This document shows positions 1 to 33,529 of a DNA stretch of 33,529 bases, one piece after another. The stretch is from IMG/VR virus record IMGVR_UViG_3300024518_000021, positions 1 to 33,529 of that record; one strand, written 5' to 3'. The notes under the pieces were generated by a model. It had not been told where the DNA came from. It searched no databases and saw nothing but the letters and a program-made list of their open reading frames with translations. Each line of letters starts with the position of its first letter. The stretch's first letter is position 1. This DNA is from a virus. A program made the translations under genes and the position numbers.

Positions 1-48
1 TACGCTATGGTGGACGCCATGAACGCACGCGAGAATCTGATCGAGATG
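1..48. repeat. Terminal direct repeat, left copy
   Basis: These 48 bases are identical to 33482-33529. The gene ending at 33503 and the gene starting at 19 join across the repeat in an ATGA overlap, so the two ends belong together and the molecule is a circle, or a circularly permuted genome, of 33,481 bp. A repeat this short is more likely an assembly overlap than a physical direct terminal repeat, which is usually hundreds of bases. Confidence 0.95.
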
Positions 49-546
49 ATCCCGAGGATGCTGATCAGTGTTAGCCCGTGCTCCACTGAGTACATGGAAA
101 CCATTGTGAGAATGGAACTCACGCCCGAGCGCATCGCTGAGCTGGCGTGGGGTGAGATGAACGACGAGGAACGAACCTACTGCGCGACTTCGCCGCGCGG
201 GCTGTATAGGCCGTTCTTTTGCAAGATGTTGAAGAGCGGCGATCCAAAACCCCAGCAGTCCGGCACAAGTGAAGGTAATACAAACGCAGCCAATGGTGAG
301 GAGGTGGCTGTATCGGCCTTCACCCAGGAGCAACTAGCGGACGCGGTGCGAGAGATTGCGCGGACGGTCTGTGAAGACTGGACGTTCGACTACGCCACCG
401 AAGACGGTGAGTGCGACATCCAAGGATTCGCCCACGAGCTGTGGGTTCAGTTGGGGGGCGAGCAGCCGCCCGCAGTTGACAATGCAGGTGCAGCCGGTGA
501 CAAGGGCCGAGACTGTATAGCTCCAACCGATGGGGGGGACGAGTGA
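19..546 (+). CDS. Hypothetical acidic protein
   Basis: This 175-residue protein is not recognised. An N-terminal helical part (about residues 1-75, with a short Cys pair region around YCATSPRG) is followed by a low-complexity Ser/Gly/Asn linker. A second acidic helical segment then contains FTQEQLADAVREIARTV. The tail is rich in Gly, Ala and Asp. I chose the ATG at 19 because it overlaps the stop of the upstream miniprotein (33387-33503 across the circular join) as ATGA; an in-frame ATG at 7 is also possible. It is followed by a 1-base overlap with the next gene. The order suggests one translationally coupled accessory cluster. No function is proposed. Confidence 0.7.
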   Translation: MNARENLIEMIPRMLISVSPCSTEYMETIVRMELTPERIAELAWGEMNDEERTYCATSPRGLYRPFFCKMLKSGDPKPQQSGTSEGNTNAANGEEVAVSAFTQEQLADAVREIARTVCEDWTFDYATEDGECDIQGFAHELWVQLGGEQPPAVDNAGAAGDKGRDCIAPTDGGDE

Positions 547-821
547 TGGCACGCAAGTATTCAGACTGGCACGAGGAGCCTCATCAGTACACGGGGACCG
601 CGTGCAAGCACCCGATCGACGCCCGTCTCCACGGGATCGGCACCGGACCGACCGCCTACAAAGTCACATGCACCGTTTGCGGGGACACGCTCAAGAGCTA
701 CCCGCGCGACGGATACGTCAGCATGAGAAAAACGCACTGGCCGATAATCTTCGTTTGCGTGGCCGCGTTCTGGGCGGTCCTAGGCTCGGCAATCCTTCGC
801 GGTTGCCAGGACGCACCTTAG
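546..821 (+). CDS. Small protein with Cys motif and C-terminal membrane helix
   Basis: The 91-residue product has a soluble N-terminal part containing ACKHP and CTVCGD, a possible four-ligand zinc site. One hydrophobic segment (WPIIFVCVAAFWAVLGSAIL) near the C-terminus probably anchors it in the inner membrane. The ATG at 546 shares its A with the TGA of the upstream gene, and a run of seven Gs at 532-538 gives a Shine-Dalgarno at good spacing. An in-frame GTG at 543 is the alternative start. The family is not recognised. Its position among other coupled miniproteins suggests a host-interaction or accessory role, which is inference only. Confidence 0.65.
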   Translation: MARKYSDWHEEPHQYTGTACKHPIDARLHGIGTGPTAYKVTCTVCGDTLKSYPRDGYVSMRKTHWPIIFVCVAAFWAVLGSAILRGCQDAP

Positions 822-828
822 CATCGAG

Positions 829-838
829 AGGAGGTGAT
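829..838 (+). promoter_or_regulatory. Perfect extended Shine-Dalgarno of a 24-codon gene
   Basis: AGGAGGTGAT at 829-838 is the full complement of the usual 16S rRNA 3' end. It lies 8 nt (measured from AGGAGG) before the ATG at 843. It is the strongest ribosome site noticed in the window and is the main reason for calling the tiny ORF behind it. Confidence 0.75.
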
Positions 839-842
839 AGGC

Positions 843-917
843 ATGCAGATGGATAATCCCTTCAGCCCGTTGGGAGCTGACATCTTCTGGTGGTTGCGAA
901 AACTGCTAGGGCTGTAA
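843..917 (+). CDS. 24-residue amphipathic/membrane-active miniprotein
   Basis: This short ORF encodes 24 residues: a polar start (MQMDNPFSPLGAD) followed by a hydrophobic, tryptophan-containing helix (IFWWLRKLLGL). The perfect SD at 829-838 supports translation. The C-terminal helix has two basic residues among aromatic and aliphatic ones, as in membrane-binding peptides. It lies 21 nt after the previous stop and just before a hairpin. No homologue is recognised. A membrane-associated role is inferred from composition only. Confidence 0.5.
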   Translation: MQMDNPFSPLGADIFWWLRKLLGL

Positions 918-923
918 GGTGTG

Positions 924-949
924 GCCTGCTGGAGTATGCCCCGGCAGGC
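924..949 (+). terminator. Hairpin after the miniprotein gene
   Basis: Arms GCCTGCTGG (924-932) and CCGGCAGGC (941-949) pair over 9 bp including one U-G wobble, around an 8-base loop. There is no T tract, so it may be a weak or Rho-assisted terminator or an mRNA-processing hairpin. It separates the 843-917 gene from the duplicated ribosome site that follows. Confidence 0.4.
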
Positions 950-960
950 TATCAATCAAA

Positions 961-1000
961 CAAGGGGGAACGATGACAAACAAGGGGGAACGATGACAAA
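961..1000 (+). repeat. Perfect 20-bp tandem duplication of a ribosome site and start codon
   Basis: The unit caagggggaacgatgacaaa occurs at 961-980 and 981-1000 with no mismatch. Each copy holds a Shine-Dalgarno (AAGGGGG) and an ATG, at 973 and 993. Because 20 is not a multiple of three, the two ATGs are in different frames. The first opens a seven-codon frame that stops at 994-996, overlapping the second ATG. Confidence 0.9.
973..996 (+). CDS. Possible seven-codon leader peptide from the duplicated start
   Basis: ATG 973 encodes MTNKGER and stops with TGA at 994-996, sharing ATGA with the start of the next gene. It exists only because the 20-bp unit was duplicated. It could couple or dampen translation of the downstream gene. 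There is no evidence that the peptide itself has a function. Confidence 0.3.
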   Translation: MTNKGER

Positions 1001-1358
1001 GCCGCTGCCGAGAAGGGTTCTCAAGAAGGGGACCGTCGTCGAGGTGGAATGGGCCGACATCCAGGACGCATCCGAGGACGACTGGAACGACCCCGACGCC
1101 AAGGCGCGTACCGCCAACGTCTACACACTCGGGTACGTGCAAGACGACTTCACCGAAGGCAACGAGGTCATAGTCGTGGCTCGGGACTACTCGCCAGAAG
1201 AGGACCGCTACTCGGGGCAGCGGGCCGAGCCCGTCGGCGTTGTCCTTGGGATACGGGTCCTAGATAACTCGCGGACGCTTGAGTTCTGGGAGCCGTCCAA
1301 ACTCAGATGGGGCGTCAAGATCATGGGCCAGGAGCTCGAACAGGAGGAAGATGTATGA
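993..1358 (+). CDS. Hypothetical phage beta-domain protein
   Basis: This 121-residue protein begins at the second duplicated ATG (MTKPLPRRVLKKGT) directly behind AAGGGGG. The frame is open from 921, but upstream starts lack this ribosome site. The N-terminus is basic and the rest acidic with alternating hydrophobics (VVEVEW, VYTLGYV, EVIVVARD, VGVVLGIRVL), which suggests a compact beta fold. Small phage proteins of this general look are common in accessory blocks, but I cannot name a family. It ends in an ATGA overlap with the next gene. Confidence 0.65.
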   Translation: MTKPLPRRVLKKGTVVEVEWADIQDASEDDWNDPDAKARTANVYTLGYVQDDFTEGNEVIVVARDYSPEEDRYSGQRAEPVGVVLGIRVLDNSRTLEFWEPSKLRWGVKIMGQELEQEEDV

Positions 1359-2140
1359 CTAGCAAAGCCATAGTGCCGGGACTCGTGCTCGTAACAGTAC
1401 TGGCCACGTTCCTGACCGTAATCGAGTACACGCCTACGGGATGGAAGGGAACGATCGGGAACACGTCCTTGACCTACATCGATGGCAGCCAGGGCTTCCA
1501 AGAGGCCACAGTTATCGCCGACATCGATGGGATCGAGTCAAGCTGGGGCCTCACGATGACCACGATCTTCGGGACGCCGGACAAGGCGACCCTGCAATTC
1601 GTAGCCGAGGGGGACACGAGCGCCCAGACCACGCTGGTATTCGATCCGCTCGACCCAGTACGCCTGACCGGCCGGCGGATCACAATGGCGGGAGGTAGTC
1701 CGCAGTGGATGATCCAGGTCAGCAACAGCGCAGACTTCGATTCCATCATGGTCAGCGTGAACAACGGCAAGGTAGGAACCACCTGGCCGATGGGCGTGGG
1801 CGACTGGTACGTCCGTGCCCTTCGCTTCGACCCTGTACAGGGCCTGTACGGCCACCCGACGCACGTTGTCGGGTTCGAGGCCCCTGTGCCCCCCCCGCCA
1901 CCTCCCCCGGGCGTACTGACCGACGTGCGGTGGCTAAGCGGCTGGGATCTGCAATGGACCTACGCGGGCAAGACAGGCCCGGAGGACGTGAGCCTGAGCC
2001 AGAACGGAGTCAACTTCCCGATGGGCTCCTGGAGTTCTAGCGACTCGCTCACCTGGAAGTCGTACATGGGCGCGGTGAGAGAGAGCGGGTCGCAGGTGTT
2101 CACGGCGAACGGTGACACGGTTGGGTGGGTGGAGCCATGA
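1355..2140 (+). CDS. Membrane-anchored two-domain beta protein with polyproline linker
   Basis: The product has 261 residues. A hydrophobic N-terminal segment (AIVPGLVLVTVLATFLTVI) acts as signal anchor or uncleaved signal. A beta-rich domain of about 150 residues follows, then a run of seven prolines, then a C-terminal domain of about 75 residues rich in Trp, Ser and Gly that resembles an Ig/Fn3-like fold. AGGAGG lies just before the ATG at 1355, which overlaps the previous stop as ATGA. The arrangement of anchor, stalk and beta domain is typical of surface-exposed or periplasm-facing proteins. It could alter the host envelope (for example superinfection exclusion) or be a virion fibre. Function is unknown. 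Confidence 0.65.
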   Translation: MTSKAIVPGLVLVTVLATFLTVIEYTPTGWKGTIGNTSLTYIDGSQGFQEATVIADIDGIESSWGLTMTTIFGTPDKATLQFVAEGDTSAQTTLVFDPLDPVRLTGRRITMAGGSPQWMIQVSNSADFDSIMVSVNNGKVGTTWPMGVGDWYVRALRFDPVQGLYGHPTHVVGFEAPVPPPPPPPGVLTDVRWLSGWDLQWTYAGKTGPEDVSLSQNGVNFPMGSWSSSDSLTWKSYMGAVRESGSQVFTANGDTVGWVEP

Positions 2141-2178
2141 GCGCACGCTTTGCTGATGCGTTTAAGGCGCAAGGCTGA
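2137..2178 (+). CDS. Possible 13-codon coupling ORF
   Basis: ATG 2137 overlaps the previous stop as ATGA. The frame encodes MSARFADAFKAQG and its TGA shares a base with the next ATG at 2178. It fills the otherwise empty 37-base gap exactly, so ribosomes could pass from one gene to the next. It may only be a translational relay. Confidence 0.35.
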   Translation: MSARFADAFKAQG

Positions 2179-2435
2179 TGGGGAACGACAAGATCCAGCG
2201 CCGGATCTGGCGGGAAAAGCAGGTAGCGAAGGGCCTCTGTTCACGGTGCGGCCGTGAGAGAGAGCCCGAGCGCCTGCGCTGCTGCGGCCGATGCACGGCT
2301 CAGATGACAGCGCAGAAGGCCGAGAGGCGCCACTCGGAGGCCAGGCGCATCGATGTGACCGTCGACAAGGGCCTGGCGCCCGACGACCCGACCAGGTTCG
2401 AGCGCTTGCTCCGAGCGTGGGGGATCAAAGAATGA
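2178..2435 (+). CDS. Small basic zinc-knuckle protein
   Basis: The 85-residue product is strongly basic and carries CSRCGRE and CCGRC, about 14 residues apart, suggesting one bound zinc in a treble-clef or zinc-ribbon fold. Arg-rich helices lie on both sides (IQRRIWREKQVAKG and AQKAERRHSEARR). The layout resembles small phage nucleic-acid-binding proteins and HNH-like knuckles, but no catalytic His-Asn-His pattern is visible. It starts one base inside the preceding 13-codon frame and overlaps the next gene as ATGA. A nucleic-acid-binding role is inferred. Confidence 0.7.
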   Translation: MGNDKIQRRIWREKQVAKGLCSRCGREREPERLRCCGRCTAQMTAQKAERRHSEARRIDVTVDKGLAPDDPTRFERLLRAWGIKE

Positions 2436-2686
2436 AGTCCGGCGAGCCCCCGGTGCCACCTCCCAAGGCCCGAAGCCGTCAGCACTGGGACCACCACGCT
2501 TTCCGCGTATCGATGCAGGCGCATTACCCCGGGATGGGGTCGCGGGCGACGGCCCGCGGGCTGGGAATCAACCGTAGGACGTTCCAGCGCCTGGTTTCAG
2601 GCGAGGCGACCCCGACGCTGCGAACGTACTGCGCGATGATCTGCAGCACAGGTTTACCCTTTGGGACATGGCTTCGCATAAGGTAG
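2432..2686 (+). CDS. Small helix-turn-helix protein
   Basis: This 84-residue protein has an Arg/Pro-rich start. A helix-turn-helix-like segment follows at about residues 37-60 (SRATARGLGINRRTFQRLVS), in the style of Cro/phage regulators. The start at 2432 overlaps the preceding TGA as ATGA; the longer upstream frame is a shadow of that gene. It is the last gene before the 107-base gap in front of the terminase genes, so it could regulate late transcription. That is inference from position. Confidence 0.65.
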   Translation: MKSGEPPVPPPKARSRQHWDHHAFRVSMQAHYPGMGSRATARGLGINRRTFQRLVSGEATPTLRTYCAMICSTGLPFGTWLRIR

Positions 2687-2793
2687 GCGCGCCCGTGCGC
2701 CGTTGCCGGATTGCGTCGAGGTCATTACGGTGCTGACGTTATGAGAACCGACCCGACAAAAGAGGCCCGCGAGGCTGTTAGGAATGTCTAGCG
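2687..2793 (+). other. Gap before the terminase genes
   Basis: These 107 bases hold a short GC stem near the left edge (GGCGC...GCGCC, 5 bp) and a 16-codon frame at 2741-2791 (MRTDPTKEAREAVRNV) with no convincing ribosome site. It is a natural place for a late promoter, but I see no clear -35/-10 pair. Confidence 0.4.
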
Positions 2794-3330
2794 GTGTGCA
2801 AGCGCTTCAGCGCAGACGTTTGGCGCCGGGCCAGGCAGCAGTACATCGACTCGGACACGTTGACCCACGCAGAGGTCGCGAAGGCGTCCGGCATCGGTGT
2901 CGACATGCTTTCGAGGCGGGCATCGGCCAGGAACGAGAACTGGACCAAGCTCCGGGAAAAGCGGCGTGATGCGGAGATCGAAGCAGAGCAAGAGGCGATC
3001 AGGAGCCGCGCCGACCTCAACGCCGACGCCCAGGTGGACGCTCGCGCCCTGTACCGCCAGACAGCCAGGCTCATACTGGAGCGCACAGCCATTGAGCTCG
3101 ATCCCGAGCGAAGTATCACGGCTGACGTTCTATCCAAGCTCACCGCCGTTGTCCAGCGATGCCAAGAGATCGAGTGGGCGTGTTACGGCATTGCCAAGGT
3201 TCTCGATGTGGACGTCTCGATGGACGTCCGAGCCTCAGTGGTCGAGATCCCAGTCGAATCAGTTTCTGAGCGCGGCGACTTACCCCAGTCTGGGGGAGGT
3301 GTGAGAAGTGGCGAAGACGGCAACGGCTAA
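2794..3330 (+). CDS. Terminase small subunit candidate
   Basis: The 178-residue product lies directly upstream of the large terminase and overlaps it by 23 bases, the usual place for the small subunit. An N-terminal HTH-like segment (TLTHAEVAKASGIGVDMLSR, about residues 22-41) would bind the packaging site. A long charged helical middle (about 45-120) fits the oligomerisation region of small terminases, and the C-terminus is Gly/Ser-rich. The GTG start at 2794 is the first good one in frame; no strong SD is visible. The small subunit recognises DNA and regulates the large subunit's ATPase and nuclease. Position plus HTH support the call; sequence similarity is not certain. Confidence 0.75.
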   Translation: MCKRFSADVWRRARQQYIDSDTLTHAEVAKASGIGVDMLSRRASARNENWTKLREKRRDAEIEAEQEAIRSRADLNADAQVDARALYRQTARLILERTAIELDPERSITADVLSKLTAVVQRCQEIEWACYGIAKVLDVDVSMDVRASVVEIPVESVSERGDLPQSGGGVRSGEDGNG

Positions 3331-4744
3331 GGTGACGGCCCCGCAGACCATGCGAATCAATGACCACGAGCTCCCCGCCCTGGAGCATCAACGCCGGTTC
3401 CTCAACATACAGACTAGAAACCCCGCTCTCGTCGGCGGCTACGGCTGCGGCAAGTCCCATATTCTACTACGCAAGGCGATCCAGGCTGCGGCCGAGAACC
3501 CTGGTCTGATCGGCATCTACGCCTGCCTGACCTATCCCGTCCTACGGGACGCGATCCTTCCCGAGCTGTTCTCGATTCTGAATGCGTACGGGCTGACCGA
3601 GGGCGTCGACTGGTCATTCAATCAATCCAGTATGACGCTCTCTCTCCCCATCTTTTCGGACGAGAACAAGATTCCGGCTTCGGTCTACTTCCGACCGGTC
3701 GAAGGCAAGAACGTCCTCTCTCGCGTCGTGGCGGTCACCGCCGCGTGGGCCTGTCTGGACGAGGCGGCCCTGATGCCAGAAGAGGCGTACCGCAAGGTCT
3801 CCGAGCGTGTTCGTGATTCCCGCGCCCGGCGACCCTTCGTGGCTGCGGCGACCACGCCGGAGGGCTTCGGGTGGGTCTACAAGATGTGGGTTTCTGATCC
3901 TCGGAAGCGTGCGGCCACGGTGGGCGGGGGCAGTGCATGGGTGGAGGACGAGCAATTTCGTTTCGTCCGTGGCCGCACCGCTGACAATCCAAATCTGGAC
4001 CCGGACTACATCGATTCGCTCCTGAGCCAGTACGACGAGGTGTTGGTCAAGGCGTACCTCGAGGGCTTTTTCGTTCCGATGATGACGGGCCGTTGCTTCC
4101 GGTTCGCGGAGCACGAGCACGTCAGCCCGGCCGCCGTCTACGACCCGATGCTCCCGATCCGGATGGCGTGGGATTTCAACGTCAACCCGATGAGCGTCAG
4201 CCTGAACCACTACCACAAGGGACAGCTCTGGACCTTCGACGAGATCGTGATGCAAAGCTCACACACCGAAGACGTGTGCGAGGAGTTCCTGGCTCAGTAC
4301 GGGCGCGGCGGGGCGAAGGTCGAGGCCGAGGGTCACCTCACGGGCGTGCGCGTCTACGGCGACGCCAGCGGCCGAGCGCGGTCCACCAAGAGCCGGCACA
4401 CCGACTATCAAATCATCGAGCAACTCATCGGGCAGGCCATGCCCGGCTTCGAGGTCTCCGTCCCTCGCACCAACCCGAGCCAGCGCGAATCCATCAACAC
4501 GCTGAACGGGCTGATGAAGAACGGTTACGGAGAGATCAGCTACGCGATCAACGGGATGTGCCCGGAGTCGATCAAGTCGCTGTTGACCACGGTCTACGAC
4601 GACAACGGCTCGATCGCCAAGGGCGGCGACCACTACGAGCACCTGACGGACGGCCTGCGCTACATCGCGTGGGATGTGGCACCAATCGAGACCACGATCG
4701 CCAAGGGGCGTAAGAAGACTACGAGGGGGCGGGCTCGTGTTTGA
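3308..4744 (+). CDS. terL: Terminase large subunit (packaging ATPase-nuclease)
   Basis: At 478 residues it has the usual length. The ATPase domain shows Walker A GGYGCGKS at residues 43-50, Walker B ACLDEAALM with D151/E152, and a coupling motif ATTPEG at 181-186. The RNase H-like nuclease domain shows acidic residues in MAWDFN (D289), YGDASG (D352) and DHYEHLTDGLRY (D441, D448). It would bind the procapsid portal, cut concatemeric DNA and drive it into the head. The GTG at 3308 follows GGGAGG. It overlaps the small subunit by 23 bases and the portal gene by 8. All key residues appear intact. Confidence 0.96.
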   Translation: MAKTATAKVTAPQTMRINDHELPALEHQRRFLNIQTRNPALVGGYGCGKSHILLRKAIQAAAENPGLIGIYACLTYPVLRDAILPELFSILNAYGLTEGVDWSFNQSSMTLSLPIFSDENKIPASVYFRPVEGKNVLSRVVAVTAAWACLDEAALMPEEAYRKVSERVRDSRARRPFVAAATTPEGFGWVYKMWVSDPRKRAATVGGGSAWVEDEQFRFVRGRTADNPNLDPDYIDSLLSQYDEVLVKAYLEGFFVPMMTGRCFRFAEHEHVSPAAVYDPMLPIRMAWDFNVNPMSVSLNHYHKGQLWTFDEIVMQSSHTEDVCEEFLAQYGRGGAKVEAEGHLTGVRVYGDASGRARSTKSRHTDYQIIEQLIGQAMPGFEVSVPRTNPSQRESINTLNGLMKNGYGEISYAINGMCPESIKSLLTTVYDDNGSIAKGGDHYEHLTDGLRYIAWDVAPIETTIAKGRKKTTRGRARV

Positions 4745-6215
4745 TGCTTTTGCTACTGGTGGACTCTTCCCTCGAAAAGAAGACATCGAGCGCCTGAAGC
4801 GATACCGCTCGGCGCGCAAACTGTTCGATGGCAGGCATCACGAGCACGTCAACGCCAAGCGCATAGCCGACAAGCTGCGAGAGTCGAACGCCTCGATCGG
4901 CGGCCTGTCCGCCGAGGGCGTGGTCTATCTGATCTTCAATTCGCCCCGGTTGATCTGCACGAAGTTCGCCGACCTCCAGATCCTACAGACGCCCGAGGTG
5001 CGCCTCGAGGGCGAGCGGAGCAACAGCCTCGACTTTATCGACGAATTGCTCGAGGACCAGCCCGGCCTATGGGCTGAGCTGCACTACGCCCTAGAACTCA
5101 AGCGTGCGATGGGCGACGGCGGCTTGGTCATCGGCCGGAACAAGGCCGAGGAAGTCCGCATCCGGGCGATCGACCCCGCCGAGTGGTTCCCGGTTCTGTC
5201 CTCGACCGACACGATGGACTACGACGCCCACCAGCTGGCATGGATCGAAGAGTTCGAGGAAAACCGCGAACTCGTCCAGTACTTGCGCGTGGACTATATG
5301 CGCCCCGGCGGCGTGGATCGCTTGGCATTCGTACTGGGCAAGGACACCGCTCGCAAGACCGGCGGCAGCACCGAAGACACCCTCGACAGTCAATTCGAGA
5401 TCGGCAAAGAGGTAAAGCTCGACCAGCATTGGCCCGACCTGGCCGAGACGGACGAGGAGAACAACCTCGGCGACCTCATCCCGTTTGTTCACATTCCACA
5501 CGGCCGCCTTGCGCCTCTGCTTCCCTTCGGCCGCCCCGAGTTCACAGACTCGGGTGGCCTCGTGGATGATCTGAATTGGCGCCTGTCAACCTGGAGCGAT
5601 GCGAACGACAAGGTGGCCCACCCGCCGCGCATCATTCCGCGCTCATATCTCAAGCAGAGCGAGGACGGGGACGTCTCGATCCCCTCGCAATACGAGCGCG
5701 TGTTCGTCGGCAAGAGCAACGGCGAGCCCGGCGACCGTCCCGGCTATATGTCGATGGAGTTCTCTCACGAGACCTTGCGTGAGCAGTTCGAGCTATCGCT
5801 GATCGCCTTCCTGATGCGACACGAGATGGCGCCGGCCCTGTTGGGGTGGCAGACGGGCAAACAGCGAGAGAGCGGCGAGGCGAAGTCCCTCGGCATGGGC
5901 ACAACCGAAGCCGCTACCAAGCGCGACGTTCTCCAGCTGCAACCCCGCCTCGCTTCCGCCTTCACCATCGGGGCAAGGCTCAAGGGCAACGCCAAAGCGT
6001 CGGCCTCGGTGCATATGCGGACGGGCCTGCCGAAGTCGCAAGACGAAATCAGGGAAGAGGTCGAGGCAGAGATGCGCGCGGGTCTGATGACCAAGCGCGA
6101 CGCGCTCGAGCGCCTCAACCCGACCATGAGCCCAGAAGAGATCGAGGAGAAACTGGCCGCGCTCGATGCTGAGCGGCAGGCCGAGGCAAAGGTTTTCGAG
6201 GCTGAGATTCAATAG
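4737..6215 (+). CDS. Portal protein
   Basis: The 492-residue protein follows the terminase directly, as portal genes usually do, and has the size and composition of the SPP1 gp6-like portal family. Features include an acidic N-terminal region, a central segment with many acidic residues, and a long amphipathic C-terminal helix region (SQDEIREEVEAEMRAGLMTK) leading to a helical tail. It would form the dodecameric ring that initiates capsid assembly and serves as the DNA gate. The GTG at 4737, behind GAGGGGGCGGG, gives an 8-base overlap; an ATG at 4674 would overlap terL by 71 bases and is less likely. Confidence 0.9.
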   Translation: MFDAFATGGLFPRKEDIERLKRYRSARKLFDGRHHEHVNAKRIADKLRESNASIGGLSAEGVVYLIFNSPRLICTKFADLQILQTPEVRLEGERSNSLDFIDELLEDQPGLWAELHYALELKRAMGDGGLVIGRNKAEEVRIRAIDPAEWFPVLSSTDTMDYDAHQLAWIEEFEENRELVQYLRVDYMRPGGVDRLAFVLGKDTARKTGGSTEDTLDSQFEIGKEVKLDQHWPDLAETDEENNLGDLIPFVHIPHGRLAPLLPFGRPEFTDSGGLVDDLNWRLSTWSDANDKVAHPPRIIPRSYLKQSEDGDVSIPSQYERVFVGKSNGEPGDRPGYMSMEFSHETLREQFELSLIAFLMRHEMAPALLGWQTGKQRESGEAKSLGMGTTEAATKRDVLQLQPRLASAFTIGARLKGNAKASASVHMRTGLPKSQDEIREEVEAEMRAGLMTKRDALERLNPTMSPEEIEEKLAALDAERQAEAKVFEAEIQ

Positions 6216-6269
6216 CCTAGCCGTCGCCGGGCGAAATACGGGCGCACCTATCGCGGAGGACACGCGCGC

Positions 6270-6947
6270 ATGACGACAGAAACGCAGGACCAGACGACTC
6301 AAGACGAGCAGACCCAAGGCTCCGAGGACGGTGCGAAGTCGGCATCGGAAAAGCCCACCAAGGGCACGGACTCTAAAACCTCGGCCGGCAATGGTGACGG
6401 AGCGAAGGGCTCCGACTCTGTTCCGTTGGGCACTTTCAAGGAGGTCGAGCGACAGCTCAAGGCCGACCGGAAGCGCCTTCAGGAGTACGAAGCGAAGGAC
6501 AAGGAACGCGAGGACGCTGCGGCCGTCACGGCCAACGACGTCACAAAGTTCAAGGGCGAGCGGGACCAGTTCGAGGGCGAGGCGAAGCAGTGGCGGGAGT
6601 ATGCCACCGCCAAGATCGCCAACATCGAGAAGGATCTCGACGAGGACGCGCAGGCGATTCTCGACGAACTCGGGGACGAGACCCCGCTGGCCAAACGCCT
6701 ATCCATCGCTGAGCGACTGGCAGCGTCTACGAAACCAGAGTCAAAGGGTGCATTCGGTAGCAGTGGGGGCAAGGGCAAATCGGCAGACGCCGGCGGCCTG
6801 ATCCCCTCGTCGATCACCTCTTGGCGAGAATATCAAGAATGGTACGCGAACCTGAGCACGAGCCGCGACAAGGAAGACCTGGAGCTACTCCAGGACGCCA
6901 AGAAGCGCGCGACGATTCAGGCGGAGGCGCGCGAGCGTTTCCAGTAG
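6270..6947 (+). CDS. Scaffolding protein
   Basis: This 225-residue, highly charged protein lies between the portal and major capsid genes, the classic scaffold position. Residues 1-50 are low-complexity (Thr, Gln, Ser, Gly). A predicted coiled coil follows (about 55-110, e.g. EVERQLKADRKRLQEYEAKD). The Ser/Gly-rich hinge near 165 leads to a helical C-terminus that would contact the coat protein. The scaffold directs capsid assembly and leaves before packaging. No protease domain is visible, so head maturation may rely on scaffold exit or a host protease. Confidence 0.85.
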   Translation: MTTETQDQTTQDEQTQGSEDGAKSASEKPTKGTDSKTSAGNGDGAKGSDSVPLGTFKEVERQLKADRKRLQEYEAKDKEREDAAAVTANDVTKFKGERDQFEGEAKQWREYATAKIANIEKDLDEDAQAILDELGDETPLAKRLSIAERLAASTKPESKGAFGSSGGKGKSADAGGLIPSSITSWREYQEWYANLSTSRDKEDLELLQDAKKRATIQAEARERFQ

Positions 6948-7000
6948 CGGCCACAAAATCAACGATGCCGCCATTGTGCGGGGTGAGGGGATAGGGAAAA

Positions 7001-7942
7001 ATGGCACGTTATGCTGCGATGACTGACTCCGCGTCAGTAGACCAGATCGACGTTGTCGAGGTGGCCGGCGGGATCGTCGCTTCCTCGGTTCGACAATCAA
7101 CATTCATGCCGCTGGTCTCGAGCCAGAACGGTCCGCGCAAGCGGGTCTATGGGAAGCAGGGAGCCCTCGCATGGGGCGCGCTCTCGAGCTTCACCTCGGC
7201 GCCTGACGAGACCGAGTACACGCCCACCGGCGTGACGACCACGAACACCACGCATCACGTCGATGTGGTGCTCGATCAGTATGCGCTGGCCGATGCCCGC
7301 ACGCAGGGGAAGTCTCTCAAGGATCAGATCCTCGAGGAAGGCGCGATCGGCTACGCCAAGTACTTCGACGGGCTCAACGCTGCGCTTCGCAGTGAAGTCA
7401 GCACGACCACGCCGGACCATCTCATCGGCACGGTCAACGACGCACTAACCGGCCCGCTGCTGGATCAGGCGCTCGAGCTGCTGTCCATCGCCGGCGCTCC
7501 TGGTCCCTACGCGATCGTGATCTACACCGGAAAGCTCCGCGAGTTTTTCCAGATCCCCGGCATGCGCGAAGCCAGCATCCTCGGCGGCAACGGCGGACAG
7601 GGCGGAATTTCCAACCTGGTCGGCGGAAGCCCGAACAACAAGCTCGTGGTCAGTGGCTACAACGGCGTGGCGGACATCTACCACAGCGACCAGATCGTCT
7701 CGGCCTCGGGCCGGCACAACCTGGCGTTTTCGATTGGCGACGGTGTGAGCAACACCGCATTCGTCAATCCCTGGAGCCAGCTCGAGAACGGAAGCGGACT
7801 CGTGCCCGGCAAGATGATGGTCGACGTTCATTGGAACAGCGCCCAGCGCGCCGTCGAGATCAACATGACCACGATGGAGGATTTCTCCAGCCGTACCAGC
7901 ACTACGGCGAACGATTGGTTGGTTGACTTCGTCACCACGTAG
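7001..7942 (+). CDS. Major capsid protein
   Basis: The 313-residue product follows the scaffold and is followed by a strong hairpin, the usual setting of the most abundant virion protein. The middle (DQYALADARTQGKSLKDQIL, about residues 92-111) and the GAPGPYAIVIYTGKLREFF segment (about 165-183) resemble the spine helix and A-domain of HK97-fold coats. The N-terminal arm is Ser/Ala/Val-rich. GGGTGAGGGG precedes the ATG. There is no long N-terminal delta domain, which agrees with a separate scaffold gene. HK97 fold is inferred from position and pattern. Confidence 0.88.
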   Translation: MARYAAMTDSASVDQIDVVEVAGGIVASSVRQSTFMPLVSSQNGPRKRVYGKQGALAWGALSSFTSAPDETEYTPTGVTTTNTTHHVDVVLDQYALADARTQGKSLKDQILEEGAIGYAKYFDGLNAALRSEVSTTTPDHLIGTVNDALTGPLLDQALELLSIAGAPGPYAIVIYTGKLREFFQIPGMREASILGGNGGQGGISNLVGGSPNNKLVVSGYNGVADIYHSDQIVSASGRHNLAFSIGDGVSNTAFVNPWSQLENGSGLVPGKMMVDVHWNSAQRAVEINMTTMEDFSSRTSTTANDWLVDFVTT

Positions 7943-7969
7943 AGCGTGACGGATCGACCGAAGAGAAGA

Positions 7970-7994
7970 GGGGCGGGAGATTGGCTCCCGCCCC
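7970..7994 (+). terminator. Perfect 10-bp hairpin after the capsid gene
   Basis: Arms GGGGCGGGAG (7970-7979) and CTCCCGCCCC (7985-7994) pair without mismatch around the loop ATTGG. No T tract follows; instead AAAGGAGG starts 13 bases later and leads into the next gene. It could stop part of the transcription after the capsid gene, protect the 3' end of capsid mRNA, or mark an RNA-processing point. Similar hairpins precede the genes at 24807 and 30783. Confidence 0.7.
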
Positions 7995-8020
7995 ACCACA
8001 AGACAAAGGAGGGGCGACCT

Positions 8021-8326
8021 ATGGCGCTCACAGTTACTCAGGCGGCGATCAACACGGCCGCAGACGCCTACATCGCGGCGGTGAAAGCCGACTCGGACGT
8101 CCTCTCTGCTGGCGATGCGCAGATCTTCGTCGGTGTGGATCTCGGCGACACCACGATCCAAGACCACCAGCGGACCACGACCGCAGCCGGCGCCGATGTT
8201 TCCTTCTCGACCAAGGTCGCAGGGGAACACGTCAACGACGGCGATTTCCCGATCCAGATCCCGTACCGAGGCGGGCTCATTCCGCTGGTGTGGAAGATCA
8301 CCAACGCAGCGGAGGATCTCACCTGA
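8021..8326 (+). CDS. Small head-region protein (decoration candidate)
   Basis: The 101-residue product begins at ATG 8021, seven bases after the near-perfect SD AAAGGAGG; upstream in-frame codons overlap the hairpin and are not used. It has an Ala-rich N-terminal helix (QAAINTAADAYIAAVKADSD) and a beta-rich C-terminal part. Position right after the major capsid gene and small size suggest a capsid decoration or stabilising protein. Similarity to a named family is not recognised. It overlaps the next gene by one base (TGATG). Confidence 0.65.
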   Translation: MALTVTQAAINTAADAYIAAVKADSDVLSAGDAQIFVGVDLGDTTIQDHQRTTTAAGADVSFSTKVAGEHVNDGDFPIQIPYRGGLIPLVWKITNAAEDLT

Positions 8327-8679
8327 TGTCACGCTTTGAAAACATGACAGGGCAGAGGCACCAAGGTGACATCAGCTACGACGAGCTCTACCAGCGCGAG
8401 ATGCAGTTGCGGCTCGCCAACGGCGAAGTCGTTGAAATGTTCCTCGAGTCTCCAGTGATGGACACCCGCACCGGCCGCCAGATCGGCGTCGAGTACGTCA
8501 AGAAGTACGTGGACAACAACGAGAAGGCGATCGCGCAGAAGATCAAGCAGGGATTGCTCGAGGCTGAGCTGTCCGAGGAGACCGTCCAGGTGGCGAGCGT
8601 GAAGCCGCGCACCGCATCGGCAAAGCCCGAGCCAGCACCGAAGAAAGCCGCATCGAAAAAGTCCAAGGCCAAGGAGTAG
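8326..8679 (+). CDS. Hypothetical head-region protein with Lys/Ala/Pro tail
   Basis: The 117-residue product has a mixed alpha/beta N-terminal part (MQLRLANGEVVEMFLESPVM) and a helical segment (EYVKKYVDNNEKAIAQKIKQ). Its C-terminus is low-complexity and very basic (PEPAPKKAASKKSKAKE). Such tails often contact nucleic acid or stay disordered. It sits between the head genes and the neck genes with a one-base overlap upstream. Function is not recognised; a virion-associated or packaging-linked role is possible. Confidence 0.6.
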   Translation: MSRFENMTGQRHQGDISYDELYQREMQLRLANGEVVEMFLESPVMDTRTGRQIGVEYVKKYVDNNEKAIAQKIKQGLLEAELSEETVQVASVKPRTASAKPEPAPKKAASKKSKAKE

Positions 8680-8683
8680 AACC

Positions 8684-9040
8684 ATGATCCGCAGAATGGC
8701 GCTTCTACTGTGCATCTGTCTGGTCGTCGCCCTGTTCGCTCCGCCTCGGTCTGAGGTCGAGGCGGCAGGCGTTGTCCAGCTCGAGGCCACCACGGCCGAC
8801 ACGCTCGACGCGGGCGAGGCCCTTGGCTTCGTGCATCTGCGAAGCACGAATGGCCTGGCCTTCGGGGTCCGGTTCCTGGGTGGCCCGCTGGGTGACTCCG
8901 CAGGGGCCGGCGTGGACGACTCGGTCGAGGTGGACGCGGGCGATTCCATGAACATGCCGTTGCTAGAGTACGGCAGAGCCACCCGCCTGATCGCTATCTA
9001 TCCGCAGGGCGGCGATACGATCAAGGGCTTCGGGATGTAG
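8684..9040 (+). CDS. Exported small beta protein inside the head module
   Basis: The 118-residue protein starts with a clear signal peptide: basic MIRR, a hydrophobic core (MALLLCICLVVALFA) and an AxA-like cleavage region (EVEAAG, about residue 27). The mature part is small and acidic, with beta-like segments (GEALGFVHLRST, GLAFGVRFLGG). A Sec signal is unexpected for a gene lodged between capsid and connector genes, because virion assembly is cytoplasmic. It may be a host-envelope protein expressed late, or the hydrophobic segment may have a structural role. No family is recognised. Confidence 0.6.
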   Translation: MIRRMALLLCICLVVALFAPPRSEVEAAGVVQLEATTADTLDAGEALGFVHLRSTNGLAFGVRFLGGPLGDSAGAGVDDSVEVDAGDSMNMPLLEYGRATRLIAIYPQGGDTIKGFGM

Positions 9041-9044
9041 CACG

Positions 9045-9548
9045 ATGGCCCTCGACGTAACAGTGGGGACGGCGACGTCCACGAGCTACGCCACGGTGGC
9101 GGAGGCGGACACGATCGTCGCCTGGAAAGGCTCCGATGCGTGGACCAACGCCATCGACGCGACCAAGGAGTCCGCGCTCACGGCGGCGGTGTCCTTCATG
9201 GACACCATTGCCTACGAGCTACCGCGCGTGACCACGGGGCAGGCGCTCAGGCTTCCCACCACATCAATGTACGACAACGACGGAACGCTGATCGTTCCCG
9301 AGCGGGTGAAGGAAGCCCAGAGCTACCTCGCGCTCGCGCTGTTGGAAGATCCCAACATCATGGGCGGCGGTGGGTCCGGGCCTGTGTCCGAGGTCTCTGT
9401 CCCCGGCGCGTTCTCGGTCACGTTCCAGGACTCGAGCGAGGACACCCTCGGGCTGCCTCGTGAGGTCTACGCACGCCTCGAGCGTTACATCCTGCGCAGT
9501 GGCATCCCAACGTCGGGCGGAATCTACGACGTGAGTAGGGGCGGCTGA
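9045..9548 (+). CDS. Head-tail connector (DnaT-like fold family)
   Basis: The 167-residue product has the pattern of the phage connector family often labelled DnaT-like: an N-terminal TSTSYATVAEADTIVA stretch, an Ala-rich helix (KESALTAAVSFMDTI), a variable loop (RLPTTSMYDNDGTL), the helix PERVKEAQSYLALALL, and a short C-terminal helix (EVYARLERYIL). Such proteins form the ring beneath the portal. It lies two bases before the MuF-like gene. The call rests on this ordered helix pattern and the position between head and neck genes. Confidence 0.72.
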   Translation: MALDVTVGTATSTSYATVAEADTIVAWKGSDAWTNAIDATKESALTAAVSFMDTIAYELPRVTTGQALRLPTTSMYDNDGTLIVPERVKEAQSYLALALLEDPNIMGGGGSGPVSEVSVPGAFSVTFQDSSEDTLGLPREVYARLERYILRSGIPTSGGIYDVSRGG

Positions 9549-9550
9549 GC

Positions 9551-10657
9551 ATGACCATCAATCAGGAGATCGTCGATCGGTACATCGAACACCGGGTTTT
9601 TCTAATCCGGTTCGAGAACCGCGTCGTTCGCGATGTCCTGAAGTCGTTGCGCCGTGGGGAACTGGAGGCACTCGGGGCTATTGCTGATGCTTATCAGCGC
9701 GCGCTGGCTCGTAGCGAGGCAAGCGGTGTGCCTTTGACCGCGTGGGGCGGGGACGGCATCGGCTTTCGACGCAAAGCAGTCAAGCGCATACGGGCCTCGC
9801 TGGGTGACGCCTTCCCTGCGGCGCGCAAGTCTCTGGCGGTGGCCCTCGAGGGCGTCGCTGAGGACGCCACAAGCCTCCTCGTCGCTGAGCTGGAGCAAGG
9901 ACTCCCCGCAGCCGTGATCGACGAGCTGGCCCTCTCCAGGGTGCCCGAGAGGGCGCTGGCCAACATGCTCTCCGACAACTTCGGGGAGCGCCTCGAGGGA
10001 TCGTCCAAGCGACTCGCGGACGCCTTCGGCGACATCGAACTCGCAGCGCAGAGGCGCGTCAACAAGGTGATGCGGGACGGCGTGCGCGATGGGGTGGGGC
10101 TGAACCGGATGGTGAGCCAAGCCCGCGCAGCGATCGGCACCAGCGACACGATGGGCGTGGACGTGGCAAGGGTGGTTCGCACGATGGTGCAGACCACGGC
10201 CAACGACGCGGCCGGGATGCTGCACCGCGAGAACTCGGACATCGTCCGCGCGGAGCAGTACCACGCGACGCTCGACTCGGACACCTGCCCAGTTTGTGGC
10301 CCGCTCGATGGCAAAGTCTTCCCACTGGACAAGAGCGGAGCCTCGACGGTCCCGCGTCCGCCAAGGCACCCGAGCTGCCGGTGCTTTGTGTCTCCCGTCC
10401 TCATGGACTGGAAACAGATGGGCCTTCCGAAGGACAAGATCCCGGCCCGCGTTCGTAAACTCCTCGACGGCAAGCCGGCACAGCGGCAGACGTGGCGCAA
10501 CTGGGTGGACGCGAAGCCCGGACGCCTCGAGAAGATCCTCGGTCCGTCGCGCGCGAGACTCGTCAGAAGTGGCGAAGCGAAACTTTCGGACCTGTCAACG
10601 ACGACAGACGTTCTCAACCTCGACGAGCTACGGCAGAAGATACGGCGGGCAGCATGA
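9551..10657 (+). CDS. MuF-like minor head protein
   Basis: The 368-residue protein ends in the typical Mu gpF/SPP1 gp7 signature: TLDSDTCPVCGPLDGKVF at residues 240-257, then RPPRHPSCRCF at 269-279. C246, C249, H273, C276 and C278 are possible zinc ligands. The first 200 residues are helical. Proteins of this family are minor capsid components attached to the portal that help assembly or DNA release. The family's gene normally follows the portal; here six genes lie between. No toxin or ADP-ribosyltransferase domain is fused to it. It overlaps the next gene as ATGA. Confidence 0.88.
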   Translation: MTINQEIVDRYIEHRVFLIRFENRVVRDVLKSLRRGELEALGAIADAYQRALARSEASGVPLTAWGGDGIGFRRKAVKRIRASLGDAFPAARKSLAVALEGVAEDATSLLVAELEQGLPAAVIDELALSRVPERALANMLSDNFGERLEGSSKRLADAFGDIELAAQRRVNKVMRDGVRDGVGLNRMVSQARAAIGTSDTMGVDVARVVRTMVQTTANDAAGMLHRENSDIVRAEQYHATLDSDTCPVCGPLDGKVFPLDKSGASTVPRPPRHPSCRCFVSPVLMDWKQMGLPKDKIPARVRKLLDGKPAQRQTWRNWVDAKPGRLEKILGPSRARLVRSGEAKLSDLSTTTDVLNLDELRQKIRRAA

Positions 10658-11334
10658 GCGGACGCATCGCACAAGCCCTGCGCATTGGCCAATCGGTCGC
10701 GACGCAATACGCGCCCACCGAGGCGGCCATCCACTTCCTGGACTGGTCTGGCACCGATGACCCCATGAGCCAGTCGAAGCAGTGGACTCTGGGTTCGACC
10801 TGGCGCGGCCGGGTGGTCCTGGCCATGCCCAAGGTGACGCATGGCGTGCCCAGCGACGGCCCGTTTCACCGCCATGTGATAACGGTGGACGTGGACAAGC
10901 TCCCGCGCACGCCTGACGAGGGCGACCGCGTGGAGATCGGCGGGCAGCTGTTCAGCGTCGCAGCCTCGAGGACCATCCTCGGCACGACGGCGGTGCTCGA
11001 GCTGGAAGGCACGGCGGCTGCGGTGCCCACATCTGGCGACCACACCCCGCCATTCATCACAAACGCGGCCATCGTCGGTGCCACCGAGACTTTCACAATG
11101 ACCGCCGACCTCAGCGAATCGGCCTACTACCGATACCGCTACCGCAAGCCGCCCAACGTCGGCTCGTGGGTCACGATCGCATACACGGGCGTGCTTGCCG
11201 CAGACATCTCCGGCGTCAGCGTCTCGCTCGATGCTGGTCTCTACGAGGTCCATCTGCAAGCGAAGGACGCATCGGGCAACGAGAGTTCGTGGGTCGATGC
11301 CGGGAACGTCACGATCACGGGAATCCCCGCATGA
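10654..11334 (+). CDS. Neck / head-closure protein with C-terminal Ig-like domain
   Basis: The 226-residue product has an N-terminal beta domain (about 1-130) with RTPDEGDRVEIGGQLFSVAA, a pattern seen in small head-closure or stopper proteins. A C-terminal Ig/Fn3-like segment (about 135-226) follows, including TPPFITNAAIVGATETFTMT and AGLYEVHLQAKDASGNESSW. That second part resembles add-on domains of virions that bind cell-surface sugars weakly. The start at 10654 overlaps the previous stop as ATGA. Neck assignment comes from order (connector, MuF, this, gp10-like, tail completion). Confidence 0.65.
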   Translation: MSGRIAQALRIGQSVATQYAPTEAAIHFLDWSGTDDPMSQSKQWTLGSTWRGRVVLAMPKVTHGVPSDGPFHRHVITVDVDKLPRTPDEGDRVEIGGQLFSVAASRTILGTTAVLELEGTAAAVPTSGDHTPPFITNAAIVGATETFTMTADLSESAYYRYRYRKPPNVGSWVTIAYTGVLAADISGVSVSLDAGLYEVHLQAKDASGNESSWVDAGNVTITGIPA

Positions 11335-11876
11335 TTACCGCAGCCGTAGACACCCGCGCCTTCCAGGTCTGGACCAAAGAGGCCGCAAAGGAACTCAACA
11401 ACGCCGACCGGCTGAAGCTCTACCGCGCCCTCGCGCTCAAGTTCCTCGAGAAGGTTATCCCCCGGACGCCGGTGGACAACGGTCAGGCGCGCGGTGGGTG
11501 GACCGCTGCGTCGCGCCGGCTTCCCGGCGTTCGGGGGATTCGCATCGGCGGTGCCGACCGCGCGATGGAAGAACTCGGCCGCAGCCAAAGCAGCTACAAA
11601 GAGAAGGGCGCGCGCGGCGGTGGCGAGATCGCCATCGAGATTTTCAACGGCGTGCCCCACATCGTCTATCTGGAACTCGGCAGCTCACAGCAAGCGCCTG
11701 GCGGATTCATTCGCCTGACCACCAGGGAGATGATGGGCGACCTCATCAAGGGTGAGCTACGCAGAACCGAGGCAGCGTTCCGTGCCGCCAATATCAAAGC
11801 ACGCCGCGCCACGGGATTGCGTCAGGGCCTCGGCCCACGCGATCCCCTAGGACGCGCCAACCTGTTGCGGAGGTGA
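11331..11876 (+). CDS. HK97 gp10-like neck/tail-completion protein
   Basis: The 181-residue product shows the family pattern: a helical start (TKEAAKELNNADRLKLYRAL), then FLEKVIPRTPVDNGQARGGW, with the conserved TPVDNGxxRxxW motif at about residues 47-57. A central strand region with HIVYLELGSSQQAPGGF follows, matching the YLEFGTSxxxPxGF motif common in these proteins. It would join the tail terminator to the head interface. It overlaps the preceding gene as ATGA and is followed after four bases by the terminator-like gene. Confidence 0.85.
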   Translation: MITAAVDTRAFQVWTKEAAKELNNADRLKLYRALALKFLEKVIPRTPVDNGQARGGWTAASRRLPGVRGIRIGGADRAMEELGRSQSSYKEKGARGGGEIAIEIFNGVPHIVYLELGSSQQAPGGFIRLTTREMMGDLIKGELRRTEAAFRAANIKARRATGLRQGLGPRDPLGRANLLRR

Positions 11877-11880
11877 TCGG

Positions 11881-12330
11881 GTGGCAAACGTCAGAGTGGA
11901 GGACGTGATCTCGTCCCTCGAGAAGTTCCTCGCAGCCAATTGGCCGACGTCGTCCTGGCGGTTCTACCCGACCGCAGCGGACGCGGCCTCTGCGGACGAT
12001 CGCACAGATGCGGTGGAATGGGTGGGCCTGCAATGGCTCCCAATGTCTCCCGCTCGCCCCATGCGCGCGAGCGAGGACTGGGTCAACGTCGAGTTCCGCC
12101 TGATCTGCTACTCGAGATCGAACGACCGCCTTGCGGCGGCAGAGATGGCCACCCAGTTCAAGGACTTGCTCAGGTCCACGACGTTCGCAGTCTACGACCG
12201 AGCAACTGGCGGCACCACGCAAGTGGGCAGCTGCCGACTTTTGGAGGTGTCGGTCATTCCGCCGGCGCCTGATTCGCGCGGCGTCAACCGTGCGGTGGTG
12301 GAAGTGACCGGCTGGGGCATACCCAGCTAG
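11881..12330 (+). CDS. Tail terminator / tail completion protein candidate
   Basis: The 149-residue product has an N-terminal helix (VEDVISSLEKFLAAN) and then beta strands (DWVNVEFRLICYS, VGSCRLLEVSVIPP, NRAVVEVTGWGI) with a helix between. This matches the alpha/beta layout of lambda gpU-like tail terminators. These proteins cap the tail tube and bind the neck. Location between the gp10-like gene and the tail tube gene agrees. It begins with GTG at 11881 behind GGAGGTGATCGG. Confidence 0.72.
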   Translation: MANVRVEDVISSLEKFLAANWPTSSWRFYPTAADAASADDRTDAVEWVGLQWLPMSPARPMRASEDWVNVEFRLICYSRSNDRLAAAEMATQFKDLLRSTTFAVYDRATGGTTQVGSCRLLEVSVIPPAPDSRGVNRAVVEVTGWGIPS

Positions 12331-12343
12331 AGAAGGGGACGAC

Positions 12344-12859
12344 ATGGCGACGCCAATCTCTCTCAAGGACGGAGCAATCGTCCTGACCGACAACGACGGA
12401 GCGAACACGCTCACCCTCGGACTCGAGGACGGTAACTTGAGCTTCACGCTGCCGCGCCCACACGAGCACTCACCGGATCGCGGGGCTGCCGGCGTCATCA
12501 TCGACGGCGCTTTCGAGCCGATCCCGTTCTCGATGACTCTGGACGTGGTCACCCTGTTGGGGAGCGCGGGAGTCGCTGAGGTGGTTCTGCGAACCGAGTC
12601 AACGTGGGACTTCGGAAAGCTCGACACCGCCGCAGGAAGCTACAGCGGCAAGACGGCCACTCTCCAGGATGTGAGTTCCGATGTGGGCGTCTTTCAGATG
12701 GTCGTCACCTACACCAACCCGACATCGGCCGCAGTAGAGAATCTCTACTTCTTCGACTGCGTGGCGACCTACGACTTCAGCGAAGGTTTGCCGAGCAAGA
12801 CCACGATCAGCGGCGTGAGCTACCAAACGGCGCAGAACTTCCTCGCCAACATCGACTAG
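12344..12859 (+). CDS. Major tail tube protein candidate
   Basis: The 171-residue beta-rich product lies where siphovirus tube genes usually are, between tail completion and tail chaperone genes. The N-terminal part has SLKDGAIVLTDNDGANTLTL and GNLSFTL. The segment DRGAAGVIIDGAFEP (45-59) and the C-terminal NLYFFDCVATYDFSEGL (133-149) recur in the next gene, so the two are paralogues. It would polymerise into hexameric rings around the tape measure. The ATG at 12344 follows GAAGGGGACGAC. Confidence 0.75.
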   Translation: MATPISLKDGAIVLTDNDGANTLTLGLEDGNLSFTLPRPHEHSPDRGAAGVIIDGAFEPIPFSMTLDVVTLLGSAGVAEVVLRTESTWDFGKLDTAAGSYSGKTATLQDVSSDVGVFQMVVTYTNPTSAAVENLYFFDCVATYDFSEGLPSKTTISGVSYQTAQNFLANID

Positions 12860-12868
12860 GGGGATGCA

Positions 12869-14269
12869 ATGGCGGTCAAGACGCTAAAATACGGCGATCT
12901 GTATCTATATAGGGCCGACTCGGATGCGTCTCTGATCGCTGCGAGCGGCTATTCCTACGTGGGCGCGTTCGAGAGCGGTTCGCAGGTGCGGTTGATGGTC
13001 TCGGATGCGAGCGGAATGGATCGCCTGAGCGCGAACCACGCCCTCACGATGAGCCACGCAGCCACGCCGGCGTCCGTTCACGCCCCCGGCAACATGCCCG
13101 CGCATCCCGTATTCTGGGTGAACGACAGCACGGTCCATTGCTGGTACGGTTACGACGTGCTCGCGGGCACTGCGTACACGGTTTTCTATATGCGCAGCAC
13201 CGACGACGGGGCAACCTGGACGACGCCAGTCGAGGTTGTCACTCTGGGCACGGGCGGATCGTGGAACGATGTGGCGATGACTCCGCTCCTGTTCTGGGAG
13301 AACCCCGACGATTCGGCCCTGAATCGGCTTTATGTGGCCGCCAATGACGGCGCGAACTACAAGGTCGGTTACTACGTCGTGGACGCCTCGGCGGGGTCGT
13401 GGAACGTCAACCTCGAAAACCCTGCGAAGTATTCGGAATATGGGAGCAATCCCGTGACCCAGAACCTGGGCGGCGAGTACATCGCGATGATTCACGACGG
13501 CAAGCGGTTTTGCATGTACTACGGCGACGACTCGACGCCGGACCGGGTTTACTTTGATTCAAGCGCCGGGGGCATAGTATGGAACCGGGCAGGGATCGCA
13601 GCCAACCGATTCACCAACCCGATTCTATACAACGGCATCGCGACCACGGCGGACGATGTTTACCTCCGGCCGACTGGCGCCGCCAAAATCGGCGCCTGGT
13701 TCTACCTGTTCTATATGGGCTACGACGGGTCTACCCTGCTGCCGATGTGTGCGGTAGGCGAGCGCCCAGACCACCTCTACAAGATGGGCAGCGTTGCAAA
13801 CTGGAACGGGGGAACGTCGAGCGATGTAGGCCCCAAGGTTTACTACTCGAACGGTGACCTTGCCTACAGCGTGAACCACCAAACCGTCCACGTGGCAGAC
13901 CGCGGCGGCGCCGGTGCGCTTATCGATGCACCGTTCGAGCCTTGGGCCTGGGCTTCGAGTTTTAAGCAGCAGTTCATTGGGCCGAGTGGCGTCGTAGCGC
14001 TCAGCGCCAATAGCGACGAGGTTCTGCTGTGGAACCACGCCATGCTAGCGAACCCGTCGGTAGGCGAGGGCCTGGGCTACGGCTACGACGACCCATCGCG
14101 CATCCATGCCGTCTACCTTGACAAGACCACGGCCGGGGTTGACGAGAGTTTTTACATCTTCCTCGACTGTGTGATTTCCGCCGACGTCGCCGAGTCCGAA
14201 GAGGCAAGCGACGTCACATTCTCGGGCACCGTCAATGGAGCCCGACTCCCCATATTCGGAAGGTTCTAG
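12869..14269 (+). CDS. Tail tube paralogue with inserted beta-propeller domain
   Basis: This 466-residue protein ends (about 327-466) with a copy of the preceding tube protein: GDLAYSV (329-335), DRGGAGALIDAPFEP (344-358) and SFYIFLDCVISADVAES (427-443). A short tube-like N-terminus (1-40, KTLKYGDLYLYRAD) precedes an insert of roughly 280 residues. The insert looks like a five-bladed propeller of the sialidase/GH43 type: an Asp-box STDDGATW at 110-117, TPLLFWENP at 138-146, and NPILYNG with WFYLFYMGYDGS at 250-288. It could be a sugar-binding decorated ring in the tail or a tail-tip ring. Enzymatic activity is not claimed because catalytic acids cannot be assigned. Confidence 0.8.
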   Translation: MAVKTLKYGDLYLYRADSDASLIAASGYSYVGAFESGSQVRLMVSDASGMDRLSANHALTMSHAATPASVHAPGNMPAHPVFWVNDSTVHCWYGYDVLAGTAYTVFYMRSTDDGATWTTPVEVVTLGTGGSWNDVAMTPLLFWENPDDSALNRLYVAANDGANYKVGYYVVDASAGSWNVNLENPAKYSEYGSNPVTQNLGGEYIAMIHDGKRFCMYYGDDSTPDRVYFDSSAGGIVWNRAGIAANRFTNPILYNGIATTADDVYLRPTGAAKIGAWFYLFYMGYDGSTLLPMCAVGERPDHLYKMGSVANWNGGTSSDVGPKVYYSNGDLAYSVNHQTVHVADRGGAGALIDAPFEPWAWASSFKQQFIGPSGVVALSANSDEVLLWNHAMLANPSVGEGLGYGYDDPSRIHAVYLDKTTAGVDESFYIFLDCVISADVAESEEASDVTFSGTVNGARLPIFGRF

Positions 14270-14273
14270 AACC

Positions 14274-14819
14274 GTGCAACTCGATGGCCACCCAGTCAAG
14301 CGCTATACGGGATGTGCTCACATCCTACGGCGTGAGAACGGCGAGCTGGTGGATCTGCAGTTCGCGATCGTCCAACTCGACCCGCAATGGGAAGAGGAAG
14401 CCGAGCGCCAGCTGCCGCCACCTACCGCCCCCATCAACGGGAGAACCAAAGACGCTAGCGGCGCGATGGTTCCCACGTACAACGAGGAAGACCCCGAGTT
14501 CCTGCAGGCGCTCGCCGTCTGGCAACGGCGCCAGAAGGCAAAGAGAATCCACGACGCGAACATTGACGACCGTATCTCCTGGGAGACCGACCCGGAGATT
14601 CTAGAGTCGAACCCCAAGAAGTTCTACGATGGCATCTGGGAGGAGCTTCGCGCCTCATTCGCTCGCGGCGAAATAAACCGATGGGTTTCCGCCATTGTCG
14701 GTATCGATCAAGTGGGCGGCGCGGACATCGCCCTCGCGGAGGAGTCTCTATTTCGAGAACTCCAGCGCCTTGGCGCTCTTTCAGACATGGAAGAGGAACC
14801 AGGCGCGGGCAAAGAGTGA
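14274..14819 (+). CDS. Tail assembly chaperone (gpG-like)
   Basis: The 181-residue, strongly acidic product sits between tail tube and tape measure genes, the standard place for lambda gpG-like chaperones. GTG 14274 is preceded by GGAAGG; an ATG at 14235 would overlap the previous gene by 35 bases. A small beta N-terminus (MQLDGHPVKRYTGCAHIL) is followed by charged helices. The 3' end overlaps, in the +1 frame, an open frame at 14675-15003 that has no good start. This suggests that a fraction of ribosomes shift to make a longer fusion. It would keep the tape measure soluble and recruit tube subunits. Confidence 0.75.
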   Translation: MQLDGHPVKRYTGCAHILRRENGELVDLQFAIVQLDPQWEEEAERQLPPPTAPINGRTKDASGAMVPTYNEEDPEFLQALAVWQRRQKAKRIHDANIDDRISWETDPEILESNPKKFYDGIWEELRASFARGEINRWVSAIVGIDQVGGADIALAEESLFRELQRLGALSDMEEEPGAGKE

Positions 14820-15003
14820 GGTAGAGCTCTCTGGGAAGTTCGGAGAGCTCGCGATTTGCTTCGAGAGGGGATGGACATACGAGGGCGACTGGTTACGGTT
14901 CAGCAAGCAAGACCGCGCCAACATCGTCGCTTTTGTGAATGTTCGGGAGTGGAAGCTAGAGCGTGACAAGGAGCTCAGCGGATTAAGTGACAGCGTGCGG
15001 TAG
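14695..15003 (+). CDS. Frameshift extension of the tail chaperone (gpT-like part)
   Basis: The frame is open from about 14675 and has only a TTG at 14695 as an independent start. From the gpG-like stop onward it reads like real protein (SEVELSGKFGELAICFERGW, then RFSKQDRANIVAFVNVREWK). It is in the +1 (equivalently -2) frame relative to the upstream gene. A plausible slip site is AAA at 14811-14813, where tRNA-Lys could move to AAG just before the TGA at 14817. The fusion would be about 242 residues. Many siphoviruses make the long chaperone form this way. Direct initiation at the TTG is the alternative. Confidence 0.65.
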   Translation: MSVSIKWAARTSPSRRSLYFENSSALALFQTWKRNQARAKSEVELSGKFGELAICFERGWTYEGDWLRFSKQDRANIVAFVNVREWKLERDKELSGLSDSVR

Positions 15004-15026
15004 GCGGTTGGGGAGGTGGTGGTGCT

Positions 15027-17117
15027 ATGATTATTCAAGAGGGCGCGAAAGTACTCATCGGTGGCGACAACAAGGGACTGTTGCGCACACTGAGCTCCAG
15101 CAAGCTTGCAGTCGCTGGATTCGCCACGGCTGCCGGGGCCGCGCTGTTGAGCGTCGCGGTGCAGTCTGCAAAAATGGCCGCCGCGCTCGACAAGGATCTG
15201 CGCCTCGTAGCTACCCTTGGCGGCGAGGCCGCAGATTCTACCGTCAGGCTTCGCGACGAGGTCAAGGCGCTGGGTCGGGAGTTTGGAAAGGACTTCAACG
15301 AGCTAGCGACGGCAAACTATCAGGCCGTTTCCGGTGGTTTTAAGACTATCGGCGAATCAATGAAAATCGTGCGGGCCGGAACGAAACTGGCAATCGCCAG
15401 CAACACCGGGCTGGTCAAGTCGACCGAGTCGGTGGTTAAGGTTCTAAATGCCTTCGGCAAGGGCGCGAGGCAGGCCAACAAAACAGCGGCCCAGCTCTGG
15501 GCGGTCAGTCGCGACGGTATCGTAACGGTCGACCAGCTCGGGCGCTTCCTCAAGAGCCTGCCGGCTGCTGCCGCGGCCAGCGACATCTCGTTTCTAGAGC
15601 TCGGCGCGGCCCTGTCAACAATGACCAGCATCACGGGATCAGCGTCCGAGGCCGTGGACCAGCTCAGAACCGGCATAATCAAAATGGAGCAGCTCGGTCT
15701 AGAGGGGTCGTTCCTCGATCGGATCGAGACGTTCGTCGGTAAGGATCTCGGCGAGCTGACGACTCTACTCGGTAGCGACGTCGCGGCGCTGGGTATCCTC
15801 ACGCTGGCGGAGAATATCGACATTCTGCGCGTGAACACCGACGCCGCCGGCTCTGTTGTGGGAGACTTCAACCGGGCCGTCGAGGGCATGGCCGGCTCGG
15901 CCACGACGGCCAGCGAGCGCATCCAAGCGAGCTTCGGGTCGCTAATGGAAGATCTGGGCGTCAATATCGGCCAGGCGCTTCCCCTACTCGCGGCAATGGC
16001 GAACGGCATGGACGCGCTTGCGTCCGCGTCGAGCGGCATCAGTAGCATTGCTCTGACCAAGCAAGAGCTTGAGGCCGCCGGCTTTGACGCTGGCGGCGGT
16101 GCCACGGCGGGCGCGTTTGCAGACGGTCGCGGGGCCTCCGGCTTTGCCGCTGGCCAGGCAGCCGCGGCGGCCAGGAGGAACGGCGGTTTCTCGCTCGATA
16201 GGGCGGCGTCGGAGCTGTCGTTACAACGTGCCATCGCGAGCGAGCTCGGCGTCAAGGCGCCAACTGCCGCCGAGTTCGTCAAGGCGATTCAAGAGGGCAC
16301 CACGGTCGCGCTGCGCCAGAGAATGCTGCAGCTCTCCGATAAGACATTCGGCCAGCTATTGTTGGGGTCGCCTATCGCGGGCGGTATTGCCCCGTTCGAC
16401 GGCAAGGACGGCCCGAGCATCGGCGGCACACTCGGGGGGGCGGGACAGTTCAACTCTATTTTCTCCCCGCCAGAGTCCGACATCTCTGGACTGACCCAGG
16501 GCCACCTAGGGCGCCTCGACTTCGACGAGTTCGGCCCGCGCGCGAACCCGGACACGGTTGGCTTTTCGTTCAAGGACTTCAACAAACGCAACGGCATCGG
16601 TGGGGTCGATAAAGAGCTCAAGCGGCTTTCGGCCAGCAGCCTTATCGCGCAGTCGGCCGTTGGCGGCCTAACCTCGATGCTACTCGGCCCGCTCAATAGC
16701 GCGCTGACCTCCAGCAACAGCGCTTTCGGCAACTTCATTTCGGGGATTCTCTCGACCGTGGCGCAGCTCGGGGTCAACAGCTTGCTCTCGTCGTTCATCC
16801 CTGGGTTCGGTGGCGGCTTGCTCCCGACCCTGTTCGGCGGCGGCGGCGGCAGTTCCGAGCTCACCGCAGCCGGCATCCAGTCGAACGATCTAGCGTTCAA
16901 TCCATCGACCCTAGGCGGCGGTGGATCAGGCCCCTCAATGGAGCGCCTGGCTGCCATCGCAGCGTCGGGGGCGCCGATAGAGGTCCACCTCAACCAGAAC
17001 ATCGGCGGAGGCGACCCGGGCGTGATAGGGCGGGTCACAGCGGCAGCAGTTCAAGAGGGCATTCGAGATGCCCGCATCAGCGGCACCGAGCGCCTGTTCA
17101 AGAAACTAGGAAGGTAG
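15027..17117 (+). CDS. Tape measure protein
   Basis: The 696-residue protein follows the chaperone pair and is the second longest tail gene. It is Ala/Gly/Ser/Leu-rich and mainly helical, with a hydrophobic segment near residues 26-50 (SKLAVAGFATAAGAALLSVA). A TP901-type minor tail domain (about 60-320) includes TSTITGSASEA-like turns and QLRTGIIKM. The C-terminal part is Gly-rich (FIPGFGGGLLPTLFGGGG). By the rule of about 0.15 nm per residue the tail would be near 100 nm. It sets tail length and may help DNA cross the envelope. GGGGAGGTGGTGG precedes the ATG. Confidence 0.9.
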   Translation: MIIQEGAKVLIGGDNKGLLRTLSSSKLAVAGFATAAGAALLSVAVQSAKMAAALDKDLRLVATLGGEAADSTVRLRDEVKALGREFGKDFNELATANYQAVSGGFKTIGESMKIVRAGTKLAIASNTGLVKSTESVVKVLNAFGKGARQANKTAAQLWAVSRDGIVTVDQLGRFLKSLPAAAAASDISFLELGAALSTMTSITGSASEAVDQLRTGIIKMEQLGLEGSFLDRIETFVGKDLGELTTLLGSDVAALGILTLAENIDILRVNTDAAGSVVGDFNRAVEGMAGSATTASERIQASFGSLMEDLGVNIGQALPLLAAMANGMDALASASSGISSIALTKQELEAAGFDAGGGATAGAFADGRGASGFAAGQAAAAARRNGGFSLDRAASELSLQRAIASELGVKAPTAAEFVKAIQEGTTVALRQRMLQLSDKTFGQLLLGSPIAGGIAPFDGKDGPSIGGTLGGAGQFNSIFSPPESDISGLTQGHLGRLDFDEFGPRANPDTVGFSFKDFNKRNGIGGVDKELKRLSASSLIAQSAVGGLTSMLLGPLNSALTSSNSAFGNFISGILSTVAQLGVNSLLSSFIPGFGGGLLPTLFGGGGGSSELTAAGIQSNDLAFNPSTLGGGGSGPSMERLAAIAASGAPIEVHLNQNIGGGDPGVIGRVTAAAVQEGIRDARISGTERLFKKLGR

Positions 17118-17121
17118 CGCC

Positions 17122-17574
17122 ATGGCCTGGGGAACGACTGATTATGTGATTCTGACGTTCTCGGCGGTGGACTATATCTTCGCGCCGACTGAGTTGGTCT
17201 ACGCGGGAAACCCGAAGTATGAGCGTAACCAGGTCGTGCAGGAGGCCGAGAGCGGCGAGCGCAAGATTCTGGAGCTAGACGACGTGCTTCGCCAGACGTT
17301 CGAGTTCTCAATCAACAAGATGCCATCAGCAGACCGCACAATCGGCGGCGCGACCATTCGCGGGTTCTCGACGTTGTCCTCGTTGATTCTGGTTTCCTGT
17401 GAGATGCGAACCAACGCCATAACCGTCAAGCCGCCTGGGACCGTATTCGGCGGGGGCACCTCCTGCCGGTTCGACTCCTCGTCGTTCTTTGTGCCGGTCG
17501 TTCGACGCGGCGCCAGTGTGAATACAGACCTATACGGAGGCGGGGCTACGTTGAAGTTCCGCAAGGAGGTCTAG
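17122..17574 (+). CDS. Small distal tail protein candidate
   Basis: This 150-residue beta-rich product lies between the tape measure and the large hub protein. It contains strands such as DYVILTFSAVDYIFAP and LILVSCEMRTNAITV, and a Gly/Ser/Phe-rich C-terminal part (CRFDSSSFFVPVV). Genes in this position in siphoviruses usually encode the distal tail ring or a tip chaperone. No family motif is recognised, so the call is by position. AAACTAGGAAGGTAGCGCC before the ATG gives a reasonable ribosome site. Confidence 0.6.
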   Translation: MAWGTTDYVILTFSAVDYIFAPTELVYAGNPKYERNQVVQEAESGERKILELDDVLRQTFEFSINKMPSADRTIGGATIRGFSTLSSLILVSCEMRTNAITVKPPGTVFGGGTSCRFDSSSFFVPVVRRGASVNTDLYGGGATLKFRKEV

Positions 17575-17575
17575 G

Positions 17576-20218
17576 GTGCCCCGCACGATACCAGCAGCGT
17601 TCAGCTCGGCCGCCGCCGGTGGCTCTGGTCGTATCTACTTGCTGCATGAGCTGTCAAGCCTCGACACGCCGTTGTATATCAGCAGCGGCGACGACGGTCT
17701 GAGCTTCAACGGCAACACGTTCCGCGGGTGGCAGGCCAAGCTGGCCGGCGAGATCGGTGCAGAAATTGACTGGCGGGGCGGGCTCTCTACCGAGTCGACG
17801 CATCAAATCGCGATCATCCAGGAGCACGACTCGCATACCGGAACGACGTCCGACAACACCTTCGATATTCTCAAAGATCTAGCGGTCACGTCGTCGGCTA
17901 CCGCCGGGCCAATCATTCAGTATTACTCTAGCTGGCTGGCTTCCGGCGCCACGTCGCCCGGCGCCACGTACCTGGTATTCGATGACGGGACTCCGGTGCT
18001 CGCAGAGTCCGTCCAGATCTCCGGCTTTGTGACTCAAGACCTTGAGGTCGCCGACAACGGCGAGGCGATCATTGATCTGGCGGGGCTGCGCGACGGCCAC
18101 CTCGGGCGCCGCTTTCTTAACCGCCTAGGCGAAGAGCCTTCGACCGAGCCTGAGAACTGGGACCGAACAGGCGCAACCCGCGACGAGCTCGCTGCAGGCG
18201 AGGGCGAGCCCGTGCCGATCACATACGGCGTGAACACGTTCGCGTCGGGCCTCTTCGTACACGACACGCCAACGCAGGACACAACCAAGCAAGCGGGCCT
18301 GATCATCTGCTATCTGGATGCGCGCTATCGCGGGGACGATACGCAGGGGCCTAGCCTGTTCATCTGGGACGAGCAGACCGGACAGAAAGCCTACTGTCAA
18401 AATATCGTAACATCGATTGCAATCGGCTCGCAGTACGTGATGCTGACGACCGGATTCCCTGAGATCATCAACAACGCAGGCAACGAGGGCGCGTTCGTTT
18501 CGTTCAGCGACCCGACAAAGCTCGACGGCGTTACGCCCTGGCTCGCGTCCGAGGGCGCGCTGGCTATCCAGTGGCCGCAGATGAAACTTACGACCGAGTT
18601 CTCGTTCTCTGGTTTTACAACGCACTGGGCTCTCGGCGAGGGCGCCACTCACGGGGTCCCGAACCCCATCGCAGGCCCGGCCGCGGTCACGTCAAATCTG
18701 ACCCTGGGCTCGCCCTCTGTGCGCAACGGCTATTCGTGGAAGCTCCCCGAGATCAGCAGGCCGGGAGAACTGATCCGGGCGATCATCGAGGCCAAGCTGA
18801 CGCAGACATCGTCTCAGGCGATCAAGGCCGGGTTTCGCCGAGACGGCAACGCGGGCACGGGCTACGCAACGCGAAACATCAGCAACACCGCGGACTTTAC
18901 GCATACCGGCAATTACGATTCGATGACGCTCTCACACAACAAAATCTACATCTACAAGCACACCCAGAACGGCTTTATAACCACCCGCGGGTCGGATCTT
19001 TCGCAGGGGTCTATAAATCTCGGCCTGTCAACTCATACGGGCACGTTTACCCAGAGTTTCTACGGCGCGACGATGGACCTATATACGGCGGTCGATTGGA
19101 ACGACTATCCCAACCGCGTGTATGCCGAGATCGACGGGGTTATCGATGAGTCGCCGGCGTTCTATACCGGCGTAGCCAACACGGTGTTGGAGAACCCGGT
19201 CGATATTTTCTATCATTTCATGCGGGACGTACTCGAAGAGTCGGGTAAGATCGAGCACATTGCGCGCGCGAGCTCCCGCTCGGACATCGCTACCGAGGGC
19301 CTCAAGTTTGCTTTTCAACTCACCGACGCAGACGGCACCGGAGAGGCGTTCCTAGAGCGCTTGGCCCATCAATCGATGTGCTGGCTCGCGCAGGGCGACG
19401 ACGGAACCGAGCGGCTTGTCTATCGCCCCGGCCAAGTCGTAGATACTGGGCATTCCGAGGCGCCGCTCGGCTCTAGCGTGATCATTAAAGGCTCAATGAA
19501 GATGAGTCTCACGAGCCGCGAGGACGTCTACTCCGGTGTTCACCTGAGCTATAGCGCGAACGCGGCGACGGGCGGCTTCGACAAAGAATATCGGATGGCC
19601 CGCGAGTCGAGCACGTTCGCGGACAACATGCCGGCCGGGACCGCGAACGACGAGATCCGCGTGTACTTAGAGAACATCTCGGACGAGTCGGACAAGATCC
19701 TTCTGTTCGACGCCGACTTGATCCAGGACGACTCAACCGCCGAGAAGCTCACGCGCTGGCTTGCGCAGCAGGGGGCACGGCGTCGGCAGATCCTAGAGTT
19801 CGACCTAACGCTCGAAGAGGGCATTAACTGGGAGCTCGGCGACGTGGTCGCCATTGACCATCCCAAGGTCCGCAAGTATTCGAGCGGCAGCGCGTTGACC
19901 ATCGCGCACACTACGGGAGTATGTACCAAGACAATTGGCGATGCAGGCGGCCGCGAACACTATGGCGACATCCTCTTTGTCGAGGACGCTGGCCCCAACG
20001 CGGGCAGCTATCGAATCGACTCGTTCGGCTCGGGCGACTTTGTCCTGAGCAGCGGGCACACTCTCACCACGCAGGCCGGTGTTCCCGAGCCATTCCGAGT
20101 CTGCCCAGCGTTCACCGTTCTCAAGAACGCGCTACGCTTCAACGAGAAGCTCGGCCCCTATTTCCGTATGAAAGTTGTCGAGTATCCGATCCTCAGACCT
20201 GGCGCGACCGCGATCTAA
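17576..20218 (+). CDS. Tail hub / host-specificity tip protein
   Basis: At 880 residues this is the largest tail protein. Residues about 1-230 are beta-rich with GxxxG turns. A middle part (about 360-520) looks like a jelly-roll or LamG-type insert (SWKLPEISRPGELIRAIIEA, KIYIYKHTQNGF). The later part (about 540-780) has the helix-strand pattern of central tail hubs: NPVDIFYHFMRDVLEESG, then EAFLERLAHQSMCWLAQGDD, and LEEGINWELGDVVAIDHP. The last pattern (GDVVxxxHP) is common in tip attachment proteins. It would form the tail tip and contact the receptor. The GTG follows AAGGAGG at good spacing. Confidence 0.78.
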   Translation: MPRTIPAAFSSAAAGGSGRIYLLHELSSLDTPLYISSGDDGLSFNGNTFRGWQAKLAGEIGAEIDWRGGLSTESTHQIAIIQEHDSHTGTTSDNTFDILKDLAVTSSATAGPIIQYYSSWLASGATSPGATYLVFDDGTPVLAESVQISGFVTQDLEVADNGEAIIDLAGLRDGHLGRRFLNRLGEEPSTEPENWDRTGATRDELAAGEGEPVPITYGVNTFASGLFVHDTPTQDTTKQAGLIICYLDARYRGDDTQGPSLFIWDEQTGQKAYCQNIVTSIAIGSQYVMLTTGFPEIINNAGNEGAFVSFSDPTKLDGVTPWLASEGALAIQWPQMKLTTEFSFSGFTTHWALGEGATHGVPNPIAGPAAVTSNLTLGSPSVRNGYSWKLPEISRPGELIRAIIEAKLTQTSSQAIKAGFRRDGNAGTGYATRNISNTADFTHTGNYDSMTLSHNKIYIYKHTQNGFITTRGSDLSQGSINLGLSTHTGTFTQSFYGATMDLYTAVDWNDYPNRVYAEIDGVIDESPAFYTGVANTVLENPVDIFYHFMRDVLEESGKIEHIARASSRSDIATEGLKFAFQLTDADGTGEAFLERLAHQSMCWLAQGDDGTERLVYRPGQVVDTGHSEAPLGSSVIIKGSMKMSLTSREDVYSGVHLSYSANAATGGFDKEYRMARESSTFADNMPAGTANDEIRVYLENISDESDKILLFDADLIQDDSTAEKLTRWLAQQGARRRQILEFDLTLEEGINWELGDVVAIDHPKVRKYSSGSALTIAHTTGVCTKTIGDAGGREHYGDILFVEDAGPNAGSYRIDSFGSGDFVLSSGHTLTTQAGVPEPFRVCPAFTVLKNALRFNEKLGPYFRMKVVEYPILRPGATAI

Positions 20219-20237
20219 GCCATGGAAGGCCCAGCAA

Positions 20238-20549
20238 GTGAACCTGCAGCAAATGACCCTAGAGCACGTCGGCCAGATTCTATCGATCGTTACGAGCGGC
20301 TCGCTGCTTGTGTTCGGGATCAAACTCCTAATGAACCTCGGGGCGGCCCGCGAGAAGTTCGACCATATGGGTACAAGCGTTACGCATATTCACAAGCGCG
20401 TGGACGAGATCAACGGCAGCGTGAAGCGGCACGATGGGGAGATCACGGCACTAAACGAGGCACGCAAAACGTGCAATGTTCTTGAGATGGACCACGAGAC
20501 ACGGCTTTCTAGGCTAGAGGGCCAACACAAAGCGGAGGCGAAGATATGA
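20238..20549 (+). CDS. Small membrane protein with coiled coil (lysis candidate)
   Basis: The 103-residue product has an N-terminal hydrophobic helix (VGQILSIVTSGSLLVFGIKL) followed by a charged helical part with heptad-like spacing (HIHKRVDEINGSVKRHDGEI, METRLSRLEGQ-like end). GTG 20238 is 8 bases behind GGAAGG; an in-frame ATG lies at 20253. A membrane helix plus a coiled coil near lysis genes fits an i-spanin-like or holin-accessory protein, but a cytoplasmic tail-tip chaperone is also possible. A frame starting at ATG 20222 is a shadow. It overlaps the next gene as ATGA. Confidence 0.6.
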   Translation: MNLQQMTLEHVGQILSIVTSGSLLVFGIKLLMNLGAAREKFDHMGTSVTHIHKRVDEINGSVKRHDGEITALNEARKTCNVLEMDHETRLSRLEGQHKAEAKI

Positions 20550-22075
20550 AACGGGGACTCTTGATTCTGGCGGTGGCCATAGTAGCAATCACAGGGCCGG
20601 CGGTAGTTGGGGCTGACGAGCATCTTGTCCCAGCCACCTTCGCCACGCTTGAAGCAGCCCTCGTAAATGCTGCCGTTGCTCCAGGCGACACCATCACCGT
20701 CACAAGCGGCAACTACGACCAGATCTATCAGGACTTCGACACGAGGGACGACGGGCTGTTGATACGGTCTGTGCCTGCTTACGCTTGCACATTGTCCAAT
20801 GCAACTTCCAACATTCTCTTGGTCGAGGACGACGGGACGTGGGAGTCCAGCGACTTGGTCTGGGAGGGCATCGTCTTTAGTGGGACCGGCAACGCTGGCG
20901 GTGTGGAATTGGCATCGACCAATTCGTGGACGTTTAATAATTGCATATGGACCGGGGATTGGGACTACCCCATTTCGGTCGGGGCTGGCAGCAACAAAGA
21001 CCAGACAGATTCCCTCACCTTCAACAACTGCCAGTTCAACATCACCAACCAGAATTGGGGTGTCAAGCCGGGAATACTGTTTAACGCGCCAGGAACCAAC
21101 CTGACGTTCAACAACACATCGTTCGACTATTCTGGCGCTGGGACCATCACAAGCGGCAGTCAGCCTATGCTGGACATCATGGGCATGAGTGGGGCCGACT
21201 TCATCAATTGCACATTCACGTCTCCTAACGAGATGGATACCGCCGGTGTTATGTCTTATATCATGGCGCGTGACGCCGGTGCGCCCACCGGCCCAGCTGG
21301 CGACATTGATTTCTTCAATTGCACCTTCACCGGACCAAGCATAATGGATGGGGTGATTAACAGCGCCCTCATCTTGCTTAAGTTTGAGGACGGCGTTGAC
21401 TCCTGCGATGTCATAGGATCTACCTTCACCTCTGCAGCCGGCTCAGCGCAGAACGTCAACGGGGTGAAGTGGGAAAACGGAGACGGTTCGGGGGGCGACC
21501 CTAATGCAACATCAGGATCAGCGATCTCGAACACTTTCAACGGGCTGCGCATCAGTGTCGGCTTTCTGGAGCATTCAGTCGGGCTCGTGGCTAGCGGCAA
21601 CCGCATCAACGGCCAGGGCGGCACAGATAGCGACGGGATCTACTTTCAGGACGCCCAGGATTGTACGGCAACTAACAATTGGGTATCGAATTGCCGCGCC
21701 GGGTTTCGTTCAACCAACGGCGACAGGTCGCCCACATTCGAGAACGCCAGGAACCGCGTAGTCGGAAACTTTATACAGGGCAACACCTACGCCTACTTTG
21801 CGGACACCGGGGACTTCGACGCCTGGTTGGTCGGAGGAAACATTCTCCACGGCAACACTAACGTCGGATCGATTGACTTTGGCGTGACGCCGATCACATC
21901 CCTGGCAACGTGGCAAACGCAGACCGTTCCCGACCTAGCAGCCGAGGCGCCGGGGCACTATATGTCCCTCGGGGATGTGCTGTTCTCAGACTACCCCGGC
22001 GCTCTTCGCGGCGCTGGGTCGGTGCCGCGGGGTTGGGGCAAGCTGTTGGGGTCTCGCAACGGCCTGACTAACTGA
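20546..22075 (+). CDS. Exported right-handed parallel beta-helix protein
   Basis: The 509-residue protein opens with a signal peptide (MKRGLLILAVAIVAITGPAV, cleavage near VVGA-DEH). A ladder of short repeats follows: FNNCIW, FNNCQF, FNNTSF, FINCTF, FFNCTF, each about 30-40 residues apart. Repeats of this kind with stacked Asn/Cys are typical of pectate-lyase-like beta-helices. The C-terminal 70 residues (from about 440) form a separate domain. Phage beta-helices are usually tailspikes without a signal, so the Sec signal is odd. It may act on the envelope or capsule from the periplasm or outside. The base composition looks less GC-rich than its neighbours, a hint of separate origin. Confidence 0.75.
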   Translation: MKRGLLILAVAIVAITGPAVVGADEHLVPATFATLEAALVNAAVAPGDTITVTSGNYDQIYQDFDTRDDGLLIRSVPAYACTLSNATSNILLVEDDGTWESSDLVWEGIVFSGTGNAGGVELASTNSWTFNNCIWTGDWDYPISVGAGSNKDQTDSLTFNNCQFNITNQNWGVKPGILFNAPGTNLTFNNTSFDYSGAGTITSGSQPMLDIMGMSGADFINCTFTSPNEMDTAGVMSYIMARDAGAPTGPAGDIDFFNCTFTGPSIMDGVINSALILLKFEDGVDSCDVIGSTFTSAAGSAQNVNGVKWENGDGSGGDPNATSGSAISNTFNGLRISVGFLEHSVGLVASGNRINGQGGTDSDGIYFQDAQDCTATNNWVSNCRAGFRSTNGDRSPTFENARNRVVGNFIQGNTYAYFADTGDFDAWLVGGNILHGNTNVGSIDFGVTPITSLATWQTQTVPDLAAEAPGHYMSLGDVLFSDYPGALRGAGSVPRGWGKLLGSRNGLTN

Positions 22076-22078
22076 GCC

Positions 22079-22537
22079 ATGCTCAAGCCGCGCCGCATCA
22101 TCATCCACCACAGCGCGACCGAGGACTCGCGCACGCTCTCGTGGGGTGCGATCCGGCGCTATCACACCGAAGTCAACGGGTGGGCTGACATCGGCTACCA
22201 CGCTGGGGTTGAGTGTATCCGCGATGGCTACGAGGCCATCATCGGTCGGCCCTGGGTGGAACCTGGGGCGCACACCAAGGGCGAGAACCGAGACAGCCTG
22301 GGCTTTTGCTTCGTAGGAAACTATGACGCCCAGGAGCCGCACGAATCAATGATGCGGGTGGCGGCACGATCTGTGCTCGTCCCCTGGCTCGCGATCTACG
22401 AGCTCGACCTCGATCGGATCTTTGGACATCGAGACTTCGCTGCAAAAACGTGCCCCGGTCGTCTATTCGACTTGGGAAAACTGCGGGACATCGTCGCCGA
22501 CGAGGCCCGCTCCATGATGCCGGAGCCGCCGGCATAA
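22079..22537 (+). CDS. Endolysin: N-acetylmuramoyl-L-alanine amidase (T7 lysozyme type)
   Basis: The 152-residue protein has the Amidase_2 layout and length of T7 lysozyme. Zinc ligands are H10 or H11 (IIIHHSAT), H117 (FGHRDF) and C125 (KTCPGR). Y40 (DIGYH) and K123 match the T7 catalytic Tyr46 and Lys128. It cuts the bond between muramic acid and L-alanine in peptidoglycan. No signal peptide is present, so a holin or similar pore is needed for release. In T7 the same protein also inhibits the phage RNA polymerase; no such polymerase is seen here. Confidence 0.93.
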   Translation: MLKPRRIIIHHSATEDSRTLSWGAIRRYHTEVNGWADIGYHAGVECIRDGYEAIIGRPWVEPGAHTKGENRDSLGFCFVGNYDAQEPHESMMRVAARSVLVPWLAIYELDLDRIFGHRDFAAKTCPGRLFDLGKLRDIVADEARSMMPEPPA

Positions 22538-22554
22538 CGAGGGATGGAAACAAC

Positions 22555-22896
22555 ATGAACAGAGAACAAGCACGAGCGCACGCGCTCACGCTGATTTCGG
22601 CCGTGGCGTCGATCAAGGACACGTTGGGCGACGGCTTCCAGGTGACGGACTTCATGGGCCTGTTTGGCGCCCTGAGCGGTGCGGCCCCGACGTTCCAGGC
22701 TGTGTTTACAGATGGAACCGTCGAAGACCGCATCCTCGTAGGCGAAGAGATGTTCGACGCGCTGACCGGATCGGACCCGACCGCGCTCGAAATGACTCAG
22801 GACTTCATTCCTGGTCTGAGCCTTGAGCAAGAGGAACAGCTCCTCGACTTCGCGAAGACCATGGTGGGAGCCCAGATCCGAGCGCGCACCGCATGA
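22555..22896 (+). CDS. Hypothetical helical acidic protein in lysis cassette
   Basis: The 113-residue product is not recognised. It is acidic and mostly helical with an N-terminal amphipathic helix (NREQARAHALTLISAVASIK) and two hydrophobic patches too short for membrane spans. The ATG at 22555 lies behind GAGGGATGG; upstream in-frame ATG 22450 lies inside the amidase gene. It overlaps the next, membrane-protein gene as ATGA. Its position between the amidase and a membrane protein could mean a lysis regulator or a late virion protein. Confidence 0.6.
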   Translation: MNREQARAHALTLISAVASIKDTLGDGFQVTDFMGLFGALSGAAPTFQAVFTDGTVEDRILVGEEMFDALTGSDPTALEMTQDFIPGLSLEQEEQLLDFAKTMVGAQIRARTA

Positions 22897-23261
22897 AATT
22901 CAACATCAAGCAGGCGGCCAAGGCCGCAGCGCTGGCTATCGCGCCCCTGGCGGCGACTGCCATCAATCCCCTGTTCGGTCTCCTCGTCGGCAGCTCGATA
23001 GCGAGCGGTGGCGTTGCCAAGGCGATCGGGCAGCAGGAGGAAAAGAAAACCGGGATCCGGCCCCACAAGGTTTCGGCGCCCCTCGCAGCGGCCGCGGCCC
23101 CGGCCCTGCTGGTCGGCACCGGCGTTGTGGACATCGGGCCAATCTGTGACCTAGTCATTCGAGCGTGCGAGCACGAGGCTTTGATCGGCGGCGCGCTGGG
23201 TATGGCCGTCGTCTTTTGGCATCAGCTCGTCGGAGGCTTCGGGAAAATTAAACCAGACTAG
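22893..23261 (+). CDS. Membrane protein, holin candidate
   Basis: The 122-residue product has three hydrophobic segments: about 8-32 (AAKAAALAIAPLAATAINPL), 62-80 (PLAAAAAPALLVGTGVVDI) and 95-115 (ALIGGALGMAVVFWHQLVGG). They are separated by a short charged loop (QQEEKKTGIRPHK). Size, number of spans and location two genes after the amidase suit a class I holin that opens the inner membrane to the endolysin. Its start overlaps the upstream stop as ATGA. A virion membrane-interacting role cannot be excluded. Confidence 0.6.
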   Translation: MKFNIKQAAKAAALAIAPLAATAINPLFGLLVGSSIASGGVAKAIGQQEEKKTGIRPHKVSAPLAAAAAPALLVGTGVVDIGPICDLVIRACEHEALIGGALGMAVVFWHQLVGGFGKIKPD

Positions 23262-23271
23262 GGGTGACCGT

Positions 23272-24306
23272 GTGAGGCGTAGAAAGATCCCCCCGGCAGT
23301 TCTGAAGTACACCGCAAAGCTGGCCGAAGAGGGCCGGCTTTCAGAGGCGGGAATCGGACGCGCCTTGCGCGAGAAGTTTCCCAAGGTGTGGGAGGAAAGC
23401 ATATCCCCCCGCTCTATTGCCATAGCAGTCAAGCGCAGGGCGGACGAGGAGGGGACCCCGATCCCCTTCTCGCCGCGCACTAGCGGCGGAAAGATCAGCG
23501 ACCCCAACCGCCGCTTCCCAGACGAGACGCCCGAGCTGCGGTTCGAGTACATCCCGCGCCTGGGCATTTTCTCTGATGTTCACTGCCCGTACCACAACAA
23601 GAAGGGCGCCGCGCGCCTTGTGCAGGTGATCGAGTCGCGCGAGATAGAACAGCTGCTGTGGAACGGCGACCAGCTCGATAACGGCTACAGGGGGCACAAG
23701 GGGATCAGGGACGAGCGAGCAGCCACGTTCTCCGAGGGGCTGCACGCCTGGGCGTCGCTGATGGACGAGCTGACCCGCGCCGGCATCCGGCGGCATATCA
23801 TCATTCCAGGCAATCACGATGACAAGCCCTACCGGCAGACCGACGGAGAGATCACATTCTCCGAGTTCATCAAGGCCAAGGTGTGGCCCCTGCTATCCGA
23901 GCAGGGCGTCGAATGGCTGACCACCGATCGCTATTACGCGATAATGAAACCGGCGAAGCCGGTCGCGCAATGGCCGTTCGTCAGCGAGAACTTTCCCTGG
24001 AGGTTCACGCATCAGAAGAACTTTTCCAAGATCCCGCTTCGAGTGGCCAAAGAGCTCGCGTCCATCCATATGATGAACATCGCCACGGGCCATCAGCATC
24101 ACCTGGCCAGGGGCAAAGCCCTAAATGCTATGCTGCGGCTGATCGATTGCGGCACCGGCTGCGATCGATCCTTGCAGGCGTACATCGGTGACCGGGACTC
24201 TGCCCACGCTCAATGGGGCGAGGGCTTCGTAACGCTGGAGAACGGCTCCCCCCGACTTTGGGACTTCGGCGAGCCCGACGAGTGGTGGGAGCGCGAGCTC
24301 GCATAA
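23272..24306 (+). CDS. Calcineurin-like metallophosphoesterase with N-terminal HTH-like part
   Basis: The 344-residue protein shows all core motifs of the family: GIFSDVH (D102, H104), NGDQLDNG (D133), PGNHDD (N181, H182), and GHQHH (H274, H276). Residues 1-60 form basic helices including LSEAGIGRALREKF, which could be an HTH for DNA or protein binding. Family members hydrolyse phosphoesters in DNA, nucleotides or proteins with two metal ions; the substrate here is unknown. GTG 23272 follows AGGGGTGACC. It is the last gene before the control region, and is separate from the Mre11-like domain encoded at 27126. Confidence 0.85.
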   Translation: MRRRKIPPAVLKYTAKLAEEGRLSEAGIGRALREKFPKVWEESISPRSIAIAVKRRADEEGTPIPFSPRTSGGKISDPNRRFPDETPELRFEYIPRLGIFSDVHCPYHNKKGAARLVQVIESREIEQLLWNGDQLDNGYRGHKGIRDERAATFSEGLHAWASLMDELTRAGIRRHIIIPGNHDDKPYRQTDGEITFSEFIKAKVWPLLSEQGVEWLTTDRYYAIMKPAKPVAQWPFVSENFPWRFTHQKNFSKIPLRVAKELASIHMMNIATGHQHHLARGKALNAMLRLIDCGTGCDRSLQAYIGDRDSAHAQWGEGFVTLENGSPRLWDFGEPDEWWERELA

Positions 24307-24324
24307 TGCCCGCGACAAGGCCCA

Positions 24325-24345
24325 GGCTGCCTCTGTGGGGCAGCC
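24325..24345 (+). terminator. Hairpin after the phosphoesterase gene
   Basis: Arms GGCTGCC (24325-24331) and GGCAGCC (24339-24345) pair over 7 bp around a 7-base loop. A second short stem (GCCTG at 24367-24371 with CAGGC at 24378-24382) follows. Neither has a T tract. Together they may end the late transcript. A 22-codon frame at 24306-24374 overlaps both hairpins and is probably not a gene. Confidence 0.45.
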
Positions 24346-24413
24346 CGCCCTATTCCGCGCCCGATGGCCTGTGACAGCAGGCGGGGGCGGTATGGGGCGC
24401 ACAGGGCCGCGTC

Positions 24414-24427
24414 GTTCCACGTGAAAC
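24414..24427. promoter_or_regulatory. parS-like palindrome (candidate ParB site or operator)
   Basis: GTTCCACGTGAAAC at 24414-24427 equals the inner 14 bases of the bacterial chromosomal parS consensus TGTTCCACGTGAAACA; only the two outermost bases differ (C and T instead of T and A). A 14-base exact match has a chance near one in ten thousand in a sequence this long. It lies in the only substantial control region, 17 bases upstream of the -35 box of the regulator gene. It could recruit host ParB or, less specifically, be an operator. No ParA or ParB gene was seen in the window. Confidence 0.7.
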
Positions 24428-24443
24428 TATCTGATTTTATTCG

Positions 24444-24472
24444 TTGACAGCCGCCCAACAGGCCCTTAAATT
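24444..24472 (+). promoter_or_regulatory. Strong sigma-70-type promoter of the regulator gene
   Basis: A perfect -35 box TTGACA (24444-24449) is followed after 17 bases by TAAATT (24467-24472), a 4 of 6 match to TATAAT. The predicted transcript start, about 7 bases downstream, falls at 24479-24480, on the ATG of the next gene. The transcript would therefore be leaderless or nearly so. Confidence 0.75.
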
Positions 24473-24479
24473 GCAGGTT

Positions 24480-24734
24480 ATGAACGTGGAAGCGAATCAG
24501 GCGGGACTTCGGTCCCTGCGCGAGGCCAAGGGGCTCAGCCTTTCCGAGCTCGCCCGAGTGGCGGGAGTCGACAAGGCGACAGTCTCCATGGCTGAACGCG
24601 GGCTCGCGGTCCCGATGCTGACCACCAACCGCCGTTTGGCTGCCGCCTACGGGATACGCCTCGGCCGGCTCTATGAGCTGATCGCGGAATCCCAGGTTGA
24701 AGCCAGGGCTGACGACGGGGCGGGGGAGCGCTGA
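24480..24734 (+). CDS. Cro/CI-type HTH transcriptional regulator
   Basis: The 84-residue product is an HTH_3/XRE protein: QAGLRSLREAKGLSLSELAR and VAGVDKATVSMAERG (residues 7-41) form the helix-turn-helix, and the rest of the five-helix fold ends near 66. There is no C-terminal cleavage or dimerisation domain, so it resembles Cro or a short repressor. The in-frame TTG at 24444 is the -35 box itself, so ATG 24480 is preferred. No usable SD fits between the predicted transcript start and this ATG. It likely controls the early genes that follow. Autoregulation via the palindrome upstream is possible. Confidence 0.85.
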   Translation: MNVEANQAGLRSLREAKGLSLSELARVAGVDKATVSMAERGLAVPMLTTNRRLAAAYGIRLGRLYELIAESQVEARADDGAGER

Positions 24735-24754
24735 TTCCGTAACCAGTAGCAGCG

Positions 24755-24779
24755 GGCGGGGCCGATTCCCGGCCCCGCC
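24755..24779 (+). terminator. Perfect 10-bp hairpin after the regulator gene
   Basis: Arms GGCGGGGCCG (24755-24764) and CGGCCCCGCC (24770-24779) pair perfectly around ATTCC. No T tract follows. The next bases, TCAACTC and then AAAAAAGG, lead to the ribosome site of the gene at 24807. The sequence CCCGCCTCAACTC recurs after a hairpin at 30743. It may be an attenuator or terminator limiting read-through from the regulator promoter, or a 5'-end stabiliser. Confidence 0.7.
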
Positions 24780-24806
24780 TCAACTCGAAAAAAGGTTGGT
24801 GTCGTT

Positions 24807-24962
24807 GTGACCGCCCATCTGACTGATTCCAAGGGCCGCCGGTACGAAGCTACCCCACGCGGCCTATGTCTCGTCCACGACAGTACAAAGCTCGGCAGAA
24901 TCGATCGATTCTGCGCCGCCTTGGTCGTGGGGATCATCCTCTATCGTCTTATTTCGCTATGA
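24807..24962 (+). CDS. 51-residue protein with C-terminal membrane helix
   Basis: GTG 24807 opens a 51-codon frame ending at 24960-24962, where its TGA overlaps the next ATG as ATGA. The N-terminal part is basic and polar (MTAHLTDSKGRRYEATPRGL) and the C-terminus is hydrophobic (FCAALVVGIILYRLISL), a tail-anchored layout. AAAAAAGG lies 10 or so bases upstream. The overlap and ribosome site are the support; the function is unknown. It is the first gene of the early block. Confidence 0.6.
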   Translation: MTAHLTDSKGRRYEATPRGLCLVHDSTKLGRIDRFCAALVVGIILYRLISL

Positions 24963-25198
24963 GTTACCACGACGCCGCTACAAGCGGCTGGCTGGACCTG
25001 TACAAACTCAGCACCGAAGACCTCGCGCGCCTGATGGACGACTGCGAATATCAGCTGAAGCTCAGGACGCACGTGGCCTGCGACGGTTGCCTGCCCCCAT
25101 CCCAGGACGAGCCGGAGCTCAACGATTGCGCCGCCTGCGGGGGCATCCAGACCCGCGAGTGGACCGCCTCCGACACTCACCTCGTATCGGGGTTTTAG
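24959..25198 (+). CDS. Small zinc-ribbon protein
   Basis: The 79-residue product has a helical N-terminal half (GWLDLYKLSTEDLARLMDDC) and a C-terminal half with CDGC and CAACG, about 17 residues apart, a likely zinc-binding pair. It begins in an ATGA overlap with the 51-codon gene; longer upstream frames are shadows. Small early phage proteins with such ribbons often bind nucleic acids or host enzymes. No precise family is recognised. Confidence 0.65.
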   Translation: MSYHDAATSGWLDLYKLSTEDLARLMDDCEYQLKLRTHVACDGCLPPSQDEPELNDCAACGGIQTREWTASDTHLVSGF

Positions 25199-25199
25199 G

Positions 25200-25394
25200 A
25201 TGGCCCTAAAATGCCAGTGTGAGTTTTCAGACTGCCCCCATCACAAAGGCCCATGCAACGGCGCTGCGGTTGTTCTTATCCTCTGGACGGGCGACCAGAT
25301 CGAGGGCCTCGCAAGCTACGAGCACGACGAGGTTGCGTGTTCCAGGTGCGCCAAGGGTCACAGCAGCCCATACAGGAAGATGGTGCTTCTGTGA
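25200..25394 (+). CDS. Small Cys/His-rich protein
   Basis: The 64-residue product is rich in likely metal ligands: CQCEFSDCPHHKGPC near the start and CSRCAKGH near the end, enough for one or two zinc sites. A short hydrophobic strand (AAVVLILW) lies between. The ATG at 25200 lies one base after the previous stop and it overlaps the next gene as TGATG. The role is unknown; zinc binding is inferred from the residues seen. Confidence 0.65.
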   Translation: MALKCQCEFSDCPHHKGPCNGAAVVLILWTGDQIEGLASYEHDEVACSRCAKGHSSPYRKMVLL

Positions 25395-25753
25395 TGGCCG
25401 CCATCAGGGCCAGCGAGGTCTGGCTGGCTTTCGGCCAGGACGACCTATTCCGCCCAGCTAGCCGCACCACAGATCCGGAAACATCCCATTCCGCCGAGCG
25501 CGAGGTCAACCTCTCGGGCCGGCGGTCTACCCAGTGTAGCGCGGTCGAGGACGACGTCCTCGCGCACAACGGGGCCACGGCCGGCGAGATCGCTCGCCGT
25601 ATCGGTCTCGACCGCCACACCGTCAGCAAGCGCACGGCCGATCTCGCAAATCAGGGCCGCATCCACCGCGGCCCCACGCGCGTTTGTCTCGCTAACCACC
25701 GGGCAATGTTGTCGTGGTGGATCCACTCCCAGGAGGAAACCAGTGACCAGTAA
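25394..25753 (+). CDS. Winged-helix DNA-binding protein
   Basis: The 119-residue product carries TTDPETSHSAE (26-36), a short motif found just ahead of winged helices in many phage proteins. The segment EDDVLAHNGATAGEIARRIG and LDRHTVSKRTADLANQGRIH (52-91) then forms a MarR/GntR-type winged helix with a wing near 90-100. ATG 25394 shares its A with the preceding TGA; GTG 25391 is the in-frame alternative. It lies early in the replication block and could be a regulator or part of a replication-initiation complex. The end overlaps the next gene by 11 bases. Confidence 0.7.
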   Translation: MAAIRASEVWLAFGQDDLFRPASRTTDPETSHSAEREVNLSGRRSTQCSAVEDDVLAHNGATAGEIARRIGLDRHTVSKRTADLANQGRIHRGPTRVCLANHRAMLSWWIHSQEETSDQ

Positions 25754-26831
25754 AGCGCTTTCAATCCAAGCCCAGGTGGGCGATTCCAAGATCACAGTTC
25801 CGCTCGATCGTCTCGTGAATGGGCGGCTACTCGCCGAGGAGCTCATGCGCCCGGCGCCTCCCGGCTTTGTCGCGAATCATACCGTCGTGACCATCAGCGA
25901 CGCGACGCTCGACTGGGGATCGAAGAACGAGAACCCCGACCTGCACAAGATCAAGGGCGGGGGAGCAGACTACACGTGGGCTTTTGTTAAGCGCTGCCTG
26001 TCGCCTCACGGCGTCGAGGAGGCCGGCTCCCAGGTCAAGTCCATGGTGATCAACGATAAGCCGGGGCTGTGTGTTACGGCCGCCTGCCGGCGCCGCCGCT
26101 TCGGCGAGCCCGACGAGGTCGCCTATGGGAACGCCGCCGAGTCGTTCGCCATGGCGATCGAGAAGGCCAAGCCGCGCGATGGTTACAAGTCCGAGGGCGA
26201 TCAGATCGACGTCGCCCGCGTGATGGTCAAGCGGCTGACCAGTGAGGCGTTCAAGGCTGCCGCGCGGAAGCTGCTGCAGCTCCCAAAGGCCGACCCATCG
26301 ATCGTCGGGAAGGCTCTCGCGTTTCGTCGGGACGTTCTCGATATTCACAACCCCGAGATGCAGCGATACGCTTTCGAGAAGGCCACGGCCGCGGCGTCTG
26401 ATCTGTTCGGGGGCGGCTCGATCGGCCCCGGCATCGACGAGGCTATCGAGGTCGAGACCATAATCCTTGACGATCAGGACGAACCGGGGCGCGCGGACGA
26501 CGGCGAGACGTCCGCGCAGGTGGCGGGGGGGGCGGATCCGTTCGCGATTTCCTCCTCGGGCGGTGACCTCTCCGCCACCCAACCTATCGAATCCCTGGAC
26601 CTGCCCGAGTGGGCTCGCTCCTGCGCCCGAGACGAGCTCGGGGATCCTCGATGGGAGACCATCACCGTCGCTCAGCTGGAGATCACGCTGCGCGCGCGTC
26701 TTCGCTCTACCCAGTACGACTCAGCCGGCGACCCGGCCGGACTCATTCCCGCCGGCAAGGCCGGAGACTGGGCGGTCGTCGCTGACAAGCTCCTGGCTTT
26801 CGAGCGGAAGGGGGGCGGCGCCAATGCGTAG
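25743..26831 (+). CDS. Unknown 362-residue protein, possible recombination partner
   Basis: I do not recognise this family. The first 150 residues look alpha/beta (TVVTISDATLDWGSKNENPD, YTWAFVKRCLSPHGVEEAGS, then AACRRRRFG and AAESFAMAIEKAK). Residues 155-225 are helical, a low-complexity acidic linker spans about 235-290, and a small helical domain ends the protein (about 295-362). The beta-then-helix core plus acidic linker recall single-strand annealing proteins, and it is encoded just before an SbcCD-like nuclease, as annealing proteins often are. This is a contextual guess. GTG 25743 is behind AGGAGG at good spacing. Confidence 0.7.
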   Translation: MTSKALSIQAQVGDSKITVPLDRLVNGRLLAEELMRPAPPGFVANHTVVTISDATLDWGSKNENPDLHKIKGGGADYTWAFVKRCLSPHGVEEAGSQVKSMVINDKPGLCVTAACRRRRFGEPDEVAYGNAAESFAMAIEKAKPRDGYKSEGDQIDVARVMVKRLTSEAFKAAARKLLQLPKADPSIVGKALAFRRDVLDIHNPEMQRYAFEKATAAASDLFGGGSIGPGIDEAIEVETIILDDQDEPGRADDGETSAQVAGGADPFAISSSGGDLSATQPIESLDLPEWARSCARDELGDPRWETITVAQLEITLRARLRSTQYDSAGDPAGLIPAGKAGDWAVVADKLLAFERKGGGANA

Positions 26832-27129
26832 ACAGCAATTCCCCCGGCCGGTCGTCTACCGGATCGAAGATCTCAGCGAGCCGCGCGAGCTGGCCCCGGC
26901 CACCACGCTACGGGATCGCGTCTATTCGGCTCTGACCATCATGGCCAGGCCGATTCACACATCAACGGGGCGCATAGGGCGCGTAAGCGTAGGCTACGAG
27001 CGCGTTCGGTTCCTCTCCGGGCAGTTCGGCGTCACGTCCCATCAGATCCGCAAGGCGGTCGAAGGGCTCGCAATGCGGGGCGACATCACCTATCTGGGCG
27101 CAGAGGCCCGAGAGGCGGTGGAGTCGTGA
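26824..27129 (+). CDS. Small winged-helix protein
   Basis: The 101-residue product has a basic start and a winged-helix-like region: LRDRVYSALTIMA (29-41), then VRFLSGQFGVTSHQIRKAVE with GLAMRGDITYLG (61-92), ending in a wing. It overlaps the preceding gene by 8 bases and the SbcDC fusion gene by 4 (GTGA), so these three are co-translated. It could steer the neighbours to DNA ends or regulate the operon. The function is not known. Confidence 0.65.
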   Translation: MRRQQFPRPVVYRIEDLSEPRELAPATTLRDRVYSALTIMARPIHTSTGRIGRVSVGYERVRFLSGQFGVTSHQIRKAVEGLAMRGDITYLGAEAREAVES

Positions 27130-30100
27130 AAATTCTACACATCGCCGATGTTCACTTCGGCAAGAACAGCCTTGACGATCTCCGCGAGCCCTGCGATCGG
27201 ATCTTGGAGCTCGCAGACGGCGTCGACCTGGTCGTGATCGCGGGAGACCTCACCGTCGACCGCGGCGTGATCGACAACGCCAGCGCGCTAGCCTGCCGGA
27301 CGTTTGTGGAGTCGCTCGCGGAGCTCGCCCACGTCCTAATAACTCCAGGAAACCACGACCTGAGCCACCACGCCGACCAGCCGAACAACGTGGCGGCAAT
27401 TCTGAGCGATCGACTCGGGCCTACCAACGAAAACGTGCAGGTCATTGATACGCCGCGCGTGGTCACGCATGGCGAGGCCGCGCTCGCGGTCATTCCCTAT
27501 CCGTCCGCCGCATTGTTCCACGCGAACACGGGCGAGACTTCTCTAGAGTCGCTCAATGAGCGACTCGCACAGCTGAGCATCGGTCTCGCGGCGGAGGCGG
27601 TGGCGACGGGCAGGGTGCCGCTGCTGGTCTACCACGGGACCGTCGAAGGTGGCCGGCATGGCGACGAGCGCTCCCCAGCAATGCTGACGCGCGGCACGGA
27701 CGTCGTGCTTCCAACGGCAGCGCTGGCTGGCTTCCAGGGCGTTCTTGCCGGCCACCTTCATCACCCGCAGACAATCCAGGCGCCCGACGGTCTGGTCGTC
27801 TATCCCGGTTGCGTAGCGCCAAACACTTTCGGCGAGCGCGGGATCGAGCCGACCGCCGTGCTATGGGAGGTCGGGGCCGGGGGCGTCTCGCACGAGAGGC
27901 TTCTCCTCCCCGTCACGCATCAGCGCATCCAGGTGGACGTCGGGGCCGACGACTGGGACGCATCGAAGGATGCAACCCTCAACCTCAATAGCTGGATCGA
28001 GCGGGCGGGCGACGACATCGGGGCGGCCCGGGTCAAGGTTTCGGTGACGGCATCGAAACAGCGCCTGGAGCTCCTGACGAACGACGCGGCCGAGGTGGCG
28101 CGGGCGAAGTACAACCTCAAGGAACTGCGCCTAGAGCGGACGACGATCCCCGAGCACCGCGGCGTGCTCGACGAGAGCGCCGACCGCGCGAACCGCGTCA
28201 ACATCCCCGAGGCCCTGGCGATCTACGCAGAGCAATGCGAAGACCCCGAGTTCTCGCGGCACCTCGATGAGATTCAGGAGGTGGCCCGAGACATCGAGGG
28301 GCTGGTCGAACAGCAAGACAGTGACCCGCGTTACGAGTTCGAGCCGCTGCAGATGCGCCTGGAGAACTACAAGTCGATCGCGTGCGCAAAGGTCGACTTC
28401 GAGAAGCTCCCGGATCGGTTCGGCGTGTTCGGGCCAACCGGGATCGGCAAAAGCAACCTGATGTTGGGGCTATTCTGGCTACTCTATGGGGTCAATCCCA
28501 AGAGTGAGGACGGCAAGGCGAAGACGTCCCTGGGCGAGATGGTCCGGCGGGGAGAAAAAAAGGCCGGCGGATTCCTACGGTTCCGGTGTCGGGCCGGTGT
28601 CTTTGAGATAACGCGCGTGATCACCCGCAGCGCGAAGACGGGGCAGGGCACCGGCAAGCTGTTCCTGACTCGCAAGGTCGCCTGGGTGCCCGTCCCGCTG
28701 AACGAGGGCAACGCCCGGCAGACGCAGCAGGCCATTCTAGGTCTGGTCGGGCCGCCGGAGCTCACCTGGCTGACGCGCCACCTCCGCCAGCATGGCGAGA
28801 GCGCGGTCAAGATGGGGGCGAGCCGCCTGGCTGATTCCATCAATAGCACGTTGCAACTCGACTTCGAGGCCCGTGCGGAGCTCGCCAAGGGGCGCCGAGA
28901 CCGCGCGGCGCACGCATCGGACATCGCAGGGGCGCAGGCCGAGAAGCTCCAGGAGCAGCTGCCATCGGATGCTTCGATCCGCGAGGCCGAGAAACAACAT
29001 GGCTATGACCTGACGCGCGCGAAGGCCGCCTACGAGCACGGGGTCGGTGAGGTCGAGGCGATGGACGCCGAGCACGTGGCCAAGGTCGAGAGGTTGGCCA
29101 GGATTGACGCCAGGGCCGAGCGAGCTGAGCGCCTGGCGCTGCGGCGGCGGGACGTGGCCAAGGAAAAAGCCTCTTGTCAGCACTCTTGGGACCGGGTTCG
29201 GCAGGAGCTGGAACTACTGGGGGACGTGCCAGACCTGACGGAGCTGGTGGCCGCACGGGACGAGTCTTTCGAGAAACTCCAATACTCCAGGGCGCGGCTG
29301 CACGACCTGCGGGAGCAGCACAGCATGCTCCAGCTGGGAGAGTCAGAAGCGCTCGGGGGGCTGCGGCAGTCTGAGACGGCCGCGCTCAGCGCGCGCGACG
29401 CCGCCGCTTCGGCCCTGGTCGTCGCCCGCCGCCGCCTGAGCGATGCCGCTGCATCTGCCGCGTTGCTCGGGGAGGTGCCCTGCGACGGCGCCCGGTGGGC
29501 AAGCATCGAGCCGGGGCTGGGGATCACAGATATGTCCGGTTGCCAGCTCCTCTCCGCTGCCATCGACGCAAGCGAGAAGCTGCCCGAGCTCGATCAGGCC
29601 ATCATTGACGGCGAGGAGCGGCTCGGCAACGCAGATGCGGACTACCTCGTCGCCACCGAGCTGTGTACCAAGTTCCTAGCCTCGGCCATTGAGGCCGAAG
29701 AGGGCAGGAGCGGCGAGCTCGCTACCCTGGACGCTAGTGTGGTTCTGAATATAGCGGCCCACGAAGCCGCCGTTGCCGACCTGGTCGACCTGAGCCACGC
29801 CGCGGACAAGAAGGCGGCCCTTCGGGCCGAACGGCTGGAGTGTGAGCCCAGGTTAGCCCTGGCCCGCCGCCATCTCGACGAGATCGACGGCGAGCTGATG
29901 GGGGCCGAGGGGCTGGTCGAGGAGGCCGCGCAGCTTCGGGACGTCGTCGCTCGGAGCAACGCTCAGCGAGTCGAGAGCCAATTGGTGCTTAGGGGGTTCG
30001 CGGCGCAGATCGCCACCGCCGAGGCCGGCCTAGAGCACGTCGCTGGAGCTCGGAAGTCCCGCGCGCAGATGCTCCTGCAGATAGAGGTTCTACTCAACAC

Positions 30101-30644
30101 GCAGACGGCCGAGGACCGCCAGCGCATGGCGGCGTCGTACTACCTGCAATCGGTCCAGCGTAACGGGATCCCGTCGCTACTCCTGGAGCGGCTCGCGCCG
30201 ATCCTAGAGCTGCGAGTCAACGAGATTCTGATTCCCTGCGAGCGGCAGATTCGGATCGAGACCCTACGCACGACCACCACGGGCGTGACACGGGCCGAGG
30301 TCAACCTGCTGTTTCAGTCTCCAACCTCCCAAGGCGAGTGGATTCCCATCGCCGAGCTGAGTGGGGGAGAGGAGGACATCGCGAACGCTGCCTGGGCTGT
30401 TGGCCTGGCGCAGACCGCGGCGGAGATGAGCGGGACCGGCCTGGAGCTGATAGTGCTCGATGAGCCGTTCACTGGGGTCAGCGCGGAGTACGCCGAGGCC
30501 GTCCGGGACGTGCTCGGCAACATCCAGCGCCACGTCCCCCGCCTCTGTATCATTACACACAAAGAGGACCTGAAGCCGATGGCCGGGGCTGTTCTCCAGC
30601 TCTCGCAGAACGGTGACGGCGTTCATATGGAAGTAGAGAGATAA
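27126..30644 (+). CDS. Single-chain SbcD-SbcC (Mre11-Rad50) nuclease-ATPase fusion
   Basis: One uninterrupted 1172-residue protein carries both halves of the SbcCD complex. Residues 1-260 are SbcD/Mre11: IADVHFG (D8, H10), IAGDLTVD (D41), PGNHDLSH (N76, H77), YHGTVEG (H170) and GHLHHP (H210, H212). About 270-400 is a capping/linker region. Residues 405-1172 are SbcC/Rad50: RLENYKSI, Walker A GPTGIGKS (436-443), two long coiled coils (about 585-780 and 810-990), a hook with C786 and C806, signature LSGGEE (1078-1083), Walker B LIVLDEPF (D1112, E1113) and H-loop ITHKED (H1145). Such complexes open and trim DNA ends and hairpins. Phages normally encode the two halves separately. GTG 27126 overlaps the prior stop as GTGA. 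Confidence 0.93.
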   Translation: MKILHIADVHFGKNSLDDLREPCDRILELADGVDLVVIAGDLTVDRGVIDNASALACRTFVESLAELAHVLITPGNHDLSHHADQPNNVAAILSDRLGPTNENVQVIDTPRVVTHGEAALAVIPYPSAALFHANTGETSLESLNERLAQLSIGLAAEAVATGRVPLLVYHGTVEGGRHGDERSPAMLTRGTDVVLPTAALAGFQGVLAGHLHHPQTIQAPDGLVVYPGCVAPNTFGERGIEPTAVLWEVGAGGVSHERLLLPVTHQRIQVDVGADDWDASKDATLNLNSWIERAGDDIGAARVKVSVTASKQRLELLTNDAAEVARAKYNLKELRLERTTIPEHRGVLDESADRANRVNIPEALAIYAEQCEDPEFSRHLDEIQEVARDIEGLVEQQDSDPRYEFEPLQMRLENYKSIACAKVDFEKLPDRFGVFGPTGIGKSNLMLGLFWLLYGVNPKSEDGKAKTSLGEMVRRGEKKAGGFLRFRCRAGVFEITRVITRSAKTGQGTGKLFLTRKVAWVPVPLNEGNARQTQQAILGLVGPPELTWLTRHLRQHGESAVKMGASRLADSINSTLQLDFEARAELAKGRRDRAAHASDIAGAQAEKLQEQLPSDASIREAEKQHGYDLTRAKAAYEHGVGEVEAMDAEHVAKVERLARIDARAERAERLALRRRDVAKEKASCQHSWDRVRQELELLGDVPDLTELVAARDESFEKLQYSRARLHDLREQHSMLQLGESEALGGLRQSETAALSARDAAASALVVARRRLSDAAASAALLGEVPCDGARWASIEPGLGITDMSGCQLLSAAIDASEKLPELDQAIIDGEERLGNADADYLVATELCTKFLASAIEAEEGRSGELATLDASVVLNIAAHEAAVADLVDLSHAADKKAALRAERLECEPRLALARRHLDEIDGELMGAEGLVEEAAQLRDVVARSNAQRVESQLVLRGFAAQIATAEAGLEHVAGARKSRAQMLLQIEVLLNTQTAEDRQRMAASYYLQSVQRNGIPSLLLERLAPILELRVNEILIPCERQIRIETLRTTTTGVTRAEVNLLFQSPTSQGEWIPIAELSGGEEDIANAAWAVGLAQTAAEMSGTGLELIVLDEPFTGVSAEYAEAVRDVLGNIQRHVPRLCIITHKEDLKPMAGAVLQLSQNGDGVHMEVER

Positions 30645-30782
30645 CCGGGCTGGGGGACGGTCAGCCATGGGTCGCACCTCACCGACCTGAACCCGCCTAT
30701 AGGGCGTCTCGCCGGGGCTGCCATACACAGCCCACACAACGCGGCGGGGCGCCCGCCTCAACTCAACGGAAGGAACCGACAG
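30645..30782 (+). other. Leader region with two hairpins
   Basis: This 138-base gap has two stems: GGGCTG (30715-30720) with CAGCCC (30728-30733), and GGCGGG (30743-30748) with CCCGCC (30752-30757) around GCG. The second is followed by TCAACTC and AAGG before GTG 30783, matching the leader of the gene at 24807 for 13 bases. A promoter is likely somewhere here, but no convincing -35/-10 pair is visible. Confidence 0.55.
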
Positions 30783-31061
30783 GTGAAAGTACCCAACGCA
30801 CTAATTATCAGCCGGGCACCTCGAATGGGGAGCCGCCCGGACCTCTGCGACCACGTCATTGACCCGCGCAAGCGGTTCACCGAGCCCGGCGTATGGCCCC
30901 AGGTTGCGCACTGCAACGCCTGCGGGGCTACGGTCCACCTCGCGGAGCCGGGCGGCCAATGGGCCATAGCAACGCGGGCCGTGGAAGAGGAGACGCCCCG
31001 GGCGCGCTTCACGTATGGCAAATATCGAAGCATGAAGCCCTCGAACGCTTGGGGTGAGTGA
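30783..31061 (+). CDS. Small zinc-binding protein
   Basis: The 92-residue product contains DLCDHVIDP and HCNACGATVHL, a Cys/His set that may hold one zinc. It is basic overall and its end (RARFTYGKYRSMKPSNAWGE) is polar. GTG 30783 follows GGAAGGAACCGACAG. It begins the second early transcription unit, ahead of the initiator gene, and its stop overlaps the next ATG as TGATG. No family is recognised. Confidence 0.65.
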   Translation: MKVPNALIISRAPRMGSRPDLCDHVIDPRKRFTEPGVWPQVAHCNACGATVHLAEPGGQWAIATRAVEEETPRARFTYGKYRSMKPSNAWGE

Positions 31062-31360
31062 TGGGACGCGAGGCACTGTTCGAGCTGGCCGAGGGCCGGC
31101 GGTGGAGATGGAAGGCGGGGGAGCTGTTCATCGGCCACGTCCAGCTGACGCACTGCGCGGATGGCCGCGTCGAGCAGGCGAAGGCCGAGGCCCAGGAGCT
31201 CCAGGAGGCAGCGGCCGACAAGCTAGACGAGCTGATCGGGCGGCTGCGGGTGATGCGCGAGAGCTCGATTGAGCCGATGACACACCGCCAGCGGCGGGCG
31301 CTGCGGTCAATTGAGAACGCTTTTCAAGCCGTCGAGGAGGACCTCGGTGGGACGCGGTAA
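31061..31360 (+). CDS. Hypothetical helical protein
   Basis: The 99-residue product has a Trp/Arg-rich beta-like start (GRRWRWKAGELFIGHVQLTH), then long charged helices (QAKAEAQELQEAAADKLDEL and RQRRALRSIENAFQAVEEDL), likely a coiled coil. ATG 31061 shares its A with the previous TGA; GTG 31058 is an in-frame alternative. It overlaps the initiator gene by 14 bases. Its position before the initiator may mean a replication accessory protein, which is inference. Confidence 0.6.
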   Translation: MGREALFELAEGRRWRWKAGELFIGHVQLTHCADGRVEQAKAEAQELQEAAADKLDELIGRLRVMRESSIEPMTHRQRRALRSIENAFQAVEEDLGGTR

Positions 31361-32132
31361 GAAGTTCGCCATGATTCGGGTCGGCTTGCTCGATCATATG
31401 GGGCTTCTGGGGCGCAACCCCGATGCTGCCCTCGTCTACCTATGGTGCCACCTCCAGACGCCGCTGCAGGGCTCACGGGCGGGCACGGTGCCCGTTCATA
31501 TGGGGACGCTCGGGGAGCGTCTTGGGTGGTCACGGCAGCGGGTGGGTCGGGCGATGCGTTGGCTTCGGATGAACCCAACAGAAGATGCCCCTTGGATGGT
31601 CCAGGTGACGGCCGCCGGCCGGGATCGCGGAGCGGACTACTACATCCGAAACTACGACGGATCACAGCCCAACTCAACGGATCTCGATGTTACGGAAATG
31701 AACATCGAGAACAACTCTCGATGTAACGGATCTGAACATCGAGCCGACATCTCGATGCGGCCTCGATGTTACGAATCTGAACATCGAAGCGAGTTAGCGC
31801 CGCTTCAATGTTCAGAATCTGAACATCGACAATCCTTATATACGCGCGCGTCTGAAGAACAAGAGTCTTCTAGAATAAGAAGGGTAGTTATGGAATCGAA
31901 TCAGGGGAAAAGAGAAGCAGGAAAAACCATCTTTGTGGGCACGAACGAGGAAGCAAGGCAGGAGCTGGCCAAGCTCCCCCACATCGCAGCGATCCAAGGG
32001 GACGACAATCGGGAGCTGGCGATCGACGTCGCAATGCAGCACCTCGACGCCTACGGAATCGCAATCGACCCGGACAAGGACCCGGCCGCGGAAGCAGCGA
32101 CCGTGCCCGGCTGGAAGGATCCTTTCGCATGA
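31347..32132 (+). CDS. Winged-helix replication initiator (lambda O-like layout)
   Basis: The 261-residue protein has an N-terminal winged-helix domain (about 22-105): NPDAALVYLWCHLQTPL, then VHMGTLGERLGWSRQRVGRA and a wing ending in ADYYIRNYDG. Residues 111-165 are low-complexity and translate the iteron array (repeated SEHR). A C-terminal part (about 180-261) would contact replication partners. This order, DNA-binding domain then origin repeats then partner domain, is that of lambda O. GTG 31347 lies behind GAGGAGG; the upstream ATG 31311 lacks one. No helicase or primase gene accompanies it, so the host's helicase would be recruited. Confidence 0.82.
   Translation: MGRGKKFAMIRVGLLDHMGLLGRNPDAALVYLWCHLQTPLQGSRAGTVPVHMGTLGERLGWSRQRVGRAMRWLRMNPTEDAPWMVQVTAAGRDRGADYYIRNYDGSQPNSTDLDVTEMNIENNSRCNGSEHRADISMRPRCYESEHRSELAPLQCSESEHRQSLYTRASEEQESSRIRRVVMESNQGKREAGKTIFVGTNEEARQELAKLPHIAAIQGDDNRELAIDVAMQHLDAYGIAIDPDKDPAAEAATVPGWKDPFA
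31683..31830. repeat. Four 27-bp palindromic iterons: probable replication origin
   Basis: Repeats lie at 31683-31709, 31717-31743, 31762-31788 and 31804-31830. The first has arms CTCGATGTT and AACATCGAG that pair perfectly around 9 bases; the others keep the arms with one to a few changes (e.g. the second has CTCGATGTA, the fourth TTCAATGTT). The middle reads ACGGATCTG or close variants. A half site (CTCGATG) is at 31751. Spacing of starts is 34, 45 and 42. The stretch just downstream (about 31831-31925) is the most AT-rich of the gene (TTATATA, TAGAATAAGAAGG), a likely unwinding element. Confidence 0.85.
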
Positions 32133-32683
32133 TCATCCTAGGAATCGATCCATCGATCCGCAGCGGGACCGGCCTGGCCGTGGTAGACACGACCCCGAAC
32201 CGCCCCAGGGTCATAGAAACGTCAGTAATCAAGTTGAGTACCAAAGAGCTCAGCGAGTGGGACTCGAATCGAAGGGAAGCATACATCGCTCACGTGGTCA
32301 GCGACTGGGTCCGGCCCTTGACGTTCTCCGCGGTCGCCATCGAGTGGCCCATCGAGCATAACCAGGTGCGGGCCTACAAACGGGCAGACGGAACCATCGG
32401 GACCAGGCTCCCATCGAGCCACGGCCAGTGGCGCCTCCTGGGGCGCCTGTGCGAGCGGCTGGAGCCGTTGGCCCGAGTGGTCCCCGTAACGCCTGGGGAG
32501 GCTAAGGCGGCCTGTGGGGTGCCTCAGAACGCAAAGCACAAGCCGGTGTCCGAGGTGCAGCGCATCACAGGCCATCAGCTGCACAAGGAATTCAAGTATG
32601 CCCAGGAGGCAATCGCGGACGCAATCGCGATCGCTCTCGCTGGATCAAGCAAGATCGAGCTCGAATATATGCGAGCTCTGTAA
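32129..32683 (+). CDS. RuvC-type Holliday junction resolvase
   Basis: The 184-residue product has the RNase H-like resolvase core: ILGIDPSIRSGTGLAVVD (D7), FSAVAIEWP (E72) and QEAIADAIAIALAG (E160, D164), with spacing like bacterial RuvC. It would cut branched DNA from recombination or replication before packaging. It starts in an ATGA overlap with the initiator gene and ends the early block. Phage RuvC-like proteins can have broader branch specificity than the host enzyme; that is not visible here. Confidence 0.9.
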   Translation: MIILGIDPSIRSGTGLAVVDTTPNRPRVIETSVIKLSTKELSEWDSNRREAYIAHVVSDWVRPLTFSAVAIEWPIEHNQVRAYKRADGTIGTRLPSSHGQWRLLGRLCERLEPLARVVPVTPGEAKAACGVPQNAKHKPVSEVQRITGHQLHKEFKYAQEAIADAIAIALAGSSKIELEYMRAL

Positions 32684-32788
32684 GACTTCGGCCGCTTCGC
32701 TTTGGTGATCAACCATCAACCCGAACGATCGGGGAGGCGGAAAGTAGGGCGGGGCGGCCGGAGATACCACCCAGAGGAGGAAAAGAAA
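32684..32788 (+). other. Gap before the exported-protein gene
   Basis: These 105 bases contain a short stem (CCCGA at 32720-32724 with TCGGG at 32729-32733) and a G-rich run ending in AGAGGAGG, the ribosome site of the next gene. An in-frame GTG/ATG extension from 32702 is open but lacks its own ribosome site. No clear promoter is seen. Confidence 0.4.
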
Positions 32789-33274
32789 ATGAAGAAAGCA
32801 CTACTAACCATGGCTCTGCTGCTGATCGCGACGAGCGCGGTGGCTGAGATCACTTGGAACCCGAACAATGACCCATTTAGGAAGATCAAGCGCGCCGTGG
32901 TTCACAACGCAAACGAAGCGGGGGGGATATTGTCTGTGCGGATTGACTCGCCGGAGAATATCTGGCTTGTGTATATGCCAAGCGATAACAAAAACCTCGG
33001 CAGCGAAGCGGCCGAAGTCTGGTTCAAGGTCGACGCGCTGGCGGCTCTCATGTTCGACGGAATAACCAACGACACTGACCGGCTGAGGTCCTATGAGATA
33101 ATCCCCGGTGAAAACAACCCCGCCGTTCTCAGGTACGCATTTCGGAAGGGTGGCGCGGTAATGGTGATGGCTGACGGCCTAGCCTCCCGCGGAAACGTCG
33201 ATGAGTTCAGCCTGATCGGATACAGCGCGGCATTCGACCACGCCTTGGCCTACGTCGAAGGGGGTTGGGAATGA
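32789..33274 (+). CDS. Exported protein with Sec signal peptide
   Basis: The 161-residue protein starts with a classical signal peptide (MKKALLTMALLLIATSAVA, cleavage AVA-E at residue 19-20), placing it in the periplasm or outside. The mature part is alpha/beta (IKRAVVHNANEAGGILSVRI, ENIWLVYMP, EVWFKVDALAALMFDG). AGAGGAGG sits 7 bases before the ATG. Exported phage proteins of this size often change the envelope against superinfection, but no known family is recognised. It leads, through overlapping stops and starts, into the miniproteins at 33271 and 33387. Confidence 0.7.
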   Translation: MKKALLTMALLLIATSAVAEITWNPNNDPFRKIKRAVVHNANEAGGILSVRIDSPENIWLVYMPSDNKNLGSEAAEVWFKVDALAALMFDGITNDTDRLRSYEIIPGENNPAVLRYAFRKGGAVMVMADGLASRGNVDEFSLIGYSAAFDHALAYVEGGWE

Positions 33275-33390
33275 GCTGCACCGAATGCCGAGGCAAGGGC
33301 GAGTTTGTGAACTTCGACCCATGCCCAGCTGGGCGCCCCATCGTCGTGGTCTGTCGTAAGTGCAAGGGGACCGGGAAGGGGGAGACGTGA
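33271..33390 (+). CDS. 39-residue DnaJ-type zinc-knuckle protein
   Basis: The protein has two CxxCxGxG-type motifs: CTECRGKGE near the start and CRKCKGTGKG near the end, as in the Cys-rich domain of DnaJ, which binds zinc between such pairs. At 39 residues it is just one knuckle pair. The start overlaps the upstream stop as ATGA and the end overlaps the next gene as GTGA. Similar stand-alone knuckles are common in phages; their role is unknown. Confidence 0.75.
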   Translation: MSCTECRGKGEFVNFDPCPAGRPIVVVCRKCKGTGKGET

Positions 33391-33503
33391 ACGCACGCTA
33401 TTCGATCATCGCCGGGCTGGTTCTCGGGGCGCTTGCTATCGCGCTCCTGCACGCTGTCTGCATCAAGGTGTTGGGCGTGAATACGCTATGGTGGACGCCA
33501 TGA
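33387..33503 (+). CDS. 38-residue membrane miniprotein
   Basis: GTG 33387 encodes 38 residues, with one membrane helix (YSIIAGLVLGALAIALLHAV) and a short tail ending WWTP. The start overlaps the stop of the preceding gene (GTGA) and the stop overlaps the next ATG (ATGA), which is position 19 after circular closure. This exact chaining across the window ends is strong evidence that the ORF is real. Function is unknown. Confidence 0.65.
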   Translation: MNARYSIIAGLVLGALAIALLHAVCIKVLGVNTLWWTP

Positions 33504-33529
33504 ACGCACGCGAGAATCTGATCGAGATG
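33482..33529. repeat. Terminal direct repeat, right copy
   Basis: Identical to bases 1-48. It contains the stop of the 38-residue membrane protein and the first ten codons of the gene at 19-546. Removing one copy closes the circle at 33,481 bp. Confidence 0.95.

Follow-up and report, generated by a model that had tools for sequence, protein, structure and literature searches.

The IMG/VR record IMGVR_UViG_3300024518_000021 comes from an uncultured siphophage, and all of its 33,529 bases (the window) were analysed. Two adjacent genes in the tail region encode proteins of 171 and 466 amino acids, of which the larger contains the putative tube domain of the smaller, split by a long insert. The features of the locus are as follows.

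12333-12338, + strand: AAGGGG, Shine-Dalgarno-like sequence ahead of the small paralogue
12344-12859, + strand: small paralogue, 171 aa, probable major tail tube protein (gene slot, Foldseek, 45% identical orthologue)
12858-12863, + strand: AGGGGG, Shine-Dalgarno-like sequence ahead of the large paralogue
12869-14269, + strand: large paralogue, 466 aa, putative tube domain split by a probable propeller insert (paralogy; orthologue P0004)
12869-12922, + strand: large paralogue residues 1-18, N-terminal arm and first tube strand
13823-14266, + strand: large paralogue residues 319-466, the other part of the tube domain, a homologue of the small paralogue from residue ~22 on

An earlier note on this DNA had described the second protein as a copy of the first with about 280 residues inserted after its first strands. 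Both motifs behind this view occur in both proteins, with DRGxAGxxIDxxFEP at residues 45-59 (12476-12520) of the small paralogue and 344-358 (13898-13942) of the large one, and FxDCVxxxD at residues 136-144 (12749-12775) and 431-439 (14159-14185), respectively. BLASTP aligned residues 29-147 of the small protein with residues 328-442 of the large protein at E=4e-8, and hhalign of the two-sequence profiles gave E=6.6e-8, as compared with 0.27-0.46 when four other tail genes were aligned to that profile as controls. The Smith-Waterman local score was 95, and none of 1000 shuffles reached this value (mean 36, maximum 63). Judged by these comparisons, the paralogy of the two proteins is beyond chance. 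The first strand can also be aligned (SLKDGAIVL in the small and TLKYGDLYL in the large paralogue), and therefore the extra residues, about 19-318, are an internal insertion, as the earlier note had it, of a slightly greater length of ~300. The insertion point is the beta1-beta2 turn, which is DNDGAN in the small paralogue. The large paralogue has its own open reading frame, its own Shine-Dalgarno sequence and its own ATG; an origin by frameshift, as in SPP1 and the 936 phages, was ruled out by this separate frame with its own start. Because the Shine-Dalgarno sequences are good for both genes, the DNA gives no support for rarity of the large protein.

Relatives were searched for in IMG/VR by protein, by alignment and with degenerate DNA patterns of the hinge loop described below, and in 84,980 genomes and INPHARED by protein or alignment. 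A second contig of the same phage, IMGVR_UViG_3300024520_000601, was obtained with one mismatch over 17,839 bases (99.994% identical). A divergent relative, IMGVR_UViG_3300040801_001486, has 36,643 bases and is probably complete or circular, because it carries a 117-base direct terminal repeat. Its small paralogue (179 aa, in L003) is 45% identical to the 171-aa protein, and its large paralogue (444 aa, P0004 in L003) is 29% identical to the 466-aa protein. The two genes lie at the same location in the same order. Thus, duplication and insertion took place before these phages diverged, and the arrangement is an old one that has been maintained, since the divergent relative has both genes at the same place. 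No relatives beyond these two contigs were found in the three collections, where the IMG/VR and genome scans depend on short exact patterns and so have limited coverage, and none of the other hinge-loop pattern matches in IMG/VR had a related protein inside. A weak match to Pseudanabaena phage Pan3 was discarded, as the matching gene is a capsid gene and the genome is of the podophage type. The phage group carrying the pair is rare, uncultured and long-tailed.

The following features bound the slot in which the pair is located.

11881-12330, + strand: 149 aa, probable tail terminator (assigned from its position only; without family match; 33% identical neighbour in L003)
14235-14819, + strand: probable tail assembly chaperone (by position; 39% identical to the relative's L027:92-631)
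15027-17117, + strand: tail tape measure protein (TMP), 696 aa (phrog_991 E=3.5e-21, PF10145 E=9.3e-16)

Upstream of the pair are Ad1 (phrog_477, 2e-19), a Mu F-like gene (51% identical to that of the relative), an Hc1-like gene (weak PF05354 match, 4e-4; 29% identical) and Neck1 (phrog_169, 3e-15; 50% identical). Downstream, past the contig join in the relative and beyond its chaperone gene, the TMP is 43% identical overall and 57% identical across its first 318 residues, and it is followed by a post-TMP gene and a hub gene with 44% and 32% identity. Over these tail genes, identity between the two phages is about 30-50%. The Mu F-like gene, for head morphogenesis (9551-10657), follows the capsid gene and lies between Ad1 and Hc1, unlike in the compared phages, where it comes directly after the portal gene. 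The Hc1-like head closure protein (10690-11334) is extended at its C-terminus by an Ig/PKD-like part (about residues 131-205); its homologue in the relative (L003:6257-6922) is of equal length and aligns across this extension. With the Hc1-like protein, the same virion has a second connector protein that carries a decoration. A second frame (14695-15003) overlaps the 3' end of the probable chaperone gene and stops just before the TMP. It resembles the G/GT frameshift pairs, and a similar frame is present in the relative; an X-XXY-YYZ heptamer was absent from the stretch scanned.

The pair thus occupies the major-tail-protein slot, between the probable terminator and the chaperones and TMP, although terminator and chaperone are assigned mainly by position. 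MED16, a Stenotrophomonas phage, a Vibrio phage and lambda share this gene order, and their annotations show one major tail protein there. The AlphaFold model of the small paralogue, made from the two-sequence alignment, has a mean pLDDT of 34. In a Foldseek search with this model, nearly all of the top 19 among 350,542 chains were tail-tube-fold proteins of phages and contractile systems, including those of the phiCD508 tail, diffocin, YDC107, HFTV1, monocin, RcGTA, T4, pyocin R2 and lambda. No match was significant alone (best E 0.048), and because the matches are individually non-significant and mutually related, the list is concordance and not proof. No Pfam, PHROG or PDB sequence match above cut-off was obtained for either paralogue, the PDB search with the two-sequence profiles gave chance matches only, and the profile of the tube domain did not resemble those of five annotated tube proteins. 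This lack of a sequence match to any tube family would suit a different assignment, in which the small protein is a terminator-, collar- or initiator-like tail or neck protein and the large one a collar adhesin. In RcGTA the stopper, terminator, tube and distal proteins share one fold (PMC7296036), and therefore the fold alone cannot separate a tube protein from other tail proteins. On the other hand, apart from the pair no gene separates the probable terminator from the chaperones, so that no other tube candidate is seen in the slot, and the small protein, at 171 aa, is as long as a tube domain alone (~168 aa for JBD30 gp44 less its decoration domain). We consider the non-tube assignment quite unlikely. 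From gene order and the low-confidence model, the tube fold of the pair is supported rather than proven, in line with the tube identity that the earlier note had assumed; neither a non-tube fold of the C-terminal part nor a non-tube nature of the 12344 product emerged on this basis.

The insert of the large paralogue carries the following features.

12923-13822, + strand: large paralogue residues 19-318, inserted probable five-bladed beta-propeller (strands, Foldseek, BNR_2, hand assignment)
13196-13219, + strand: Asp box, sequence motif STDDGATW, residues 110-117 of the large paralogue

The structure predictions that the earlier note had proposed gave a poor model for this protein too (mean pLDDT 33, two-sequence alignment), in which the strand pattern splits into blades. 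The top Foldseek neighbours of this model were five- and six-bladed propellers of the GH32, GH43, GH62 and sialidase types, seven of them at E<=0.001. The blades were assigned by hand to about residues 19-65, 66-127, 128-188, 189-256 and 257-311, and five were likewise assigned by hand in the insert of the relative; no blade repeats were detected by self-alignment of the insert. BNR_2 matched the insert at E=0.025 (14.4 bits, below the 31.4 cut-off), and GH117 matched the insert of the other phage weakly (E=0.35). These two matches weakly point to one common fold. The Asp box, which fits the pattern S/T-x-D-x-G-x-T/S-W that lies between the strands of a blade in BNR proteins, has a counterpart at the aligned position of P0004, and FYLFYMG, read as a blade motif in the earlier note, corresponds to FHLMYAG. 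The NPxxYNG block of the same note was dropped as a diagnostic, as NPILYNG falls in an alignment gap in the relative. Taken together, the Foldseek neighbours, the Asp box and the weak family matches support the propeller character that had been proposed, with a fold that is likely but not proven, as it was modelled at low confidence.

Since the closest folds are the enzymes of GH32, GH43, GH62 and GH33, the propeller could be active as a glycosidase or depolymerase and degrade capsule or exopolysaccharide during the approach of the tail. In favour of this reading, Asp134 and Asp262/263 are conserved in the two-sequence alignment at the inner-strand starts of blades 3 and 5. However, no conserved glutamate was seen at an equivalent inner-strand start, no recognisable three-acid catalytic set is present between the two insert sequences, and no catalytic family matched above cut-off. 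Catalysis is therefore unlikely in our judgement, and because no conserved three-acid set was seen, a lectin role is preferred over an enzymatic one. In lambda gpV, the beta1-beta2 loop touches a neighbour's external Ig domain (PMC8718954). This contact fits an outward display of the insert, which, by analogy, would probably be placed on the outer surface of the tube.

The best conserved segments of the large paralogue are its N-terminus and a long loop, which is located as follows in the two proteins.

12452-12526, + strand: small paralogue residues 37-61, HEHxxDRGxAGxxIDGxFEP loop at the ring-to-ring beta2-beta3 hinge place
13874-13948, + strand: large paralogue residues 336-360, retained hinge loop HxxDRGxAGxxIDxxFEP

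In the pLDDT 34 model of the small paralogue, predicted strands at residues 31-36 and 62-67 flank this 25-residue loop; the hinge loop of JBD30 gp44 spans residues 42-62 (PMC11445458). The loop is conserved in all four proteins, i.e., both paralogues of both phages. Between the large and the small paralogue the identity is 44% at the hinge loop and 13-22% in the remaining core. Between the large paralogues of the two phages, 62% of the N-terminal aligned columns are identical, and the N-terminus and hinge loop together have 21/41 identical positions (51%) against 20/110 (18%) elsewhere in the tube domain (Fisher p=1.4e-4). Such a contrast was not found between the small paralogues (p=0.36). 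Known tubes use the long loop and the N-terminus for contacts from ring to ring (PMC8718954, PMC10276861, PMC7296036). The conservation of these segments modestly favours one or more dedicated rings of the large paralogue, which would have to stack on ordinary rings and would thus need these segments while the remainder could drift; the argument is modest because it relies on two sequences whose diverged part is aligned with uncertainty.

The large paralogue might instead mix randomly with the small one along the whole tube, as a minor subunit like gp17.1* of SPP1. The same gene slot, the similar Shine-Dalgarno sequences and the retention of the entire tube domain would agree with this, as would the extended tube subunits of SPP1 and the 936 phages. 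However, in mixed rings the lateral faces would be expected to be constrained as well as the axial ones, whereas outside the axial contact segments, which are kept, the tube domain of the large paralogue has an identity of only 13-22% with the small protein and of only ~17-20% between the phages. Mixing along the tube is thus a possibility that we regard as distinctly weaker than that of dedicated rings. A tube of two products in which many or all rings bear active propellers, so that the shaft would be an array cutting or gripping polysaccharide, seems very improbable.

Tube decorations are usually small Ig-like domains, the use of which is unclear. The statement in the earlier note that they are mostly added at the C-terminus was too strong, as the internal domains of JBD30 and YSD1 and the large modules of 936 TpeX indicate. 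JBD30 gp44 has an internal decoration domain at residues 88-175 of about 256 (PMC11445458), and shares with the present pair the tube sandwich and long hinge loop, as predicted here, the internal and probably outward decoration, and the slot before chaperone and TMP. However, its domain is Ig-like, of ~90 aa, follows an alpha-helix and belongs to the sole tube protein, whereas here it is a second copy that has a putative propeller of ~300 aa in its beta1-beta2 turn. YSD1_22 likewise has an extra domain (domain2) within the tube fold, but this domain braces adjacent subunits, and neither a propeller nor a second gene copy was reported (PMC8718954). Two forms of the tube subunit per virion, one with a host-binding or adhesin domain, are found with SPP1 gp17.1/gp17.1* and 936 TpeX (PMC6669499). 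The TpeX extensions are large carbohydrate-binding modules, and lactococcal phages attach to host cells with large decorated domains of tube and neck (PMC6669499); the SPP1 and TpeX extensions are C-terminal and made by programmed frameshift, whereas here a separate gene has an internal insertion. RcGTA g12 (PMC7296036) and the evolved Dit of 936 phages (PMC6669499) combine a tube-like fold with an inserted sugar-binding-type domain in one ring, but Dit is encoded after the TMP and bears OB-fold or BppA-like modules, and the present gene precedes the TMP beside the tube gene. Assignment of the large paralogue as Dit was rejected on this order, and in both phages another gene (17122-17574) follows the TMP. 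With the five-bladed GH43, GH32, GH62 and GH117 propellers and the Asp-box BNR propellers, the insert shares the predicted strand order, the Asp box and the Foldseek matches, but not a significant sequence match or a recognisable catalytic triad. Internal decorations, sugar-binding extensions, two tube forms per virion and tube-fold rings with sugar-binding-type domains are thus already known. A separate tube paralogue with a propeller in the tube fold, or any tube-borne propeller, was not found in the open-licence papers searched.

From these observations, we propose that a tube gene was duplicated and that a five-bladed propeller was then inserted into the beta1-beta2 turn of the beta-sandwich of one copy. 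As the large paralogue keeps its N-terminal arm and hinge loop, it should be able to stack on the ordinary rings of the 171-aa protein. Its most likely arrangement would be one dedicated hexameric ring, or a few, each with six propellers directed outward. The propellers would act as a non-catalytic lectin for glycans of the host surface and would give a reversible adsorption before the tail tip meets its receptor, so that the ring or rings carrying them would themselves grip the host surface. This explanation as a whole, with dedicated rings of a second tube subunit and non-catalytic glycan-binding propellers, has in our estimation about an even chance of being right. The presence of a duplicated tube gene with an inserted propeller in two phages indicates that the tail shaft, or one ring of it, can serve as a dedicated adhesion device, and suggests that a domain of 300 residues can be accommodated in the beta1-beta2 turn of a tube protein.

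Two further genes of the window were noted. An open reading frame of 509 aa at 20546-22075 begins like a signal peptide, and its repetitive body, rich in N/S/T, looks like a right-handed beta-helix; neither Pfam nor PHROG gave a match. In the relative, this region instead contains a lysozyme-like gene. At 27126-30644, one open reading frame of 1172 aa combines two parts, a phosphoesterase like SbcD/Mre11 (residues 1-240) and an ATPase like SbcC/Rad50 (residues 410-506; Walker B at 1075-1130), and its product is a single-chain Mre11-Rad50.

Follow-up and report, generated by a model that had tools for sequence, protein, structure and literature searches.

The window analysed here is the whole 33,529-nucleotide stretch of IMG/VR virus record IMGVR_UViG_3300024518_000021, a fragment of a tailed phage that carries genes for terminase, portal, head morphogenesis and amidase; the fusion gene and the module genes around it lie on the plus strand. 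A gene for an SbcD-SbcC (Mre11-Rad50) fusion occupies positions 27126-30644 and encodes a protein of 1172 aa, here called P0001, from a GTG start, with no internal stop over 1172 codons before the stop codon at 30642-30644. The start codon shares bases with the upstream ORF's stop codon (GTGA), a typical layout of translational coupling. Residues 2-213 matched Pfam Metallophos (5.8e-12) and residues 2-239 matched NCBIfam TIGR00619 sbcd (3.9e-13, under its curated cut-off), with further matches to AAA_23 (residues 410-506) and, below its cut-off, SbcC_Walker_B (residues 1075-1130). A search against phage families assigned the two halves of this one chain to PHROG 100 (SbcD-like, 7.9e-19) and PHROG 77 (SbcC-like, 5.1e-22). 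The order is that of Mre11/Rad50 fusions, nuclease first and Rad50-type ATPase second in a single open frame. The frame and the family matches confirm the claim of the earlier note that one intact polypeptide with both complete halves is encoded at this position. Because the NCBIfam sbcd and sbcc equivalog scores are significant and far below the curated cut-offs, the fusion is best described as a distant superfamily member rather than an equivalog of cellular SbcCD.

A lost stop codon or a frameshift during sequencing or assembly could in principle have joined overlapping sbcD and sbcC genes. The two genes of a split phage pair may share a few bases, as in contigs L011 and L153, so that a single indel could fuse them, and Listeria phage LMTA-57 (KJ591605) has one recombination exonuclease CDS (59527-62466) where sister Listeria phages have two genes. 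The LMTA-57 CDS may itself have arisen by a recent fusion or through a sequencing error. In the window, however, GC content by codon position (approximately 0.7/0.4/0.8) was steady along the whole frame, including positions 28200-28350, and nothing in it, at the junction included, points to a frameshift. Neither of the in-frame start codons close by (GTG at 28281 and ATG at 28353) has ribosome-site-like sequence before it at a usable distance. Moreover, we found the same full-length fused frame (1111-1174 aa, 20-26% identity) in five other IMG/VR contigs, L007, L008, L057, L089 and L009, two of which (L007 and L008) encode an identical fusion protein and come from different metagenomes. Recurrence in divergent contigs from separate metagenomes is not what a random frameshift would produce, and we consider an artefact extremely improbable. 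Judged by sequence comparison, the fusion is real, the relatives that carry it speaking against an assembly error.

The earlier note had taken SbcD and SbcC to be separate genes throughout bacteria and known phages, and had implied a novelty that would fall if such fusions were already common and described. Both points gave way, as a fusion class of Mre11/Rad50 with thirteen cases was published in 2011 (Yoshida, Claverie and Ogata 2011, PMC3175470) and our scans found fusions to be common in IMG/VR and BFVD. The hosts listed in 2011 include Mimivirus (R555), Bacillus phage 0305phi8-36, a C. kluyveri plasmid, a Deferribacter megaplasmid, bacteria and eukaryotes (PMC3175470); no later survey turned up in the literature searched. 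Searches for related loci with P0001 alone, or with the lobe I stretch alone, retrieved no relatives, and alignment-based patterns were needed. We therefore scanned IMG/VR with patterns derived from alignments and then with three home-made profile HMMs (nuclease, lobe I and lobe II), which yielded 76 near-full-length viral fusion ORFs including that of the window, 59 of them non-redundant at 85% identity. In BFVD, the best matches of the full structural model were single viral chains of approximately 970-1420 residues, aligned across more than 1200 columns; they include proteins of Tupanvirus, Yasminevirus, Catovirus, Tetraselmis virus 1 and the Tenacibaculum phages pT24 and PTm1. Microcystis phage Mel-JY01 has a fusion annotated as one 3.2 kb CDS. 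A tblastn search of named phages and plasmids gave only weak matches to the nuclease half, mostly from split SbcD genes. All 78 loci listed by a scan of cellular genomes, which is a sample and not a census, were split, none being fused; cellular Mre11/Rad50 fusions are published (PMC3175470). Fusions of this kind are thus common and, in viruses and plasmids, have been on record since 2011; the window adds one more.

To place the window fusion among the others, we built a quick maximum-likelihood tree from the nuclease and both ATPase lobes (76 rows). It grouped with L009, L007 and L057 (support 94) in a clade of its own and is only approximately 15-20% identical, across the alignment, to the other groups of viral fusions; its row is a long branch, so its exact position is unsure. 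L089 was placed in the same clade by BLAST score. The fused label required four changes on the tree, at least three of them forced by well-supported branches, which indicates that fusion (or fission) arose several times, in agreement with the 2011 study (PMC3175470).

Every phosphoesterase and ATPase motif named in the earlier note was located in P0001. The Mre11-type metallophosphoesterase core (residues 1-260, 27126-27905) has the metal ligands and the catalytic His and Asn of SbcD/Mre11 nucleases (D8, H10, D41, N76, H77, H170, H210 and H212) and an Mre11 fold (Z 29). The SbcC/Rad50 motifs are likewise all present: lobe I (residues 406-564, 28341-28817) contains Walker A (GPTGIGKS, residues 436-443, 28431-28454) and the Q-loop (Q555, 28788-28790), and lobe II (residues 1015-1172, 30168-30641) contains the signature (LSGGE, residues 1078-1082, 30357-30371), Walker B (LIVLDE, residues 1108-1113, 30447-30464) and the H-loop (H1145, 30558-30560). 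Across the 59 non-redundant fusions these residues are invariant or nearly so, except H210, G1081 and E1082. Position 210 is H in 33 fusions and D in the remaining 26; Mimivirus R555 has the Asp, whereas P0001 keeps H210. When the third and fourth signature residues were checked, G1081 was kept in 30/59 and E1082 in 51/59. Many viral fusions, those of L007, L057, L009 and L058 among others, have SGF, SGS or SGM in place of the SGG of the ABC signature.

According to the earlier note, a linker at about residues 270-405 replaces the C-terminal domain of SbcD. AlphaFold models and PDB alignment indicate instead that this region is that domain. A prediction of the full chain (59-row alignment; pLDDT 79, pTM only 0.50) showed nuclease, cap, helix-loop-helix (HLH), Rad50 lobes and coiled coil, and the N-terminal 405 residues modelled alone gave the same fold (pLDDT 87). 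Between the nuclease and Rad50 parts, the models place a capping domain with a beta-alpha-beta-alpha-beta order (residues 267-340, 27924-28145), a flexible joint (residues 341-359, 28146-28202; pLDDT under 50 at 342-355) and the predicted Rad50-binding HLH of SbcD (residues 360-397, 28203-28316); confidence in the cap and HLH is fair to good. Rad50 lobe I opens with a strand at residue 406, leaving a true inter-subunit linker of only about 8 residues (398-405, 28317-28340).

The best PDB matches of the fusion models were Mre11-Rad50 complexes and SbcD. E. coli SbcD (4lu9) aligned to residues 1-338 of the N-terminal model (Z 29.1, 312 residues), SbcD within the E. coli SbcCD complex (6s6v) to residues 1-395 (Z 27.4, 356 residues, rmsd 7.8), and Thermotoga Mre11 in the Mre11:Rad50 complex (3qg5) to residues 1-399 (rmsd 19.3). 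These two large rmsd values fit a modelled HLH that is placed differently relative to the nuclease. In profile alignment, the N-terminal 372 residues were collinear with cellular split SbcD (E 2.5e-48). Residues 256-405 alone matched cellular SbcD weakly in hhalign (probability 4.5, pairwise E 0.009), so the assignment of this stretch to cap and HLH was decided by structure prediction. Cellular split SbcD is approximately 380 residues long after trimming, compared with 405 for the SbcD stretch of the fusion. The cap, the HLH, the SbcD-like length and the collinear profiles together indicate that a whole SbcD is joined to a whole SbcC through about 8 residues, close to the gap of 9-12 residues derived from the Thermotoga complex in 2011 (PMC3175470). 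Most of the 2011 fusions were argued to retain the capping and HLH region as P0001 does, and they share with it the one-chain domain order, the nuclease motifs and the ATPase lobes around a coiled coil (PMC3175470).

Cleavage after translation, perhaps in the low-confidence flexible stretch at residues 342-355, or an internal start yielding free SbcC would give an ordinary two-chain enzyme with excess ATPase. Two in-frame codons lie near the beginning of the Rad50 part, a GTG at 28281 directly after AGGAG and an ATG at 28353. However, AGGAG abuts the GTG without a spacer and makes a poor ribosome site, GTG386 falls within the HLH, ATG410 lies in the strand that opens lobe I, and the fused state is common to all relatives found in the clade of the window. 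We regard this alternative as unlikely, and take P0001 to work as a single chain.

Between the lobes, AlphaFold predicts an antiparallel coiled coil (residues 565-1010, 28818-30155) with a putative zinc hook at its apex, C786-X19-C806 (29481-29543). The zinc hook of Rad50/SbcC is usually CXXC. The 19 residues between the apex cysteines of P0001 compare with 14 in L057, 8 in L007, 8 in L089 and 4 in L009, and with 6-7 residues in 42 of the 59 non-redundant fusions. P0001 differs from the fusions described in 2011 in this hook, in its own clade, in the retained H210 and LSGGE signature and in its small-genome phage.

The fusion gene is surrounded by genes that recur in its relatives. In L007 the fusion is preceded by the gene for a PHROG 13782 protein and followed by genes for a DnaD/O-like initiator and then a RuvC-like resolvase. 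All four genes have homologues in L089, in an unchanged order, and L057 has the first two. In the window, a gene for a 362 aa PHROG 13782-like protein lies upstream (25743-26831), and the fusion is followed by a gene that by position is initiator/helicase-loader-like (31371-32132) and by one for a RuvC-like Holliday junction resolvase (32129-32683). The upstream product had no Pfam or PDB match; its homologue in L057 (25% over 258 residues, E approximately 5e-13), encoded immediately before the fusion, weakly matches PHROG 13782. The product of 31371-32132 has weak similarity to its L007 counterpart, which matches DnaD-like and O-like PHROGs. The window's module genes downstream of the fusion have diverged too far from those of L007 and L089 for a match in BLAST, so conservation of the module rests on order, size and family assignment. 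On this basis, the surroundings of the fusion appear to be a conserved recombination-replication module. In the window, a partial genome, none of the genes was identified as a recombinase. In four phages a PHROG 13782-like gene precedes the fusion immediately or nearly so (25743-26831 in the window, 4751-5911 in L057, 4604-5776 in L007 and 4858-5985 in L089); it is a possible recombination partner. A second metallophosphoesterase gene (PHROG 221) is present at 23272-24306, separate from the fusion.

Weak PADLOC matches raised the question of whether P0001 might be a nuclease of defence or counter-defence and not an enzyme of replication or recombination: mad3 matched lobe II (1.9e-12), and residues 1-84 were matched by PDC-S60 (1.8e-6), a model of 1027 positions. 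However, both matches are confined to shared ABC-ATPase or phosphoesterase motifs, the phage SbcC and SbcD PHROGs match P0001 more strongly, and the fusion gene is flanked by replication and recombination genes in several phages. A defence role therefore seems quite improbable, and P0001, from a tailed phage with a small genome, is probably an active single-chain Mre11-Rad50 (SbcDC) nuclease that processes ends, comparable to T4 gp47/gp46. T4 gp47/gp46 and other phage SbcD/SbcC pairs comprise the same subunits with the same presumed role in recombination-dependent replication, encoded by two separate genes rather than one. E. coli SbcCD shares the fold of nuclease, cap and HLH, the ATPase motifs and the coiled coil with P0001 at approximately 20% identity, and differs from it in that P0001 is one chain with hook cysteines 19 residues apart instead of CXXC.

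From the intact motifs, the domain order with cap and HLH, and the conserved gene neighbourhood, we infer how P0001 would dimerise, dock its HLH in cis or in trans, cut DNA and serve the phage. Two chains would pair through their nuclease domains, with ATP sandwiched between the Rad50 heads. Each SbcD HLH would sit on the coiled-coil base as in a two-chain complex, with the 8-residue linker leading into Rad50 lobe I. Whether ends or hairpins of DNA reach the Mn-dependent nuclease would be controlled by the binding and hydrolysis of ATP, and resected ends would feed phage recombination or recombination-dependent replication, as with T4 gp47/gp46. Cutting of the junctions would then fall to the RuvC-like resolvase.

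In Mre11-Rad50 complexes made of two chains, the HLH is already bound to the base of the Rad50 coiled coil, so a short link between HLH and lobe I should change little. The expectation in the earlier note that fusion would constrain the opening motion finds no support in the model, in which a joint (342-355) separates the cap and HLH and the link is only about 8 residues; the nuclease could presumably still swing at this joint. Ordinary Mre11-Rad50 chemistry is accordingly expected, in which ATP gates Mn-dependent resection and cleavage of ends or hairpins. Compared with two genes, the fusion contributes fixed stoichiometry and co-inheritance.

More tentatively, this phage lineage may carry a single-gene resection machine in a fixed operon, in which the PHROG 13782-like partner would be a single-strand annealing protein or DNA-end adaptor working with the initiator and RuvC, and the fusion would act in cis, its zinc hook being enlarged and variable, with 4 to 19 residues separating the cysteines. 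The locus corrects the natural assumption that phage homologues of Mre11 and Rad50 are always encoded by two genes, offers a compact MR enzyme whose single chain fixes a 1:1 stoichiometry and which would serve as a convenient model for structural and biochemical work, and points to the gene at 25743-26831 as a candidate for a recombination protein. Apart from these points, the fusion is ordinary for viral genomes; its less ordinary features are the 19-residue gap between the hook cysteines and the linked gene module.
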